A stretch of 64,000 bases of DNA, taken from contig JAJDOH010000003.1 of assembly GCA_022340265.1 (NCBI GenBank), forward strand, positions 1 through 64,000, read 5' to 3'. Below, piece by piece: positions 1-64,000 of the stretch. Source of the DNA: Deltaproteobacteria bacterium. Its GTDB lineage: Bacteria; Desulfobacterota; DSM-4660; Desulfatiglandales; Desulfatiglandaceae. The translations under genes and the position numbers were made by a program. The stretch's first letter is position 1. The number at the start of each line of letters is the position of its first letter. A model generated the notes under the pieces. It was given only the letters and a program-made list of their open reading frames with translations, did not search any database and had not been told where the DNA came from.

Positions 1-2
1 TA

Positions 3-851
3 TCCATCATCAAAGCCGTGGTGGTGCTGTTCATCCTCCTTCGGGGCGTCAGATGGACCAGCGGAAAGTTGGAGAGGAAGCTCTCCTCCGTGTCTGAACT
101 GACCCCGTCCGCCCGTCTCATGCTCACCAAAAGCCTCAACATTGCCATGATCGTAGTGGTCATCCTGGTGGCCCTAAACAGTGTGGGAATCGATCTGTCG
201 GCTTTGGCCTTTTTCGGCGGTGCCGTCGGAGTGGGTGTCGGTTTCGGGCTCCAGAAGATCGTCGGCAATTTTGTGAGCGGCCTCATTCTCCTCTCCGATA
301 AATCCATCAAGCCGGGGGATGTGATACAGATGTCGGATATGTATGGGTGGGTCAAACACATGGGGGGGCGTTGTGTCTCTCTGGTCACCCGAGATGAAAA
401 AGAGCTGCTGATCCCCAACGAAAATCTCATCACCCAGGAGGTCATCAATTGGTCTTATTCGTCCAAGAGGATCCGAATCCAAATCCCGGTAGGCATCTCT
501 TACAATGCGGACCCCCACCAGGCCATTCAATTGATCGAAGAGACTGCAGAGGGAATCGATAGAATCCTGAGCGACCGACCCCCCAAATGCCTTCTGATGG
601 GATTCGGCGACAACTCCGTGGATTTGCGTCTGCATTTCTGGATTCGGGATCCCGAAAACGGCGTGGCCAATATTACCAGCGAAGTCATGCTAAGGATCTG
701 GGACACCCTCAAGGCCCATGAGATTGAGATTCCCTTCCCCCAAAGAGATGTCCATCTGGATAACAAAAAACCGCTCAGAGTGGTCCACATCACGAACCAG
801 GAAAGCCCCCCTGATCCTGAAGATATGGGTCCGCAAAAAAATGAAACTTGA
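3..851 (+). CDS. MscS-family mechanosensitive channel, C-terminal part
   Basis: The reading frame is open from the first complete codon of the window, so the true start lies upstream and only the C-terminal part is present. Visible parts are a hydrophobic helix (IAMIVVVILVALNSVGID), the glycine/alanine-rich pore helix typical of MscS (AFFGGAVGVGVGFGLQKIV), then the cytoplasmic beta domain with the family signature around FVSGLILLSDKSIKPGD and a C-terminal alpha/beta domain ending in a charged tail. The family forms inner-membrane channels that open under membrane tension. A further 99 bp separates it from the LarA-like gene, so an operon link is uncertain. Confidence 0.9.
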   Translation, partial: SIIKAVVVLFILLRGVRWTSGKLERKLSSVSELTPSARLMLTKSLNIAMIVVVILVALNSVGIDLSALAFFGGAVGVGVGFGLQKIVGNFVSGLILLSDKSIKPGDVIQMSDMYGWVKHMGGRCVSLVTRDEKELLIPNENLITQEVINWSYSSKRIRIQIPVGISYNADPHQAIQLIEETAEGIDRILSDRPPKCLLMGFGDNSVDLRLHFWIRDPENGVANITSEVMLRIWDTLKAHEIEIPFPQRDVHLDNKKPLRVVHITNQESPPDPEDMGPQKNET

Positions 852-950
852 CACTAAAGGGAAATCTTTTTATGACATCGGAATTCCAAGTTCTAAAAAA
901 ACCTTCAGATTGTCACAATCCAGCGGATATTGATAAGGACAGTAACTCAT

Positions 951-2270
951 TTGAAAAAGAACTATTTTCTTTATAAGGGCAACGCAAAAGAATCGTTTAC
1001 AATACCCTCTGGGTGGACCGTTAAGGAGCACACCCGATTTCCGGAAACCGTACCTCAAACACCCGTCAGTGACCTCGTCAGGCGCGCTCTGGCTCATCCG
1101 GCAGGCAGCAAACGCCTTTCCCAAATGGCCGAAAAGGGCATGACGGTGGCGATCATTGTGGATGATCCCGCCCGGGCAACCCCGGTAGCTCACATGTTGC
1201 CCCCCATTCTGCATGAGCTTCTCACTGCCGGAATTGCCAGAGAAAATATCACCATCGTAATGGCCCTGGGGACACACCGCTTGGCATCTCAAAAAGATCT
1301 TGAAGTCAAAATCGGAAAAGATGTGCTTCAGGAATATCGGGTGGTGCAACATGATTGTCATGCAAAGAACCTGGTCCCCATCGGAAATCTGTTAACGGGC
1401 GGTATTGTGGCCATTGATCCCATTGTGGCCGAGGCGGCACTCAAAATCGGCATCGGCTCCATCTTCCCTCACCCCATGAACGGATTCGGGGGTGGTGCCA
1501 AAATCCTCTTTCCAGGGGTTGCCGATTTTGCCTCCATCAGTGAACACCACTTTCATTATACACCGGAGCCGGGATGTGTTCTGGGGCATACTGAAAACAA
1601 TCCTTTCTATAAAGAAGTCTGTCGCATGGCGGAAGCGGCAGGGCTGGATTTCATCGTCAACGGCATTTTCGACGCCAGAGAGCGTGTGGTGGATGTGGTG
1701 GCCGGCCATTATGAAAAAGCCCACCTTCAAGGAATTGAAAAAAGCAAACGGAACTATGCTTTTCACATGACGGAACCCGCGCATGTTACTCTGGTTTCAG
1801 CCGACCCTTATACGGAAGGCCCACAGATCATGAAACCCGTTATCCCCGCGTCCCTCATGACCACCAAACCCGGAGGCGCCGTCATTGTTCTGGCCCGATG
1901 CCCCGACGGCATGCCGGAAGCCATGCTCCGGTCCTTCGACAATATTTTCAAGACCCGGCCGGAACATTCAGGGCGCTATGCGGTAGACGCCTTTAAGAAT
2001 GCGCGACCCATGGCGGAAGGCGCCATCGATTTCAACTGCGCCATTTTTTTCGCCCTGGTCTGTGCGTCCCGTACCCGCATCACCATTGTGTCCGAGGATC
2101 TGGATGAGACGTCCGTAAGCCGTCTGGGCTTTCAGTATGCCCCTTCCCTTAAAACAGCCGTTCAACTGGAACGGGAGATGCAACCCAAAGCCACGGTAAA
2201 TATTTTTCCCCTGGGGGGATTGCTGCTCCCCCTCCTGCCGTCGTTAACCCATTTATATGAATTTAAATGA
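951..2270 (+). CDS. LarA-like nickel-pincer racemase family protein
   Basis: This is a lactate racemase LarA family protein (DUF2088 plus C-terminal domain) of about 440 residues. With the TTG start at 951, preceded by AAGGA at 935-939, the DDPARATP motif is at residues 71-78, GTHR at 107-110, His174 in FPHPMNG and Lys184 in GGGAK. These match LarA residues R75, H108, H174 and K184 that act in catalysis and hold the nickel-pincer nucleotide. A TTG at 930 in the same frame lies before the ribosome binding site and is less likely. The family racemizes or epimerizes 2-hydroxy acids; the substrate here is unknown. The adjacent IorAB and TRAP genes suggest a 2-hydroxy acid, possibly aryl-lactate (inference). 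Confidence 0.85.
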   Translation: MKKNYFLYKGNAKESFTIPSGWTVKEHTRFPETVPQTPVSDLVRRALAHPAGSKRLSQMAEKGMTVAIIVDDPARATPVAHMLPPILHELLTAGIARENITIVMALGTHRLASQKDLEVKIGKDVLQEYRVVQHDCHAKNLVPIGNLLTGGIVAIDPIVAEAALKIGIGSIFPHPMNGFGGGAKILFPGVADFASISEHHFHYTPEPGCVLGHTENNPFYKEVCRMAEAAGLDFIVNGIFDARERVVDVVAGHYEKAHLQGIEKSKRNYAFHMTEPAHVTLVSADPYTEGPQIMKPVIPASLMTTKPGGAVIVLARCPDGMPEAMLRSFDNIFKTRPEHSGRYAVDAFKNARPMAEGAIDFNCAIFFALVCASRTRITIVSEDLDETSVSRLGFQYAPSLKTAVQLEREMQPKATVNIFPLGGLLLPLLPSLTHLYEFK

Positions 2271-2293
2271 TTCGCAAAGAGTGAGGAGCCAAC

Positions 2294-4156
2294 ATGAAAC
2301 AGGAGATTTTTTTAGGAAACGGCGCCATTGCCCTGGGCTTGATGGAGGCCGGATGTCAGGTCATGACCTCTTATCCGGGAACCCCCAGCTCAGAGATACT
2401 GCCCGAAGTCATCCGTTTGGTAAAATCCGAAAATTTGAACACCTACGTGGAATGGTCCACCAATGAAAAGGTGGCGCTGGACAACGCCTTTGCCGCCGCC
2501 ATTTCAGGGAAAAGAGCTGCGTGCTGCATGAAACAGGTGGGGCTGAACGTGGCGGCCGACACCCTCATGAGTGCGGTTTATATGGGAACGGTGGGCGGAT
2601 TGGTCATCATCAGCTGTGATGATCCGGGGCCTCATTCTTCCCAGACTGAACAGGACACACGGTTCATGGCCCGGCTGGCCAAAATTCCCATTCTGGATCC
2701 TGCCACACCGGAAGAAGCCAGGAAGATGGTGGGCCTTGCCATGGAACTTTCGGAGGAATTTCGCATCCCCTTTATCCTCAGGCCGGCCATCCGGGTCTGC
2801 CACGCCCGGCAGGACCTCGCATGGGACAAACTTACGAACAATCCCAAAAAAGCCTCCTTTGAAAAGGATCCGGGCCGCTGGGCGGCAACGCCCCGTTTTA
2901 GGTTCATACTCCACGGAGAATTAAACAAGAAACTGGCAGCCATCGGCGAACGTTTCTCCGATCTTTCAAACATCAATTATCATAATCTGGAAGAAGGGAA
3001 ACGCTATCCTTTGGGCATCATTGCCAGCGGTGTCCCCTTTGCGGCTATTCAGGACATTCTGACCGATGAAAAAAGAGACCATATCCCTCTTTTGAAACTG
3101 GGTGCCCCCTACCCGCTCCCGAAGCGCCTCACCGACGAATTCATGAAGGCCTGCGACAAAGTACTGGTTCTCGAGGAAACCGACACCCTCATCGAATACC
3201 TGTTGGGGGATAACCAGAAAGTTTTCGGTCGGATATCGGGCCACGTCCCTTCAGAGGGAGAACTCCTGCCCCAGGTGATTTTTGACTGCCTGAACAAAAT
3301 CCTGGTTGAAATGAAGCTTGAGCCTTTCGCTCACAAAGGCAACACGGAGATAAATGAACTGGTCCAAAACCTGGGACTGCCCATTCGTAAACCGACGCTC
3401 TGTCCGGGATGCCCACACCGGGCAAGCTTTTTCACCATTCGAAAAGGAAGGCCCAAGGCCATTTTTACCTCCGACATCGGCTGTTATACCCTGGGGCTTA
3501 ACCTGGGAGCCGTGGACACAGTCCTGGACATGGGCGCCGCCATCACCATGGCTTCGGGCTTTTATCATGCCTACAAACAGGATGGCGTAGACCAACCGGT
3601 GGTGGCGACCATCGGCGACTCCACCTTTTACCATTCGGGAACGGCGGGACTTCTGAATGCCGTCTACAATGATGCCCGCTTCATCCTGGTCGTTCTGGAC
3701 AATCTCATTACTGCCATGACCGGCATGCAGCCCACCCCCGGTATCGGTATCCGTGCTGACGGCAGTAAGGGAAAAGCCATCCCCCTCGAACGGGTGATCA
3801 AAGGATGTGGTATCGATTTCATCAAAGAAGTGGACCCCTACGATACCAAAGCCATGGGCGCTCTCATGAAGGAGGCGACGCAGTATGTGGCATCACCCGA
3901 TGGGGGCATTGCGGTGATCATTGCCAGACATCCCTGCATCATTGCTTACCGGGGGGAAGCGGTCCCGGAGCGCATACCGGTTGAAATCACCGATGATTGC
4001 AACGAATGCAACTTATGCCTGGACCGGTTTGAGTGCCCTGCCCTTTACCATGATGACACCTTGGGTCGCGCCAGCGTGAACCAGGCACTCTGTGTCCAGT
4101 GCGGCGTTTGTCTGCAGGTCTGTCCCCAAGGCGCCATTGTGCGAAATGCTGAGTAA
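2294..4156 (+). CDS. iorA: indolepyruvate:ferredoxin oxidoreductase, alpha subunit
   Basis: IorA catalyses CoA- and ferredoxin-dependent oxidative decarboxylation of aryl pyruvates with IorB. At 620 residues it has the usual length. The N-terminal pyrimidine domain begins with GNGAIALGLMEAG and SYPGTPSSEI. The TPP-binding domain has LCPGCPHRASFF (about 375) and GDSTFYHSG, followed by VLDN. The C-terminus carries two [4Fe-4S] motifs, CNECNLCLDRFEC (a slightly altered first cluster) and CVQCGVCLQVCP. The ATG is preceded by GAGGAG. The gene lies 23 bp behind the LarA-like gene and 169 bp before iorB. In sulfate reducers the enzyme can run in either direction, for amino acid degradation or synthesis. 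Confidence 0.95.
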   Translation: MKQEIFLGNGAIALGLMEAGCQVMTSYPGTPSSEILPEVIRLVKSENLNTYVEWSTNEKVALDNAFAAAISGKRAACCMKQVGLNVAADTLMSAVYMGTVGGLVIISCDDPGPHSSQTEQDTRFMARLAKIPILDPATPEEARKMVGLAMELSEEFRIPFILRPAIRVCHARQDLAWDKLTNNPKKASFEKDPGRWAATPRFRFILHGELNKKLAAIGERFSDLSNINYHNLEEGKRYPLGIIASGVPFAAIQDILTDEKRDHIPLLKLGAPYPLPKRLTDEFMKACDKVLVLEETDTLIEYLLGDNQKVFGRISGHVPSEGELLPQVIFDCLNKILVEMKLEPFAHKGNTEINELVQNLGLPIRKPTLCPGCPHRASFFTIRKGRPKAIFTSDIGCYTLGLNLGAVDTVLDMGAAITMASGFYHAYKQDGVDQPVVATIGDSTFYHSGTAGLLNAVYNDARFILVVLDNLITAMTGMQPTPGIGIRADGSKGKAIPLERVIKGCGIDFIKEVDPYDTKAMGALMKEATQYVASPDGGIAVIIARHPCIIAYRGEAVPERIPVEITDDCNECNLCLDRFECPALYHDDTLGRASVNQALCVQCGVCLQVCPQGAIVRNAE

Positions 4157-4325
4157 CGAGAGTGAAGCGCACATCCTCAAAAAGGACTCGACAGGGTGCA
4201 GGGGGCAGTTGTCAGAGGGCAGGATGGAATTTGGTGCGCACGAAACTTATTTTCGCACACGGTTAACCATCACATAAACATTTTATGATAACACCTTAAC
4301 ATAACTTCAATATAAGAGGAATATA

Positions 4326-4880
4326 ATGGAAAATATGAACATGATATTCTGTGGTCTGGGTGGACAGGGGATCCTCTTCATGACCAAAATTTTTGCCCGT
4401 GCCGCTCTTGAGAAAGGGCTACACACTCTGGGGGCCGAAACTCACGGCATGGCCCAGAGGGGTGGATCGGTGGTTTCTCACCTCAAACTGGGTCCGGCGG
4501 CCAGCAGCCTGGTACGCGAGCAGACGGCCCGTTTTCTGCTTGCCCTTGAAGAGAATGAAGCTTATCGCAATCTCCCCTTTCTGGCGCCCGGCGGAACCAT
4601 TTACGTAAACGCCGAAAAAGATGCATTTCCCAGAAAGGAAGTCTCACCCTATATGAAAAAACAGGGAATCACTTACCATGCGTTCCCCGCTCAGAAAGCG
4701 GCCATGGCGCTCAAGAATCCCATGTCCACCAATCTGGCGTTGATGGGATTCTTTGCAGCTTACGAAAATGAACCCTTTACCCACGATGAATTACGGGAAA
4801 CCATTATCAGCGTAAGCCCCGAACGTTTCAGGGAAAACAACCTCAAGGTTTTTGATGCGGGGTTTGAGTTTCAGCCATAA
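4326..4880 (+). CDS. iorB: indolepyruvate:ferredoxin oxidoreductase, beta subunit
   Basis: This 184-residue protein is the gamma-type domain partner of IorA. It opens with MIFCGLGGQGILFMTKI, the typical nucleotide-fold glycine motif, and has ETHGMAQRGGSV near residue 40, which is diagnostic for the pyruvate/ketoisovalerate oxidoreductase gamma family. The ATG at 4326 follows an AAGAGGA ribosome binding site. The 169-bp spacer after iorA is unusually long for an iorAB pair and holds an inverted repeat (GTGCG...CGCAC near 4230-4258), so separate control of iorB is possible. Confidence 0.95.
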   Translation: MENMNMIFCGLGGQGILFMTKIFARAALEKGLHTLGAETHGMAQRGGSVVSHLKLGPAASSLVREQTARFLLALEENEAYRNLPFLAPGGTIYVNAEKDAFPRKEVSPYMKKQGITYHAFPAQKAAMALKNPMSTNLALMGFFAAYENEPFTHDELRETIISVSPERFRENNLKVFDAGFEFQP

Positions 4881-4960
4881 TTGTTGTGATGTTTCATCGC
4901 ATTGGAGGTCATTTAACGAGAGATCGATTCGAGACTTACGCCTAAAGAGGAAAAACCGGC

Positions 4961-5473
4961 TTGAAGAAAATCACCAGCATCATCGATAAAATCGAACGGG
5001 CCACCCTGGTGTGGACTATTCTGGGCCTGGCGCTTATCGGTTTCATCCAGGTCTTTGCCCGTTACTTATTCAATTACAGCTTCACCTGGTTTGAAGAACT
5101 GGGTCGTTACCTGGGTGTGTTTGTGGCGTTTTTGGGCGGGGGCATCGGGGTCAAAACCGGCAGTCACTTCACCATGGATTTAATCGTCACACATCTCAAA
5201 CGACCCTGGCAGCAAATTTTACAGTGTACCACCAGCGTTTTGTCCGCCCTCTTTTTTATCCTGGTAGCCGGATATTCCTGGAAGATCGTAGGTCGCATGT
5301 ACGGTTACGAAACCACCTCCCCGGCCATGCAGATGCCCATGTACCTGGCCTACCTTCCTATTCCCATATTTTCCATGGTCATGGGCTTTCGATTCTTCGC
5401 CGTAGGAATCAATTTTATAAAGAAACTGGGTGCCAAAAGGCCTGCCGGAGAAAGGCCTGAGACCGCGTCATGA
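4961..5473 (+). CDS. TRAP transporter small permease (DctQ family)
   Basis: This protein of 170 residues has four predicted membrane helices, as is typical for the DctQ subunit of tripartite ATP-independent periplasmic transporters. The helix-loop FARYLFNYSFTWFEELGRY and the GIGVKTGSHF stretch are characteristic of the family. Translation probably starts at the TTG at 4961, preceded by AAAGAGG. It overlaps the large permease by four bases (ATGA), which indicates translational coupling. No DctP-type periplasmic binding protein lies next to it. Confidence 0.9.
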   Translation: MKKITSIIDKIERATLVWTILGLALIGFIQVFARYLFNYSFTWFEELGRYLGVFVAFLGGGIGVKTGSHFTMDLIVTHLKRPWQQILQCTTSVLSALFFILVAGYSWKIVGRMYGYETTSPAMQMPMYLAYLPIPIFSMVMGFRFFAVGINFIKKLGAKRPAGERPETAS

Positions 5474-6747
5474 CCGTTACCATCTGTATCTGCTTTTGTC
5501 TCCTGCTCCTGGCCGGCGTCCCCATTGCCGTGATTCTGGGAATCACCACCACTGTCGCCCTGTATCTCTTTTCCAACACACCGCTGCAAATCCTGACCCA
5601 GCAACTCTTTAACGCCCTGGACAAGTTCGTTCTTCTGGCCATACCCTTTTTCATCGTGGCAGGGGCCATCATGACCCGGGGCGCCATTGCCCGCCGTCTC
5701 ATCGATTTTGTAAACGCCCTGGTGGGATGGTTTCCCGGTGGGTTGGCCATGGCAGGGGTTCTCGCCTGTATCTTCTTTGCAGCCATATCCGGGTCCTCAC
5801 CCGCCACCGTCGTAGCCATCGGCTCCGTCATGATTCCCGCACTGATGAAGGCGGGCTACGGCGAACGTTTCAGTCTTGGCCTGATCACCGTCTCCGGATC
5901 ACTCGGGATTGTCATCCCCCCATCCATCCCCATGATCCTTTACTGTCTGGTGATGAATGTATCCGTGGCGGAAATGTTCATGGCAGGGGTTCTGCCGGGC
6001 CTCATGATTGGCGCGGCCCTCATGGGCTATACCTACATAATCGCCAGAAAGCACAACTGGCGCATTGAAAAAAAAGCCTCCTTCCGAGAGATTATTCGAA
6101 CCGCGAAGCGGGGCTTCTGGGCGCTTTTGTTGCCCATCATCGTCCTTGGGGGCATCTATTCGGGAGTTTTTACACCCACGGAAGCGGCCGCTGTGAGCGT
6201 CATTTACGCCCTTCTGGTGGAAATGCTCATTTACCGGGAATTCGGCCTCAAGGATCTGACATCCGTCTGCCAGGAAGCGGCCATTCTGTCGGCCTGTCTG
6301 CTCTTTATCCTCTCCTGCGCCATGACCTTTATCTGGCTGCTCACCGCTGAACAGATCCCCAATCAACTGGCGGATATCATCATGCAGTACATTCACAGCC
6401 CCTGGATGTTTCTGCTCACCGTCAACATCCTGTTTCTGATCCTGGGATGCTTCATGGATGACGTGAGCGCCATGCTCGTGTTGGCCCCTCTTTTTCTAGA
6501 GACGCTGAACCGCTACGGTATTGATCTGGTTCATTTCGGAGTGGTCATGGTCCTGAACATTCAGATGGGTATGCTGACCCCCCCCTTTGGGTTGAACCTT
6601 TTCGTTTCCTCGGGCATTACCGGAAAATCACTGACGCGCATTGCCCGGGGCGTTATGCCCTTTCTGGCCATCATGCTCCTATGCCTGATGCTCGTTACCT
6701 ATGTGCCCGCCATATCGCTTCTGCTTCCTAACTGGCTGTTGCATTAG
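5470..6747 (+). CDS. TRAP transporter large permease (DctM family)
   Basis: The protein has 425 residues and about twelve hydrophobic segments, matching DctM subunits that carry the Na+-coupled transport path. Family features seen are PFFIVAGAIMTRG near residue 60, AISGSSPATVVAIG near 110 and SLGIVIPPSIPMI near 145. It is fused by an ATGA overlap to the DctQ gene. The substrate cannot be read from the sequence. Its place behind larA-like and iorAB suggests organic acid uptake, such as 2-hydroxy or 2-oxo acids (inference). Confidence 0.93.
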   Translation: MTVTICICFCLLLLAGVPIAVILGITTTVALYLFSNTPLQILTQQLFNALDKFVLLAIPFFIVAGAIMTRGAIARRLIDFVNALVGWFPGGLAMAGVLACIFFAAISGSSPATVVAIGSVMIPALMKAGYGERFSLGLITVSGSLGIVIPPSIPMILYCLVMNVSVAEMFMAGVLPGLMIGAALMGYTYIIARKHNWRIEKKASFREIIRTAKRGFWALLLPIIVLGGIYSGVFTPTEAAAVSVIYALLVEMLIYREFGLKDLTSVCQEAAILSACLLFILSCAMTFIWLLTAEQIPNQLADIIMQYIHSPWMFLLTVNILFLILGCFMDDVSAMLVLAPLFLETLNRYGIDLVHFGVVMVLNIQMGMLTPPFGLNLFVSSGITGKSLTRIARGVMPFLAIMLLCLMLVTYVPAISLLLPNWLLH

Positions 6748-6796
6748 GGATCCTTGAGGGTATCTTTCGATTCTAACCCCGTATATGAATGAAACA

Positions 6797-6822
6797 GGGG
6801 AAACGCATCTCTGCGCTTCCCC
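6797..6822. terminator. hairpin between convergent genes
   Basis: GGGGAAACGC and GCGCTTCCCC form a ten-base stem with one mismatch around the loop ATCTCT. It sits between the end of dctM on the plus strand and the end of the small CydX-like gene on the minus strand, so it may terminate both. There is no clear T-run on either side, so this is a weak call. Confidence 0.45.
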
Positions 6823-6841
6823 CTCCCTCACGCCATGAACA

Positions 6842-6934
6842 TCAAAGTTCATCGGCTTTTTCAAGCACAAACAGCGCGCCTTTATAGGACACCGCCACCA
6901 AAATCACCCAAGAAATAATCAGTACTGCAACCAT
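6842..6934 (-). CDS. CydX-like single-helix small protein of the cytochrome bd operon
   Basis: This 30-residue reading frame starts MVAVLIISWVILVAVSYKG, a single membrane helix, and ends ALFVLEKADEL. Its ATG is preceded by AAGGAGG at the right distance (6942-6948 on the minus strand). It lies 55 bp downstream of cydB on the same strand. Small one-helix subunits (CydX, CydY, CydZ types) encoded next to cydAB stabilize the oxidase, so this is a likely accessory subunit. The sequence is not closely like E. coli CydX, and the assignment rests on position, size and the strong ribosome binding site. Confidence 0.7.
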   Translation of the reverse strand: MVAVLIISWVILVAVSYKGALFVLEKADEL

Positions 6935-6989
6935 TCTGAATCCTCCTTAACCCTCCGGTAATAAAATGAAAAATATGCGTTTCAAAAAC

Positions 6990-8135
6990 CTAGTACATCT
7001 GATCCGCCTCTTCGCCCATCACTTCCTCCGCACCGATCTTTCGCGTATCCATAAGCCGCCACACATAAGCGATATAGGCCAGTACCAACGGAACAGAAAG
7101 TGCCACATAGGTCATGGCGGTCAGGGTGTAGTGACTGCTGGAAGCGTTATGAATGGTCAGACTGGACTGGAGATACGCCTTCGAAGGATAAAAGGCCGTA
7201 TTGTTAAAGCCGGCAATAAAAAATACCACCAATCCCACCAGTACCGTTCCCACTCCGCCAAACCAGATACCGCTCCGCCTGGCAGTAAAGGCCGTGCTGA
7301 TCACACCCCATATGACCAGAACCAGGCCCAGCAACAAAAGGATCAGAACCAGGGGCATGGCCAGGAGATTGGACAGGTATTTGCCACTCACCAGGCTCAC
7401 AACGCCGGTTGCCGGATCGACACCGAAACCGTCCATGAAAACCAGGGAAATCAGGACATAGAGCAAGAACGGCAGCGCGCAGAGGAGGTTGATCAAGACC
7501 CACTTCCGGGTCCTGGCCTCCAAGTCTGCGTGGTCGGTAAAATCAATGTTATTCACCAGGTACATCCCCCCCAGAATACGGGCGTTGAACACCAGAAACA
7601 ACCCCAAAGAGAGGTTGAAAAGACTGAATGCCGCTTCCAGCCCCCGCAGAGGATTGGTCCATGATACCAGGTTGTACTCATTCAGGATGAAGTTGGAGCC
7701 CGTAAAAAAGGTCCCCACCGCGGCGCCGATCAGCAAAATGCCCACACTGCCATTGATAAAAAGAAAAACCTCATACACTTTTTCGCCCAAGAGGTTGCCG
7801 GGTTTTTTTCGAAACTCGTAGCTCACCGCCTGTATGACAAAGGTAAAGAGGATCAGAATCCACACCCAGTAAGCGCCTCCGAAACTGGTTGCGTAGAATT
7901 TCGGGAACGCGGCAAAAAGCGCCCCCCCGAACAGTACCAGGGTGGTAAAGGTCAATTCCCATTTCCGCCCCAGAGAATTGATCATAAGGGACTTTTCAAC
8001 GGGGGTTTTTCCCAGTTGACAGAGCAGCGTCTGCCCCCCCTGCACAAAGATGAGAAAGAGAAAAAGGGATCCCACCAGGGAATCAATGATCCACCAAAGC
8101 TTCTGCAATGTCGTCAAATCAAGATTTCCAAACAT
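6990..8135 (-). CDS. cydB: cytochrome bd quinol oxidase, subunit II
   Basis: CydB is the second membrane subunit of cytochrome bd, which reduces O2 with electrons from quinol. At 381 residues it has the family length and about eight to nine hydrophobic helices. It begins LQKLWWIIDSLVGSLFLFL, with the aromatic-rich first helix and FVQGGQTLLC just after. It starts one base after the cydA stop codon, so the two are co-translated. In a strict anaerobe this oxidase is usually used for oxygen defence. Confidence 0.95.
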   Translation of the reverse strand: MFGNLDLTTLQKLWWIIDSLVGSLFLFLIFVQGGQTLLCQLGKTPVEKSLMINSLGRKWELTFTTLVLFGGALFAAFPKFYATSFGGAYWVWILILFTFVIQAVSYEFRKKPGNLLGEKVYEVFLFINGSVGILLIGAAVGTFFTGSNFILNEYNLVSWTNPLRGLEAAFSLFNLSLGLFLVFNARILGGMYLVNNIDFTDHADLEARTRKWVLINLLCALPFLLYVLISLVFMDGFGVDPATGVVSLVSGKYLSNLLAMPLVLILLLLGLVLVIWGVISTAFTARRSGIWFGGVGTVLVGLVVFFIAGFNNTAFYPSKAYLQSSLTIHNASSSHYTLTAMTYVALSVPLVLAYIAYVWRLMDTRKIGAEEVMGEEADQMY

Positions 8136-8136
8136 A

Positions 8137-9672
8137 TCATTCGCCCTCCGGTCCCATTTTGATCTGTTTCAACATGATCCCGATCTCCGCTACAAGCAGG
8201 ATCGTAAATATGGCCAGAAACATGAAAAAGGTCGTCTGCACGGTACCGGCCGTCAGGTTGGACCGGGCGACACTCACCGGCAGCAGATTCTGAATGGCCC
8301 AGGGTTGTCGACCCACCTCCGCCACGATCCATCCGCACTGTCCCGCCACGAATCCCAGGAATACGGAAATGGAACCGAGAATAAGGAGCCATCTCTGTCC
8401 CACGAGGGTGTTTTTTACAGAAAACAACAGGAACAGGAAAAACAGCACCAAAAAGAGTCCCCCTAGAATCACCATGATGTGAAAGGCGTAGAATACCGTT
8501 GAAACCGGCGGAACGGCCTCCTCAGGGGACTGCAGATAGCCGAAACCCAGATATGCCTTATTTTGGTCAAAGCGAGCCAGGGCCGATTCAGCGGTGGGCG
8601 TCGCTCCCTCCCGTGTGGCCTTTTTGTAGAGGGCCAGTTGTTCCACCGCCAATTTTCCCCTTCGAATTTTTTCTTCAACCCCCATAATGTTTTCTTCCTT
8701 GTTGCCGTAGACCAGGTCCTTGATCCCGGGCACAAAACTGCCAGGTGTCCGATTGGCCAGAAGGGATAACAAACCCGGAATCCGAATCTCGAAAAGAAAG
8801 GGCGCCTTGTCGTCGTTTACCGATTTAGAGGGATCCACAATTCCGGCGGCCACGAGACCCGCCCCCTTTTGGCCTTCCCACAACCCCTCAACAGCCGCCA
8901 GTTTCATGGGCTGCCGATGGGCATTGTTGTAAGCGGCCTCATCCCCGGTGAATGCCACATAACCGGAAGAGAGCAAACCGAATACGGCCGCCACCAGAAT
9001 ACTCTTCCTGGCCATTTGAACGTGTTTGCCTTTCAGGAGATACCATGACGAGATGGTGATCACAAAAAGGGACGCATACAGAAACCCCGAACTGGTGGTA
9101 TGCGTAAATTTGCTGATGGCCACCGGTGAGAAGAGCACCGCCCAGAAATTCTGCATTTCAAACCGGGCCGTATCGGGATTGAACAGCATGCCCGTCGGGA
9201 ACTGCATCCACCCGTTTGCCACCAGAATCCAAAGGGCGGAGAGGTTGCTGCCGACGGCCACCATCCAGGTGGAAAATAAATGGAATTTCTTAGAGACGCG
9301 CTCCCAGCCGAAAAACATGACCGCAAAAAACGTGGCTTCCAGAAAGAACGCCACGATCCCTTCAACCGCCAGGGGTGCACCGAAAATATCCCCGACCATC
9401 CATGAATAATTGGACCAGTTGGTGCCGAATTCGAATTCCAGGATGATGCCCGTGGCCACTCCGATGGCGAAATTGATGCCGAAAAGCGTCATCCAGAACT
9501 TGGCAATCCGTTTCCACTGCTCGTTGCCGGTCTTGACATAAATGGTCTCGTAAAACGCGATGAGAAAGGAAAGCCCCAAAGTCAACGGCACAAAAACCCA
9601 GTGGTACATGGCCGTCATGGCAAATTGAGCCCTTGCCCAGTTGACCATTGTCAAATCCATCTGCTCTACCAT
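8137..9672 (-). CDS. cydA: cytochrome bd quinol oxidase, subunit I
   Basis: CydA (511 residues) carries the three hemes. Visible features are His24 in AMYHWVFVPLTLG (heme b595 or d ligand region), KFTHTTSSGF (second His region), a long Q-loop rich in charged residues between about 250 and 370, and GWIVAEVGRQPW in the C-terminal half, which holds the conserved glutamate, arginine and GRQPW motif. The ATG follows GGGAGGTGAT. It is the third gene of an rrf2-DUF4492-cydA-cydB-small ORF operon. Confidence 0.97.
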   Translation of the reverse strand: MVEQMDLTMVNWARAQFAMTAMYHWVFVPLTLGLSFLIAFYETIYVKTGNEQWKRIAKFWMTLFGINFAIGVATGIILEFEFGTNWSNYSWMVGDIFGAPLAVEGIVAFFLEATFFAVMFFGWERVSKKFHLFSTWMVAVGSNLSALWILVANGWMQFPTGMLFNPDTARFEMQNFWAVLFSPVAISKFTHTTSSGFLYASLFVITISSWYLLKGKHVQMARKSILVAAVFGLLSSGYVAFTGDEAAYNNAHRQPMKLAAVEGLWEGQKGAGLVAAGIVDPSKSVNDDKAPFLFEIRIPGLLSLLANRTPGSFVPGIKDLVYGNKEENIMGVEEKIRRGKLAVEQLALYKKATREGATPTAESALARFDQNKAYLGFGYLQSPEEAVPPVSTVFYAFHIMVILGGLFLVLFFLFLLFSVKNTLVGQRWLLILGSISVFLGFVAGQCGWIVAEVGRQPWAIQNLLPVSVARSNLTAGTVQTTFFMFLAIFTILLVAEIGIMLKQIKMGPEGE

Positions 9673-9695
9673 AACATATCACCTCCCTAAACAGA

Positions 9696-9929
9696 TTAAC
9701 GGTTATGCTTTGCTGCCGGCCGGGTGATCATGTCCAGCACATAATCAGCCCGCTGTGCATCGGTTTCAAAACGGGTGTTCAAATAATTGGGGAAAAAGAA
9801 GAGTTTGAGGATAAAGAACATAACAAACAGTTTCAAAAGGATGATCATCCACAATTTGCGACCCACCGTCATGGATCGGAAACCATCCAAATAGAAATGA
9901 AGAATTCTTCTGGGACTTGATCCGGTCAT
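9696..9929 (-). CDS. DUF4492 family small membrane protein
   Basis: This 77-residue protein has the DUF4492 pattern: FYLDGFRSMTVGRKLW followed by a single long helix IILLKLFVMFFILKLFFFPNYL. The chosen ATG at 9929 overlaps the rrf2 stop codon (ATGA) and follows GGAGGAAA within the rrf2 gene. DUF4492 genes are commonly next to cydAB. The protein is thought to be an accessory factor for cytochrome bd, but its role is not established. A longer open frame upstream would overlap rrf2 heavily and is not supported. Confidence 0.85.
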   Translation of the reverse strand: MTGSSPRRILHFYLDGFRSMTVGRKLWMIILLKLFVMFFILKLFFFPNYLNTRFETDAQRADYVLDMITRPAAKHNR

Positions 9930-10381
9930 CTGTTTCCTCCCACGCCCCGGGCAACCTTCGGCCCCTCGGAAATACAAACGGGTTGGTTGATCAATTGGGC
10001 AAACGTGACGCTTCCAAGGGTATTTCGCAATTGGTCCCGGGCCGTCATCCATACATTATGAACCGAACAGTTGGAACTTGCTTCACACGACTGGGGGCGA
10101 ATCACGCAATCGTTTAAGAAGATCTCTCCGATCACGGTCTCCACCACTGCTAAAAGGGTAATCTCCTCAGGGTCCATCAGCAGCGCAAACCCGCCCTTGG
10201 CACCCTGACGGATCTCGATCATGCCCGCCTTGGCCAGATCTTGGGCGATCTTGGCCAGAAAATGGGCCGGGATCACCGCATGTTCTGCAACTTCCTTACG
10301 GCTCACCACCACTCCTTTCCCTTTTTTTGAAAGGTACAAAACGCAGCGAACTGCATATTCCCCTGCCCGCGTCAGTCTCAT
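9926..10381 (-). CDS. Rrf2 family transcriptional regulator with Fe-S cysteines
   Basis: This 151-residue protein starts MRLTRAGEYAVRCVLYLS, the typical N-terminal winged helix of the Rrf2 family (IscR, NsrR, RirA). The wing region FLAKIAQDLAKAGMIEIRQG is clear. Three cysteines in CVIRPQSC and NCSVHNVW are spaced CX6CX5C, as expected for an iron-sulfur sensor. As the first gene of the cyd operon it probably senses O2, NO or Fe-S status and controls its own promoter (inference). A dyad just downstream of the -10 box is a candidate operator. Confidence 0.9.
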   Translation of the reverse strand: MRLTRAGEYAVRCVLYLSKKGKGVVVSRKEVAEHAVIPAHFLAKIAQDLAKAGMIEIRQGAKGGFALLMDPEEITLLAVVETVIGEIFLNDCVIRPQSCEASSNCSVHNVWMTARDQLRNTLGSVTFAQLINQPVCISEGPKVARGVGGNR

Positions 10382-10423
10382 GAATTCACTCGAAAATGCA
10401 ATTAAGATAAACTAGATTAATAA

Positions 10424-10436
10424 GATATTTTTTATC
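10424..10436. promoter_or_regulatory. candidate Rrf2 operator dyad
   Basis: GATA-TTTTT-TATC forms a perfect dyad immediately downstream of the -10 box of the cyd promoter, where bound repressor would block transcription. The whole 10400-10436 stretch is A+T-rich, as in known Rrf2 sites. Assignment as an operator is inference from position. Confidence 0.4.
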
Positions 10437-10437
10437 C

Positions 10438-10466
10438 TATATAAAGGACGTGGATCGCCTTGTCAA
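10438..10466 (-). promoter_or_regulatory. sigma70 promoter of the rrf2-cyd operon
   Basis: On the minus strand TTGACA (10461-10466) and TATATA (10438-10443) are separated by exactly 17 bases, a near-consensus housekeeping promoter, located 57 bp upstream of the rrf2 start codon. Confidence 0.8.
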
Positions 10467-10511
10467 GAAAAAATTGTACACAATCTTAAAAAAGTCGCTG
10501 AGATCTGATTG

Positions 10512-11261
10512 CTACCGTTCTTCCAACATCTCCATGATGCGGTCTACTTCCAATACTTTGCCTGTGGAAAGCACCTTTCCGTCAATGACCAGCCCAGGGG
10601 TGATCGAAACACCCCGCTTGGAAAATTCACGAATGTCGGTGATCTTGACGACCCTGATCCGTTTATCAAAACCCAGTTGCTTGACCGCCTCAAAGACATT
10701 CTGATAAACCTTTTCGCAATTGGCGCATCCGGGCCCCAGAACTTCTACCAGCCTTTCTCCTCCAGGCTTTTCATTTCCTTCTCCATAAGCCTCGACCAGC
10801 CAGGTTTTGGCCTGCTCCCTTGCGGGCACACTTCCCTGATGAAAGATACGGCCGGAGAGGACCAGTACCGGTGTCATCATGATGCCCAAATCTATTGCTT
10901 GTTCCTGACAGGGGCGAAGGATTTCGTCCAGTTCCGGGGTCCAAGGGGCCACAGAGGGGCAGCAAATATCCTCCGGCATTACCTCAACCGGTTGGGCGGG
11001 GGCGCCCGCCAGTTGATAGACCCGTTCCCAATCCATAGGGATGCCTCCCTTTCGGGCCACATCCTTGGCGGTACCCGGTTCAAGGCCTATTCTGTCCCCA
11101 AATTCTACCGCCTCCCCGTCCGTATAACTCAAATGCCGAATTCTGACGGACAAGGCGAGCTCGCCCGCCAATTCATGAACCATCTCATTCAAATGATGGC
11201 ACCGTGGACATGGGGGATCGGTTCCGATTATCCAGATTTCATCTTCTCTTTTCACGGGCAT
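10512..11261 (-). CDS. multi-domain thioredoxin-fold protein with two CxxC motifs
   Basis: The 249-residue protein has an N-terminal glutaredoxin/DsbA-like segment with CPRC at residues 18-21, a middle thioredoxin-like segment around IMMTPVLVLSGRIFHQG that lacks a CxxC, and a C-terminal thioredoxin_3-type domain with GPGCANCEKV (Cys179 and Cys182) and ITPGLVIDGKV. The C-terminal domain resembles the small redox-active disulfide proteins of anaerobes. No signal peptide is seen, so it is cytoplasmic. It probably exchanges disulfides; the partner is unknown. It lies between a zinc-ribbon gene and the cyd operon on the same strand. Confidence 0.75.
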   Translation of the reverse strand: MPVKREDEIWIIGTDPPCPRCHHLNEMVHELAGELALSVRIRHLSYTDGEAVEFGDRIGLEPGTAKDVARKGGIPMDWERVYQLAGAPAQPVEVMPEDICCPSVAPWTPELDEILRPCQEQAIDLGIMMTPVLVLSGRIFHQGSVPAREQAKTWLVEAYGEGNEKPGGERLVEVLGPGCANCEKVYQNVFEAVKQLGFDKRIRVVKITDIREFSKRGVSITPGLVIDGKVLSTGKVLEVDRIMEMLEER

Positions 11262-11305
11262 TTCTCCCTTTTAAAGGTCTCGGACAACAAAGTCCTGTCC
11301 TTTGG

Positions 11306-11674
11306 TCAATGGGAAGAATCGTTAAAAAGCGTGTAACAGACCTGCCCTTCCATTTTGCAGGCCTTTGCCAGCTCCATGTGCCTCAGTGTCGCGAAATTGC
11401 GGCGAAATTCCTCTTCGGAGATCCCCAGACGGGTAAGAATCTGATCCAGCGGCAAAAGGCCTTCGGCTTTAATGAGATCAAAGATCTTTTGCTGCCTTTC
11501 AGTTAAAACCGTCTCCTTCGACACCGTATTCTTGGCACTGTGCACAGCCCACGGATCACATGTTTTGGGGGTTACCATGATCTCCAGATAACAATCTTCG
11601 CACAAGGTTCGTCCAGCATGTTCACGGATTTCGTCCGGGGGAATTTCACTTGCACATTTTTCACATTTCATCAT
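11306..11674 (-). CDS. zinc-ribbon plus winged-helix-like protein
   Basis: This 122-residue protein starts with a CxxC-x18-CxxC zinc-ribbon pattern (KCEKC ... LCEDC). The C-terminal half (about 58-115) reads like a winged helix, with LTERQQKIFDLIKAEG and GISEEEFRRNFATLRHMEL. Translation can begin at either of two consecutive ATG codons behind GGAAACAG. It may be a small DNA-binding or regulatory protein. No specific function is known, and the 44-bp spacing suggests cotranscription with the thioredoxin-fold gene. Confidence 0.65.
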   Translation of the reverse strand: MMKCEKCASEIPPDEIREHAGRTLCEDCYLEIMVTPKTCDPWAVHSAKNTVSKETVLTERQQKIFDLIKAEGLLPLDQILTRLGISEEEFRRNFATLRHMELAKACKMEGQVCYTLFNDSSH

Positions 11675-11942
11675 CTGTTTCCTCCGTTCATTAAAAAGAT
11701 TCTCACGATAAAGTGCGTCATCATGCAGAATAATGGTAGGATCGGCATATGGTCAAGCCATAATGTGGCGGATTAGCGGCTTAGGAGTGGCCGGCCACAC
11801 CTTCCATCCGAAAAGCCATCACCACCACTCATGCCAAACTATTTTTGAGAAAGCCCCGAAGAAAGCAGCCCGTCCGTTTCATCCGCTCGCCGTCATATGG
11901 TGTAGTTATTTTCGGCAAAAAATCATTTTCATCGTGTTGGTA
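11675..11942. other. intergenic region without recognised gene
   Basis: These 268 bases lie upstream of the zinc-ribbon gene and downstream of the acyl-CoA dehydrogenase. No open frame with convincing protein features, no hairpin-plus-T-run terminator and no clear promoter was found. Confidence 0.5.
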
Positions 11943-13091
11943 TTAGAGCCTTCCGATCACATTCCTGCCGATAATCATTTTTTCCACTTCTTTGGCCCCT
12001 TCGTAGATTTCCAGAACTTTGGCACTCCGGTAGAACCGTTCCACGTCCTGTTCGTTGAAATATCCGTATCCACCATGGAGTTGCAGGGCCTCATCCACCG
12101 CTTCCACTGCGGTCCTGGCGGCGAACATCTTGGCCATGGAAGTGGTGTTGGTATTCCCTTTTCCCTGATCCAGAAGGGCGCAGGCCTTGTGGGTGAGGGT
12201 GCGGGCTAGTTCCACTCGCGTGGCCATATCGGCAATTTTGAACTGGGTGGCTTGAAAGGAACCGATCTTTTTTCCGAACTGTTCCCGGCCTCGCACATGG
12301 GCCAGAGCCAAGTCTAATGCCCCCTGGGCCAGACCGACGCCATGGGCCGCCACATAGGCCCGCGAACGATCAAAGAAGGCCATGAGTTGGGCAAATCCGT
12401 TTCCCTTCTCTCCCACCAGGTTCTCTCTGGGGACACGAACATCCGAAAGAAAGATGTTGGCCGTGTTGGATGCCCGAAGCCCCATTTTTCCGTGCAATGC
12501 ATGCGCTTCATATCCGGGCTGGTCCGTCTCAACCACGATGATACTGTGACGCCCGGAACGTTTCTTCTCCGTAGGATCCGTCAGGCAGAATACCAGAAGA
12601 AAATCTCCCACGGAGCCGTTTCCGATCATAACCTTGCTGCCGTTGATCCGATACTCATCGCCATCCAGTACGGCCGAAGTCGAAGCAGAAAGGGTATCGC
12701 TGCCGGCATCCGGTTCGGTGATGGCAAATCCCATGATGGCATTCCCTTCCGCCACCGGCGTCAGATATTTCCGTTTCTGATCCTCGTTGCCGAAAAGCAG
12801 AAACTCCTCGGCACCGAACGACACGGAACAGAGCTGTTGTCCCAACCCCGGATCCACGCGCCAGAACTCCTCCAGAATAACGGCATGCTCCAGAAAGCCG
12901 AATCCTGCGCCACCGTATGCCTCATCAATGAAAACACCAAGGAATCCCAACTCACCCGCCTTCTTGATCAGTTCGGGAGGATAGGACTCCTTCTGGTCGC
13001 ACTCCGCCGCGATATCCTTAAGCTCTCCCAGAGCAAACTCCCTGGCAGCCTGCCGAATGTCCTGTTGTTCTTTTGAAAGTTCAAAATCCAT
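11943..13091 (-). CDS. acyl-CoA dehydrogenase
   Basis: This is a 382-residue flavoprotein of the acyl-CoA dehydrogenase family. It has the central signature GFAITEPDAGSD (FAD and substrate binding), a middle beta domain with RINGSKVMIGNGSVGD, and the C-terminal helical domain with QLHGGYGYFNEQDVERFYR. The catalytic glutamate region reads IYEGAKEVEKMIIGR, with EGA where many members have EGT. The ATG at 13091 follows GGAGGAGAG; a start 18 bp upstream is possible but lies before that site. Substrate chain length cannot be told. It follows a damaged PEP-synthase-like gene. Confidence 0.93.
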   Translation of the reverse strand: MDFELSKEQQDIRQAAREFALGELKDIAAECDQKESYPPELIKKAGELGFLGVFIDEAYGGAGFGFLEHAVILEEFWRVDPGLGQQLCSVSFGAEEFLLFGNEDQKRKYLTPVAEGNAIMGFAITEPDAGSDTLSASTSAVLDGDEYRINGSKVMIGNGSVGDFLLVFCLTDPTEKKRSGRHSIIVVETDQPGYEAHALHGKMGLRASNTANIFLSDVRVPRENLVGEKGNGFAQLMAFFDRSRAYVAAHGVGLAQGALDLALAHVRGREQFGKKIGSFQATQFKIADMATRVELARTLTHKACALLDQGKGNTNTTSMAKMFAARTAVEAVDEALQLHGGYGYFNEQDVERFYRSAKVLEIYEGAKEVEKMIIGRNVIGRL

Positions 13092-13199
13092 TTTTTCTCT
13101 CCTCCACATAGGTTAGACGGCGCCCCAGACTTCTCCTTTTTCTTTAATGTTGGGGCTGATTTTGCAGATGATTGTCCCGCCACCGGGGTGGCAATTACC

Positions 13200-14617
13200 T
13201 TAAGGACAAAAATCCAGGAGGGATGCCGCGTGCTGTTTGATCGCGTCAGGTTGACCCTTTGTGACGCAGTCTTGTAAAATTTTTTGATCAGATCGTCAAC
13301 CGTGTTTTCATCTTCCAGGGACAGATCCAGCAGCCGGGTCATGCTCAGCATTTTTCCGACAATGTACAGGCATTTTCTAATGGTAACCGCATCCTCGGAC
13401 TTGATCCTGGCCTTTAAGAAATCTTTATTGGTGCTGGTCGTAAATCCGGTCTTTTTCAAAACCCTGGCCACCAGGAGAATTCTCAGGGCCCGCTTGTGCA
13501 GGTCCGCGGCCCCGCCTTTAAATGAAATGGTAATGTGATTCAAATAGGGATCTTCCGGCAAATGGGAATCCAAGACAATATAGTGATAGCCCATGCTCAG
13601 ATTCAGATTCATGTATTCGGGTGTGACCACGACAAAGCTTCGGGTGTTATAATTTATATTCTCCACGGCCGGTGTGCGGCTCATGGTTGCAAGGATTCCG
13701 GTAGCGGATGCCGGTTCCAGCAAACCTTGCCGGGATGAAGCGAAATCAATCATGCCATGCCACAGGGATTGGAAAGGCTCACAGAGAACGGCTTCCGGAC
13801 GGATTTGCTTCTTATCCGGCTTGTCGGCCGCAGTTTCAAACAAATTCAGGACATAAAGGCTTAAGGGGAGATGGGTTTTGACCTGGTAAACATTTTTGAT
13901 CCTTCCCAACCGGGTTTTGTCTTTCAGTGCGAACATTTCGTTTAGGACGGTTTCATGGCAAACTCGGATCATATCGTGCCATGTGCGACATGCCTCTTCT
14001 GTAAAGGCGGGTACCCACGGATCCGTGAGGTTCAGCGGGAAGATAAGATGGGCGATTTTTTTAAGCAGGCCATGGGACTCGGTCCGCTCAACATTGATCG
14101 CAACCGGCTTAACAGTCGCACTGGTGTCCAGAACCTCGTGGATGATGCCTTTGTAGATAATGCCACCGATGGCATCCACCGTTATCTCCTGGCCGTTTTC
14201 AAGCATTGAGAATATATGTGGAACCCGGACCACGCAGGGAACGTTGAATTCCCGGACCACGGAAGACATGTGATCCGTGAGGTTGCCTTTTTCCACCACC
14301 ACGGTACTGGCTTTCTGAAAGGCCCCGATATATTGGGGGGATGAGTGTTTCAGCACCAGTACGGCGCCTTTTGGCAGTTCGAACAGCTGGTGGATGTCCA
14401 CTGCCTTAAATACCTTTCCCGAGCCGATCCCGGCAGCCACGGGCTGGGCCTTGCCCGAAATTGCAGGGGCGTGTATTTTTCGGCTCGAAACCTGCTGGCC
14501 CGTATTCAGGTGCAGGGGTCTGGCCTGCAGGATGACCAACCGATCCCGGCTGTCGAAACACCACTCGATGTCCTGGGGGCATTGAAAATGATCTCCAATC
14601 ACCAGGCCTGCCCCGTG
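13200..14617 (-). pseudogene. PEP synthase/PPDK-like gene, 5'-truncated and frameshifted
   Basis: The open part begins directly after the stop of the SLC13 gene, in the same frame, and reads DHFQCPQDIEW ... LVILQARPL, which is the end of the ATP-grasp domain of PEP-synthase-like proteins. It is followed by the swivelling phospho-His domain (GNLTDHMSSVVREFNVPCVV, with the His kept). The roughly 300 N-terminal residues of the ATP-grasp domain are missing. Near the 3' end the frame runs on into the acyl-CoA dehydrogenase gene. Adding one base in the homopolymer at 13280-13285 restores a natural ending (GQPDAIKQHAASLLDFCP, stop at 13200-13202). The most economical reading is a deletion remnant with a later frameshift. 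A sequencing error could explain the frameshift but not the missing N-terminus. Confidence 0.7.
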
Positions 14618-17056
14618 TTACAGGTAAAAACAGTAGGTCATCGCCACCAGAATGGCGATGTAGATAATGCTTAACAGTCCGCCGATCTTGATATAATCCT
14701 TGGTGCGGTATTCCCCCGGCCCCATGTACAGCGCGTTTACCTGATGGGTCGGCAGGATGAACGAGTTGGAAACCCCGATACCGACAACGATAACGGCCAC
14801 CCTGGGATCAATGCCGATCTGGTTTGCAATGGAAACCCCCAATGGGACCAGCAGCGCACAGGCCCCCACATTGGAAATCACCATGGTAAAGGCACAACTC
14901 AGGCAGGCCAGTACGAGCAGGAGCACCTTGGGCGACATGAGGCTGCCCAGGCCCGCGATGATTCCCTTGGCGATCCAGGCTGCCGTCCCGGTCTGATCCA
15001 CCGCCATGCCGAGGGGAATCAGGCCGCCCAGAAGGAATACCGTCCGCCAGTCAATTGCCCGGTAGGCCTCGTTGATTGTCATGACCTTGGTGACGATCAT
15101 GCACAGGGCGCCGATCATGAGACAGACCGATAGCGGCATCGGGTTGTAGGGCCGGCTCTGGAAATAGAAACTTGAAACGAGCATTAAAACAAAGGCGATA
15201 CCGAAACTGACGGCTGCCCGGCCTGCCTTTTCCGGTTTATGGAACTCGTCCTCAAACGGGGTGATAAAAATAAAATTCTGATGACTGGCCTGCAGGGCGT
15301 GGAAATGTTCCCAAGTCCCGTGGACCAGGATCGTATCTCCGGATTCAAGTGTTTTATCGGCCAGCTCCCGATAATAGGTCATGCCGTTTTTGTGAATGGC
15401 CATCGGATTGACGCCAAAGGTCTCCCGAAAGCCGATCTCCTTGATCGTTTCCCCGATCAGCTGGGACCTTGGGGAAAGGACCACCTCCACAACCCCGGCA
15501 ATGGAGGGGTTGAACATCGTGTTCTTGAAAATTTTCGGTTCTTTTCTCAGCTCCAGGCCGTAATCGGCGACGAACTTGTGAAGGGTGTCCAGGGGACTGT
15601 AGACACACAGCACAAAACCCGGCTGGATCACGGTATCCGGCAGGGGGGCGATATCATGGGTTCCGTCATCCCTTCCAATGGCCACGATGTTGACCATAAA
15701 CTTCCGACGGATGTTGACCACCTCCTGGGGTTCGCTCCCTGCCCGGTAATCTTCAGGCACCAGGATTTCATACGGTCCGCAGACCTTGGGGTAGGAACTC
15801 AAAAGCCCGTCTTCCTCAGTGCAGGGTGGTACATCACCTTGAATAGCTGTCGGTTCATCATCCCGGCGTTTGGACAAAAAATACATGCCGACGGTGGAAA
15901 GATAGAGGATACCGCCGGCAGCAAGGGCCAGGCCGATGGGTGACAGTTCCAACAGGCCGAATTTGGGCATGCCCTCGGGCAGGATATCGTTGAGCAGGAT
16001 CAGGGGGCTTGTGCCGATCATGGTAATCGTACCACCCAGGATGGCCGCCATCCCGATGGGCATCAGAATACGGGAAATCGGCATTTTCAGCCTGCGGGAG
16101 GCAATCAGGCGGATGGCGGGCAAAAAGAGCACCGCCGCCCCCGTGTTCTGCATGACACTGGATATGCATGCAATGAGGGAGGAAAATATGACCACCACCC
16201 GGGGGGCGCTTTTCCCCACAAATCCCAGCAACGGCTGGAGAATCCGGCCGACAATACCGGTGCGGTTGAGGCCGTAGCTGATGATCATGACCCCGATAAT
16301 AGCCACCACGGCATTGCTGCTGAGCCCCCTGAACGTGTCATGGGCGTTGATCAGGTTCAGCTCCGGCAGCAGCACCATCATCAATATACCGACGACATCG
16401 ACCCGGACCCATTCGATAATAAACAGAAAAACGGCTATCCCGACAACAAACAGCATTAAGAGCTTGGTTCTCAGGTGGGTATCCACCTTGACAGGAAATT
16501 TCACGATACCCACATCATGAATCGCATTGTTCTGCGCATCGGTCAATTCCGCCGTTATATCCATCCAGAGGGCATGTTTTCCTGCTTTTGTATCGGACTT
16601 GACAACATACGCCACCATTGCCGAAACCGTCTTTATATGACGGTCCTTCGGCTGATGGAATCTCACCAGATGGTGGTGGGCGGGTTTGTCAGGATGACTC
16701 TTGTCGAGGAAGGCGATTCCGCTTTTCGGAGGAGAGGCGAGGGATATGACAACCGGATTTGCTGCCTTTGGATCCCATTCCAAGGGGTGTCCATTCTCTT
16801 TTCCGGCCTCATTAATGGTCGCTTCAATTTCAAAACTGCCGGTGTCCCCGGCAACCAGGCTCTGCAGCGGGTTCTTGATCCGGACGGAAACATGATCCAA
16901 GGTCTGGGAAGAGAGCACTTTGGTCTCGGCTTTGGTGCCGGCGGCAGAAGGCGGTTTAACGGGATATACATATTGAGGTTTTCGAATGAATTTTTCATAG
17001 ATAAAAACCACGCCAGCCAGACAGAGGATAAAGATAATCCATTTTCTTTTTGCCAT
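14618..17056 (-). CDS. SLC13/DASS-type anion transporter with RCK_C domains and N-terminal extension
   Basis: The 812-residue protein starts with a signal-anchor helix (WIIFILCLAGVVFIYE) and an unusual extracytoplasmic stretch of about 180 residues. Membrane helices characteristic of the SLC13 (citrate/sulfate:Na+) family follow. Between the two halves are two RCK_C (TrkA_C) domains, one around PEDYRAGSEPQEVVNIRR and one around SPRSQLIGETIKEIGFR. The C-terminal motif GVSNSFILPTHQVNALYMGPG is typical of the family. Likely substrates are sulfate or dicarboxylates, which cannot be resolved here. The N-terminal extension is not usual for the family. Confidence 0.85.
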   Translation of the reverse strand: MAKRKWIIFILCLAGVVFIYEKFIRKPQYVYPVKPPSAAGTKAETKVLSSQTLDHVSVRIKNPLQSLVAGDTGSFEIEATINEAGKENGHPLEWDPKAANPVVISLASPPKSGIAFLDKSHPDKPAHHHLVRFHQPKDRHIKTVSAMVAYVVKSDTKAGKHALWMDITAELTDAQNNAIHDVGIVKFPVKVDTHLRTKLLMLFVVGIAVFLFIIEWVRVDVVGILMMVLLPELNLINAHDTFRGLSSNAVVAIIGVMIISYGLNRTGIVGRILQPLLGFVGKSAPRVVVIFSSLIACISSVMQNTGAAVLFLPAIRLIASRRLKMPISRILMPIGMAAILGGTITMIGTSPLILLNDILPEGMPKFGLLELSPIGLALAAGGILYLSTVGMYFLSKRRDDEPTAIQGDVPPCTEEDGLLSSYPKVCGPYEILVPEDYRAGSEPQEVVNIRRKFMVNIVAIGRDDGTHDIAPLPDTVIQPGFVLCVYSPLDTLHKFVADYGLELRKEPKIFKNTMFNPSIAGVVEVVLSPRSQLIGETIKEIGFRETFGVNPMAIHKNGMTYYRELADKTLESGDTILVHGTWEHFHALQASHQNFIFITPFEDEFHKPEKAGRAAVSFGIAFVLMLVSSFYFQSRPYNPMPLSVCLMIGALCMIVTKVMTINEAYRAIDWRTVFLLGGLIPLGMAVDQTGTAAWIAKGIIAGLGSLMSPKVLLLVLACLSCAFTMVISNVGACALLVPLGVSIANQIGIDPRVAVIVVGIGVSNSFILPTHQVNALYMGPGEYRTKDYIKIGGLLSIIYIAILVAMTYCFYL

Positions 17057-17199
17057 TTAAACTTTTTACCTTTTTCTTTTTATTGCGTTTTGTACCTTTT
17101 TTATCAACACCTTGCCCTTCCTATATTCCCCGGCGTCAAAACCGGGGGAATCAGAGTTGTCATCTCTTATTTTAGCGTGTTGTATATAACCCCAATGGT
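17057..17199. other. intergenic region upstream of the SLC13 gene
   Basis: This forms the first part of a 565-bp stretch without an intact gene (17057-17621). It is T-rich near 17060-17105, with short GGGG/CCCC patches around 17130. I see no clear promoter or terminator. The remainder of the stretch is the receiver-domain remnant listed separately and 113 bp (17509-17621) with no recognised feature. Confidence 0.4.
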
Positions 17200-17508
17200 A
17201 TCCTGGGTCAACCCGTAACCCCACTCCCACGGGAAAACCTTGCCATTTTGACCCAAGCCTGTCAGATTCCAGCAGCATTCCGACCATTATGATCTAGGGG
17301 TCACCGACACGACGATGCCCAAGGTGACCGGTGATGCGTTGACAAAAAAGATTCACTCGAAATGCCCGGATATCCCCGTCATCATGTGTATCGGGTTCAA
17401 TGAAGCTGTCGATGAGCAAAAGCCAGGGTATTGATCATCGATGCTTTTTTATGCAAGCCGATTATTTTTGCGAAGCTGTTGGAGAGCATCAGGAGAGTTT
17501 TGGATTAA
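17200..17508 (+). pseudogene. decayed response-regulator receiver domain
   Basis: Three overlapping frames on the plus strand together give a receiver domain. LGQPVTPLPRE (from 17200) is followed by a frame with RFQQHSDHYDLGVTDTTMPK, VTGDALTKKIHSKCPDIPV and IMCIGFNEAVDEQK. The final frame reads LIIDAFLCKPIIFAKLLES then IRRVLD and stop (17506-17508). The TDTTMPKVTG block holds the phospho-acceptor Asp, and CKP is the conserved Lys-Pro. At least two frameshifts separate the blocks. The upstream part of the gene is gone, so this is a relic, perhaps the last domain of a hybrid kinase. Confidence 0.75.
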
Positions 17509-17621
17509 AAGGCGCAGAAAGACGAATCGGCCCAGATCGACCCGACTTGACGCAACAATTCTAACTGAAAGGCATGGATTTCACGCCACCAGCGCGTGAT
17601 TTCGGGGACGTCCTCATCCCG

Positions 17622-18203
17622 TTATTTGAGAATGCCACGAGTAAATATTTCAACAAAGTTGTCTGACAATGTGGTGACATCAACCGGTCCCTCTTCATCG
17701 TACCACCTTATGGTATAATGGACCATTCCGAAAAAAGCGAAGGTGGCGACGGTGGAGTCCACTTCTTTTAACAAATCGGCCTCAGCCAGTTCCTGAAACA
17801 CGGATCGTATGAGATGAATGTAGCGACGTTGTTTGTCGGTGAGGATTTTCCGGTACGCGTCTCCCAGAGACTCGATTTCATTGACCAGCAAAATCTCTCG
17901 TTCCTGGTCCCCGGCAAAAAAGCGGGCATAAAAACCTAGCATATCCTTCAGCTTCTGTTCGGGCGGGGAATCCGTGTTACAGACCTTCTTGAGCTTCTCC
18001 ATGGCCTCATCCATGGATTCATTCATCAGGACGAACAACATCTCCTCTTTGCTCTTGAAATAGTGATAGAGAGAGGCCGGCTGCATTTCCAGGGCCTGGG
18101 CAATAGCACGCATGGAGGTGGCATGAAAGCCTTTGCGGGCAAACAAATGGGCGATGGTCCGGTGAATTTCCTCGATTTTCTGTTTTGTTCTGCTTTGATT
18201 CAT
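17622..18203 (-). CDS. TetR family transcriptional regulator
   Basis: The 193-residue protein has an N-terminal TetR helix-turn-helix: HRTIAHLFARKGFHATSMR followed by ALEMQPASLYHYFKSKEEML. The C-terminal ligand domain resembles TetR_C_33-type regulators often tied to fatty-acid or acyl-CoA genes. It ends with WYDEEGPVDVTTLSDNFVEI, as in many FadR/KstR-like proteins. A palindrome lies between its start codon and a matching promoter, so it is probably autoregulated. No obvious target gene adjoins it. Confidence 0.9.
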   Translation of the reverse strand: MNQSRTKQKIEEIHRTIAHLFARKGFHATSMRAIAQALEMQPASLYHYFKSKEEMLFVLMNESMDEAMEKLKKVCNTDSPPEQKLKDMLGFYARFFAGDQEREILLVNEIESLGDAYRKILTDKQRRYIHLIRSVFQELAEADLLKEVDSTVATFAFFGMVHYTIRWYDEEGPVDVTTLSDNFVEIFTRGILK

Positions 18204-18221
18204 AGGAGTGGGCAGTCCTTA

Positions 18222-18235
18222 AACGAACAATCGTT
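18222..18235. promoter_or_regulatory. candidate TetR operator
   Basis: AACGA-ACAA-TCGTT is a perfect 5-4-5 palindrome between the promoter and the start codon of the TetR gene, the usual position for an autoregulatory operator. Binding is inferred. Confidence 0.55.
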
Positions 18236-18238
18236 AGG

Positions 18239-18267
18239 TATTTATACCAATCCTTCTGCCGTGTCAA
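18239..18267 (-). promoter_or_regulatory. sigma70 promoter of the tetR gene
   Basis: TTGACA (18262-18267) and TAAATA (18239-18244) on the minus strand are 17 bases apart, about 35 bp upstream of the tetR start. The operator palindrome sits just downstream. Confidence 0.65.
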
Positions 18268-18287
18268 CGGATAGTTTTCCGGCCCCA

Positions 18288-19232
18288 TTAAGAAATAGCC
18301 TTAAATTTCATGAGATTTTGGATGGCATGGAGCGTCGGAATACCTCGCCATCCACCACCGTTTCGGCATTTAAGCGCTGCCGCGGACGAGGCAAAAGCCA
18401 TGCAAGCCGGCATGTTCCATCCGTTGAGCAATCCATAGATATACCCACCGTGATAGACGTCCCCAGCACCGGTGGTATCTTTTGAAACGACTGAAAAGGC
18501 GGGCTGTCGAACCACTTTCCCATTGTGAAGCCCAATGCTGCCCCGAGCGCCCAGGGTGATCACCACCTGCCGGGGTCCCAGTTCTGAAAGTCTCTGAAGG
18601 GCCTGCTCTTGGGGCGTCTTCTCCCCCATCATGGGGTCTGCGAATGTCTCCGATGCGATGAGCACATCCACCAGCGAAACGAGATCGAGGGTCCCTTCCC
18701 GAAAGGTTCCGGCATCCATGACGACGGTCACTCCTGTTGCCCTTGCCTGTGCGGCAGCCGCTTTGGCAGCAGGCAACATCAATCCGTCCAGGTGTAAAAT
18801 GCGAGCATTGGGAAAAAAGCCAAGCCGGACTTCTTCGGGGGTGGGTGGCGGCACGGTGCTCCGATTCCAAAAAATGGTACGTTTCCCATCTTCCGCCGTC
18901 ACCGCAATAAAGGCAAACTGCGAGTCATAACCCGGAACTGTTTTCAAACAGGAGGAATCCACTCCTTCTTTAGCGAGCGTTTCCGCAATCAGAAAACCGA
19001 AGGAATCATCTGAAATGCCGCTTAAAAGCGAGGTCGGAACACCCCACCTGGAAAGGGCTGCCATGGCCGTTGCGGCCGGACCGCCGCAACTGGTAAAGAG
19101 TCCTTCCAGCTCCATTTTGGTGTCTTCAGGGGGATAGTCGGGCACACGACCCACATAGTCCACACAAACCTGACCCAATCCGACCACCAGAACGGATTCT
19201 GAAGGCTTCTTCTCGGTATTAAGGCTTGACAT
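18288..19232 (-). CDS. PfkB family carbohydrate kinase
   Basis: This ribokinase-fold sugar kinase has VGLGQVCVDYVG at the N-terminus, TSCGGPAATAMAALSRWG (substrate glycines), and the ATP-site/catalytic motif KDTTGAGDVYHGGYIYG near the C-terminus with the base Asp in GAGD. It is about 314 residues from the ATG at 19232. A TTG 27 bp upstream is an alternative start. It overlaps the upstream DsrE-like gene by 14 bp. The sugar is not known; the family includes ribokinase, fructokinase and sulfofructose kinase. Its position in an operon with a DsrE protein and a hybrid kinase is unusual. Confidence 0.88.
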   Translation of the reverse strand: MSSLNTEKKPSESVLVVGLGQVCVDYVGRVPDYPPEDTKMELEGLFTSCGGPAATAMAALSRWGVPTSLLSGISDDSFGFLIAETLAKEGVDSSCLKTVPGYDSQFAFIAVTAEDGKRTIFWNRSTVPPPTPEEVRLGFFPNARILHLDGLMLPAAKAAAAQARATGVTVVMDAGTFREGTLDLVSLVDVLIASETFADPMMGEKTPQEQALQRLSELGPRQVVITLGARGSIGLHNGKVVRQPAFSVVSKDTTGAGDVYHGGYIYGLLNGWNMPACMAFASSAAALKCRNGGGWRGIPTLHAIQNLMKFKAIS

Positions 19233-19566
19233 AGGCACAGCCGTCAGCCTGGCGTTCAATCAATTCCAGAACGCCCGCCTTGGTGACCTCACATCCTTTA
19301 ACAAGCGCTTTGGGATCAATCTTAAAGTTGGCAAGGGAGTTATTGCACATGAAAAAACGAACCCCCTGACCGGAAAGTGCCTCTATGCGAGAGCTGCTGT
19401 AGGAAGCGTTTTCCTTTACAAAAAGACGAACCGCAGAACCGTTTGCCACCAGGGAAATGGCGGCATCCTTGGCGGAAATCTCTTTCAATAGGTTGCTGAT
19501 GTTGCTCAGCGCCATCAACAGCCTTTTCTCTTCATCCACATCCAGATGAAAAACAACTTTCATCAT
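19219..19566 (-). CDS. DsrE-family small protein
   Basis: This 115-residue protein opens MMKVVFHLDVDEEKRLLMAL. Its C-terminal half has GQGVRFFMCNNSLANFKI and AGVLELIERQADGCAYVKP, the pattern of the DsrE/YchN sulfur-relay-like fold with one conserved cysteine in FFMCNNSL. Family members bind or transfer sulfur or act as oligomeric accessory proteins. It lies 10 bp behind the histidine kinase gene and overlaps the PfkB gene, so the three are probably one operon. Confidence 0.8.
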   Translation of the reverse strand: MMKVVFHLDVDEEKRLLMALSNISNLLKEISAKDAAISLVANGSAVRLFVKENASYSSSRIEALSGQGVRFFMCNNSLANFKIDPKALVKGCEVTKAGVLELIERQADGCAYVKP

Positions 19567-19576
19567 CTTTCGCGCC

Positions 19577-22003
19577 TCACTTCCTGGTCAATTTCCTTAG
19601 ATTCATATTTAATTTTTCCAAAATCCATTTTTCGAGCACTTTGAAGACCACCTCTCTTTTGATCGGTTTTGTGATATAGTCATCCATCCCCGCTTCAAGA
19701 CATTTCTCCCGGTCTCCCTTCATGGCGTGCGCTGTCATGGCAACAATCGGTATGGTGTCAAATCCCTTCTCCCTGATTGCCCTCGTCGCTGCCAGTCCGT
19801 CCATCTCAGGCATCTGAAGGTCCATGAATATTAGATCGAAATCCTTCGGAGATGCCATGTATTTTTCAATTGCTTCTTTACCGTTATTGGCAACGGCCAC
19901 CCGATAACCGGCCTTGGTGAGCATGATCTTTGCCAGTTTCTGGTTGACGGGATTATCCTCGGCTAAAAGGATACAAAGTGAATGCTTCATCTCCTCCAAA
20001 AGCGAGTATTGGGTGACGATCTTCTTTCTGATACCTTCAGGACCTTGAGAATTGACCTTTACCTCTCCGATCAATCTCACCATCATTTGAAGCAGTTTTT
20101 CCCTGTGGATGGGTTTGCTCAAAAATCCATCGAAGCCGGCCTTCTTGCATGATTCGGCTTCACGTTCCATGAGCGAAGAAAGTGCAATCATGGGAAGATC
20201 TCGAAGCGGTGCTTCCTCGTTGCGAATCCTTTTTGCCACCTCATACCCGCTCATAACCGGCATCTGGATATCGCTGAGGCACAGGTCAAAGGGGTTTCCG
20301 ACCGCCAGGGCTTTGCGCAAGATTGGCACAACCGCTTCACCGTCTTCAATGGCAACCACCGCCATGCCCGCAGATTCTAAAATATGTGTCAAGATCTCCA
20401 GGTTTCTCAGATTATCATCAACAATAAGAATCCTCCTGTCACGGAGCGTTAGGGGCCTCAGTCTTCCGGCGGTCTCTGTCCGTTCCGCCTTGCCCAGCCA
20501 TGCGGTAAAATGGAAGGTACTACCTTTATTCATCTCACTTTCAACCCAGATGTCACCATCCATAAATCGGGATATTTGTTTGCATATGGTGAGGCCTAAA
20601 CCGGTACCGCCATACTTTCTCGTCATGGAACCATCAGCCTGTTGAAATGGATCAAAGATGAAAGACAACTTGTCTTCCGGAATACCCATGCCCGTATCCC
20701 GAACCGTGGCGTGAAGTTTTACCCGATCCGTTTCTTCGGCCTCTGCTTCAAGTGAAAGTTCGATCTCTCCCGATTCGGTAAACTTGGAAGCATTGCTCAT
20801 CAGGTTGGCCAGAACCTGCCGATATCGTCCCGGGTCACCTTCTACCAACGGCGGGATGTCTGCTCCGATACGGCAAAGGATCTCAACCGGTTTGGACCCA
20901 ACCCTTGGACGGATTATTTCACAGACATCATAGGAGAGAAGCTCGGGGTCAAAATCAATCTTCTCAAAATCCAAATCGCCTGCCTCAATCTTGGAAAAAT
21001 CAAGGATGTCGTTTAATAAGGAAAGCAGAGATTCTCCGCTCTTCTTAACCGTCATTGCATAATCTCTCTGATCTTCCGCAAGATCGGTATCGAGCAACAT
21101 ATCCGTAAAACCGATCACCGCATTCATCGGGGTGCGGATTTCATGGCTCATGTTGGCTAGAAAATGGGATTTGGTCCGCGAAGCGGTTTCGGCTTTTTCT
21201 TTGGCCTCGGTAAGGGTCTGCTCCACCTTTCTGCGCGCTGTAATATCGGTCAGAATCACGGCAGCACTTGACGTTTCGTCATTCAGCGGCAATATGCTTA
21301 CGCTGACCTCGCGATGGTTAAGTGCAAGGGGTGAATCATCGCCCATGGTCAACGGAATGTCGCCAAGCCGCTCCAGTGCCACACGCATACGCCTGCCATC
21401 CTGGTCCGGAAACAGTTTCGCAATATGCATGCCGTATACGCTTTTTTCGGGCAAACCGATCAGTGTGAGTGCACTGGGGTTGGCATAGGTAATTCTGCCG
21501 GCAGCGGTGACTTCAAAAACCCCTTCAGACATTTTGGCAATAATCATCTTGTAACGTTTAATAACCGAAAGCAATTCCTGTTTAATATTTTGCTGAGTAT
21601 AACCACCACGGTCAACGGGCTCCACCGATTCGGGCTGCTCCAGGGAGGCCAATACCTCTCCGGCCATCTCATTGAAGGGACCTTTAACAATGAAATGATC
21701 TGCTCCAAGGTTCCGATAATCGGTGGTATCATCGTCGCAGAGAGCGGAAAGAATGATCAGGAAGGTATTTTTTAAAATCGGATTTTGCCGAATCAGAAAA
21801 CAGAGCTCCTCGCCGCTAATGTTGGGCATTACCAGATCAACAAAAATCACGTCCGGCACCAGGGTTTCCAGGATGTCCAAGGCGGAAAGGCCATCTTCCG
21901 CTGTTACGACTTCATGCCCTTTTTCGGACAGAACATCCTTCATAAACGATAGGATTAGTTTGTCATTATCAACAACCAATATTTTTTTTCTTTTATATTT
22001 CAT
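19577..22003 (-). CDS. hybrid sensor histidine kinase/response regulator
   Basis: The 808-residue cytoplasmic protein has an N-terminal receiver (Asp56 in VIFVDLVMP), a PAS domain (about 150-255), HisKA with FLANMSHEIRTPMNAVIGF, and a HATPase domain with the N box LANLMSNASKFTESG, VRDTGMGIPED and YGGTGLGLTICKQ. Two C-terminal receivers follow (CLSDIQMPVMSGYEV and LIFMDLQMPEMDGLAA). It lacks membrane helices and an HPt domain, so phosphotransfer to another protein is likely. The signal is unknown. It leads a putative operon with dsrE-like and pfkB genes. Confidence 0.93.
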   Translation of the reverse strand: MKYKRKKILVVDNDKLILSFMKDVLSEKGHEVVTAEDGLSALDILETLVPDVIFVDLVMPNISGEELCFLIRQNPILKNTFLIILSALCDDDTTDYRNLGADHFIVKGPFNEMAGEVLASLEQPESVEPVDRGGYTQQNIKQELLSVIKRYKMIIAKMSEGVFEVTAAGRITYANPSALTLIGLPEKSVYGMHIAKLFPDQDGRRMRVALERLGDIPLTMGDDSPLALNHREVSVSILPLNDETSSAAVILTDITARRKVEQTLTEAKEKAETASRTKSHFLANMSHEIRTPMNAVIGFTDMLLDTDLAEDQRDYAMTVKKSGESLLSLLNDILDFSKIEAGDLDFEKIDFDPELLSYDVCEIIRPRVGSKPVEILCRIGADIPPLVEGDPGRYRQVLANLMSNASKFTESGEIELSLEAEAEETDRVKLHATVRDTGMGIPEDKLSFIFDPFQQADGSMTRKYGGTGLGLTICKQISRFMDGDIWVESEMNKGSTFHFTAWLGKAERTETAGRLRPLTLRDRRILIVDDNLRNLEILTHILESAGMAVVAIEDGEAVVPILRKALAVGNPFDLCLSDIQMPVMSGYEVAKRIRNEEAPLRDLPMIALSSLMEREAESCKKAGFDGFLSKPIHREKLLQMMVRLIGEVKVNSQGPEGIRKKIVTQYSLLEEMKHSLCILLAEDNPVNQKLAKIMLTKAGYRVAVANNGKEAIEKYMASPKDFDLIFMDLQMPEMDGLAATRAIREKGFDTIPIVAMTAHAMKGDREKCLEAGMDDYITKPIKREVVFKVLEKWILEKLNMNLRKLTRK

Positions 22004-22112
22004 TGTGTTGACTCAATCTATGCCTCACTGTAAGCTCAGCGAACACCCGTGAAAAGACTCAAATGCCCCAACACACCTAAATTTTTGCCGTCGGCGTTGG
22101 GCAAAGGGTCAA

Positions 22113-24689
22113 TTATTTTTCTTTTTCCGGGACTTTGCAAGCGCCCACGGCTTCCGCATGGCGTTGGGAAAAGACTGCGCCGACCCTCGCCTTGCCCACT
22201 TTCCGGTCCATGGCGTGTACCTTGGCGGCCGCCTTGCGCGCCGCTTCAACAGCGGCCTCAATTTTGTCCATTTCCGCCCGATCAATACCCGGACGGGCTG
22301 CTTCCATGGCCTGCTTCAGAAGCACTTCCGCCTCTTCCGCCTTCTTTCGAAACTCCGCCGCTTCTTTTTCAGCCCGGATAACCTTGTTTTCCGATTCTTT
22401 CAAAGCATCAAGAGCAGCAGCCACTTCAGCATGTTTTCCTTCTTCCGGTTCCGCATCCAGATCGATATCTTCGGCCGCCAGTACGAGCGCCACACGCATC
22501 TCTCGTTTGGCAAGATCATCAATATCCGTATCGTAGGCACTCAGGATCTTTCCACTGCCAATGCGAAAGGGCATCATTACCAATGCTGCATTTTCCGAGT
22601 TTTGTACAATGGAAAGCGGGTCCGGATCACTGACCACCTGGGGATCCGCATCAATCCGTATGTCGTCCAGCATCAGACGCAGGTCCTCCCTGACGGATTC
22701 AATATCACTTTCCGATCCCGAAACGCCGGCAATCAGACGAATGCGGGCATCTTCCCATTGGGCGTTCTGTGTTATGAGATAAGCCAGTAGGAGCATCAAA
22801 TGCCCGCTCGGATCATCCCGCCACCAAATATCGATGCGGCGCTCCGATGACGCCACCGTTTCCAGCTCGTTCCATGCCTCGCGTGGCGCTACCAACAGCA
22901 CGATATTGCATCCCAGACGAAAGGTGGCTTTGATATTATTGGCGTAAGCAGTCCTCCGAATCCCGATAATCCCTTCACGAAGCGTACCGGACCAGTTGAA
23001 AAGGGCCATGTTGGCTTTTAAAGGCCCGACTCCGTATGATTGAATGAGGGTTGAAAGGCCTTGCTGAAGGTCCCGGGCGGTTATCACCAAAGGAAATGCT
23101 TCGGGCAGATCGGTGGAAAGGTCTCTTTGCAGTTCGCTTTTCACTTCTTCGCGCAGGTGTGCGGTTCTCATCACATCCCCTTCCAGCATGCGCACCGCCG
23201 TGATCAAACCGCTTCCCCCGTGAATCCATGAAGCAAAATGGAGAAGGGGTTTGCGCCGCTCCGGATGGTTTGAGAAGACCAGAATCTGAGGCCGCCAGTC
23301 CCGGGGATGCTCCGTTTCCCTGGAAACTGCCAGCAGGTGTTCGCGAACCTGCTGAAGGTTAAAGGAACGGCGACTGTCCGCCCATCTGGCCGGACCGGCC
23401 GTTCGCTTGAGATACTGAAATATGGCGAACAAGACGGTTACGGCGATGATACCGGCTTTAAAATCGATGGCCAACATGACCCCCAGGCAGGCCAATGCCC
23501 CGACCAGGCTGAGACGATAATGAAACCATCGAAATCGGGGACGAAAGGAAGGGCTGGCCGAACGTGCCTCAAAAAACGTGGCATAATTTAACAGGCCGTA
23601 GCTGATGAGAAAGAACATGCTCACCACCGGCGCGATGACGTTCAGGTTCCCGAGTGCTACGGTGGCCAATGCAATAGCCGCACTTAACAGCACGCCGTGA
23701 CGGGGATTGTTTGTGGGGCCCGACCCTTTGGAAAAAAGCAGGAGAAACGGAAAGATACGGTCCGCGGACAGGGATTGAAGGATGCGAGGGGCCCCCAGAA
23801 AGGAGGCCATGGCTGACGAGAGGGTCGCCGCAATCACACCGGCATCAATGAGAAAGGAAAACCGGGCAACCTTGCCCATGGCGCCGTAATCCGCCGCCAG
23901 GATGTTCCGGGACAAAACCCCCGCAAATACCACGGCAACCCCGAAATAAACCAGGATTGAAATTCCCACCGCCATAAAGGTGCCCAAAGGGAGGCTCTTT
24001 CCGGGATCCTTGAGATCTCCGGACATGCTCACCCCTTGTGTAAATCCTGTAACCGCGGGGAAAAAGATGGCAAACAGGACCCAGAACGGAATGCCTGAAG
24101 CGGCGTCTGTCCAGTTCCGGGAAAGGACAACACCGTCCCACCGGGAAAACCCTCCCCAGAAGAAAGAAACCAGTGCCAAGCCGATCAAAAGCATGACCAC
24201 GTATTGAAACCGGGTGGCCCAGTCCGCACCCAGCCAGGCCAATATGAAAAGAAGAAGGACGGCCACCTCCGCAATCATCCGTGTGGACAACCATTCTGAA
24301 ACGGGCAGAATTTCGGTCATGGCTTCTCCGAAACCCATGCAATAGAAGGCGATGGAAACGGATTGCGCCAGAAACAGGACAATCCCAATGGCCCCGCCGA
24401 ATTCAACACCCAGAGTTCGCGAGATCAGGTAATAGTCCCCTCCCCCTTTGACCTTGAGATTGGTGGAGATGGCCGCCAGGGAGATACTGGTCAGCACCGA
24501 AATGGCATTGGCCAGCCCGATCATGATCAAGGCCCGTCCCAGTCCGGCATTTCCCACCACATAACCCAGACGGAGAAAGAGGATAATCCCCAGGATGGTC
24601 AGAACACTGGGCGTAAAAACGCCGGCGAATGTCCCCAGCTTGCCGCTTTGGGGTTTGGACGTCAGGTTCGGGGAAATGTTTTTTTTCAC
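22113..24689 (-). CDS. SLC12-like cation-chloride/amino acid permease
   Basis: The 858-residue protein has about twelve APC-fold helices starting with GVFTPSVLTILGIILFLRLG and AAISTNLKVKGGGDYYLISR, as in Na-K-Cl cotransporter-like permeases. A soluble C-terminal region of about 400 residues has the SLC12-type universal-stress-like fold (VFSNHPERRKPLLHFASWI). The last 100 residues are a charged coiled coil (ALKESENKVIRAEKEAAEF). The ion specificity cannot be predicted. It lies 109 bp upstream of the hybrid kinase on the same strand. Confidence 0.85.
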   Translation of the reverse strand: MKKNISPNLTSKPQSGKLGTFAGVFTPSVLTILGIILFLRLGYVVGNAGLGRALIMIGLANAISVLTSISLAAISTNLKVKGGGDYYLISRTLGVEFGGAIGIVLFLAQSVSIAFYCMGFGEAMTEILPVSEWLSTRMIAEVAVLLLFILAWLGADWATRFQYVVMLLIGLALVSFFWGGFSRWDGVVLSRNWTDAASGIPFWVLFAIFFPAVTGFTQGVSMSGDLKDPGKSLPLGTFMAVGISILVYFGVAVVFAGVLSRNILAADYGAMGKVARFSFLIDAGVIAATLSSAMASFLGAPRILQSLSADRIFPFLLLFSKGSGPTNNPRHGVLLSAAIALATVALGNLNVIAPVVSMFFLISYGLLNYATFFEARSASPSFRPRFRWFHYRLSLVGALACLGVMLAIDFKAGIIAVTVLFAIFQYLKRTAGPARWADSRRSFNLQQVREHLLAVSRETEHPRDWRPQILVFSNHPERRKPLLHFASWIHGGSGLITAVRMLEGDVMRTAHLREEVKSELQRDLSTDLPEAFPLVITARDLQQGLSTLIQSYGVGPLKANMALFNWSGTLREGIIGIRRTAYANNIKATFRLGCNIVLLVAPREAWNELETVASSERRIDIWWRDDPSGHLMLLLAYLITQNAQWEDARIRLIAGVSGSESDIESVREDLRLMLDDIRIDADPQVVSDPDPLSIVQNSENAALVMMPFRIGSGKILSAYDTDIDDLAKREMRVALVLAAEDIDLDAEPEEGKHAEVAAALDALKESENKVIRAEKEAAEFRKKAEEAEVLLKQAMEAARPGIDRAEMDKIEAAVEAARKAAAKVHAMDRKVGKARVGAVFSQRHAEAVGACKVPEKEK

Positions 24690-24864
24690 GAAAACCTCTT
24701 ACGCTGATTCTCTCTAGCCAGGACTCTGGGAATGGTAACAACCCGGCAAGCACCTTGCAAGCGGTTTATTCTTGGGAAAATCTCAAAGAAGATTCTTGCC
24801 ATAAAGCCGGAAAAGACGATAAACAGAAAAGAAGGCATGTCAAAATATTATGAGGAGGATAGTG

Positions 24865-25419
24865 ATGAATGTTTCGGAAGCGATCCTGACAAGAAAAAGT
24901 GTACGCGCTTATTTGGACAAACCGGTTCCCGCCGAGGATCTGGAAAAAATTATCGAAGCCGGTCAATGGGCACCCAATGCAGGGGAATTTCAGATTTCAG
25001 TGATCCGCAACAGGAAATTGCAAAAACGGATCAATGACGCAACACATGATAAAATGGTGAACTCCGGCATCGAATTCTTGCGTCAGAGGGTATCCCTGCC
25101 CGGGTATCAGCCGCTTTATGGCGCACCCATGCTGATCCTTCTTTCCGCACCCGCCGAGGCGCCATACAGCGCGGTCAATGCATCACTGGCTGCGGAGAAC
25201 ATGCTCCTCCAGGCAACCGAAATGGGCCTGGGGTCGTGCTATCTTGTTTCCCCTACCCTGGCGCTGAACGACGCTGACAACGGTTCTCTGGCGCAGGAGG
25301 CGGGCATTCCGGACGGGTGCAAACTCCAGTGTGCCGTTATCCTGGGATATGCCGCCGCTGAAAACAAATATAGCGTTGGCGAACGCGCTAAGAGGGGGAC
25401 TGTTCATTACGTGGACTGA
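24865..25419 (+). CDS. nitroreductase family protein
   Basis: This 184-residue FMN-dependent nitroreductase-fold protein has AILTRKSVRAYLDKPVP at the N-terminus (FMN-phosphate binding Arg/Ser), IIEAGQWAPNAGEFQ, and AENMLLQATEMGLGSCYL in the C-terminal half. The ATG at 24865 is preceded by GGAGGATA; an in-frame start 15 bp upstream would overlap that site. It lies 16 bp before a Mo/W enzyme gene, so the two may be cotranscribed. The physiological substrate is unknown. Confidence 0.9.
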   Translation: MNVSEAILTRKSVRAYLDKPVPAEDLEKIIEAGQWAPNAGEFQISVIRNRKLQKRINDATHDKMVNSGIEFLRQRVSLPGYQPLYGAPMLILLSAPAEAPYSAVNASLAAENMLLQATEMGLGSCYLVSPTLALNDADNGSLAQEAGIPDGCKLQCAVILGYAAAENKYSVGERAKRGTVHYVD

Positions 25420-25435
25420 ATGATGGAGGAAAAAC

Positions 25436-27556
25436 ATGCATCAGGAGCCTCGAATCGTCCGATCGTCCTGCCGCGGGTGCCACGGCGTGTGCCAGGTGTT
25501 GGTTCACATGGACGGGGAGAAAATCGTAAAGGTTTCCGGGGATCCGGACAGCGTCACCAGCCGGGGGTATCTTTGTCCCAAAGGAGCAGCCGCACCTGAG
25601 ATACTCTACCATCCAGACAGATTGAAATTTCCCCTTCGGAGGGTGGGAGCGCGCGGCGAAAACAAATGGGAGCGCACATCCTGGGAGGCGGCCATCGCTG
25701 AAATGGTCGAGCGATTCGACCGCATTCGCCGGGAATGGGGCTCGGAATATTTCGCCATGGCGCAGGGTACCGGCAGGCCCTACACCGAGTTCACCATCCG
25801 GTTTGCCAACGCCTTTGGAACACCCAATTTCATCAATCCCGGACACCTGTGTTACCTGCCGAGAGTTATTGCAAGCGACATTACCTTGGGCGGCCTTCCG
25901 GTGAGCGATATCTACGGTTTCGGCGGTAAGAGCCCCGCGTGCATTCTCAACTGGGGCTGCAACCATGTGGAAACGGGGAGCGCCGACGGAATGTGCGGGG
26001 CCATGTTCAAAAGGGTCGTCAGGAAAGCGGAAAGCGTCATCGTTGTCGACCCCCGAGGCATCGGTCTTGTCAAGGGAGCCGATCACTGGTTGCAGCTCCG
26101 GCCGGGAACCGAATGCGCTTTGGCCCTGGCCATGATCCATACGGTCATAACGGAAGGCCTGTTTGACGGTGATTTTGTGCGCCATTACACCTTCGGCTTC
26201 GAGCCCTTGGCCAGGCACGTCCGGTTTTTCACGCCGGAGTGGGCCGAACCCATCACCCGCGTTCCCGCCGAAAGTATCCGCGCCGCGGCAAGAAAATTCG
26301 CCACAACCAAGCCGGCCTGCCTTCAGTGGGGCAATGGCATCGATACCAGTGTAAACGGCTTCCAGACGGGGAGAGCGCTCCTCATCCTGATGGGACTCAC
26401 CGGTAACATCGATGTCCCCGGCGGCAATGTTCTTTGGGTCCCGCCGCAAGGAATTCGGCCCAAGTCCCCGCTCATAGACATGAACGTCGCCGGTGTGCAG
26501 TTTCTGCCGCCCGAGAAAAAGGCCCGCATCCTCACGGGAGGCAAATACCCCTTTGCTCCCAACTGTCATCCGCCCACCTTCTGGAAATCGATGGTCACCG
26601 GAGATCCCTACCGTGTCCGCGGCATCTGGATCGTCGGCTCCAACCCGCTAGTCACCGGCACCCAGGGGCTCACCGTCGAAAAGGCGCTCCGGAACCACAT
26701 GGAATACACGGTGGTTTCGGACCTCTTCATGACGCCCACCGCCCAACTGGCCGACCTCGTTCTTCCGGCGGCTCACTGGCTGGAACAGGACGACGTGGTG
26801 TACATGCACAAGATATGGTGCGTACTGGCACGCAAAAAGGTGGCCCGGATCGGCGAGACCCGGGACGACCGGGATGTGATTTTCGACGTGGCACATGGCC
26901 TGGGCCTTCGGGAGGCCTTCCCATGGCCGGACCGATATGCTTATCTGGACTGGCTTCTGGAAGAGACGGGAATGAACTTCAAGGCCTTCAAGGAAAAAGA
27001 GGTTCTCATGGGTGATATGCGGTACCGAAAGTACGAATCGGACGGTTTCAAGACCCCTTCGGGCAAATTCGAATTTTATTCAAAAGTGATGGAGCACGAA
27101 GGAAGACCGCCCATGCCGCTCTATGTAGAACCACCCCTGTCACCCATCTCCACTCCGGATTTGATGACCGAATATCCTTTTATTCTCATGTCCGGAACCA
27201 AGAAGCTGGCCTTCTTTCACTCGGAGTATCACCAAATCCAATCCCTGCGCAAAAGGCATCCGGACCCCGTTGTGGAGATCCATCCAACAGCCGCGGCACG
27301 CCTCGGCATTTCCGAGGACAGCTGGGTAGTTGTGGAATCACCCCATGGTCGCGCCAAATTGAGAGCGAAGCTCTTCGACGGCATCGCCCCAGACGTGGTG
27401 AATGCCGAACATGCATGGTGGTATCCGGAAGCACCGCCGCCGGATTACCAATGGCGGGTCTCCTGTGCCAACCTGCTTTACGGGGATGATCATTTCGACC
27501 CCGACACCGGGTCGGAGCCGCTCAAGTGTTATATCTGCAAGGTATATAGGGCTTGA
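25436..27556 (+). CDS. Mo/W bis-MGD enzyme, acetylene-hydratase-like
   Basis: This 706-residue member of the DMSO reductase family has an N-terminal [4Fe-4S] motif (Cys12, Cys15, Cys19, Cys47) and no Tat signal, so it is cytoplasmic. Cys139 in NPGHLCYLP falls where the metal-ligating cysteine of acetylene hydratase lies. DLFMTPTAQLADLVLPAAHW and TPSGKFEFYSKV are typical of the same subgroup. No iron-sulfur or membrane subunit is encoded beside it. The reaction is unknown; a hydratase-like or hydroxylating role is possible but unproven. A similar enzyme is encoded at 52976. Confidence 0.88.
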   Translation: MHQEPRIVRSSCRGCHGVCQVLVHMDGEKIVKVSGDPDSVTSRGYLCPKGAAAPEILYHPDRLKFPLRRVGARGENKWERTSWEAAIAEMVERFDRIRREWGSEYFAMAQGTGRPYTEFTIRFANAFGTPNFINPGHLCYLPRVIASDITLGGLPVSDIYGFGGKSPACILNWGCNHVETGSADGMCGAMFKRVVRKAESVIVVDPRGIGLVKGADHWLQLRPGTECALALAMIHTVITEGLFDGDFVRHYTFGFEPLARHVRFFTPEWAEPITRVPAESIRAAARKFATTKPACLQWGNGIDTSVNGFQTGRALLILMGLTGNIDVPGGNVLWVPPQGIRPKSPLIDMNVAGVQFLPPEKKARILTGGKYPFAPNCHPPTFWKSMVTGDPYRVRGIWIVGSNPLVTGTQGLTVEKALRNHMEYTVVSDLFMTPTAQLADLVLPAAHWLEQDDVVYMHKIWCVLARKKVARIGETRDDRDVIFDVAHGLGLREAFPWPDRYAYLDWLLEETGMNFKAFKEKEVLMGDMRYRKYESDGFKTPSGKFEFYSKVMEHEGRPPMPLYVEPPLSPISTPDLMTEYPFILMSGTKKLAFFHSEYHQIQSLRKRHPDPVVEIHPTAAARLGISEDSWVVVESPHGRAKLRAKLFDGIAPDVVNAEHAWWYPEAPPPDYQWRVSCANLLYGDDHFDPDTGSEPLKCYICKVYRA

Positions 27557-27568
27557 GAGGCGCTAACC

Positions 27569-28378
27569 TTGAAGCACATTCTATTATCGCTGATCCTCTT
27601 TTTGTCTGCGGCAACGGTGTCCGGCGGGATGACTGAGCTGGCGGTACGCGATGATCCACCCGTGCCACAACTCGCCAGGGTCTTTGAAAAGAAAGTGGCG
27701 GAGATTTCCGCCGTCAAGGCGTTGATGGTCAAACAGACCAATCGTTTCCGGAAAGAGGAAGGCCTTGAACCCGTTGAGTTGAACAAAGCGCTGAGCGAAA
27801 CATCACAACATTTCGCCGATTTCATGGCCCGCACGAAGAAGTACGGTCACACGGCAGATGGTCGTTTGCCGTCTGAGCGAGCGCAGGCCCAGGGATATCA
27901 ATATTGTATGGTCTCCGAAAACATTGCCTACCAGTTTCGTTTAGAGGGATTCAGTACGGAAGAATTGGCAAAGGTTTTCGTTACCGGATGGAAGAAGTCC
28001 CCGGAACACCGCAAGAATATGGTGGATCCCGGTTTCGTAGAAATCGGCGTGGGTGTGGCTCAGGACCCTACGTCCGGAAGGTATTTTGCCGTGCAGATGT
28101 TCGGACGCCCCAAATCCATGGGAATTCGCTTCCAGTTGGCCAATAAGTCAGGTCAGACTGTTTATTATACCCTTTCAAACCGCGAAAGCCGCCACGAATA
28201 TTCCCTGCCGCCGCAGGCGATCCAGACCCATGAAAGATGTCTTCCAACGATACTTGAACTCTCTGATATGGAGATGAAGACAACCATATCGGACGGCACC
28301 TGTTACACCGTCGGCAGCGGAAAAAGGGGGGAATTGACCCTCACAACCGGCAGTCTACGGGATCGGGGACGCCCTTAA
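27569..28378 (+). CDS. exported CAP/SCP-domain protein
   Basis: The 269-residue protein has a signal peptide (HILLSLILFLSAATVSGG) after a TTG start behind GAGAGG. The CAP domain runs from about residue 55 to 180 with NRFRKEEGLEPVELNKALS, GHTADGRLPSERAQAQGYQ, SENIAY and GWKKSPEHRKNMVDP, including the conserved His and Glu. A C-terminal region of about 85 residues is of unknown fold. The family includes secreted proteins that bind lipids or divalent cations. Its last codons lie within a 95-bp repeat. Confidence 0.88.
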   Translation: MKHILLSLILFLSAATVSGGMTELAVRDDPPVPQLARVFEKKVAEISAVKALMVKQTNRFRKEEGLEPVELNKALSETSQHFADFMARTKKYGHTADGRLPSERAQAQGYQYCMVSENIAYQFRLEGFSTEELAKVFVTGWKKSPEHRKNMVDPGFVEIGVGVAQDPTSGRYFAVQMFGRPKSMGIRFQLANKSGQTVYYTLSNRESRHEYSLPPQAIQTHERCLPTILELSDMEMKTTISDGTCYTVGSGKRGELTLTTGSLRDRGRP

Positions 28379-28451
28379 AATCATAAGTTCCTGAATGGTC
28401 GTATATGAAATTAATTATCCATGATACGCCAGGATTAAAATGTGAGTGATA
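28357..28451 (+). repeat. 95-bp direct repeat, copy 1
   Basis: This copy matches 29120-29214 at 92 of 95 positions. It starts at ACGGGATCGGGGACGCCC inside the 3' end of the CAP gene and ends after GTGAGTGATA. It contains an imperfect inverted repeat (TCCTG...CAGGA with CGTAT...ATACG inside). Together with copy 2 it brackets a toxin-antitoxin pair. Confidence 0.9.
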
Positions 28452-28503
28452 ATTGAAAGGAAGAAGTGAATTTTTTTTCAACCGCCTCGTCCAACCAGCT
28501 AGT

Positions 28504-28524
28504 TTGAGCAGGCAAGCTGCTCAA
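28504..28524. repeat. perfect hairpin upstream of the toxin-antitoxin promoter
   Basis: TTGAGCAG-GCAAG-CTGCTCAA forms an 8-bp perfect stem with a 5-base loop between repeat copy 1 and the promoter. It could be a terminator without T-run or a recombination structure; the function is unknown. Confidence 0.5.
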
Positions 28525-28553
28525 CTGTATGCTCGCTTTCAATGAACCATCGC

Positions 28554-28582
28554 TTGACGTTTAGACGTTCTGGCGTTATAAT
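28554..28582 (+). promoter_or_regulatory. promoter of the toxin-antitoxin pair with iterated half-sites
   Basis: TTGACG (28554-28559) and TATAAT (28577-28582) are 17 bases apart, 25 bp upstream of the antitoxin start. The spacer holds repeated hexamers GACGTT, GACGTT and GGCGTT, which look like half-sites for an autoregulating ribbon-helix-helix antitoxin. Confidence 0.75.
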
Positions 28583-28607
28583 TTCACTAAACATGGGAGG
28601 TGACATT

Positions 28608-28841
28608 ATGTCAACAGCTGCAAAACGTGCCACTGTCTATTTTGATCCCGCCATACATAAGGCATTGAAACTTAAGTCTATAGAAACATCGAAGTCGATA
28701 TCTGACCTTGTTAATATGGCCGTAAAAGAATCTCTTGCTGAAGATGCTGAGGATATCAGCGCATATGAAAAAAGGGTTAATGAATCACTGATTAGTTTCT
28801 CAGAAATGGTCAAAAGGTTAAAAAAAGATGGCCGAATATGA
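28608..28841 (+). CDS. ribbon-helix-helix antitoxin
   Basis: This 77-residue protein begins AAKRATVYFDPAIHKALKLK, followed by SKSISDLVNMAVKESLAED, the pattern of a ribbon-helix-helix DNA-binding antitoxin with an acidic C-terminal toxin-binding tail. The ATG follows GGGAGGTGA. It overlaps the RelE-like toxin gene by 14 bases. It should neutralize the toxin and repress the operon. Confidence 0.88.
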   Translation: MSTAAKRATVYFDPAIHKALKLKSIETSKSISDLVNMAVKESLAEDAEDISAYEKRVNESLISFSEMVKRLKKDGRI

Positions 28842-29085
28842 GATCTTTTTTAAAGAATCAGTTTGGAAAGATATAAGAAAAGTACCGAAAGGCAATCTAA
28901 AAAAAATTATGACAAGGATTGAAAAACTTGCAGATAATCCACGCCCCTTTGGTTGTGAAAAACTTACAGGTGAAGAACTCTACCGTGTCCGGCAAGGAAA
29001 TTACCGTATTGTATATTTAATACAGGATAATGAACTTACGGTCTGGGTCATCAAGGTCGGACATAGAAAAGATATTTATCGCTGA
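28828..29085 (+). CDS. RelE/ParE-family toxin
   Basis: The 85-residue protein has the RelE fold signature: EIFFKESVWKDIRKVPKG, ADNPRPFGCEKLTGEELYRV and RQGNYRIVYLIQDNELTVW, ending VGHRKDIYR. The conserved basic residues of ribosome-dependent mRNA interferases (Arg in YRVRQGNYR, terminal HRKDIYR) are present. It is translationally coupled to the upstream antitoxin gene. Repeat copies on both sides suggest that the pair was acquired as a unit. Confidence 0.9.
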   Translation: MAEYEIFFKESVWKDIRKVPKGNLKKIMTRIEKLADNPRPFGCEKLTGEELYRVRQGNYRIVYLIQDNELTVWVIKVGHRKDIYR

Positions 29086-29119
29086 AGCCAACCCGGCGCC
29101 GGTCTGGACGGTAGGGACC

Positions 29120-29214
29120 ACGGGATCGGGGACGCCCTTAAAATTATAAGTTCCTGAATGGTCCTATATGAAATTAATTATCCATGATACGCCAGGGTTA
29201 AAATGTGAGTGATA
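29120..29214 (+). repeat. 95-bp direct repeat, copy 2
   Basis: This copy differs from copy 1 (28357-28451) at three positions. It lies 34 bp after the toxin gene. Outside the repeat the sequences diverge, so the repeat borders are well defined. Confidence 0.9.
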
Positions 29215-29257
29215 GCGGGAGGATAAACTTAAAAACTGAAGGGGGGTGCATTCGTCC

Positions 29258-29935
29258 ATGAACAAGCTGATGAAGATGTTTCCTCCGAGGCCGTTGGAAT
29301 TGCTCGCGTTGCTGACTGCTTTGACACTCGCCGGCGCGGCGCAGGCGGAGACTTTGTCCGGCGCAGCTTTGGTCCAAGCGTTGCGCCAAGGTGGCTATGT
29401 GCTGCTGATGCGTCACGCCAGTTCGTCCCACGACGTTCCGGACAAAGCCACGGCCAATGCGGATAACATAAAGCCCGAGCGTCAACTCGACCAGACGGGA
29501 CGTAATACCGCCATGGCCATGGGCGTGGCGATGAAGAAACTCGGCGTCCCTGTCGGCGATGTATTATCGAGCCCAACCTACCGTGCGCTGGAAACGATTA
29601 AGCTTGCTGGCTTCGGCACAGCCAAGACGTTTGAGGAACTGGGCGACGGGGGCACGAGCATGTCGTCGCAAGCGGTTGCCGGATGGGCCTCATGGCTTAA
29701 AATGAGGGTCTCCGAAAAACCCCGCGCCGGCACGAACTCAATCCTCGTCACGCATTTGCCCAATATCGCCGCCGCTTTCCCGGACGAGGCGAAGGGTTTG
29801 TCCGATGGCGAAGCGCTGGTGTTCCTGCCCGCAGGCACGGGCGCCGGACTCGTCGCGCGCGTGAAGATCGAAGAATGGCCGCGGCTCGCGCAAGGCGCAC
29901 CACCCGTCCCGCGCCCCGGAGGCGGGGACAAATAA
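29258..29935 (+). CDS. exported histidine phosphatase family protein
   Basis: The protein of about 225 residues has a signal peptide (LELLALLTALTLAGAAQA) and the histidine phosphatase catalytic motif as LLMRHASSS. The second histidine is in LVTHLPNIA, and PTYRALETIKLAG carries the usual arginine. It is probably a periplasmic phosphatase of unknown substrate. The ATG at 29258 was chosen for a good signal peptide; a GTG four codons upstream sits against GGGGGG. G+C content appears higher than in the flanking toxin-antitoxin genes, which hints at separate origin. Confidence 0.82.
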   Translation: MNKLMKMFPPRPLELLALLTALTLAGAAQAETLSGAALVQALRQGGYVLLMRHASSSHDVPDKATANADNIKPERQLDQTGRNTAMAMGVAMKKLGVPVGDVLSSPTYRALETIKLAGFGTAKTFEELGDGGTSMSSQAVAGWASWLKMRVSEKPRAGTNSILVTHLPNIAAAFPDEAKGLSDGEALVFLPAGTGAGLVARVKIEEWPRLAQGAPPVPRPGGGDK

Positions 29936-30001
29936 CGGTCAAACAGCAATTCAGCCAACGCAAAAAGGTCCACTCAACAGGCCCAAACAAAGGAGGCATC
30001 A

Positions 30002-30460
30002 ATGAGAACTTCATGCAGATTCATGCTGGCCAGTGTTATGCTCTTTATCCTGGTCGTTCCTTCCTCCCTGAAAGCCGAATCACCCCAGGAGTTTCCGAAC
30101 ATGGTCGGAAACTGGGTGGACAACGAATACAAAGTGTACTTGTATACCGGATTCAAAATGGCACAAGTCGAATTTCGGATCAAAGAACAAGACGGGCCAC
30201 ATTTCAGAGGCGTCCATGTATGGAAACATGTGGACAACGGCAAACCCTTGACCACCAAAAATGGAAAACTCATCACTGGGGACACGGAGCCCTTTGTTGG
30301 CGTCATCGGATTCGATGGCAAGTCGATCACCATTGCAGAACAGGATGACACGGGGGTGCTCCATGGCAAGCTGGTCGGAAAGGATACCATGCTGCTGATA
30401 TATGAGGAACCGGGCGCCAATGCCATGGTATTTCGGCTGGAATTAAAAAGGAAACCATAG
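30002..30460 (+). CDS. exported protein of unknown function
   Basis: The 152-residue protein has a clear signal peptide (FMLASVMLFILVVPSSLKA) and a strong ribosome binding site (AAAGGAGG). The mature part is short beta strands with alternating hydrophobic residues (MVGNWVDNEYKVYLYTGF, GVHVWKHVDNG, MVFRLELKRK), as in small lipocalin- or avidin-like barrels. I do not recognise the family. It lies 66 bp downstream of the phosphatase gene. Confidence 0.75.
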   Translation: MRTSCRFMLASVMLFILVVPSSLKAESPQEFPNMVGNWVDNEYKVYLYTGFKMAQVEFRIKEQDGPHFRGVHVWKHVDNGKPLTTKNGKLITGDTEPFVGVIGFDGKSITIAEQDDTGVLHGKLVGKDTMLLIYEEPGANAMVFRLELKRKP

Positions 30461-30500
30461 GTCCAGCCAGTCATACCACTCATTTTGCTAATGGTGAAAA

Positions 30501-30546
30501 TGGGGACTTCCCTATGGCAGATATCTAATTATTTAAGGATGTCCCA
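30501..30546. repeat. REP-like palindromic element
   Basis: TGGGGACTTCC and GGATGTCCCA form the arms of an imperfect palindrome around AGATATCT. Read on the minus strand, its start (GGGACATCCTTAAAT) resembles the start of the 95-bp repeats (GGGGACGCCCTTAAAAT), so these may be members of one repeat family. Confidence 0.5.
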
Positions 30547-30587
30547 GAAATCATATAACCTTTTGGACAGGGTAGAAAGGAGTAACC

Positions 30588-32318
30588 ATGAACCGCTTCA
30601 AGAAGCTACAGATCGCTCATAATTCCAGGAAGCTTGCGCTCGCCGCGCTCGTTCTTCTTTATGCCGTCGGCTGCAACTCCTCCGACTCCGCCGCACCTTC
30701 ATCGGAAGGTGAAGCTGAAGACGCTTCGCCTTATTCAGTGCACGTGGCATTTTCAGGTGGTGGTTGGCGCGCGCATACCGGCCACGCCGGCTGGACCCTG
30801 TCTCTTCTGGAAGGCGGTAGCAAAACGCTCGAAGATGTGTTCGCGCATGTGGGCACTGTCTCCTCAAACTCGGGCGGAAGCTGGTTCAGCACGATGCTGA
30901 TGTATTCGGGTGATTTCGTTACGGCGATCGAGGCTAAGAACGCCATTAACACGTGGCCGGACACAGGAGAGGGCGCGACCGGATGGCTTGGTCAGCAGCA
31001 GTATCTGTTCGACCAAGCCTACTGCCACAGCTTGAGCGGGGACAAGTTTACCGCATGCGTTTTCGCATACTACACGGGTGAAGATGCTACGTATTGGCAC
31101 AAAGTTGTAGAGGATTTGGTGTTTATGGACTATCCGATCACCGAGGCGCTGAGCGGAAAGCGACAAACGTGGGCGGAGGACAAACCGTTGCTGCTGGCGG
31201 CGACGATACTGACAACGGAGGCCGTTCTCGGCGAAGAAGACGGTGACAAGCAATACTATCAGGCGTGCCTTTCGCCCTCTACACCGGTACTGAACGGCGA
31301 TGGTGGGGCGTCTTGCAGTGGCGAAACCGGAGCCGCTCCCGATGTCACGCCGGTGACCTTCTCGAGCATACCAAGCGGATCAACCTTCATGGCGCCCCCT
31401 TTTCTCCCGGCTGCCGGGGCGGGCACGAACGGCCCCCATTTCAATCTGGGCTATACGGAAAACGCGTCGAGCTCTCCGGCCACGGCCACCACCACCATCG
31501 AGAATCCCTTGGCAAACGATCTCGTTCCCGTTGTGACCGCCGCGGCGGCTTCGAGCGCGGCCGCGGGTTTCGCAGCCAGTGGCGTGGTGTCCGGGGATTG
31601 GGAGGAGGCGTACCAGGCTTCAGATCTAGCTCTCAACTTCCGGTTGGCAGGAAACATGCAGAACGTCGTGGCGAACGGGATGACAGTCGAAGCTTTGGCG
31701 GCGGCGAAGATCGTCCAAATCGCGGACGGCGGCCCCGTCGACAACTCGGGCGTCGCCCAGCTCGTGAGCTTCCTGCAACTGAACAATCAGGCGGACGGTT
31801 TCAATATCGTGGCCTTCGACAACGTTCAGGAGCTCTACACGCCCGGCGGCAACGCCGCGAACGTGGGGATCGACATCGCGTATCTGTTCGGCGAGGGGTT
31901 ATGGCAAGGCAACCAATTCTGCTCTGGAACCAACGGCAGTGGAACCTGCATTACCGTTCCCAAGCTGCAAATCTTCGAGGTCGATCCACTAACGAGCCCA
32001 CCTGAGTTGACTTGGAGCGCGGCAGCCAGCGACAACAGCCCACCGAACCTGGTGCACGAGTTGATTTATACGAAGTACACGGTCACCACCACGGAAAATC
32101 CGACGCTCGGCGTCGCGGCGGGCACGACTGGAACGCTTCACGCGTTCACGTGTGCCTGGTCTGATGCGGACACGTCGCCCCAAAACAACACGCAGGACGG
32201 AGATTTCAAAACCTATGCCGACATGCTCAACTTCATCAACGCCGGGTTGCAGAACCCCGACGCGCAGGGACAGACGGGACTGAAGTACCTGCAGGATGCG
32301 CTCGGCCTCAACCAGTAG
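30588..32318 (+). CDS. lipoprotein with cPLA2/phospholipase B-like catalytic domain
   Basis: The 576-residue protein has a lipoprotein signal with lipobox LYAVGC (Cys29). SGGGWRA at 56-62 looks like the oxyanion-hole glycines and Arg of group IV phospholipase A2. VSSNSGGSW at 91-99 resembles the nucleophile elbow (Ser95), and IADGGPVDN near 380 resembles the catalytic-Asp motif of the same family. It is likely an envelope-anchored lipase or phospholipase. The family is best known in eukaryotes and is uncommon in anaerobic bacteria. G+C content appears raised relative to the surroundings, which suggests transfer. Confidence 0.75.
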   Translation: MNRFKKLQIAHNSRKLALAALVLLYAVGCNSSDSAAPSSEGEAEDASPYSVHVAFSGGGWRAHTGHAGWTLSLLEGGSKTLEDVFAHVGTVSSNSGGSWFSTMLMYSGDFVTAIEAKNAINTWPDTGEGATGWLGQQQYLFDQAYCHSLSGDKFTACVFAYYTGEDATYWHKVVEDLVFMDYPITEALSGKRQTWAEDKPLLLAATILTTEAVLGEEDGDKQYYQACLSPSTPVLNGDGGASCSGETGAAPDVTPVTFSSIPSGSTFMAPPFLPAAGAGTNGPHFNLGYTENASSSPATATTTIENPLANDLVPVVTAAAASSAAAGFAASGVVSGDWEEAYQASDLALNFRLAGNMQNVVANGMTVEALAAAKIVQIADGGPVDNSGVAQLVSFLQLNNQADGFNIVAFDNVQELYTPGGNAANVGIDIAYLFGEGLWQGNQFCSGTNGSGTCITVPKLQIFEVDPLTSPPELTWSAAASDNSPPNLVHELIYTKYTVTTTENPTLGVAAGTTGTLHAFTCAWSDADTSPQNNTQDGDFKTYADMLNFINAGLQNPDAQGQTGLKYLQDALGLNQ

Positions 32319-32396
32319 CCGTTCCTTTCTGCTCTATGTCCTGACCTTCCGCTGCGATGGTTGGGAGACGGTGGGGTAGAGAAAATGCATAACACG

Positions 32397-33647
32397 TTAC
32401 AGATTTTCCCATAAATCCCAAAACTGTGGAAAAGATTTATTGACGCAGGCGGGATTTTGTATGCGAACTCCCGGGATTCTTAAACCGATCACCGCCAGGC
32501 TCATGGCCAGGCGATGATCGTCATAGGTATCGACATCGGTCCCATGAAGCGGCTCCTCCCCATGGATCACCAGAGAATCTTCGAATTCTTCCACTCTTCC
32601 GCCCAGTTTTCGCCATTCCCGGGCCACGGCGCTCAGCCGGTCGCTTTCCTTAAATCTGAGGTGCGCAACATTCGAAATGGTGGTTTTTCCCTGGGCGAAA
32701 AGGGCCACCGCCGCAAGGGTGGGTACCATGTCGGGCATGGCACCCATATCCACGTCCACAGCGCTGAGCTTTCCCCCCGATACGGTCACCCGATCGGTGT
32801 CTCTCTGAATGGCACATCCCATTTGTTCAAAGACCTCCAGCAGCCGGACATCCCCCTGGCGGCCTTGGGGGTTGATGTTTTTTGTGGTGACCGTTTTTCC
32901 CGTAATCGCCGCACCGGCCCAAAAATAGGAGGCGGATGACGCATCTCCCGAAACCGTGTAGTCCATGGAACGATATGTTTGCCCGCCGGAAACGCTGAAC
33001 CGTGCAAAACCTGTTCGTTCAACGGAAACGCCGAAGGAATTCATGACATCGATGGTCACATCCACGTACGGTTTTGAGACCAGATCCCCTTTGACCGTGA
33101 TATCCACACCCTTTTCGGCGTAAGGGCCGGAAAGGAGAAGAGCCGACAGAAACTGACTGCTGGCATCCCCGGGCAGGTTTATGGCGCCGCCCCGTATTCC
33201 GCCCGACAAAATACGAACGGGAGGAAACCCGTCGCGCCCCGTACAGGCGATCCTTACACCCAGTTGCCGGAGTGCGTCCACCAAAGGTCCCACGGGACGA
33301 TCCCGCATGCGGGGCGTTCCCGTCACCAGAAAACGGCCTCCTGCCAAGGCCAGCACCGGCAACATCAGTCTAAAGGAGGTTCCAGAATTCCCCAGATAAA
33401 CCGCCATTTCCCACGGCTGATCACACTTCTTTTGATCGATCCCTTCCACAACCAGATGATCATCCCGCCGTTTCATCCGGACCCCGATGTTTTCGAGGGC
33501 GCGAGCCGTGTGAAGCGTATCTTCACTGATGAGGTCATTTCTGAGGATGGTGGTCCCTTCCGCCAGCCCACCGGCGATGAGCGCCCGATGGGTGATGCTT
33601 TTGGACCCTGGCATGGTCACCGCCAGGTGATTTTCAAATTTTGTCAT
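32397..33647 (-). CDS. aroA: 3-phosphoshikimate 1-carboxyvinyltransferase (EPSP synthase)
   Basis: AroA joins phosphoenolpyruvate to shikimate-3-phosphate. The 416-residue protein has the N-terminal motif MPGSKSITHRALIAGGLAEG, LGNSGTSFRLMLPVLA near residue 90 and LRFKESDRLSAVAREW near 340, all diagnostic. The N-terminus is slightly shorter than usual. It is the last gene of the aroK-aroC-pheA-aroD-aroE-aroA operon and lies 24 bp after aroE. Confidence 0.97.
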   Translation of the reverse strand: MTKFENHLAVTMPGSKSITHRALIAGGLAEGTTILRNDLISEDTLHTARALENIGVRMKRRDDHLVVEGIDQKKCDQPWEMAVYLGNSGTSFRLMLPVLALAGGRFLVTGTPRMRDRPVGPLVDALRQLGVRIACTGRDGFPPVRILSGGIRGGAINLPGDASSQFLSALLLSGPYAEKGVDITVKGDLVSKPYVDVTIDVMNSFGVSVERTGFARFSVSGGQTYRSMDYTVSGDASSASYFWAGAAITGKTVTTKNINPQGRQGDVRLLEVFEQMGCAIQRDTDRVTVSGGKLSAVDVDMGAMPDMVPTLAAVALFAQGKTTISNVAHLRFKESDRLSAVAREWRKLGGRVEEFEDSLVIHGEEPLHGTDVDTYDDHRLAMSLAVIGLRIPGVRIQNPACVNKSFPQFWDLWENL

Positions 33648-33671
33648 ATCCGCTCCAGTACAACCTCAACC

Positions 33672-34484
33672 CTATATTGAAAGCGCATTTGTCACCACAT
33701 CCCGCATGACGATCAACGGGGCTTCCCTGCCCGTCCATAATTGAAACTGCAAAGCCCCCTGATGGATAAACATCTCAAGACCACTGATAATCTTACAACC
33801 CCTTGAGCGAGCATCCTTCAGCATTTTCGTCTCCATGGGGTTGTAAACGGCATCCATCACCACCATCCCTTCTCGGAATATATCACTCGGTACGGGAGAC
33901 GCGTTTTCCCGCGGAAACATGCCCACCGGCGTCGTCTGGATCAAGACATCCACATCCAATTCCCCAATCTTTGACAGGGGGACAAAAGGGCATTTCAAAA
34001 AATCCGCAAGGGCCCCCCCGCGATCTTCAGACCGATTGGAGACCGTAAGATTCATCCCGTTCTTCGTGGCCATGAATCCGACGCCCCGGGCCGCCCCGCC
34101 CGCTCCCACCAGCACACATCTTTTGCCCGCCGGGAAAATCACCGCATCCAGGGCCTTCATGGCCCCCGATCCATCCGTGTTATAGCCCTTCAATAGTCCG
34201 TTCTCATTTACAATGGTATTGACGGCTCCGATCTTTTCCGCAAGGGGGTCCAACGCATCCAGATACGCCATTACCTCCGTTTTGAATGGAATGGTCACAC
34301 TCATGCCGCGGATGCCCAGCGCCCGCATTCCCACAACGCTTCCCTTGAGGTCCGAGGATTCGAGGGCCACATAACAGGAATTGATACCTTCCGCTTCAAA
34401 GGCCGCATTGTGCATGGCAGGGCTCAGGGAATGGCCGATGGGATTGCCCAGTACCCCATAAATTCTTGCGGGTCCCTTTTTCAT
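33672..34484 (-). CDS. aroE: shikimate dehydrogenase
   Basis: AroE reduces 3-dehydroshikimate with NADPH. The 270-residue protein has GVLGNPIGHSLSPAMHNAAF (substrate-binding Ser residues), VTIPFKTEVMAYLD with the catalytic Lys, NTDGSGAMKALD, and the nucleotide-binding VLVGAGGAARGVGF. Its start codon overlaps the aroD stop (ATGA). Confidence 0.97.
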   Translation of the reverse strand: MKKGPARIYGVLGNPIGHSLSPAMHNAAFEAEGINSCYVALESSDLKGSVVGMRALGIRGMSVTIPFKTEVMAYLDALDPLAEKIGAVNTIVNENGLLKGYNTDGSGAMKALDAVIFPAGKRCVLVGAGGAARGVGFMATKNGMNLTVSNRSEDRGGALADFLKCPFVPLSKIGELDVDVLIQTTPVGMFPRENASPVPSDIFREGMVVMDAVYNPMETKMLKDARSRGCKIISGLEMFIHQGALQFQLWTGREAPLIVMRDVVTNALSI

Positions 34485-35149
34485 TGTGAGAGCACCTCCA
34501 GTATCATTTTCATCTCTTTTACCGTCATCTGACCCGACGCCGATTCCTGACCCCTTTCAAGAGCGGCAAAGGTGAAGGCCCCTCCCAAAAGGGGAGATGC
34601 CACCCGGCTTATGCGTCCAAGGGGCCCCATGCAAAAAGTGACGATCTTAACGCCCATCCCTTCCGCCTGCGGGATTAAACCCAGTACGGTCAGGTTGTCT
34701 TCAGGGGTCCCGGCACGGGTCACAATTTTCACCACATGGGCCCCTGTGGCAGCCATCTTCCGGAATAGATTCGACAGGGATTCCCGTGAAGGCGTGCCGT
34801 TTCGAAAGTGCTTTGATAAAATGAGTTTGGTGCGGCCGCGGTTTTCAAACAAGGGACGCCGGTGTTCAAGGGGAACGGTATATTCCACGTCCACGAATTC
34901 CACACCCAGCCGGATTGCTTCCCTGAGATAATCTATGCGGGTGTGATAAGGTGCTGACCCTTCTCCTCCCTCCTTTTTGGATCGATATGTAATGATGATG
35001 GGTTTGGAAGCAAACCCGACCATCTCTTTCAAATCAAACACATCCATGACATCCAGCCGGATTTCCATGAGATCACAGAAATCGGATGCGACCCGCATCT
35101 TGTTAAGGGCATCGGCGGTATTTTGTGCCAGAATGGGAATACAGATCAT
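34481..35149 (-). CDS. aroD: type I 3-dehydroquinate dehydratase
   Basis: AroD of the class I, Schiff-base-forming type has 222 residues. EIRLDVMDVFD, ITYRSKKEGG and FVDVEYTVPL match the family. The catalytic His/Lys region is around LILSKHFRNGTPS and GAHVVKIVTRAGTPEDN (Lys in VVKIV). It starts with ATG at 35149 after AAGGGAA and follows pheA by 35 bp, a gap filled by a tiny ORF. Confidence 0.95.
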   Translation of the reverse strand: MICIPILAQNTADALNKMRVASDFCDLMEIRLDVMDVFDLKEMVGFASKPIIITYRSKKEGGEGSAPYHTRIDYLREAIRLGVEFVDVEYTVPLEHRRPLFENRGRTKLILSKHFRNGTPSRESLSNLFRKMAATGAHVVKIVTRAGTPEDNLTVLGLIPQAEGMGVKIVTFCMGPLGRISRVASPLLGGAFTFAALERGQESASGQMTVKEMKMILEVLSQ

Positions 35150-35152
35150 GGG

Positions 35153-35188
35153 TCATGTTCCCTTTTCAATCACCCACGCCTCTTTCAT
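35153..35188 (-). CDS. possible 11-codon mini-ORF between pheA and aroD
   Basis: An ATG at 35188 overlaps the pheA stop as ATGA and is preceded by GGAGG six bases upstream. It encodes MKEAWVIEKGT and stops three bases before the aroD start codon. It may simply pass ribosomes from pheA to aroD (translational coupling). Evidence is only the strong ribosome binding site and position. Confidence 0.35.
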   Translation of the reverse strand: MKEAWVIEKGT

Positions 35189-36312
35189 GACACACCTCCG
35201 GAGGGATAGGACCCCAGCCATTTTGTGAATACAACCATGCGCTTCATCTTTGACATGGCATCCACAAGGGCGGGATCCTTTCGGTGTCCTTCAAGATCCA
35301 CAAAAAACAGGTATTCCCAGGATCGATTGGGCATGGGTCTCGATTCGATGCGACTCATGTTGATGTCGCTTTCAGCCAGCATGGACAGCACCTCTGACAG
35401 GGCACCGGGACGGTGGCCCAGGAAAAAGAGCAGTGTGGTCTTGTCCTTTCCGGTGGGCTCGGGTTCGCCGTTTCCAATCACCAGGAATCGTGTCACATTG
35501 TGGGGCTCGTCTTCGATATCTTCACTGAGGACCTGGAGCCCCAGGGTTTCTGCCAGAAACCTGCTTCCCAGCGCGGCACCATGGGGATCTTCGGCTGCCA
35601 TTCGCCCCGCCTGGGACGTGCTTTCCACCAGCTCAAAAGGCATCTCCGGCAGATGGGTTTTGAGCCAGGAGCGACACTGGGCCAAGGGCATGGGGTGGGA
35701 ATAAAGTTTCCCAACGGCTTTTAAATCAGGATTATTGGACATCAGACTGAGTCGAATCCGGAGATAGTATTCGTCGCTGATCTTTAAATCAAATTTGTTA
35801 AACAAATCCCATATCCCGGCTACCGATCCTTCCAGGGAATTTTCCACAGGAATAACACCCAGTTGACAATGTCCCTTTTCCACGGATCCAAAAATGTCCT
35901 CGAAGGTGCGAAACCCGCAAAATTGAGCGGCGTTTCCAAAAATGGAAAGTGCCGCCTGATGTGAAAAAGTCGCCTCGGGTCCCAAAAAGCCAATTTTTAG
36001 CGGTCCCTGAACCGCTCTTCCCGCAGAAATAATCCGGGTATAAATGTCCCTAATGGCATCCGGTGAAAGGCGGCCTTGATGTTTTGCGGCCATCCTGTCA
36101 AGAATTGCCTTTTCACGCACCGGATCAAAGACCGCCATTCCCATATTGCTTTTTACCTGCCCGATGGCAGCCGCCACATCCATTCTTTGACGCAAAAGCG
36201 ACAGAATCTTCCCGTCAATGGCGTCAATTTCTTTTCTGCTACGGTCCAGCGTTTCCCAACCGGCTTCATCATCCTTTCCGGATTTCATTTCTCTATTTTC
36301 CCCTGTTCTCAT
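35185..36312 (-). CDS. pheA: bifunctional chorismate mutase/prephenate dehydratase
   Basis: PheA converts chorismate through prephenate to phenylpyruvate. The protein of about 375 residues has an N-terminal AroQ-type chorismate mutase (IDAIDGKILSLLRQRMDVA), a prephenate dehydratase domain beginning IGFLGPEATFSHQAA with VIPVENSLEGSV and HNVTRFLVIG (TRF motif), and a C-terminal ACT domain with HRPGALSEVL and SRIESRPMPN, the expected Phe-binding site for feedback control. The likely ATG at 36312 overlaps the stop of a Phe-rich small ORF (ATGA). A GTG 12 bp upstream is an alternative. Confidence 0.96.
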   Translation of the reverse strand: MRTGENREMKSGKDDEAGWETLDRSRKEIDAIDGKILSLLRQRMDVAAAIGQVKSNMGMAVFDPVREKAILDRMAAKHQGRLSPDAIRDIYTRIISAGRAVQGPLKIGFLGPEATFSHQAALSIFGNAAQFCGFRTFEDIFGSVEKGHCQLGVIPVENSLEGSVAGIWDLFNKFDLKISDEYYLRIRLSLMSNNPDLKAVGKLYSHPMPLAQCRSWLKTHLPEMPFELVESTSQAGRMAAEDPHGAALGSRFLAETLGLQVLSEDIEDEPHNVTRFLVIGNGEPEPTGKDKTTLLFFLGHRPGALSEVLSMLAESDINMSRIESRPMPNRSWEYLFFVDLEGHRKDPALVDAMSKMKRMVVFTKWLGSYPSGGVS

Positions 36313-36425
36313 TTTAAGAAACACCCTTTAACAAACCATTGAAATATCTTATGCGGCCGCTTCCCAAAAAGCGGACCTCTAAAACCGAAAAAATAATCAA
36401 AACCGAATGTCATATCCATGGTCAT
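36309..36425 (-). CDS. aromatic-rich small ORF coupled to pheA
   Basis: This 38-codon frame begins MTMDMTFGFDYFFGFRGP and has nine Phe, one Tyr and one Trp, about 29% aromatic. The ATG is preceded by AAGGA eleven bases upstream, just after the aroC stop. Its own stop overlaps the pheA start codon (ATGA). A small CCGCTT...AAGCGG hairpin lies inside it. By analogy with PheL-type leader peptides it may tune pheA translation to Phe-tRNA charging (inference). No terminator with T-run follows, so classic attenuation is not indicated here. Confidence 0.55.
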   Translation of the reverse strand: MTMDMTFGFDYFFGFRGPLFGKRPHKIFQWFVKGCFLK

Positions 36426-36441
36426 GAAACGTAACGTCCTT

Positions 36442-37509
36442 TTAAACACCAAAAACCTGCCCAACGGCTTTAGCCCGCAGATAATGATCGGCCAGCACAA
36501 TGGACACCATGGCTTCAAGCACCGGCACAATGCGGGAAACAGCGGTTACGTCAAACCGGCCTGTCAATTCCAAAACTGCATCATGCCCTTCCCGGTCAAC
36601 GGTCTTCTGCGGTTTCATGATGGAAGGGATTGGTTTTACAGCGGCACGCAGCACCAGATCATCCCCATTGGAAATACCCCCCAGAATTCCCCCGGACCGG
36701 TTGGATGAAAATCCCGCTGAAGTGATGGGGTCGTTGTTCTCTGAACCTCTCATGCGGGCCGCTTCAAAACCGGCACCCACTTCCACCCCTTTGACCGCCC
36801 CCACGGACATGATGGCTTTGGCCAGTTCTGCATCCAACTTGTCAAATACCGGCTCGCCCAGGCCCGCGGGGCATCCCATCACGAGCACTTCAACCACCCC
36901 GCCCAGACTGTCCCCTTCTTTACCGGCCTGATCCAGAGCAGCCAGCATCCTTTCCGCGGCTTCGGCATCGGCGCAATAAAGTGGATTCTGATCAACAGCG
37001 GTTGGGTCCATGAACGCGGCGCGAATCCCTCCAACTTCAAGGGTATGCCCCAAAATGGAGATACCAAGCGGTGCCAGCACCTTTCGCGCCACAACGCCGC
37101 ATGCCACACGGGCGGCCGTCTCCCGAGCCGATGCCCGGCCGCCCCCCCGGTAATCCAGATGACCGAATTTCTTAAAATAGGTGTAATCCGCATGTCCCGG
37201 CCTGAACAGGTCCTTGAGGACACCGTACGGTTTGCTTTTCACATCCCGGTTTGCCACCAGCAAAGCCAATGGCGTTCCGGTGGTATGCCCTCCGAAAACA
37301 CCTGACAGAATCTCCACTCGGTCTTCTTCCGATCGCGGCGTCTCAAATGACGACTTCCCTGGCCTGCGACGTTCCATCGCCTTTACGAAATCGGCTGCTT
37401 CAAGCGGTATCCCCGAAGGACATCCGTCGATAACGGCGCCCAGTGCCTTTCCATGGGACTCGCCGAATGTGGTGATTCTAAATGATTGTCCAAAGGAATT
37501 TCCGGCCAT
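36442..37509 (-). CDS. aroC: chorismate synthase
   Basis: AroC forms chorismate from EPSP with reduced FMN. The 355-residue protein has FGESHGKALGAVIDGCPSG at the N-terminus, GHADYTYFKKFGHLDYRGGG (His and Arg of the active site), ASARETAARVACGV, and a C-terminal SIMKPQKTVD. The ATG at 37509 follows GGAGAAGGG; a GTG 15 bp upstream overlaps that site. It is the second gene after aroK. Confidence 0.97.
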   Translation of the reverse strand: MAGNSFGQSFRITTFGESHGKALGAVIDGCPSGIPLEAADFVKAMERRRPGKSSFETPRSEEDRVEILSGVFGGHTTGTPLALLVANRDVKSKPYGVLKDLFRPGHADYTYFKKFGHLDYRGGGRASARETAARVACGVVARKVLAPLGISILGHTLEVGGIRAAFMDPTAVDQNPLYCADAEAAERMLAALDQAGKEGDSLGGVVEVLVMGCPAGLGEPVFDKLDAELAKAIMSVGAVKGVEVGAGFEAARMRGSENNDPITSAGFSSNRSGGILGGISNGDDLVLRAAVKPIPSIMKPQKTVDREGHDAVLELTGRFDVTAVSRIVPVLEAMVSIVLADHYLRAKAVGQVFGV

Positions 37510-37524
37510 TGATCCCTTCTCCAC

Positions 37525-38106
37525 TTATGAGTTTAACACCGAGGCAAAAAACATCTCCCCCGACTGAACCCGCTCCTGCAAAAGCGCCGACGCCGCCGGC
37601 ATACTTCTGATGATCTCTTTTGATACCGCCCGGGGGGATTTTTGATCCGTGTTCACCACATGATCGCCGGCACGATCGTAAAGGGGCGTTCTTTTCGCCA
37701 GGACCGCCTCGATCTCCGCCAGCGGGCTTATCCCTGCCAGTCCGGGCCGCACCCGGCCAGATTCCTCATCCCGGGTCATGCGCTCATGAAGGATTGAAAG
37801 GGATGCCTGTAACCAGATCACCCACCCAGACTCCCTGAGATAGTGAACGTTTTCCCAGTCCAGAATAACACCGCCCCCGGTGGCAATGACCTGGTTGTCC
37901 TGACCGGAAACGGATCGAACGACCATCTTTTCCACCATTCGAAAGGGATCCCACCCGTTTTCGGCCACATACTGATCAATGGTGCAGGCAATCTTTTCCT
38001 CCAGGACCTGGTCCGTATCCACCAGTTTCAGACCCAGATCCTTTGCCAGGATTTTTCCCACCGCGCTTTTCCCGCTGCATCGATACCCGATTAAAACAAT
38101 ATTCAT
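37525..38106 (-). CDS. aroK: shikimate kinase
   Basis: The 193-residue kinase has the Walker A motif GYRCSGKS at residues 7-14, the shikimate-binding VDTDQVLEEKI and GGGVILDWENV, and the lid Arg region around RVRPGLAG. It is the first structural gene of the aromatic operon. Its ATG at 38106 lies 28 bp after the T-run of an intrinsic terminator, which is in turn preceded by a leader peptide. An in-frame open stretch upstream runs through the terminator and is not considered coding. Confidence 0.95.
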   Translation of the reverse strand: MNIVLIGYRCSGKSAVGKILAKDLGLKLVDTDQVLEEKIACTIDQYVAENGWDPFRMVEKMVVRSVSGQDNQVIATGGGVILDWENVHYLRESGWVIWLQASLSILHERMTRDEESGRVRPGLAGISPLAEIEAVLAKRTPLYDRAGDHVVNTDQKSPRAVSKEIIRSMPAASALLQERVQSGEMFFASVLNS

Positions 38107-38133
38107 AATAAAAGGCCTGAAGCTTTTTTTACC

Positions 38134-38174
38134 AAAAAAAAGCCGTGGATGCGTTTGAAGGCGTCCACGGCTTT
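38134..38174 (-). terminator. intrinsic terminator in the aro operon leader (attenuator)
   Basis: On the minus strand AAAGCCGTGGA (38164-38174) pairs perfectly with TCCACGGCTTT (38139-38149) around a 14-base loop, followed by eight T (38134-38141). It lies between the leader peptide and aroK, inside the transcript from the 38309-38336 promoter. It could also end transcription from the RND operon upstream. Confidence 0.85.
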
Positions 38175-38210
38175 GAAAATCCACAAAAAAGAGCATCTCA
38201 GAGCATGGAC
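38163..38210 (-). promoter_or_regulatory. candidate antiterminator pairing
   Basis: GTCCATG (38204-38210), which overlaps the last codons of the leader peptide, can pair with CGTGGAC (38163-38169), the 5' arm of the terminator, with seven pairs including one G-U. A ribosome held at the aromatic codons would leave GTCCATG free; a ribosome at the stop codon would cover it. This is the expected logic of an attenuator, inferred from sequence. Confidence 0.6.
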
Positions 38211-38263
38211 AGACCTCCGCCAAAATAAAAATAAAAGCCCTGCCATGATCGGTTCAAAAACAT
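38198..38263 (-). CDS. aromatic amino acid leader peptide of the aro operon
   Basis: A 21-codon frame starts at ATG 38263 and begins MFLNRSWQGFYFYFGGG. It contains Trp at position 7 and the run Phe-Tyr-Phe-Tyr-Phe at 10-14, and it stops at 38198-38200. AGGGA lies eleven bases before the ATG. It sits between a sigma70-like promoter and an intrinsic terminator directly upstream of aroK. This is the layout of pheL/trpL-type leader peptides, with Phe and Tyr codons as the likely sensor. Confidence 0.8.
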   Translation of the reverse strand: MFLNRSWQGFYFYFGGGLSML

Positions 38264-38308
38264 TGTTCTGCTGTTCCCTGTTGTATTTAATTCAATGAAT
38301 GGGATGCA

Positions 38309-38336
38309 ATTAAACCCAATCAAAATATTTTGTCAA
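38309..38336 (-). promoter_or_regulatory. promoter of the aromatic operon
   Basis: TTGACA (38331-38336) and TTTAAT (38309-38314) on the minus strand are 16 bases apart. It lies between the end of the RND gene and the leader peptide, so transcription would pass through the leader and terminator before aroK. Confidence 0.7.
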
Positions 38337-38354
38337 GGAAAAAATCAACTGATT

Positions 38355-41300
38355 TCAGCGTTGCAGATCCCCCTTTGGATTCCTTTCCGGATGAAACAGG
38401 GAATAGACCGCCGGAATCAGCACCAGCGTAATCAAGGTTGATCCGGCAAGCCCTCCCACAACGGCCCGTGCCAGGGGGGCCTGGGCATCGGCCCCCTCAC
38501 CAATCCCCAGCGCCAGGGGGAGCAGTCCCAGGATCGTCGTAAGCGTCGTCATGAGAATGGGCCTCAGCCTGCGGCGGCCCGCCTCGATCAGCGCATGGTG
38601 AGTGTTCGTGCCGGTGCGAACCAGTTGCCCGGCCTGGTCCACCAGGAGTACGGCGTTGTTGACCACGATCCCCCCCAGCATGATGCACCCGATATAAGAC
38701 TGAACATTCAAGGTGGTTTTGGTCATGAAGAGGGTCACCAACACCCCCACAGCCGCCAGGGGTACAGAAAACATCACCACCAGGGGATCCCTGAACGACT
38801 CGTATTGACAGGCCAGGACCATGTACACCAGCACCAGGGCCAGCACGATGGAAACAGCCAGTTCCCGAAAGGCCTTCTGCTGTTCTTCGAAATTGCCGGC
38901 CACCATGAGGTCGTACCCCATGGGACGGGGTATCCGGTTCAACCGGGTCTGCACCTCTTGTGCCACGGAACCCTGGTCGCGGCCTGCCACATTGGCCTGG
39001 ACCGTGAACATTCGCTGCTGATCCTTTCGATCGATCAAAAGAGGGCCACGTCCCGCTTCGGTGACCACCAGGTTCCGGAGGGACACCTGTTCGCCCGAAC
39101 CGGTGGCAAGGGTGAGGTTCAAAATTTCGTCCAGAGACCGTTTTTCCGCATCTTTTAATTGCACCCAAATGCGATAGGAATTCCCGCCCGTTCGGTACTC
39201 GCCTGCTTTGGAACCGGCCACCGCCGTTTCCAACAGCTGGGTCACGTCTCGCACGGTGAGATCCAGATCGGCGATTTTGCTTCGGTCCACCTGGATTTCC
39301 TGTTGCGGGACGCCCGCCTCGAGGCTGGTTTGAATATCCGTAATCCCCGGCACATCCTTAATCTCTTCCGTCACCCTTCGAACCAGGACGCCCAGAACCG
39401 CCAGATCGAATCCCCGAACCTCGATGGTCAGCCCCTCATCACCGCCCAGGATCCGTTCCAGCAGAAACTGCCCCTGGGGTGCACGAACACGGATCTCCAT
39501 GCCGGGGATTTGATCTTTTAAACGACGACGCAAATCGCCCGCGATTTCCACATTGGAACGATCCCTTCGTGCTGCCGGCACCAGGCTCAAAATGATTTGC
39601 CCTTCCGCCCCTGAGTTGGGCCGCCAGCCGGAAGCCCCGACGCTGACCACCGATGCCACCGCTTCCGGTACCGCCGGGTAGACGATGGCTTCCATCTTCC
39701 GTGTCTGGCGATCCACCAGTTCCAGCCGGGTGCCGATTTCCATCTTTCCGCTGACCCGAACTTCACCCTCATCGCTGGGGGGGATGAATTCACTCCCGAT
39801 GAACGGTAACAGCAGCAGGCTTGCGCCCAGCAGGGCACAGGCCACAAAGATCGTGACCAGTCGGTGGCGCAGAACCGTTTTCAGCAGCCTCAGATAAGCG
39901 TTATCCAGCCCCAAAAAAAGGGCGTTGGAGAAAGTCATCAATCCTTCGATCCAGGGCTTTCTTTTTTTCTGAAGCGTAAGGGTGGATTTGAGCAGCCTTG
40001 ACGCCAGCATGGGCACCAGGGTCAGGGAAACGGTCAGGGAACAGATGAGGGAGAAGATGATCACATAGGCCAGTTCCTTGAAGAGAATTCCCGTCACCCC
40101 CTGCACGAACACCAGGGGCAGGAAAATCACCAGGGTCGTGATGGTACTGGCCACGATGGCCTTTCCCACTTCTTGAGCCCCTTCTACCGCGGCAACGGCG
40201 GGCGTTTCGCTGTTCTCGTAGCTTCTGCGGAAAATATTTTCCAGCACCACAATGGAGCTGTCCACCATCATGCCCACCCCCAGGGCCAGTCCCCCCAGGG
40301 TCATGAGATTGAGGGTAAAACCTCCGAAGTACATGAGGGCAAAAGTAGCGACAATTGAGATGGGGATGGAGAGGGAAATGGCCACGGTGCTTCTTAAATT
40401 ACGCAGGAAAAAGAGGAGCACCAGGATGGCCAGGCCGCCGCCGTAGAGTACCGAACGGGCGACGTTCTTGATGGACCGTTCGATGAAGTTTCCCTGATTG
40501 ATGACCGGAACGATGTGAATCTGGGGGTAGGCCTCATTGGCCGCCTTGATTTCCGCCAGGACCCGTTTGGCCACCTCCACCGTGTTGGCATTGGCCTGTT
40601 TGCGAATGGCCACCCGGATCCCCTGTTGGCCGTTGACCCGGGTCATGCGCGTCAGCTTTTCGTAGGTGTCGTTCACGTCCGCAATCTGGTCGAGGGTTAC
40701 CGCTCCCCCGCCCCGCTTCACAATGACCGTATCCCGAATCTGATCCAGGCTGGTGAATTCCGCCGGTGCGCGAAGGGTCACCTCGTACCGCCCCTGTTCG
40801 ATCTTGCCCGTGGGAAGATCCAGGTTGGCGTCTTTGATGGCGGCAATCACACGATCCATGGAGAGCCCGAGGGCTTTAACCCGATCGGGATCCAGCTCGA
40901 TGCGAACCTCGCGGTTGAATGCCCCCCAGGTATCCACCTGGGCCACACCCGGAATGCGGGCGAATCGGTATCGGATCTGGACATCAATCAATTCGGTGAG
41001 TTCCACCGGATCCAGGTTGCTGGAAATACCCAATATCACCACCGGATAGCTGGCAATGTCGAACTTTCGAACGCGGGGTCTGACGATATCATCGGGGAGT
41101 TCGTTGATTTCATCTTCCAGCATCCCCTGTACGTCGATGGCCGCGGCATCGATTTTGGTTCCCCAGACGAAGCTCACGCGCACACTGCTGTTCCCTTCCG
41201 ACGATGTGGACATGATCTCTTCCACGCCCGGAACCGTGGCGACGATTTCTTCAATGATCTGGGTGACCAGCCGCTCCATCACTTCGGGACTGGCCCCCTC

Positions 41301-41453
41301 GTATTCGGTGCGGATGGTGAGGCTCGGCATTTCAATGTCGGGGAGCATGTCGATCTGCAACCGACTCAGGGAAACGGCGCCGATGATGACGACGATCAGG
41401 GTGACCATGGTCGTAAAGATGGGACGTCGAACGCTGATTTCCGGTAGGTTCAC
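38355..41453 (-). CDS. RND efflux transporter, HAE1/AcrB-type permease
   Basis: The 1032-residue inner-membrane protein begins [20 protein letters not shown] and has twelve expected helices, two large periplasmic loops and internal duplication. The proton-relay helix reads [20 protein letters not shown]; one acidic residue (Asp) is seen where AcrB has two. [18 protein letters not shown] marks the second half. It overlaps the adaptor gene by four bases and would pump drugs or other amphiphiles together with the adaptor and the divergent outer-membrane factor. Confidence 0.95.
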
Positions 41454-42661
41454 GATATGGGCTCCTCCCCGGAATTGGGTTCAATTTCGCGCTTTTCCTC
41501 GGGAACCGTGACGGCCGAACCGTTCTTTAAGAGCTGTTGCCCCAGGGTGACCACCCGGCCGGACAACCCTTCCCCTTCCACTTGCACCCGGCCTCCTTCA
41601 CGAATGCCCAACTCTACCGGACGCCAGATCACCGATTTCCCGTCTTTGCTCACGACAAAAACGCCGGGCTTATTATCGCGGGTAGTCAAAGCCTGTTCCG
41701 GAACAATGGTGGTTTCAAACACCTTTTTCAGCACCACCGCGGCCCGCATGAACATGCCCGGCTTGAGCCGATGCCCGGGATTTTCGATAATCATTTCCAC
41801 CCGGGCCTGGCGCGTGGTTTTTTGAAATACGGGAGCGATCCGTTCGATCCGGCCGAAAAACGCCGAATCCCCATAGGCATCCGTGGTGAGGGAAACGGTC
41901 TGTCCGGCTCTCAGATGCGCGTAATCTTTTTCGGTGACATAGACCACGCCCAGAATGGGATCCAGTTCCACGATCAACAACAGCGGCTGGTTGGCCGCAA
42001 CGGTTTGCCCCTCATCATAATACCGTTCCGCCACCAGACGATTATCGTCGCCCCCGGTCCAACTGGCCGTGATCCGGGTGTATCCCAGCCTGATTTTTGT
42101 GGTTTCAAGCGATGACGCCGCTTTGGTCACCTGAGCCTGAGCAACCTGCAGTTGCGCTTTTTTGGCCAGTTGATCCGCTTTGAGCGCATCGAATTCGGAG
42201 TCCGATGCAATACCCCGCTTGAGCAGTTTCCGCGTCCGTTCAAGCTCCCGATCGGCGTTCTCGAGATCGCTTTTTGCCTTGGCCAGATTGGCTTCCGCCA
42301 CCACCAGATCGGCTTGGGCCTGGGTCACGGCCTGGACATATTCGGCATTGTCCAGTTGCCCCACAACCTGCCCCTGGGTGACGGTATCCGAAATATCCAC
42401 CAGAAGTTTCTCAATGCGACCGCTCACTTTCGGCGACACCACGAAATCGGCCAACGGTTCCAGTGTGCCGCTGAAGGTTCGCTTCAACACAATGGGACCG
42501 GTTTCGATCAACGCCGTTTCCACGGGGGAGGATCGTGCCGCATCAACTCCTTTGTTTCCCTTTCCGTGATCCTGAAGTTGTGGAAAAATAAGCCAGCCTG
42601 CTCCTGCCGCGGCCCCCAGCAGCAGCACCAGAACAAAAATTTTGAGCCCCGGCCTTTTCAT
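41450..42661 (-). CDS. RND efflux periplasmic adaptor (membrane fusion protein)
   Basis: This 403-residue protein has a single N-terminal membrane anchor ([19 protein letters not shown]), a biotinyl-lipoyl-like half motif ([20 protein letters not shown]), a coiled-coil hairpin (about 110-190, [19 protein letters not shown]), and beta-barrel and membrane-proximal domains ([20 protein letters not shown]). It is translationally coupled to the RND permease and divergent from the outer-membrane factor. Confidence 0.94.
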
Positions 42662-42822
42662 GCTAGACTATCCTTTCAAGGTTTAGGAGAATACGCACCG
42701 TGCGGAAGCACACCATTTCCGAACATGACATTCATTTTTCTGTTTGGCGAAAAATTGTATCCTTTTGGAAATCATGTTGTCACTCAAAAAGTCCCCATAA
42801 GAAAGGAGTTCTCAAAGAAAAT

Positions 42823-44475
42823 TTGACGAAATCAATTTTTTCATACCCTCTTTTGAAGCTTCTTGTCATGGCCGGTTGCTGCCTCGGGTTGGCATCCTGC
42901 GGCTTTGTGGAGAAACAGATCGATCAAACCGCTGGCGGCCCCAATCCGCCGGCGGATAGCATCGTAACCATGGCATGGGACGAAAAAGAAATGGAGCCGG
43001 TCGAACCGCTTCAAAGCACCGCCCAGCCACCAGGACCTTTGAGAATCACCATCACCCAGGCCGTTCTCCTTTCGCTGGAAAACAACCGGTCCCTGGTTGT
43101 TGAGAAGCTGAACCCTGCCATTACCAAAACCTTTGAGGACACGGAACGGGCCGTGTTTGATCCGAACTTGGCGGCGGAAATCTCCGGCGGCCGCACCGAC
43201 GGTGAACGCCAGGCGAGAGCGGGGTCTGCAACCGAAAATTTTGTCAGGGATGAAGGGGTGGGCATCATTTCCCTGGCACAATATTTCCCCACTGGCACCA
43301 CCGTCACACTGGAGGGGACCACGGAAATGAATGATTCCTCCCTCTACCAGGATGCCTTTTACTGGAGCCGGCTGGGCCTCACCGTCAACCAGGCCATCCT
43401 GAGAGGATACGGCAGCGATGTGAATCTGGTGCGATTGCGACAGGCCCGTCTGGAGACCCGCATGTCGGAATATGAGTTGCGCGGTTTTACCCTGGCCCTG
43501 GTGGCGCAGGTGGAAGAGACCTTTTGGGATTACGCCCTGGCAAAGCGGCAGGTGGAAATTTTCGATGAATCCCTGAAGGTGGCCCGTCAGCAGGTGGACG
43601 AAACCCTGGCCCTTATCGAAGTGGGACGGCTGGCCAAATCGGAACTCCCCGCCGTTCAGGCGGAACTGGCGGCCCAGGAACAGGGACTCATCAACGCAAG
43701 GAGCTATCGGGAAACCATGCGGTTGCAGCTTCTGCGCCTGCTCAATCCGACCGGGATAAATATGTGGCACCGAAATGTGGACCTGGTCTACCAGCCGACC
43801 CTTCCGGAAATCAAACTGGATGACGTAAGGTCCTATGTGGACATGAGCATGCGCATGCGACCCCTTTTAAACGAGGCCCGGTTGAAACTGATGCAAAACG
43901 ATCTGGAGGTGGTCAAAACAAAAAACGGCCTGCTGCCCCTGCTCGATCTTTTCGTATCCCTGGGTAAGAGCGGCTATGCCAATAGCTTTGGTCAATCCGT
44001 CCGCAATTTGACCGGCGACTATTATGATGCCTATGTGGGCGTTCGGTTTGAATATCCCCTCTATAATCGAGCGCCGAAATCCAGCTACCAAAGGGCCATG
44101 TTGACCCGGGACCAGGCAAAAAAGGCCCTGGAAAATCTTTCGCAACTTGTGGAGGTGGATGTTCGAACGGCCTATGTTGAAGTAAACCGCGCCGGGCAGC
44201 AGATCAAGGCTTCCTCTACCAGACGTCGGTTCAGCGAGGAAACACTGCGGGTGGAAACTGAAAAACTGCGCGTTGGAAAATCCACCAGCCTTCTGCTGGC
44301 GCAGGCGCAACGGGATCTTCTGGTCAGCAGAATTGCTGAAGTGGAAGCTCTGGCAAATTACATCAAGGCGCTGATTTATCTGTATCAGCAGGACGGCTCC
44401 CTGTTGGAACGCCGCGGAATTGTGGCGCCTGGCCGAGAACCGGTGAAACTTTCAAAGGAAAATCGAGCAGGTTAG
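42823..44475 (+). CDS. TolC-like outer membrane efflux lipoprotein
   Basis: The protein of about 550 residues carries a lipoprotein signal ending CCLGLASC and two TolC-type repeats with long coiled coils (LETRMSEYELRGFTLALVAQ and KSSYQRAMLTRDQAKKALEN). It starts probably at the TTG at 42823, fourteen bases after GGAG. A longer open frame begins at 42700 but lacks a ribosome binding site and would place the lipobox too far in. It is divergent from the adaptor gene and completes the tripartite pump. Confidence 0.88.
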   Translation: MTKSIFSYPLLKLLVMAGCCLGLASCGFVEKQIDQTAGGPNPPADSIVTMAWDEKEMEPVEPLQSTAQPPGPLRITITQAVLLSLENNRSLVVEKLNPAITKTFEDTERAVFDPNLAAEISGGRTDGERQARAGSATENFVRDEGVGIISLAQYFPTGTTVTLEGTTEMNDSSLYQDAFYWSRLGLTVNQAILRGYGSDVNLVRLRQARLETRMSEYELRGFTLALVAQVEETFWDYALAKRQVEIFDESLKVARQQVDETLALIEVGRLAKSELPAVQAELAAQEQGLINARSYRETMRLQLLRLLNPTGINMWHRNVDLVYQPTLPEIKLDDVRSYVDMSMRMRPLLNEARLKLMQNDLEVVKTKNGLLPLLDLFVSLGKSGYANSFGQSVRNLTGDYYDAYVGVRFEYPLYNRAPKSSYQRAMLTRDQAKKALENLSQLVEVDVRTAYVEVNRAGQQIKASSTRRRFSEETLRVETEKLRVGKSTSLLLAQAQRDLLVSRIAEVEALANYIKALIYLYQQDGSLLERRGIVAPGREPVKLSKENRAG

Positions 44476-44490
44476 GCGGCAACCCTAACC
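44470..44490. terminator. hairpin between convergent genes
   Basis: GGTTAGG and CCTAACC form a perfect 7-bp stem with a 7-base loop that spans the stop codon of the outer-membrane factor and precedes the end of the convergent etfA gene. There is no T-run, so termination activity is uncertain. Confidence 0.35.
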
Positions 44491-44511
44491 GTTACGGCGA
44501 GGGAATCACAC

Positions 44512-45732
44512 CTATTCTTGGTTCATCTTCTTGTATTCCCGCACTTTATCGATCAGCATGGGAACAACCTGAAACATATCGCCGATAAAGGTCACGTCGG
44601 AAGCTGCGACAATGGGCGCTTTCCGGTCGGTATTGATGGAAATAACGGTTTTGGCTTGAGACATCCCCGCCAGATGCTGGATGGCGCCGGAAATGCCGCA
44701 GGCGATATACAGATCCGGCCTGACCGTTTTTCCTGTCTGGCCGATCTGGTAATCCTGACCGATCCAGCCCGCATCCACGGCGGCCCTTGAAGCACCCACT
44801 TCAGCTCCCAGTTCCGCGGCAAGGGCTTTGAGAACCTTAAAACCGTCAACGCTGTCCACCCCGTGACCGCCGGCCACAATGATCTTGGCATCTTCCAGTT
44901 TCACGCTTTTCCGGGTCGATTGAACGATCTCCAAAACGCGGGTGATAAAATCCTTTTCATTCAGATCTACTTTTATTTCTTCCCGGGTACCGCTTCTTTG
45001 TGGATCCCGTAAAATTTTTTTCATGACACCCGGCCGGACCGTGGCCATTTGCGGACGGTTGTCGGGGCAGACGATGGTGGCCATGATATTGCCGCCAAAG
45101 GCCGGCCGGGTCTGCAGCAAAATACCCTCCTTCGTGCATATTTCCAAGCCGGTACAATCCGCTGTCAATCCTGTCTTCAGCCGGTTCGCCACACGGGGGG
45201 CGAGATCCCTTCCCTGGGGTGTCGCGCCGAACAGGAGAATTTCAGGCTTTTTCTCCCGTGCAATTTGAACGATTGCTTTGGTGTAAATATTTGTTTGATA
45301 TTGCCTAAAAGGTTCATCTTTTGCAATGATCACATGATCAGCGCCGTGATAAATCAATTCATCGACCATATTGCCCAAATCATAGCCGATCAGCATGGCT
45401 GTTACCAGTTGGTTTTTGCCCTGTTTTGAAAATTCATTGGCCAGTCCCCTTGCTTTTCCCAGCAGTTCAAGGGACACCTTTGAAGCGGTCTGATTGTCCT
45501 GCTCGATGAAAACATATATCCCATGAAATGGGGCGACATCCATGCGGACCCTCTCCTGGGAGCCTTCAAAACCGATGGCGCCGAACTCGCAGGAATCGAT
45601 ACACGATCCGCAATTCGTGCATCCGTCATTGATGACTGCCTTTTTATTATCCATGCTGATGGCCGCATAAGGACAGGCCTCAACGCAGAGTTTACATCCC
45701 TTGCACTTTCCTTCATTAACAACAACAGGCAT
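44512..45732 (-). CDS. etfA: electron transfer flavoprotein alpha subunit with N-terminal ferredoxin domain
   Basis: The 406-residue protein has two 4Fe-4S motifs in the first 55 residues ([12 protein letters not shown] and [13 protein letters not shown]). The ETF alpha nucleotide domain and the FAD-binding C-terminal domain follow, with [35 protein letters not shown] and [14 protein letters not shown]. Ferredoxin-fused EtfA occurs in anaerobes, where ETF links acyl-CoA dehydrogenases to quinone or bifurcating partners. It follows etfB and an acyl-CoA dehydrogenase on the same strand. Confidence 0.95.
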
Positions 45733-45805
45733 AACTTATCCTTTTCATATATCCGCTATCCATAAACTGTCGGCTGGCAGCTCTGTGGTTTTACATTTTG
45801 GAACC

Positions 45806-46600
45806 TTACAACCTGAGGAGGGCCTTCTCCAAAATAAAATCGAGGATGTCCGCCGCGCTCTCCGAAGGTTTTTTTTCGATCATCAGCCCGGCACGGCTGT
45901 GACTGGGAACAAAAGTTTTTCTGACCCAGGTGGGGGACCCGTTGATGCCGATTCGCATGGGATTCAGTTTCAAATCGTCCTTTGTCCAGGTAAGGACTTC
46001 CTTATCCCGAAATGCCTTGAGCACCCCGTTCATGGTCTTGAAGCGGGGCCTGTTGATCCTGTTGGAGACCGTGATCAATGCCGGCATCTTCATTTCGATG
46101 GTCCTCATGATGCTATCAAAATGACTCTTCACGGTCACCACATCTCCGTGAACGGCGATTTCCTCCACATAGGTGGCCTGCGGGAGGTTCAACCCTTCGG
46201 CCAGTTGGGGGCCGACCTGGGCGGTATCGCCATCGATTGCCTGCCTTCCACAGATAATGAGGTCGTATTTTTTTATTTTCTTGATGGCTCTCGAAAGCAT
46301 GTAGCTGGTGGCAAGCGTATCAGCGCCGGCAAATGCCCGGTCGCTCATCAAAATGGCCTTATCAGCACCCATGGCGAGCGCTTCTCTCAAGGCGATTTCG
46401 GCCTGGGGCGGCCCCATGGACAAAACCGTCACCACCACATCATCATTGTCTTCTTTTATACTGAGCGCCGCCTCTATGGCATTTTTGTCTTCAGGATTGA
46501 TAATACTGGGGACACCCTCCCGAATCAGCGTACCGGTCTTCGGGTCGATTTTCACTTCCTGGGTATCCGGGACCTGTTTGACTGTCACGATGATATTCAT
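45806..46600 (-). CDS. etfB: electron transfer flavoprotein beta subunit
   Basis: EtfB (264 residues) begins MNIIVTVKQVPDTQEVKID and has ICGRQAIDGDTAQVGPQLAE, the family signature, followed by PALITVSNRINRPRFKTMNG. It pairs with EtfA and binds AMP or FAD. It lies 73 bp before etfA and 42 bp after the acyl-CoA dehydrogenase, all on the minus strand. Confidence 0.96.
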   Translation of the reverse strand: MNIIVTVKQVPDTQEVKIDPKTGTLIREGVPSIINPEDKNAIEAALSIKEDNDDVVVTVLSMGPPQAEIALREALAMGADKAILMSDRAFAGADTLATSYMLSRAIKKIKKYDLIICGRQAIDGDTAQVGPQLAEGLNLPQATYVEEIAVHGDVVTVKSHFDSIMRTIEMKMPALITVSNRINRPRFKTMNGVLKAFRDKEVLTWTKDDLKLNPMRIGINGSPTWVRKTFVPSHSRAGLMIEKKPSESAADILDFILEKALLRL

Positions 46601-46642
46601 TTAAAAAACCTCAAATGATCTTGGTTTCAATGGACCATGATA

Positions 46643-47797
46643 CTAACAACCGATGGCCCGCGAAATCACGATCCGGAGCACCTCGGACGTTCCTTCACCG
46701 ATCTGGAGAAGGCGTTGATCCCGGTAAAAGCGCTCAACATCATAATCCTTGAACAAACCGTATCCGCCATGGACCTGAACAGCCTCATCCGCCACCTCTC
46801 TTGCAATTTCGCTGCAATAGAGTTTGGCCATGGCGGACTCTTTGCCGTAGGGGCGCTTGTTTTCGGCCAGCCAGCAGGCCTTGTAAAGGAGATTTCTCGC
46901 CAGTTCGATTTTGAGTGCCATGTCCGCCAGCTTGAAGCTGATGGCCTGTTGCCTGCTGATGGGTTTCCCGAACTGAACCCGTTCCTTGGAATACCGCAGC
47001 GCCGCCTCGTAAGCGCCCTGAGCGCAACCCAGCCCCATGGCCCCGATGGAAAGGCGGCCGCCGTCCAGGGTTGCGAGCATCTGTTTGAACCCGTCCCCCG
47101 GATTCCCTAAAATGGCGTCGTCCGGAACACGGCAGTTGTTTAAAAAAAGCTCCGCCGTATTGGAACCTCTCCACATGAGTTTTCGCTTCAGCGTGTTCCG
47201 GGTGAAGCCCTCGGTATCATTTTCGACGATAAAACAAGTATACTCCACCTTCCCGTTGGGCCTGGTACCGGTTACCGCCTGAACGATGGACCCTTTGGTC
47301 ATGGGCGTGTTGGCGTTTGTTGTCAGCGTCTTTCTGCCGTTAATGATCCACGAATCCCCGTCCCTGGTTGCGGTGGTACTGGTGGCGCCGGCATCGGAAC
47401 CGGCGTTTGGTTCCGTCAGGCCAAACCCTATCAGGGTTCTTCCCCGGCAGAGATCAGGAAGATATTTTCTTTTTTGGGCTTCCGAGCCGAATGCATCGAT
47501 GGGGCCGATGCCCAGAGAATTGCCCGCCGCAAGGGTGGCGGCCTGTGAACCATCAATCCTGGCAACCTCCTCCACGGCGATAATATAGGAGATATAATCG
47601 AGACCCTGCCCCCCGTAGCCTTCAGGCACCGTCATACCGAATAAACCGATATCCCCCATCTGTTGTGTCAATGGTACGGAAAACTCTTCGTTTTCTTCCA
47701 ATTTCCCGGCCACGGGTTTGATTTCGCTTTCCGCGAATTCCCGGACCGCCAACCGAATCATCTCAAACTTATCATCCATCTGGTAACATAATGTCAT
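46643..47797 (-). CDS. acyl-CoA dehydrogenase
   Basis: The 384-residue flavoprotein has IGFGLTEPNAGSDAGAT and WIINGRKTLTTNA for FAD and substrate binding, QVHGGYGLFKDYDVERFYRD in the C-terminal domain, and LLQIGEGTSEVLRIVISR with the catalytic Glu in EGT. The ATG at 47797 is preceded by GGAAG. It resembles short- or branched-chain acyl-CoA and glutaryl-CoA dehydrogenases more than very-long-chain forms. It is the first gene of an acd-etfB-etfA operon. Confidence 0.93.
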   Translation of the reverse strand: MTLCYQMDDKFEMIRLAVREFAESEIKPVAGKLEENEEFSVPLTQQMGDIGLFGMTVPEGYGGQGLDYISYIIAVEEVARIDGSQAATLAAGNSLGIGPIDAFGSEAQKRKYLPDLCRGRTLIGFGLTEPNAGSDAGATSTTATRDGDSWIINGRKTLTTNANTPMTKGSIVQAVTGTRPNGKVEYTCFIVENDTEGFTRNTLKRKLMWRGSNTAELFLNNCRVPDDAILGNPGDGFKQMLATLDGGRLSIGAMGLGCAQGAYEAALRYSKERVQFGKPISRQQAISFKLADMALKIELARNLLYKACWLAENKRPYGKESAMAKLYCSEIAREVADEAVQVHGGYGLFKDYDVERFYRDQRLLQIGEGTSEVLRIVISRAIGC

Positions 47798-48086
47798 GTT
47801 GCTGATTCTTCCTTGCCTGCTGAATACTATTCATTTATATATAAAATAACCAATTTGTATAACATCAGTGCCCGGCCAATAACAATAAAAAAATGGATCG
47901 GGCCCAAATGAATACACTCCGTGGCCTTCCACATTTATTTAAGAAAGCGAATCCCGGCCTGTTTTTCTGTTTGATCCTTTTTGGCGCTTTTGATATACAA
48001 TCACCCTTTCTTGAAATGATAGGATTATAAACCTTGCCCAAATGCATATAGAGAGCCGCGCAAAGGCTCTGTTGAAAGGAGTCGTC

Positions 48087-49307
48087 ATGTTAGCAGGTGT
48101 AAGCGATATCGCCATCCATATCCCCAAATATTATCTCCCCCACGAAGAGTTGGCAAAAGCAAGGGGTGTACCCAAAGAAAAGTTTCATACGGGGCTTGGA
48201 AATCGAAACATGGCGATCATTCCGAACTGGGAAGATGCCGTTACCATGGGCGCCAATGCCGCCGTGCAGCTCCTTGAAAGAAACAACATCAATCCCGATG
48301 AAGTCCGCCAGCTGGTTGTCAGCACCGAGAGCGGTGTTGACCATTCCAAACCGGTGGCCAGCTTTGTTCAGGGATTATTGAATATCGGTACGCGATGCAG
48401 GGTATATGAAATAAAACACGCTTGCTACGGTGGAACGGCCGGACTCATTGATTCCATTGAATGGATATCCAGGCATAACAATTCCGAACCCAAGGGAATT
48501 GTGATCATGACGGATATCGCAAAATACGGTTTCGGCACCCTCGGAGAACCGACCCAGGGCGCGGGTGCCCTGGCACTGCTTGTTGAAGCCAAGCCCCGAC
48601 TGTTCTCACTGGATACGATGCTCAACGGAATATATTCAAAGGATGTACACGATTTTTGGCGACCGACCGGACACCGGGTCCCTATTGTGGATGGAAAATA
48701 TTCAATCAATTGTTATCTCACGGCATTGGAGGGGGCGGTCTCGCATTTTCGTGAAAACAGCGGCATCAAGGAAGGCGAGCTTTTGGACAACCTGGACTAT
48801 TTAATCTATCATATGCCTTTTACCAATATGGCCCGGAAGGCCCACAGGCATCTGGTGGAAATCGAAAACAAGGGCGCCTTGCCGGAACGTATCGAGGAAA
48901 TTTTTGAAGAATCCTTTGAAAGGATGGTTGTCCCCAGTCTTAGAGGCGTACAGGAGGTGGGCAATATCTACACGGGATCCGTCTATATGGGGCTTGCCAG
49001 TCTTTTGGAGTCTGAAAGAGAAAAGGTGGAAAAGAAAAAGGTCGGGCTCTTCAGTTACGGCAGTGGTTGCGGAGCGGAATTTTTTCAATGTGAAATTAAG
49101 TCCGGAATCAGCAGCATTGTTGATGCAATCGGAATGAATGAACAGCTGGAAAACAGGAAAAAGCTCACCTTTGAGCAATATGTACAGTTCTACTCAAAAT
49201 CGGATCAAGAAATCCTTTATCACCCGGAAGAGTTAACGGGGTATAAGGATAAGTTCACCCGGTTTGTTTTCACGGGCTTCCAGGGGCATAAAAGGCAGTA
49301 TGCGTAA
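48087..49307 (+). CDS. hydroxymethylglutaryl-CoA synthase-like enzyme
   Basis: The 406-residue thiolase-fold protein has the HMG-CoA synthase active-site triad: Glu81 in STESGVDHSKP, Cys113 in KHACYGGTAGL and His242 in YHMPFTNMARKAHR. The ATG at 48087 follows AAAGGAG; an in-frame start 45 bp upstream is unlikely. HMG-CoA synthases condense acetyl-CoA with a 3-ketoacyl-CoA, in the mevalonate pathway or in beta-branching with crotonases. No other mevalonate gene is present. A neighbouring crotonase, acyl-CoA dehydrogenase and ETF suggest a role in branched acyl-CoA metabolism (inference). Confidence 0.9.
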   Translation: MLAGVSDIAIHIPKYYLPHEELAKARGVPKEKFHTGLGNRNMAIIPNWEDAVTMGANAAVQLLERNNINPDEVRQLVVSTESGVDHSKPVASFVQGLLNIGTRCRVYEIKHACYGGTAGLIDSIEWISRHNNSEPKGIVIMTDIAKYGFGTLGEPTQGAGALALLVEAKPRLFSLDTMLNGIYSKDVHDFWRPTGHRVPIVDGKYSINCYLTALEGAVSHFRENSGIKEGELLDNLDYLIYHMPFTNMARKAHRHLVEIENKGALPERIEEIFEESFERMVVPSLRGVQEVGNIYTGSVYMGLASLLESEREKVEKKKVGLFSYGSGCGAEFFQCEIKSGISSIVDAIGMNEQLENRKKLTFEQYVQFYSKSDQEILYHPEELTGYKDKFTRFVFTGFQGHKRQYA

Positions 49308-49354
49308 CCGTTATTGAACGATCGATGGGGTTTTTGCACCTTTTCATGGAATGC

Positions 49355-50563
49355 TTAAGGGGTCCTGAAGTCCGGCACCCTCCGGTTCAGCAATGCGCTC
49401 AATCCTTCCAGGAATCTCGGATCCCTGTATAGAGCCGCGTCTGCCTGCAGTTCTTTGTGAATGAACGCTTCCTCATCAAACTTTGCACTATCATAGCTTC
49501 CCAAGAGACGGTCTATTGCCTGGATGGATTGCGGCGCCAGGGGTCTTCCCAGCGCGGCGATCTCGCGATCCACAACTTTTAAGGGTTTTGCCCAAAGATG
49601 CGCATAATGATCAGGGTTAACCCTTCGGGCGACTTCCCTTTCAATAGATTCAGGTTCGGCCAGGATTTTTCGCTCACTTTTGCCGACGGAAGGGATTTTT
49701 TCCTCAGGGCAGGTTGCGTATTCGAGACCTGCCGGAAGCAGAAGGGCGCCGGCCCGGTCATCGTGATCCTCCAGAGCCTGCAGATAGTTTTTTTCGTCCC
49801 GGGCGGGATTCCCTGTTTTCTGCTTTTTCGGCAGTGCAAAGGGAATCTCTACAATGTCGTTATAGACGCCTATGGCTTTCAACTCGGGGGCAAAAACCGG
49901 TCTTCCCGTTTTCGCCATATAGGCGGCATTTACGAGCCCGGCCTTCACAAGGACGCGCGTTATACCCCCCCAGCCGGGAATAATCCCCATCAACGCTTCG
50001 CTGAAGCACATCCCGCTTCTCGAATCACCGATAAGGTAGTCAGCCATCAGGGAAATCTCGGCGGACCCGCCAAACCTGAGACCCCCGCCACATATTCCCA
50101 CAGTTCGCAGGTATTGTGCCGCTTTTCTGATCTTACGATACAGCAGAACGCCCTTCTCCAATCGGCTCTCACCCCAACTGAAAAGGCGATCGATCTCCTA
50201 TTCTGATGCTCCCGCAACCTCCAATTCACGCTTTTTCACCAGGGATTTTTTGAGCCTGCCGAGACTCTCCTTTAAATCCCCCCCCGAATGCACCGGGCCG
50301 TTGGCGCCGCACAATAGCAGAAATCGCAGATCATCCCTCTTTTCGAAAACAATATCCAGACCTTCATGAAAAGCATAAAGGCCCGCTGTTCCGATCTGTT
50401 GGACCGGGGGATTGTGGTAGCAGAGGATTGCTCCGGACTTTTTATGGCAACGGACTTTATCGACAGTGAGATAAGCACCTGCCTCAGCCCAGTTGAAAAG
50501 AGTCTCAAGGTTTTTGTAATTGGCGATTCCGTCCGATCTAATGATTCTCGCTGGGCCTTGCAT
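49355..50563 (-). pseudogene. crotonase-family enzyme interrupted by an in-frame TAG
   Basis: Two open frames on the minus strand are in the same frame and are separated only by a TAG at 50198-50200 (codon 122). The first part ends with the oxyanion-hole motif GPVHSGGDLKESL. After the TAG come EIDRLFSWGESRLEKGVLL and then ICGGGLRFGGSAEISLMADY with the second crotonase motif, so the full protein would be about 402 residues. The C-terminal 200 residues are longer than in simple enoyl-CoA hydratases. The stop falls in a variable loop. It could be a nonsense pseudogene, two pieces that still associate, or a pyrrolysine readthrough; sequence alone does not decide. Confidence 0.75.
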
Positions 50564-50629
50564 ATTTTCTTCAGGTTTCCCTTTCAGAGATTTCCGTAAA
50601 CAGCCATAATTTCAATAGAAAGGGAATTA

Positions 50630-51325
50630 TTACTTACCGGCATAGAGGACAGCAAGAATTTTGGTGGCTTGCTTGTTGTGACATTTTACCAGATGGGGTA
50701 CCGTGGAATCGTAGTAGATGCTGTCACCCGGTTCCAGGATATGGACTTCCTCCCCGAGACGCACCTCCATCTTCCCGGTCAGTACAAAGATAAATTCCTG
50801 GCCGTCATGGGATGATCGTTCTTCATCCGTGTCAGACGGTTCAAGGGTAACCAGAAACGGCTCCATTTGTCTGTTCATTTTATGGGGGGCGAGGGATTCA
50901 TAACCATACCCGTACTGTTTTTCCTTTCTTGCGTCATATCGGGAAGCCTTTTCCCGGTCATCCCGCCGCAGGATTGTGTAACTCTTCTCCTCTTCGCCGG
51001 ATATAAAATATCCCATCTTCAGATCAAGGGCCTTGGCGAGTTTTATGACCGTCCCCAGAGGGGGTGTAATGTTTCCCTCCTCGATTTGAGACAGCGTATC
51101 GACATCAATATCCGTTCGCAAGTAGACATCAAAAATACTCAGGCCGCGACTTTCCCTCGCCTTCTTGATCCGGACGCCCATTTCCGGGGAGATCTCTTCT
51201 TCAAAGTCGCCCGGATCGAAACCTCTCTCAACAGCCTCTTTCTTGCTCTTCTTTGCGGACCCGCTGACACTTTCTAAAAAATCTTCATAACCATCATTGG
51301 CAATGTTGTCGGTTTCTTCTTTCAT
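50630..51325 (-). CDS. XRE family regulator with cupin sensor domain
   Basis: The 231-residue protein has a charged N-terminal stretch, an XRE helix-turn-helix at about 50-105 (GVRIKKARESRGLSIFDVYL, LSQIEEGNITPPLGTVIKLA) and a C-terminal cupin_2 domain (HDGQEFIFVLTGKMEVRLGE, EPGDSIYYDSTVPH). Such regulators sense small ligands and often control nearby catabolic genes. It sits between the crotonase and the CCG iron-sulfur protein, so it is a candidate controller of this acyl-CoA cluster. Confidence 0.9.
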   Translation of the reverse strand: MKEETDNIANDGYEDFLESVSGSAKKSKKEAVERGFDPGDFEEEISPEMGVRIKKARESRGLSIFDVYLRTDIDVDTLSQIEEGNITPPLGTVIKLAKALDLKMGYFISGEEEKSYTILRRDDREKASRYDARKEKQYGYGYESLAPHKMNRQMEPFLVTLEPSDTDEERSSHDGQEFIFVLTGKMEVRLGEEVHILEPGDSIYYDSTVPHLVKCHNKQATKILAVLYAGK

Positions 51326-51391
51326 AACTTTATCGATCGCTCCTAATAAGCATTATGATTGAACATAAAAAAACCTTTTCAGCCTAAATAA

Positions 51392-51592
51392 AATGGTCTC
51401 AAAAAGCAATCTGTTTTTATCCGACTTCGGGGCGCTGCAACAAAGGCTACTAAGGACACCGATTACAGGATCGGCGAGAAGACCTATCTAGAAAAACTGG
51501 CTGGCTTTATGGAAACCGGTGCCAGAGTATTTGTCGGCGGAGGGTGTATGAAACTGCACAAATTCCGAAGGAAAAACGGAGATGTGTTATGA
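51392..51592 (+). pseudogene. fragment of a small protein gene
   Basis: A plus-strand frame with no good start codon ends with DTDYRIGEKTYLEKLAGFME, then TGARVFVGGGCMKLHKFR and a stop at 51590-51592. The composition and the VFVGGGCM motif look protein-like, with a single conserved-looking Cys. I do not recognise the family; a DsrE-like fold is a guess. The frame is open only back to 51392. It is likely a 3' remnant. Confidence 0.35.
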
Positions 51593-51595
51593 AAT

Positions 51596-52729
51596 TCAAC
51601 GACTTAAATTTCGCTCCCGGATGACGGTGGCATGAACCTCTCGTTTCAGCCGTTTTTTTACCCACAACCGGGCCAAATACGTCAGCGGTGCTCCCAAAAC
51701 CCTGTTTCTTCCTTTTAGCGCCTTTTCCGGTTCAAACATAAGATCCAGCAGATGCCCCGTGGGCATGCGCCGCCGCATGTTACTGACACACCCGGCGCAG
51801 TAAGTAAAGGTGCGCCGGCCATTTCCTTCTTTTTTTCTCAGAATCCCCCATTGTTCTGAAAGTTCAGGAGCCAGGCAGCCCGCCGACCCACCCTCCCCAC
51901 AGCAAAGGGTGTTTCGGCCATGGTGGCGCATTTCCTGAACCGTCAGCCCCTGCTTTTTCAGCAGCTGCCGCACCGCCAATTGAACAGGCGCTTCAAACCG
52001 GAGAGCACAGGGATCATGGACGGTAACAGCTTCCGGGTGTTCTCTCCGGGTGGGGATACCGTCGTTCGCCATAAATTCATAAGCGGTGGCAACAGCGATT
52101 TCACCGGCATATTGCTTAAAGATCTGATGGCAGTTGGGACAGGCAACGATGACTTTTTTCACGCCATTTTCAATGAGAAAACCCTTCATTTCGTTGAAGA
52201 GCGCTTGAAAACGTTGCTGACGGCCAAGATCGTGGGAAGGCTTGGCACAGCAGTCGAGAATGATACCGGCACTGGGAATATACTGTTTTAGATACCGGTA
52301 GAAAGCAAGGGTTGTTTCAGGGCGCGTTCCCGTGAATGTGCATCCGGGGAAAAAGACGGTCTCGCAACCGGCCGGAAGCCCATACCAGGTGTAACGCCTG
52401 GAGACGCCACGCAGTTCGTAGTCCAAAATCCGTTTATGCTGCGGATAGGGGCCCAGGCCGTATTTTACCGCTGCCCTTCGCATTTCCAAAAACATGGCGG
52501 CTGGATTCAGGCCTTTGGGACAAACAGCCGTGCACAGGTGGCATAAACTGCAAGCATAGGCCATGGTCCGATGGGCCTCTTTCAATAGATCAAACCCATC
52601 GGCGATCTGTTTCGGGCTGCCGTATTCCTGCAAAAACCTGCACTCTATTTGGCAAAGACCACATTCCACACATTCCGTTTGAACCTGTCGCAGTGCATCC
52701 GAAAGCGTTTTTGACGGATTGTATTTCAT
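51596..52729 (-). CDS. iron-sulfur CCG-domain oxidoreductase (GlpC/HdrD-like)
   Basis: The protein of about 377 residues starts with two 4Fe-4S motifs (CVECGLCQIEC and CSLCHLCTAVCP) and has two CCG domains: FFPGCTFTGTRP with LDCCAKPSHDLGR, and VHDPCALRF with NTLCCGEGGSAG. It ends with a short basic tail. Such proteins pass electrons between flavoproteins or ETF and the quinone pool or heterodisulfide-like partners. The ATG at 52729 follows AGGAA; an in-frame ATG 27 bp upstream lacks such a site. It may be the electron acceptor for the EtfAB system (inference). Confidence 0.88.
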   Translation of the reverse strand: MKYNPSKTLSDALRQVQTECVECGLCQIECRFLQEYGSPKQIADGFDLLKEAHRTMAYACSLCHLCTAVCPKGLNPAAMFLEMRRAAVKYGLGPYPQHKRILDYELRGVSRRYTWYGLPAGCETVFFPGCTFTGTRPETTLAFYRYLKQYIPSAGIILDCCAKPSHDLGRQQRFQALFNEMKGFLIENGVKKVIVACPNCHQIFKQYAGEIAVATAYEFMANDGIPTRREHPEAVTVHDPCALRFEAPVQLAVRQLLKKQGLTVQEMRHHGRNTLCCGEGGSAGCLAPELSEQWGILRKKEGNGRRTFTYCAGCVSNMRRRMPTGHLLDLMFEPEKALKGRNRVLGAPLTYLARLWVKKRLKREVHATVIRERNLSR

Positions 52730-52975
52730 GGTGAGCGGTTCCTGTGTTATTTTCATGAAGCGAGTCTAAAGAGGTACGCATCGAATAGTCAAACTGGAAA
52801 ATCCGATAGTCATGTCATGCAGAGCAGGACATTCCGATAATAACAGTAAACCATCATTTATTTTCTTCGCCTTGCTTTTCCGAAGACAATTTGTATATTG
52901 ACCAATTATGGTTAAAATGTCTGATGTCATGAAATAGAATTTTTGGGCCGAATCATTTTTTGGAGGAACTTCATT

Positions 52976-55183
52976 TTGAGCAAAAAATATGGTGTCTGCG
53001 GCATTTGTTTTCACAGTCCCGGCTGTGGCGCTATTGTCCATTTTGATGAAGACGGTAAAATCGACAGGCTGGAACCGGACCCTGATGCACCCTCGGGCAA
53101 AGTTCTGTGTCCGCTTGCCGGCAGTGCAAAAGAAATCATTTATTCGGAGAGCAGGCTAAAACATCCATTAAAGCGGGTCGGGGCAAAAGGAACCTATGAA
53201 TTTGAGGAAATTTCCTGGGAGGAAGCCTTTGACATCATCGTGAACAAGTTGAACCAACTGAAAGATGAATACGGACCGGAAACGGTTGGCTTTTACAGCG
53301 GAACGGGCTCCTATGAAAGGTCTTTCAAAGACATCCATCAATTGAAGGGTTCGGAAATTTATCTCGCTTCCAGCATACTCTTTCCCTTTGGCTCTCCCAA
53401 TACATTCGGCGTGGGCGCTCCCTGCTACACCTCGCTCGGAGTACTGGCGCCGAAACTGACCATGGGTTGCCGGCATATCGATATGTTTTCCGATGTGGAC
53501 AATTCGGATCTGATCATCGTCTGGGGCACGGACCCTTCAACTTCCACGCCGCCTGAGATGTTTCAACGCCTGAAGCGGGCTTCCGAGGAAGGAGCGGAAA
53601 TTATTGTCATCGATCCCCGTAAAACGAGAGCCGCCGAACTGGAAGATGCCCAATGGATTCCCATCAGACCCGGCTCCGATGGCGCCTTGGCGCTGGGGCT
53701 TTCCCACATCCTCATCAGGGACGGCCTTTACGACAGTGCATTTGCGGAAGACTGGACATTGGGATTTGAGGAATTCAAAGCGTATGTCAAGGATTTTACG
53801 CCTGAATATGTGTCTGAGATCACGGGCATCGATGAAGACCGAATCGAACGTCTAGCGGAAGATATTGCCGATGCCGAAGGGGCCTCCTATATCATGTACA
53901 CCGGTTTGGAGTACACCAAAAGCGGCGTTCAGAACATTCGGGCCGTCATGGTGTTATGGGCATTAGCGGGACAGTTGGACGTGGAAGGAGGGCGCTGTTT
54001 CCTGGAACAGGAACATTTTCTTCCCCTGCCCACCGAAAGACAACTTGAAACCCCGGGATTTGACAAATCCATCGGCGCAGGGAAGTTCCCTGTTTACTCC
54101 CACTATTGCGGCGGTGAACCCCACGCATCGTTGTTGCCGAAAGCCATTATAGACGGAGACCCCTATAAGATCCGGGGTCTGTTGGTTCTGGGCGCTTCCC
54201 TCATTACCTGCTGGCCCAATTCGGATCTTTGGAAAAGGGCAATGGAAGCATTGGAATTCCTGGTCACCATCAATCTGCAACTGACGGCGGATGCCGCTTA
54301 TGCCGATATCGTGCTGCCGGCCACAACAGGGTTCGAGCAGGAATCCTATTGCTATTACGGCGCCTCACTGCGGCTGCGGGAAAAGCTGATCGAACCGATC
54401 GGTGAAGCCCGGCCCAATTATGATATTTTGGCGGAACTGGCCGATCGCCTGGGGTATGGGCACCTCTTTTTTCAGGACCGGAAAGCGCTCCTTGAATACA
54501 TCGTAGGCGAGTCAGGCTTTACCCTTGAAGATTTGATGGCTGCGGACCGCCATGTGCTGAAGAAACCATTTACGGGTGTGAAACTCCGAAAATGGGAACA
54601 GGGCCTGTTGCGGAGCGATGGAAAGCCCGGTTTTGAAACACCCTCTGGAAAGTTTGAGATCAAATCCACGGTGTTGGAAAAATACGGCTATGACGGTCTT
54701 CCCAAATACAGGGAATCGGATGAAACGCCCGTCAGCAACCCTCAGTTATTCAAAAGGTTTCCATTGATTCTGGGAACGGGACCTTTCAAACCGGATATGA
54801 AGTCATGTCTCCGGGGGGTGCCCGGTTTCATGAAAAAACTCCCGGTTCCAACGGTTCAAATGAACACTGCCGATGCCGAAGAACGTAAGATCAAAACCGG
54901 TGATCGGGTGGCCATTAAAACCGCCAGAGGTTCCGTGACCATGCAGGCCTTTGTGACGGATAAAATCATGAAAGGGTTCGTGTACGCGCCGGTGGGCGGC
55001 GGCGGCCCACTGGGGACGGAGGCGTGGAAGCAGGCCAATGTCAATATATTAACGGACGATCAGCAGTTCGACGAAATCTCGGGGTTCCCCAATTACAAGT
55101 CCCTGTTGTGTCAGGTCAAAAAAAAGAAGCGGAAACGGAGGAGCATCGCGGTTCAAGATCCAAGCCTGGGCTGTGTGGGATGA
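52976..55183 (+). CDS. Mo/W bis-MGD enzyme, second copy
   Basis: The 735-residue DMSO reductase family protein has N-terminal Cys8, Cys11, Cys17 and Cys45 for a [4Fe-4S] cluster (CGICFHSPGC) with a spacing unlike the usual CX2CX3C. Cys150 in FGVGAPCYTS is placed like the metal ligand of the Cys-type enzymes. GTDPSTSTPPEMFQRLK, DAAYADIVLPATTGFEQESY and ETPSGKFEIKSTV follow. No signal peptide is seen. Translation probably starts at TTG 52976, nine bases after GGAGG. It is divergent from the CCG protein gene. The reaction is unknown. Confidence 0.88.
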   Translation: MSKKYGVCGICFHSPGCGAIVHFDEDGKIDRLEPDPDAPSGKVLCPLAGSAKEIIYSESRLKHPLKRVGAKGTYEFEEISWEEAFDIIVNKLNQLKDEYGPETVGFYSGTGSYERSFKDIHQLKGSEIYLASSILFPFGSPNTFGVGAPCYTSLGVLAPKLTMGCRHIDMFSDVDNSDLIIVWGTDPSTSTPPEMFQRLKRASEEGAEIIVIDPRKTRAAELEDAQWIPIRPGSDGALALGLSHILIRDGLYDSAFAEDWTLGFEEFKAYVKDFTPEYVSEITGIDEDRIERLAEDIADAEGASYIMYTGLEYTKSGVQNIRAVMVLWALAGQLDVEGGRCFLEQEHFLPLPTERQLETPGFDKSIGAGKFPVYSHYCGGEPHASLLPKAIIDGDPYKIRGLLVLGASLITCWPNSDLWKRAMEALEFLVTINLQLTADAAYADIVLPATTGFEQESYCYYGASLRLREKLIEPIGEARPNYDILAELADRLGYGHLFFQDRKALLEYIVGESGFTLEDLMAADRHVLKKPFTGVKLRKWEQGLLRSDGKPGFETPSGKFEIKSTVLEKYGYDGLPKYRESDETPVSNPQLFKRFPLILGTGPFKPDMKSCLRGVPGFMKKLPVPTVQMNTADAEERKIKTGDRVAIKTARGSVTMQAFVTDKIMKGFVYAPVGGGGPLGTEAWKQANVNILTDDQQFDEISGFPNYKSLLCQVKKKKRKRRSIAVQDPSLGCVG

Positions 55184-55217
55184 TTCTTTGACCGTAATGC
55201 CTGAGTGATTGGTGGGC

Positions 55218-55237
55218 GTCATCCTTTAATGGATGAC
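55218..55237. terminator. hairpin between convergent genes
   Basis: GTCATCC-TTTAAT-GGATGAC is a perfect 7-bp stem that lies between the end of the Mo/W enzyme gene and the end of vapC, which converge. No strong T-run is present. Confidence 0.5.
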
Positions 55238-55251
55238 CCCTCATATGCGCA

Positions 55252-55641
55252 TTACCATTTGTAAAGCCTGAGTCCGGCTACTTTCTCGAAATGCGGATCA
55301 ATGGTAAACACCTCATGCTTTCCGGCAAGCGCCGCTGCTGCGATGATCAAATCGGAAAGCGGTATTGTAACTCCTTCGCTTCGCAAGGATGCCGATATTT
55401 CACCGGCGCCCTCCCACATTTCCCGCGTAATTTCGAGGTACGGCAGTCTTTCCAGGTTTTGTTTTACGAGAACCGTCTCTTTTGGAAGCTTCACGCCCTG
55501 TAATACCTCGGCCATTACCATGCCAACCATTATCACCTTACGCTCTCGCAGAAGATTCTTGAGGTGTTGTGCGATATCAGATTCCTTCCTCCGGAAAAAT
55601 TCAATCCAGACGCAGGTATCAACAATTATTCCGGTATTCAT
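55252..55641 (-). CDS. PIN-domain toxin VapC
   Basis: The 129-residue PIN nuclease has acidic residues in IIVDTCVWIEFFR (Asp8), GMVMAEVLQGVK (Glu), PLSDLIIAAAALAGK (Asp) and FTIDPHFEKV (Asp). These are the four-residue metal site of VapC RNases, which cleave tRNA or rRNA. It overlaps the antitoxin gene by 23 bases. Confidence 0.93.
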   Translation of the reverse strand: MNTGIIVDTCVWIEFFRRKESDIAQHLKNLLRERKVIMVGMVMAEVLQGVKLPKETVLVKQNLERLPYLEITREMWEGAGEISASLRSEGVTIPLSDLIIAAAALAGKHEVFTIDPHFEKVAGLRLYKW

Positions 55642-55837
55642 TCAGCTCCGCCTCTTCTTCCATTTGCCAATCAGCGTCGATATCAATTTTACCACTGAGG
55701 GAAATAAGCTCTTCAATGGATTTTCTCTCGATATATTCCCTGATGGATATTTCAACGGCTTTTGTTTTGGTTTTGGCTTTTGTAAGGGCCATGATGGCAT
55801 CCATCAGTTCGTCTTTTATATTAATGGTCGTCCGCAT
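55619..55837 (-). CDS. VapB-type antitoxin
   Basis: The 72-residue protein starts MRTTINIKDELMDAIMALTK, a ribbon-helix-helix DNA-binding start, and ends in an acidic tail (IDADWQMEEEAELNEYR) that would bind the toxin. The overlap with vapC indicates a coupled operon. The 195 bases upstream of it (55838-56032), up to the tag gene, hold no convincing gene. Confidence 0.9.
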   Translation of the reverse strand: MRTTINIKDELMDAIMALTKAKTKTKAVEISIREYIERKSIEELISLSGKIDIDADWQMEEEAELNEYRNNC

Positions 55838-56032
55838 GATATTCTCCTTGTCGCATACACTTTTTACTTAATGATGCACATCATGTAGCATATGTCAAGG
55901 TATTCCTTTCTCGAGATACGGATCAGGGGAAGCCTCCCGGTGGTGTATTCTGATAGACGTCCTTCATTGGCGTGATTGGTGCTTCCGAACAAAACGATCC
56001 GATCCCCTGCCCCACACGGAAGGAAATTCGCT

Positions 56033-56611
56033 TCATACGCCTGTTCCAGGATGCCTGATCTGTTCATACCGGAAGCAATCTGTTGTGTGGTCGTTTACCA
56101 TGCCCACAGCCTGCATGAAAGCATAGCAGATCGTTGGCCCCACAAACTTGAACCCACGTTTCTTCAGATCCTTGCTCATCATTTCCGACGCTTCGGTTTT
56201 TGCCGGAAGTTCTGAAATGGACTTCCAGGCGTTCTGTTTCGGAATACCGTCCACATAACGCCAAAGATACATGTCCAATGATCCGTATTCCTCTTCTATT
56301 TCAAGAACGCATCTGGCGTTACGGATTGCCGATTCGATCTTGAGGCGATTGCGCACAATTCCGGAATCGGCAAGCAAACGTGTCACGTCTGTTTCAGTGT
56401 ATTTCGCGATACGTGTACAATCGAAACCATGAAACGCCTGTCTGTAGTTGTCCCGTTTTTTCAGGATCGTCAACCAGCTCAGGCCCGCCTGAACGCCTTC
56501 AAGTATCAAAAACTCAAACAGCAGTTGATCCTCATGAACAGGAATTCCCCATTCGTTGTCATGATAGGCGACATATAGCGGATCGTTTCCGCACCATCGG
56601 CATCTGGTCAT
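56033..56611 (-). CDS. tag: DNA-3-methyladenine glycosylase I
   Basis: Tag removes 3-methyladenine from DNA. The 192-residue protein has RCRWCGNDPLYVAYHDNEWG at the start (Cys and His of the zinc site), LILEGVQAGLSWLTILKKRD with the base-binding Glu/Trp, and GFKFVGPTICYAFMQAVGMV, and NDHTTDCFRY with the second pair of zinc ligands. The length fits the family. Confidence 0.96.
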   Translation of the reverse strand: MTRCRWCGNDPLYVAYHDNEWGIPVHEDQLLFEFLILEGVQAGLSWLTILKKRDNYRQAFHGFDCTRIAKYTETDVTRLLADSGIVRNRLKIESAIRNARCVLEIEEEYGSLDMYLWRYVDGIPKQNAWKSISELPAKTEASEMMSKDLKKRGFKFVGPTICYAFMQAVGMVNDHTTDCFRYEQIRHPGTGV

Positions 56612-56692
56612 TTTTTCTCCTGCCCAACGGCGGCAGGTCTCAGTGGCGGCATGATCCTAACGATACACTGAAAGCACTGATTTACCACCCTC

Positions 56693-57547
56693 TCAAAGCT
56701 GCGCCTTCATCAAATGTCCGAAACTGCCAACCATAAGGTTATCCGCGCGATCCTTGAAAAATCGCCTATTTATATCTTTCGGCGCAATATCTTCTGCATT
56801 TTTGAAACCGATGGCTTTTAGATCTTTTATCAATTGGGATGGATCAAAGAAGCTTTGCCAAGGTTCTCCCATAACCGCCAGCCAATTAGCCAGCAAGTGA
56901 AAAGCAAATTGCCGAAAAATGTTCTGAGAAGAAGGCGGAACCACATAATCAAACACAATACCGCTGCCGGAAGGTGTCGACACGGTGATGTATTTCATCG
57001 TTGCCATCACCGTTTCGCGGGTTAGATACATTGTTACGCCAAGCCATGAAAAAAAAGAAGGTACATCCGTATTGAACCCGACCTCACGCAATCGTTCGGC
57101 CAATAACTGACTTTCGAATTCTATGGGTGTAAAAGTTAAAGATTCCGGGATGGATATTTTTGCCGCGCTAAGTTTCCGGCGCTTCCATGTTTGTGTTGTC
57201 GGATGGTCGACTTCAAAGACTCTCAAATCTTTGGTAGCATACGGATTGCGATAGGCAAATGTATCAAATCCGGCGCCGAGAATAACGTACTGACGGACGC
57301 CGCGCTTGATGGCAACGGCGAGCTCTTCTTCAACAAATTTACTGCGTGCGACGACAATCGCTCTAAGATATCTTGATAACCTTGTTTTGAACTTTCGCTT
57401 CCCTAAACCAATGAGGGATTCACCGTGAGTACCGACAATCTTTAGCGCTATTGGATCTTCGAATACTTTCGGATTATCGAGAACCTGATGTGCCGCCCGC
57501 ATCATCGCGACTTTATATGCAGTTACGCTGGGCCAATCTTGTTTCAT
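56693..57547 (-). CDS. class I SAM-dependent methyltransferase, leucine carboxyl methyltransferase family
   Basis: The 284-residue protein belongs to the LCMT/TIGR00027 type. It has AHQVLDNPKVFEDPIALKIV near the start, ARSKFVEEELAVAIKRGVRQ, the SAM-binding YVILGAGFDTFAYR, VFEVDHPTTQTWKRRKL and EGVTMYLT-like LGVTMYLTRETV. The family methylates polyketide, mycolate or protein carboxyls; the target is unknown. Confidence 0.88.
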   Translation of the reverse strand: MKQDWPSVTAYKVAMMRAAHQVLDNPKVFEDPIALKIVGTHGESLIGLGKRKFKTRLSRYLRAIVVARSKFVEEELAVAIKRGVRQYVILGAGFDTFAYRNPYATKDLRVFEVDHPTTQTWKRRKLSAAKISIPESLTFTPIEFESQLLAERLREVGFNTDVPSFFSWLGVTMYLTRETVMATMKYITVSTPSGSGIVFDYVVPPSSQNIFRQFAFHLLANWLAVMGEPWQSFFDPSQLIKDLKAIGFKNAEDIAPKDINRRFFKDRADNLMVGSFGHLMKAQL

Positions 57548-57615
57548 AAAATCCTATTTAAGGTGTAACGTAGTGAAACAAGTGTACATCTTTTTCGCGA
57601 CAAATTCCAGCGGTT

Positions 57616-58107
57616 TTACGACCCGCCGCAGAGGCCGCAAAAAACCTGTCTGAGGACTCTCTGGTCGATTTTTGCCATGAGGATATCATCATAATCCGGT
57701 TCATGCTCCTCATTTTCCGAATCACGGTGTCTGTTCGACTCGCGGTTTTCAGAAACCATCAGACTATCACTAAGGGACGGAAGTTCCAATTCGAACCCCC
57801 GGTTGTTTTCTATCCAACGGTTGCAGTCGTCGTGGCTTCCCACATAGGTGGCAACCAGGTATCCTTCATGTTTGACGCAGATCAGTCGATATCCGGCACC
57901 GAGATTGTATTTTCGGCACCCGTTAATCCTGAGTTCCCCGTGTTTGGTCCGTCGGCTGACGATTTCAATGGCCTGGTAATCGCCGGAAGCGAGTTTTTCA
58001 ATGATTTCCTCCGCCCTGGAAGCCGCCAGGGAGGCGGTCTTATCACCCCTGGCAAGGGTTTCCAGGGATTTGCGGAAGTTTGCCTTGCGATGAATGTGAA
58101 GACTCAT
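57616..58107 (-). CDS. RelE-fold-like protein
   Basis: From ATG 58107 (after AAAGGGA) the protein has 163 residues. The central part resembles a RelE/ParE barrel: SLHIHRKANFRKSLETLARG, YNLGAGYRLICVKHEGYL and TYVGSHDDCNRWIENNRGFE. The acidic C-terminal tail is variable. The HDDCNRWIE motif occurs in RelE-like domains of unknown role. A longer frame starts at 58224 and overlaps nikO by four bases, so coupling to the nickel operon is possible. No antitoxin gene adjoins it. Confidence 0.6.
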   Translation of the reverse strand: MSLHIHRKANFRKSLETLARGDKTASLAASRAEEIIEKLASGDYQAIEIVSRRTKHGELRINGCRKYNLGAGYRLICVKHEGYLVATYVGSHDDCNRWIENNRGFELELPSLSDSLMVSENRESNRHRDSENEEHEPDYDDILMAKIDQRVLRQVFCGLCGGS

Positions 58108-58220
58108 TTGCCCGTTCCCTTTTGCCACTACAAGATATTTGAAGACTTCCCTATCTGTCAAACTGGAATGTCCGATGAATATACCTGTAACCGCAGGGGA
58201 TTCCGATTCCGCTAATCTCT

Positions 58221-58934
58221 TCAAAATCGATGGGGATGCTTTTTTAAGTGGTGTTTGTGGAAATGGACGTGCAGTGCGTCAGCCCCTCCATCGTAATGAA
58301 TCTGCCCTGCATTCATACTACAGATTCGGCGGGTGGTCTCCGCTAGAAAATCGTATTCGTGGGAGACAATCACGTAGCCGATGGCCAGGCGGTTTAAAAT
58401 GGACGCGATGGTACCCCGGGCCTCTTCGTCCAGGCCGGTGGTCGGTTCATCCAGAAGCAGGGCTTTGGGCTGCATGACGAGCACTGTAGCCAGAGAAACC
58501 AGTTTTTTTTCACCACCTGAAAGCCGGTGGGTAACACGATTTTCAAACCCCCTCAGATTCAGCATTTCGAGGGTTTCCAGCGCCATGGCCCGGGCCTCTT
58601 TCGGTGTTTTTCCCAAATTAAGAGGGCCAAAGGCCACATCTTCCAATACGGTGGGACTGAAGAGCTGATCATCGGCATTCTGAAAAAGAAAACCGATGGT
58701 GCGTCTGACATCCACGAAGTTCTTTTTGCTAAGAACGGGTTTTCCCAACACTCGGATACTTCCGGATGAGGGCTTCAATAGTCCCATAATGATATGCAGT
58801 AAAGTGGTCTTGCCACTACCGTTGTATCCGATCAGTCCCAGCTTTTCTCCTTTGGGAAGGGAGAATTTCAGATGATTCAGTACCGGCTTGCCGCTTTCAT
58901 AGGAGAAACAGAGGTTATCAAGCTCTATGATCAT
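58221..58934 (-). CDS. nikO: nickel/cobalt ECF transporter ATPase
   Basis: This 237-residue ABC ATPase has the Walker A LIGYNGSGKTTLLHIIMG, Q-loop FLFQNADDQLFSP (the NADDQLF form is typical of ECF ATPases), signature HRLSGGEKKLVSLAT, Walker B PKALLLDEPTTGLD and H-loop VSHEYDF. The C-terminal tail is His-rich (HVHFHKHHLKKHPH), probably metal-binding. It overlaps nikQ by four bases. Confidence 0.93.
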   Translation of the reverse strand: MIIELDNLCFSYESGKPVLNHLKFSLPKGEKLGLIGYNGSGKTTLLHIIMGLLKPSSGSIRVLGKPVLSKKNFVDVRRTIGFLFQNADDQLFSPTVLEDVAFGPLNLGKTPKEARAMALETLEMLNLRGFENRVTHRLSGGEKKLVSLATVLVMQPKALLLDEPTTGLDEEARGTIASILNRLAIGYVIVSHEYDFLAETTRRICSMNAGQIHYDGGADALHVHFHKHHLKKHPHRF

Positions 58935-59689
58935 TTATAATGGCCCCATTCAAGGATTAGTATGCCCAATATAGTTGCCATGGTGCAACACAGCCAGAAG
59001 ATATCGCCTCTCGAAGGAGAGAATTCATGAAGTGAATAAAACTTTCCGTTGAATCCGCGGCAAAGCATGGCCATGTAAACCCGCTCGGCCCTTTCGGAGG
59101 CACGCACAAAAAGCATTCCCACAAGATATGCGAATGTCTTGTAGGTATGGACCCGGGTGGACGGCTGAAACCCCCGCACCGTCAACGATCTTACCAACCG
59201 ATGATATTCCTCTTCCATAACGAAGATATACCGATAATTCAACAGTAAGAGATGCACCATTTTTCGGGGGACACCCAACCTGCCAAGGGCTGCCCCCAGG
59301 GACGCCATGGAACTGGTGGCTATCAAGGCGATAAAAACCAAAAGGATGGCATTGCTCTTTAGGGTAATCCGCGCGGAAATCAGAACCCCCTCCCGGGTTG
59401 CCGTGAGCGGCCCCAGAGAGAAAACCGCCTCGCCCGGGTAGGTGAAGGGAATCACAAACCAGAAAAAGAGCACAAATCCGTTCACCAGCGCAACCCGTTT
59501 CACCACTTCCCACAAGGCCAGGCGGGATATTCCGATCACCACAAGAGAAAAAGCCAGGCTCAGAAAAAGGGCCGGGAATCGGTTTGAAAGGGCCACGGCA
59601 AAGGCGTAGAGCGACGCCATGACGATTTTGAACCGGGGATCAAGATTGTGGAGGGGCCCGGTCCCTCGAGCGAAGAGTTCCTGCAACAT
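58931..59689 (-). CDS. nikQ: nickel/cobalt ECF transporter transmembrane subunit
   Basis: NikQ (CbiQ family) has 252 residues with about five to six helices. It starts LQELFARGTGPLHNLDPRFK and has two coupling motifs, RLGVPRKMVHLLLLNYRYI and SERAERVYMAMLCRGFNGKF, with the Ala-Arg-Gly type signature altered to CRG. The chosen ATG at 59689 lies five bases after the nikL stop; a much longer in-frame extension upstream would overlap nikL and is rejected. Confidence 0.88.
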   Translation of the reverse strand: MLQELFARGTGPLHNLDPRFKIVMASLYAFAVALSNRFPALFLSLAFSLVVIGISRLALWEVVKRVALVNGFVLFFWFVIPFTYPGEAVFSLGPLTATREGVLISARITLKSNAILLVFIALIATSSMASLGAALGRLGVPRKMVHLLLLNYRYIFVMEEEYHRLVRSLTVRGFQPSTRVHTYKTFAYLVGMLFVRASERAERVYMAMLCRGFNGKFYSLHEFSPSRGDIFWLCCTMATILGILILEWGHYK

Positions 59690-59693
59690 GAAT

Positions 59694-60347
59694 TCATAAG
59701 CCTTTCTCTTCCGCTTCCATTTCCCGGGCTCTTCGTCGGAAGTGGATATATGCGGCCAGTCCCAGTAAACCGAAAATATAACCAATACCCCCCAGAATAT
59801 CCTGAAAGGTAGGCCCTTTATCCTGAACTTCCGCAAGCCTTTTGAGCACCGGGCTGAGCCTTCTGTCCAAGGACTGATCCAGCGCATGACGCACTTGATC
59901 CAGGTCGACGGAGGGTGTGACCGTTTCCGCCTTTGACGTTTCCTTTTGTTTTTCCTGTGAGACGGTCGGCCCGGACTCGGATTTTCCTGGGTCAATCTCG
60001 CTTAGAGGGATGGTCCATTCACCCCGATGCCCCATACCCGCCTTCAACACAATCTTTATGGCGGTTTTCCGGGGGATCTTAAAGAAAAATTCTCCCTGTG
60101 CATTGGTCTTGCCTGAAAGGAGTTCATTCCCTTTGAGATCATAGACAAGCACCTCACCGCCATTTACACGCCTGCCACCGCTGAACTTGCTCTCTGTGTG
60201 AACGGTATCCCCTTCCACCCACGCAAATACGTTCACCCGGTGGGCCATTGCCGTACCGGGGCACAGCAGACAAAGGGTGAACAAACAGGCCGTCAGGAGA
60301 ACAAATTGCCGGCATTTACCCGTATCAAATCTCATAAATATCGTCAT
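59694..60347 (-). CDS. nikL: nickel transport accessory protein NikL
   Basis: This protein of about 217 residues has a signal peptide ending CLLCPGTAMA and a mature start HRVNVFAWVEGD, so the mature N-terminus begins with His. An Ig-like domain (about 30-105), a coiled-coil segment (VRHALDQSLDRRLSPVLKR) and a C-terminal membrane helix (DILGGIGYIFGLLGLAAYIH) follow. This is the NikL pattern of NikKMLQO importers. The ATG at 60347 follows GAGGG. Confidence 0.85.
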   Translation of the reverse strand: MTIFMRFDTGKCRQFVLLTACLFTLCLLCPGTAMAHRVNVFAWVEGDTVHTESKFSGGRRVNGGEVLVYDLKGNELLSGKTNAQGEFFFKIPRKTAIKIVLKAGMGHRGEWTIPLSEIDPGKSESGPTVSQEKQKETSKAETVTPSVDLDQVRHALDQSLDRRLSPVLKRLAEVQDKGPTFQDILGGIGYIFGLLGLAAYIHFRRRAREMEAEEKGL

Positions 60348-60414
60348 AATTCCCTCGAAAACAATGTCGTGGCAAAAAACCTTCGCTCTCATAGGGTTTA
60401 AGGCTCTTTTCCGG

Positions 60415-61020
60415 TCATGAAACTTTTCCCGGCAACATTTCAGGCTGCACCTTTTTCAAAAATGCCACGCAAAACGCGGTGATGATCCCTTCAATAATCA
60501 TCACGGGAATATGCGCCATGACCACCAGATAGGAGGCTTTCAAAAAGTTTTCCTCGGTGAACGTGAGGGCCAGCCCCACGAGAATGCCTCCCAGAAAAAC
60601 CGACAGGGACCCGCAGAGAAAAGCGGCCGGAAGAGCGACCCGGGGTCCCTTTCCCACCAGATTTCCGAACAGATAATAACATAAAACAGCGGGCAGCGCC
60701 ATAATCACGGTGTTGGCACCGAGGGTGGTGATGCCGCCGAACTGAAAGAACACGGCCTGAAGCGCCAGGGCCACAAGGATGACGGGGAAAGCGGCCCAAC
60801 CGAGAATGAGCCCCACGATGCCGTTTAAAATCAAATGAACGCTGGAGGCGCCGATGGGAACGTGAATCAGGGAGGCCACAAAGAAAGATGCCGAAAGTAT
60901 TGCGGCGCGCGGAATACGGTCGTAATCCAACTTTTTTAGCCCCACGAAAGTGCCGGCCGCGGCCAGAACAATGCCCGAAATCAGAACCGGTCCGGAAAGA
61001 ACCCCTTCGGAAATATGCAT
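60415..61020 (-). CDS. nikM: nickel/cobalt ECF transporter S component
   Basis: NikM (CbiM family), 201 residues, begins MHISEGVLSGPVLISG, where His2 is a metal ligand in this family. SFFVASLIHVPIGASSVHLI gives further conserved His and Asn residues, and FGGITTLGANTVIMALPAVL is diagnostic. The ATG at 61020 follows GGAAAGG. It binds the metal and docks with NikQ and NikO. The upstream 111 bp hold a large hairpin. Confidence 0.94.
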   Translation of the reverse strand: MHISEGVLSGPVLISGIVLAAAGTFVGLKKLDYDRIPRAAILSASFFVASLIHVPIGASSVHLILNGIVGLILGWAAFPVILVALALQAVFFQFGGITTLGANTVIMALPAVLCYYLFGNLVGKGPRVALPAAFLCGSLSVFLGGILVGLALTFTEENFLKASYLVVMAHIPVMIIEGIITAFCVAFLKKVQPEMLPGKVS

Positions 61021-61042
61021 TTTATACCTTTCCTTGTCAGCA

Positions 61043-61088
61043 GGAAGCAAAGCCGAGTGGCCGGAACAACCCATGGGGCCTTGCTTCC
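61043..61088. repeat. stable hairpin in the nikM leader
   Basis: GGAAGCAAAGCC (61043-61054) and GGCCTTGCTTCC (61077-61088) pair over twelve bases with one G-U or mismatch and a 22-base loop. It lies about 20 bp before the nikM ribosome binding site. There is no T-run, and no known riboswitch consensus was recognised. Confidence 0.5.
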
Positions 61089-61131
61089 TATGAGGCCCAG
61101 GAGGAGAGAGTTTCGGGCCGTTTCAAAAACT

Positions 61132-62280
61132 CTAGAATTCCGCGGTCGCCCGCAGGCCGAATATCCAACCCGACGGGCTCTCTCCAGTCTTCATGGAATC
61201 CTTCATGTATTGGACATCCCCCGCGACGGCAAAAATATCGTTCAGAACAAGACGGCCATAGACCTCGAACACATCGGTGTGGTCCACATCCAGATTCCCG
61301 CCCATCAAATGGCCGTAACCCAATCCGATATTGTCCTGCTCACGGCCCCAAAGATTTCCACTGATATTCAAACCACCGGTATAGATATCCTTATAATCGA
61401 TGGCTGCTTCGTCGTCTTGAAAGCCGAACCGCACCCACGCCCCCAAAACGTCTCCCAACTGCTGGTCAAAGGAAAATAGCAGTGCATTCATCCGTTCCTT
61501 GCTGGTGCCGGCCACATTGCTGAAATCACTGCTGGTGGTATCCACGATTATGCGGTAGTTTCCTTCGCCCAAACCGAAATCTACCTTGTAGCCGAACTGG
61601 ATTCCGTAGAAATTGTACGGCTCGTTGGGTCCACCTTCTTCCTCGGTGGCTTCCTCGGTGCTTCCCATGGCCATGACCACGCCTTTGATGGAAAAACTTC
61701 CCATTTCCCATTCAATGGCGCCACCGATATCGTAAGAGGGCAAAAAGGCATTGGGGCCGTTGACCAGGGCTTCATTCATGAACTGGGTGAATTCGCAGTT
61801 GGCAAAGGCGTTTTCATCCATGTAATCCGTTGAATCGATAATACCCCCGGTGAGCCCCAGGGTGTGGTCATCGCCGAAGGTGAAAGTGTGCTTATACCAG
61901 GCGGTCAGCAAATAGTCCCGGTTTCGACCGTTGATGTCCTTGTAATCATCCTGAACATCCGCGGCCCAAGGCGCGAGAATAAAGGGAGATTGGCCGTCTT
62001 CCATCAGACCGTTTCCCGCGCCGAACCCGAATTTGGCAAAAACCTCATCGCTGTCGGTGAGTTTGAAACTGACCTCCGGTTGAAAAACCAGAGCGCCCCT
62101 TCCCTCACTCTCGAAGCCGGGTGCATCGCTGATGCTCTGATACTGGTACACACCGGCAATAATGCCGCCGATGGACAATTTGTCATTAATATCATAGGCA
62201 AATCCATGGCTCGCAAAACATAAAACAATCCCAAGGATCGCAAACGGCAAGCCACAATACCGTTTCTTCATGTTATCCAC
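61132..62280 (-). CDS. outer-membrane beta-barrel protein in the nickel operon
   Basis: The protein of about 382 residues has a signal peptide (LPFAILGIVLCFASHGFA) and alternating beta strands, ending GWIFGLRATAEF with the terminal Phe typical of outer-membrane barrels. It resembles OprB-type carbohydrate porins in layout (VYQYQSISDAPGF, LVFQPEVSFKLTDSDEVF). A GTG at 62280, nine bases after GGAGG, fits better than the ATG at 62271, which is 18 bases away. It lies between nikK and nikM, so it may admit nickel or a nickel chelate across the outer membrane (inference). Confidence 0.75.
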   Translation of the reverse strand: MDNMKKRYCGLPFAILGIVLCFASHGFAYDINDKLSIGGIIAGVYQYQSISDAPGFESEGRGALVFQPEVSFKLTDSDEVFAKFGFGAGNGLMEDGQSPFILAPWAADVQDDYKDINGRNRDYLLTAWYKHTFTFGDDHTLGLTGGIIDSTDYMDENAFANCEFTQFMNEALVNGPNAFLPSYDIGGAIEWEMGSFSIKGVVMAMGSTEEATEEEGGPNEPYNFYGIQFGYKVDFGLGEGNYRIIVDTTSSDFSNVAGTSKERMNALLFSFDQQLGDVLGAWVRFGFQDDEAAIDYKDIYTGGLNISGNLWGREQDNIGLGYGHLMGGNLDVDHTDVFEVYGRLVLNDIFAVAGDVQYMKDSMKTGESPSGWIFGLRATAEF

Positions 62281-62306
62281 ATACGCTTTCCTCCGCAATC
62301 AGATTG

Positions 62307-63080
62307 TCACTCCTTCCAATCGACAAATTTCACCCATAGAACCGCTCCAAGCTCCACATCTTTATCCTGTCCGTCGCGCTTGATCTTTTCGTCGGAGGTG
62401 TTCAGCGCGGCAAACCCCCACCAGCCGGTCTTCGGCGCGGCATAGGTGAAGACGCCGTTTTGATCCGCTTTGATGGTCTGGGTGATCATATATTCGGTGG
62501 GTGCCTTCGCCTTCTTTTCCCGATTGTAATATTCAATCTCGACCTCGGCAAAGGGGACCGGCTTTCCATTCAGCTTCACGATTCCCTGAAAAACATTTCC
62601 CGCGTAGAGCCCAAAGGGTTTACTCAGGGGTATGATTTCCGTCTTGAGCCCGATCTCCTGATCCCACCCTTCATCATCCCCAAAACCCGCCACAACGGTT
62701 TTGGTGTAATGAATGATAAAACAGTTTTCCGCCGGTTCCCAGTACGGTTTGGGAACCATGTAGAACAAATAGGCGCCGGGTCGTCTGATGGGATAGTCGG
62801 CCTTCCAGGCCATATGTCCCATGACCTTTGTTTCCTTGAGGTCTTTCAAAAGACTTTGCTTTTTGCCGTCTCTCATGACGCCGAATTCCTGGGGTTTTGC
62901 CAACTCCATGCCGACCCCCTCAAAAGGGTGGGAGAAAGACAGAATGAGTGTAACGGTCCTGGAGTCCCCCTGCATGACCATGGAATCCGAGGGAATCAGC
63001 ATACCGAAGTGTGCCATGGCCATATGACCGGTAAATAGAAAAGACAATCCCAATAGCAGACTGAAAATAGATTTCTTCAT
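62307..63080 (-). CDS. nikK: DUF4198 periplasmic nickel transport protein NikK
   Basis: The 257-residue protein has a signal peptide ([19 protein letters not shown]) and a mature start [11 protein letters not shown]4198 features are [35 protein letters not shown] and a C-terminal [14 protein letters not shown]. It is the first gene of the nik operon, consistent with NikK of NikKMLQO systems, which are proposed to deliver Ni2+ in the periplasm. The ATG at 63080 follows GGAGG. Confidence 0.87.
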
Positions 63081-63155
63081 TATGATGCCTCCAATCATGT
63101 TGATCTTTTTTGTGATAATCGGTTGCGACCGCTTCAAAAGCAGCCATATTATTTT

Positions 63156-63174
63156 GAACCGATCCCATCGGTTC
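63156..63174. promoter_or_regulatory. palindromic candidate operator upstream of nikK
   Basis: GAACCGAT-CCC-ATCGGTTC is a perfect 8-3-8 palindrome about 75 bp before the nikK start. Its position suggests a metal-responsive regulator site. It does not match the known NikR consensus (GTATGA-N16-TCATAC). Confidence 0.6.
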
Positions 63175-63219
63175 GTCTTTCGGTCCGCACGCGCATGCTT
63201 TGCTGAAAACAGCCCCCCC

Positions 63220-63275
63220 AAAAAAAAAGCCAAAAAGTGGTGTCGGAAGATTTCCGACCCGCCTTCTTGGCTTTT
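63220..63275 (-). terminator. intrinsic terminator after cooT
   Basis: On the minus strand a long hairpin contains GTCGGAA-ATC-TTCCGAC at the tip and AAAGCCAA...TTGGCTTT at the base, followed by nine T (63220-63228). It lies 110 bp after the cooT stop and separates that operon from nikK. Confidence 0.85.
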
Positions 63276-63388
63276 GTGGTTTCTGGTTTCTGTTTCAGAA
63301 TTATTTCAATGCAATTTCTTATTGCACATTTAAGAACGGATGAATAAACCTTTGTTCATGGATTGTCAAGAGCTTTTCTGCATGGGTT

Positions 63389-63580
63389 TCACGATCTCTC
63401 AAAGAGAATCCGATGGTTGACAAGGTTCATCTCTTTGATATGCCCCTTCACGGTTTTCTGGTCCCCGAATAGATCGGTCAACCGCCAGACGCCCTCCCCA
63501 TCCGGCTCCATTATTTGGACGGAATTCATAATCAACTCTTCCTCATCTTTGTGACGGAAATATACGTTGGCCTCACACAT
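63389..63580 (-). CDS. CooT-family nickel-binding protein
   Basis: The 63-residue protein starts MCEANVYFRHKDEEELIMNS and has VWRLTDLFGDQKTVKGHIKE, the pattern of CooT and its homologs, in which Cys2 of the N-terminal MCE binds Ni2+ at a dimer interface. CooT serves carbon monoxide dehydrogenase maturation in Rhodospirillum; homologs act as small nickel stores or chaperones. It overlaps the upstream DUF3842 gene by eight bases. Its position beside the nickel importer supports a nickel role. Confidence 0.9.
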   Translation of the reverse strand: MCEANVYFRHKDEEELIMNSVQIMEPDGEGVWRLTDLFGDQKTVKGHIKEMNLVNHRILFERS

Positions 63581-63995
63581 TTTTGAGCACCTCCTTTACC
63601 ATAAGAACGGCTTTTTGAACCAGATGGGGCAAGGGTTCCCTGGATTGCCCCACGATTTCAACCGGTTCCTGCGAAAGCGGAAGCAATATCTTCCGAGCAG
63701 GGTTTGAAGCGACGGCTTCGGCCATTTTGGGTGTTATCTCGCCCAGCATGGCATTGGCCCACAAAATACCAATCGGCCCGACAATACATTCTGCTGCCTG
63801 AATCCCCCAACAAATGGCGTTTTCGCCCGATGCCCCCCTGTTGGCGCCGGCTTTCAGCATGTTTGCCACGGCCACGGCGTTCGTCCCCAGCGCCACCAGC
63901 GAGACGTTTTCATCCAGGGCTGCACTTAAATATTTGATCAGCGTGGCGCCGATACCACCCCCCTGACCGTCAATGACACAGATACGCTTTTCCAA
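63573..63995 (-). CDS. DUF3842 family protein
   Basis: The protein of at least 141 residues starts KRICVIDGQGGGIGATLIKY, a Rossmann-like nucleotide-binding motif, and has GTNAVAVANMLKAGANRGAS and GPIGILWANAMLGEITPKMA, typical of DUF3842 proteins of anaerobes. A TTG at 63995 may be the start, but an ATG just outside the window is possible, so it may be partial. The function is unknown. It is coupled to the CooT-like gene, which suggests a link to nickel or Ni-enzyme maturation (inference). Confidence 0.85.
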   Translation of the reverse strand: MEKRICVIDGQGGGIGATLIKYLSAALDENVSLVALGTNAVAVANMLKAGANRGASGENAICWGIQAAECIVGPIGILWANAMLGEITPKMAEAVASNPARKILLPLSQEPVEIVGQSREPLPHLVQKAVLMVKEVLKNV

Positions 63996-64000
63996 GCGTC

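Follow-up and report, generated by a model that had tools for sequence, protein, structure and literature searches.

How is an operon that joins the common shikimate pathway with pheA adjusted to the supply of the amino acids it makes? This question is raised by six genes on the minus strand of the window, that is, the whole 64-kb stretch of DNA analysed here, which are preceded by a short open reading frame (ORF) rich in aromatic codons. The first gene under the proposed control is aroK, coding for shikimate kinase (37525-38106, PF01202), and it is followed by aroC (chorismate synthase, 36442-37524, PF01264), pheA (chorismate mutase-prephenate dehydratase-ACT protein, 35185-36324 with the start perhaps at ATG 36312; PF01817, PF00800 and PF01842), aroD (type I 3-dehydroquinase, 34481-35149, PF01487), aroE (shikimate dehydrogenase, 33672-34484, PF08501 and PF18317) and, as the last gene of the operon, aroA (EPSP synthase, 32397-33647, PF00275). 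For all six genes, the Pfam domains agree with the operon named in an earlier note on this DNA, and according to these assignments the operon products make the amino acids that the leader would sense.

We propose that transcription of aroK-aroC-pheA-aroD-aroE-aroA is controlled by a classical ribosome-mediated attenuator at 38336-38134 (minus strand), and we put the probability of this reading at about 0.9. The parts of this device, the extent to which they are conserved and covary, and the agreement of its codons with a ribosome footprint were established by computation. The earlier note had already read the region as an attenuator, and conservation and the alternative pairings uphold this; the picture changes in that an arm 1 is added, Trp7 is probably involved in sensing and the leader is one of a set that extends over several operons.

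Layout of the aroK leader and proposed mechanism

The leader begins with a promoter-like element (38309-38336, minus strand, as are all features described in this section), composed of TTGACA (38336-38331), a spacer of 16 nt and TTTAAT (38314-38309), as had been described and as is kept in relatives. A weak Shine-Dalgarno-like AGGGA (38275-38279) is located approximately 11-13 nt 5' of the leader ATG and may serve as the ribosome binding site; purine-rich stretches are found at similar positions in relatives. The leader peptide ORF MFLNRSWQGFYFYFGGGLSML, with its stop codon, spans 38198-38263 and has 21 codons, including the Trp7 codon (38243-38245), a probable extra control codon in view of the Trp content of the relatives' leaders, and the control codons F10-Y11-F12-Y13-F14 (38222-38236), as previously stated. 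Arm 1, UCAUGGCAG (38240-38248), includes the codons for Trp7 and Gln8 and pairs with arm 2, CUGUCCAUG (38204-38212), which lies over codons 18-20 and can alternatively pair with arm 3, GCCGUGGACGC (38161-38171). The sequences of GTCCATG (38210-38204) and CGTGGAC (38169-38163) are those given in the earlier note, and the pairing proposed there between the two is possible. Arm 3 is shared between this antiterminator and the terminator, which it forms with arm 4, GCAUCCACGGC (38152-38142); arm 4 and the adjoining U8 (38141-38134) make up the 3' half of the intrinsic terminator (38134-38152). The terminator hairpin thus covers 38171-38142 and is followed by T8, and the ATG of aroK (38106) is located 27 bp further on. 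The eight T lie where they had been reported, but the stem GCCGTGGACGC/GCATCCACGGC is not the perfect 11-bp helix that had been claimed, as it contains 10 of 11 pairs with one C-A mismatch (8 + 2 pairs). The computed energy of the 3:4 hairpin is -16.9 kcal/mol, and the complete leader folds into 1:2 (8 pairs) and 3:4. As arm 1 is present and pairs with arm 2, the device is a full three-hairpin attenuator with the helices 1:2, 2:3 and 3:4.

Neither the leader promoter nor the terminator was listed by a simple promoter and terminator scan. Rfam covariance models gave no match at gathering thresholds in the 64-kb window, and at E values of up to 10 no amino-acid leader or T-box family was among the weak matches in the leader. 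The weak matches obtained there (tsr26, trpB and others) were judged to be due to chance.

A classical attenuator is recognised by its translatable short ORF, its end-product codon run, its terminator, its exclusive helices and the placement of its codons. Here, the ORF keeps its 21 codons in frame across relatives behind a weak ribosome site, and its translation is predicted. The run FYFYF together with W stands before aroK..pheA..aroA, and the 3:4 hairpin and its U-run precede the first structural gene. Pair counts and covariation indicate that 2:3 is exclusive with 3:4 and that 1:2 blocks 2:3, and the position of the codons relative to arms 1 and 2 agrees with masked folding of the window leader and 22 relatives.

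From the sequence, we infer that regulation in the cell would take the following course. The transcript would begin at the promoter 5' of the leader, and a ribosome on the leader peptide would move over Trp7 and then over F10-Y-F-Y-F14. A shortage of charged tRNA-Phe or tRNA-Tyr, and probably also of tRNA-Trp, would stall the ribosome with arm 1 covered, which would result in formation of the 2:3 antiterminator in place of 3:4 and entry of RNA polymerase into aroK. With all charged tRNAs plentiful, the ribosome at the stop codon would hide arm 2, 3:4 would form and transcription would stop at U8. Without translation, 1:2 would form and the terminator would win as well.

Conservation, covariation and ribosome footprint

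Both strands of the window were scanned for a short ORF with at least five aromatic codons out of six, followed by an 8-bp GC-rich hairpin and T5. The aroK leader was the sole site in the 64 kb, and none was found by the same scan in 20 block-shuffled windows. We regard conservation as the stronger evidence for the aroK leader. The regions upstream of aroK in genomes of the same family and in L002, L003 and L005 were compared, which was the check recommended in the earlier note, and both the aromatic codons and the alternative pairings turned out to be conserved. Homologous peptides with the family pattern ..QSWQ.FYFYF..GRG(L/M)PM(D/C), followed by the stop codon, are encoded approximately 140-215 nt before aroK, and most genera of the family have such a leader 5' of aroK/aroC. 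Of 22 related leaders, 21 have an exact TTGACA and a hexamer resembling a -10 box 5' of the leader ATG, and these promoter-like elements end mostly 26-47 nt before that ATG. The U8 intrinsic terminator is nearly invariant among relatives. Five family members (L101, L106, L096, L102 and L104) have no recognisable leader before aroK. In the aroK leader of L122 / L090 (G026), the ORF end GGAGGGGTATGTCCATGTGCTGATAA occurs twice in succession, so that arm 2 is present in two copies, which is either real or an assembly artefact.

A covariance model of the leader, R1, has matches in 35 of 46 family genomes and detects leaders in 61 of the 85 genomes that represent the order, a search of the class covering the same 85 genomes. 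Across Desulfobacterota, 56 of 395 genomes have matches at E <= 1e-4; part of the weaker matches (E above ~1e-4) was inspected by eye. Weak reverse-strand matches beside true leaders, for example at 38082-38174 on the plus strand of the window, were rejected, as they represent the palindromic terminator read backwards.

Two alignments were used to assess the helices, A1 with 21 leaders of the family and A2 with 57 leaders from the order and beyond. In relatives, the terminator core 3:4 is paired in 99-100% of cells (100% in A1) and 1:2 in 75-83% (83% in A1), and the antiterminator 2:3 is paired in 96.6% of cells in A1. In A2, for which the 2:3 helix was outside the model structure used for aligning, 2:3 is still paired in 92.4% of cells, compared to 28-48% in slid controls. 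Changes on both sides occur at five of the nine 2:3 pairs in A2 and amount to 27 cells versus 9.5 in shuffles, a value reached in 0 of 500 shuffles, with the significance being inflated by kinship. Helices 1:2 and 3:4 covary in A2 too, and in the larger alignment 1:2 has five pairs with changes on both sides. A single position even couples arms 2, 3 and 4, being U/A/U in the four leaders of the window's genus (g1) and mostly C/G/C elsewhere. We take these covariation counts as strong evidence rather than as exact probabilities, since related sequences are included. In fixed alignment columns, F and Y are exchanged through the middle base of their codons, and the values of C are 9, 4 and 18 for positions 1, 2 and 3 of the codon, which gives only moderate support to reading by a ribosome.

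Folding the leader in both states, as had also been suggested, gave 1:2 and 3:4 for the full leader and 2:3 with a masked ribosome. For the masked folding, the transcript extended to the end of arm 3, and the ribosome was represented by keeping single-stranded all bases between 18 nt upstream and 12 nt downstream of the A-site codon's first base. A ribosome placed at codons 7-14 allows 2:3 to form (8 pairs), and from codon 16 to the stop codon no 2:3 is formed. F10-F14 and Trp7 are therefore all inside the permissive zone, which ends just past F14. The last aromatic codon lies between -2 and +3 codons from the computed boundary in 22 of 23 leaders (window and relatives), and 148 of 164 aromatic codons fall into the ON zone compared to 206 of 364 other codons. 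According to this model, the codon run is placed as the geometry of a classical attenuator demands. When no ribosome is present and the transcript is cut at the end of arm 3, the minimum free energy fold favours 2:3, and correct default termination would hence require that 1:2 forms first during transcription.

Sensed amino acids and alternative readings

Is Trp sensed by the aroK leader besides Phe and Tyr? At least one Trp codon is present beside the Phe and Tyr codons in 24 of 24 leaders of the window family. Counted by genus, a Trp codon is found in 26 of 30 aroK/aroC leaders versus 3 of 18 Phe/Tyr-type leaders (p = 2e-6, uncorrected for phylogeny) and in 15 of 22 DAHP- or ADTH-synthase leaders versus the same 3 of 18 (p = 0.0015, again uncorrected), so that the pooled chorismate-pathway leaders have Trp in 41 of 52. 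The 18 Phe/Tyr-type leaders belong to aminotransferase, metallo-beta-lactamase-fold, CoA-ligase and binding-protein genes. Due to this enrichment of Trp codons in chorismate-pathway leaders, we lean towards the view that the aroK leader senses Trp too. One might instead argue that only Phe and Tyr are sensed and that Trp7 is kept as its UGG, together with the following CAG, builds arm 1 of the 1:2 helix. The codons of the WQ motif pair with arm 2 in most leaders, and structure alone could therefore retain Trp7; in addition, four of the 30 aroK/aroC genera lack Trp codons entirely. However, among the 11 genera without the arm-1 Trp, seven have a Trp in the aromatic run or just after it (p = 0.017 versus 3 of 18), and these codons, the difference of 26/30 to 3/18 and the Trp codons in the DAHP synthase leaders of the own genome speak against a leader that reads Phe and Tyr only. 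We consider restriction to these two amino acids the less likely option.

The attenuator reading as such has faced weaker competition. The gene of an RND transporter on the same strand ends at 38355, 18 bp before TTGACA, and it is conceivable that the hairpin terminates this upstream RND operon only, with the promoter of aroK lying below it and the peptide being incidental, which the earlier note had named as the finding that would refute it. However, promoter, peptide and arms 1-4 are kept at aroK/aroC despite other upstream genes, including a divergent trpE, and related leaders stand before unrelated loci. A simple terminator would also have no need for an arm 2 placed within the ORF and covarying with arm 3, and the 27 bp between the U-run and the ATG are all that is left before aroK. 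The leaders' own TTGACA, the varied upstream genes and the unrelated loci make this explanation very improbable. Little more can be said for control that is mainly translational, in which translation of the leader would be coupled to aroK or would free its ribosome site and the terminator would be secondary. The aroK reading frame does extend upstream across the terminator without a stop codon (ORF from 38223), but the U8 terminator is hardly ever altered and the leader stop codon lies more than 90 nt before aroK, and we give this option very little weight as well. Least probable of all is binding of the leader by a metabolite or tRNA (as in a riboswitch or T-box) or by a protein in place of reading by a ribosome, since, even if such elements also possess a terminator and an antiterminator, the Rfam searches gave nothing above chance in the leader, conservation is centred on the codon run and arms 1-4, the F-Y exchanges and the C counts follow codon positions, and the codon content follows the downstream pathway.

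Related leaders and known attenuators

A decayed second leader (MTMDMTFGFDYFFGFRGPLFGKRPH...), recognised by its homology to the leader of a congener, is located in the aroC-pheA gap (36309-36425, minus strand) and has lost its terminator; what remains there is a Phe/Tyr-rich peptide, MTMDMTFGFDYFFGFRGPLF... In the congener (L156/L003), the homologous leader MTLLNGFYYFFGWRGPPL.. is intact, is followed by a terminator and lies inside the operon 5' of an ADTH synthase gene. An ADTH synthase gene was looked for in the window's own genome and not found, with which the decay of the leader is consistent.

Several further leaders are encoded in the own genome. On contig C239, the leader MTGRNLTRFFYLATGGYLCP and a terminator precede a gene for an 855-aa protein. 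The trpE gene on C109 (L231) has the leader ..RNWWWRNLIQTRCADRI and stop codon, containing WWW and no Phe or Tyr, followed by a terminator. Two DAHP synthase genes follow leaders with terminators: that of the gene on C305 (L232) is ..GRFFWWWRWFSLGRGVWSG, with the Phe/Trp run FFWWWRWF, and that of the second gene, which adjoins aroB on C313 (L233), is MSRYFADSFSYYWFYTYKTCLPARR, with the Phe/Tyr/Trp run YF..SFSYYWFYTY. The third member of the DAHP synthase Pfam family in this genome, which is KDO-8-phosphate synthase-like, has no leader. In L231, a second terminator-like hairpin is found between the Trp-only attenuator and trpE.

Across the phylum, the genes behind R1 matches are aroK/aroC, DAHP synthase and ADTH synthase genes (TIGR01949, the alternative DKFP entry) as well as genes for a PLP aminotransferase (NF005305), trpE, acyl-CoA ligases, a periplasmic binding protein and the 855-aa protein. 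The trpE genes have W-rich leaders (WWW or WGW) and, in several genomes, are oriented divergently to the aroK leader. We find it plausible, with somewhat more confidence than doubt, that the aromatic metabolism of Desulfobacterota is run largely by related attenuators with a codon mix for each operon, namely Phe, Tyr and Trp for the chorismate pathway and DAHP synthases, Trp for trpE, and Phe and Tyr for aminotransferase, uptake and acyl-CoA ligase genes. Such a set would be an RNA counterpart of the TyrR and TrpR regulons, in which the aroK leader would sense three amino acids.

Phe leader-peptide attenuators are represented by pheL-pheA and pheM-pheST of E. coli and other gamma-proteobacteria. 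The aroK leader shares with them a short Phe-rich peptide, exclusive 2:3 and 3:4 helices, a U-run and the control of a pheA gene, but its run is a mixed Phe/Tyr run with an additional Trp, the operon comprises the common shikimate pathway besides pheA, and it has no Rfam match. The classical model of ribosome-mediated attenuation is trpL, which likewise has arms 1-4 with arm 1 beside the control codons and arm 2 over the end of the peptide. In contrast to the mixed aroK leader, the control codons of trpL are Trp codons only, and the own genome has a separate WWW leader for trpE. The multivalent attenuators of ilvGMEDA (ilvL) and thrABC (thrL) resemble the aroK leader in that several end products of a shared pathway are read by one leader peptide, but use branched-chain or Thr/Ile codons, whereas the aroK leader uses aromatic residues and belongs to the chorismate pathway.

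According to the citing passages in PMC5343134 and PMC1262725, Phe attenuators of gamma-proteobacteria were treated by Panina (2001). A survey of RNA-controlled regulons from 2013 considers that amino-acid attenuators may have originated in gamma-proteobacteria, with few transfers (PMC3766115), and a reconstruction of delta-proteobacterial regulation from 2004 makes no mention of leader peptides or aromatic attenuators (PMC545781). The uORFC-13-1 motif 5' of Acholeplasma aroF (PMC8632094) also combines a predicted Phe leader ORF with a terminator and controls entry into the shikimate pathway; it differs in that at least one Phe codon only, and no Phe/Tyr/Trp run, is described and in that gene and phylum are different. 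Closest in lineage is the aroA'-aroB'-pheA-aroF-tyrA-trp supraoperon of the delta-proteobacterium Desulfovibrio vulgaris, for which Table 7 of PMC1173090 (2005) lists a putative attenuator taken from the Merino database; the same alternative entry genes occur in the relatives studied here, but the table entry comes without a leader peptide, sensing codons or comparative evidence. The earlier note had held the aroK arrangement to be undescribed, and in view of this entry it is less unprecedented than claimed. In the open-access literature searched, we found no account of the common pathway being attenuated jointly by Phe, Tyr and Trp, or of the phylum-wide set, and subscription papers may contain an earlier mention. 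The mechanism is known; the attenuator is new for the aroK locus and belongs to a larger set that is apparently undescribed.

It is the scope and the codon logic that make aroK-type leaders interesting. Related attenuators appear to head many aromatic operons outside gamma-proteobacteria, including the DKFP entry pathway, and allow regulatory sites to be annotated in a phylum whose members are largely uncultured anaerobes. They also form a natural series in which the identity of the codons, rather than protein factors, seems to fix the amino-acid response of each operon, and they flag the 855-aa metallo-beta-lactamase-fold protein, the acyl-CoA ligases and the binding protein as probable participants in Phe/Tyr metabolism.

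Some of these leaders deserve separate mention. The 855-aa protein (L152, 487-3054, minus strand; homologues in L153-L155, L159 and L165) carries a metallo-beta-lactamase fold at its N-terminus and is of unassigned function, and its gene has a Phe/Tyr leader and terminator upstream in several genera. The acyl-CoA ligase genes of L178, L180 and L193 (acetate--CoA ligase alpha-like, AMP-forming) follow leaders with up to eight Tyr codons running, and these ligases possibly act in the salvage of aryl acids into aromatic amino acids. In L211 and L222, genes for ABC-transporter binding proteins are found behind Phe-rich leaders (AAFFFFYFFSF and IFNFFNF, respectively), which suggests a role in Phe/Tyr uptake. 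In L142, L147, L149, L157 and L176, a single intergenic region holds both the aroK leader (Phe/Tyr/Trp) and a W-rich trpE leader, the two diverging from each other. Lastly, L169 has tandem attenuators (1160-1293 and 1538-1669, minus strand), each with its own peptide and terminator, upstream of one gene, and tandem arrangements are likewise present in L190, L206 and L180, the genes concerned overall being those for an aminotransferase, ADTH synthase or CoA ligase.
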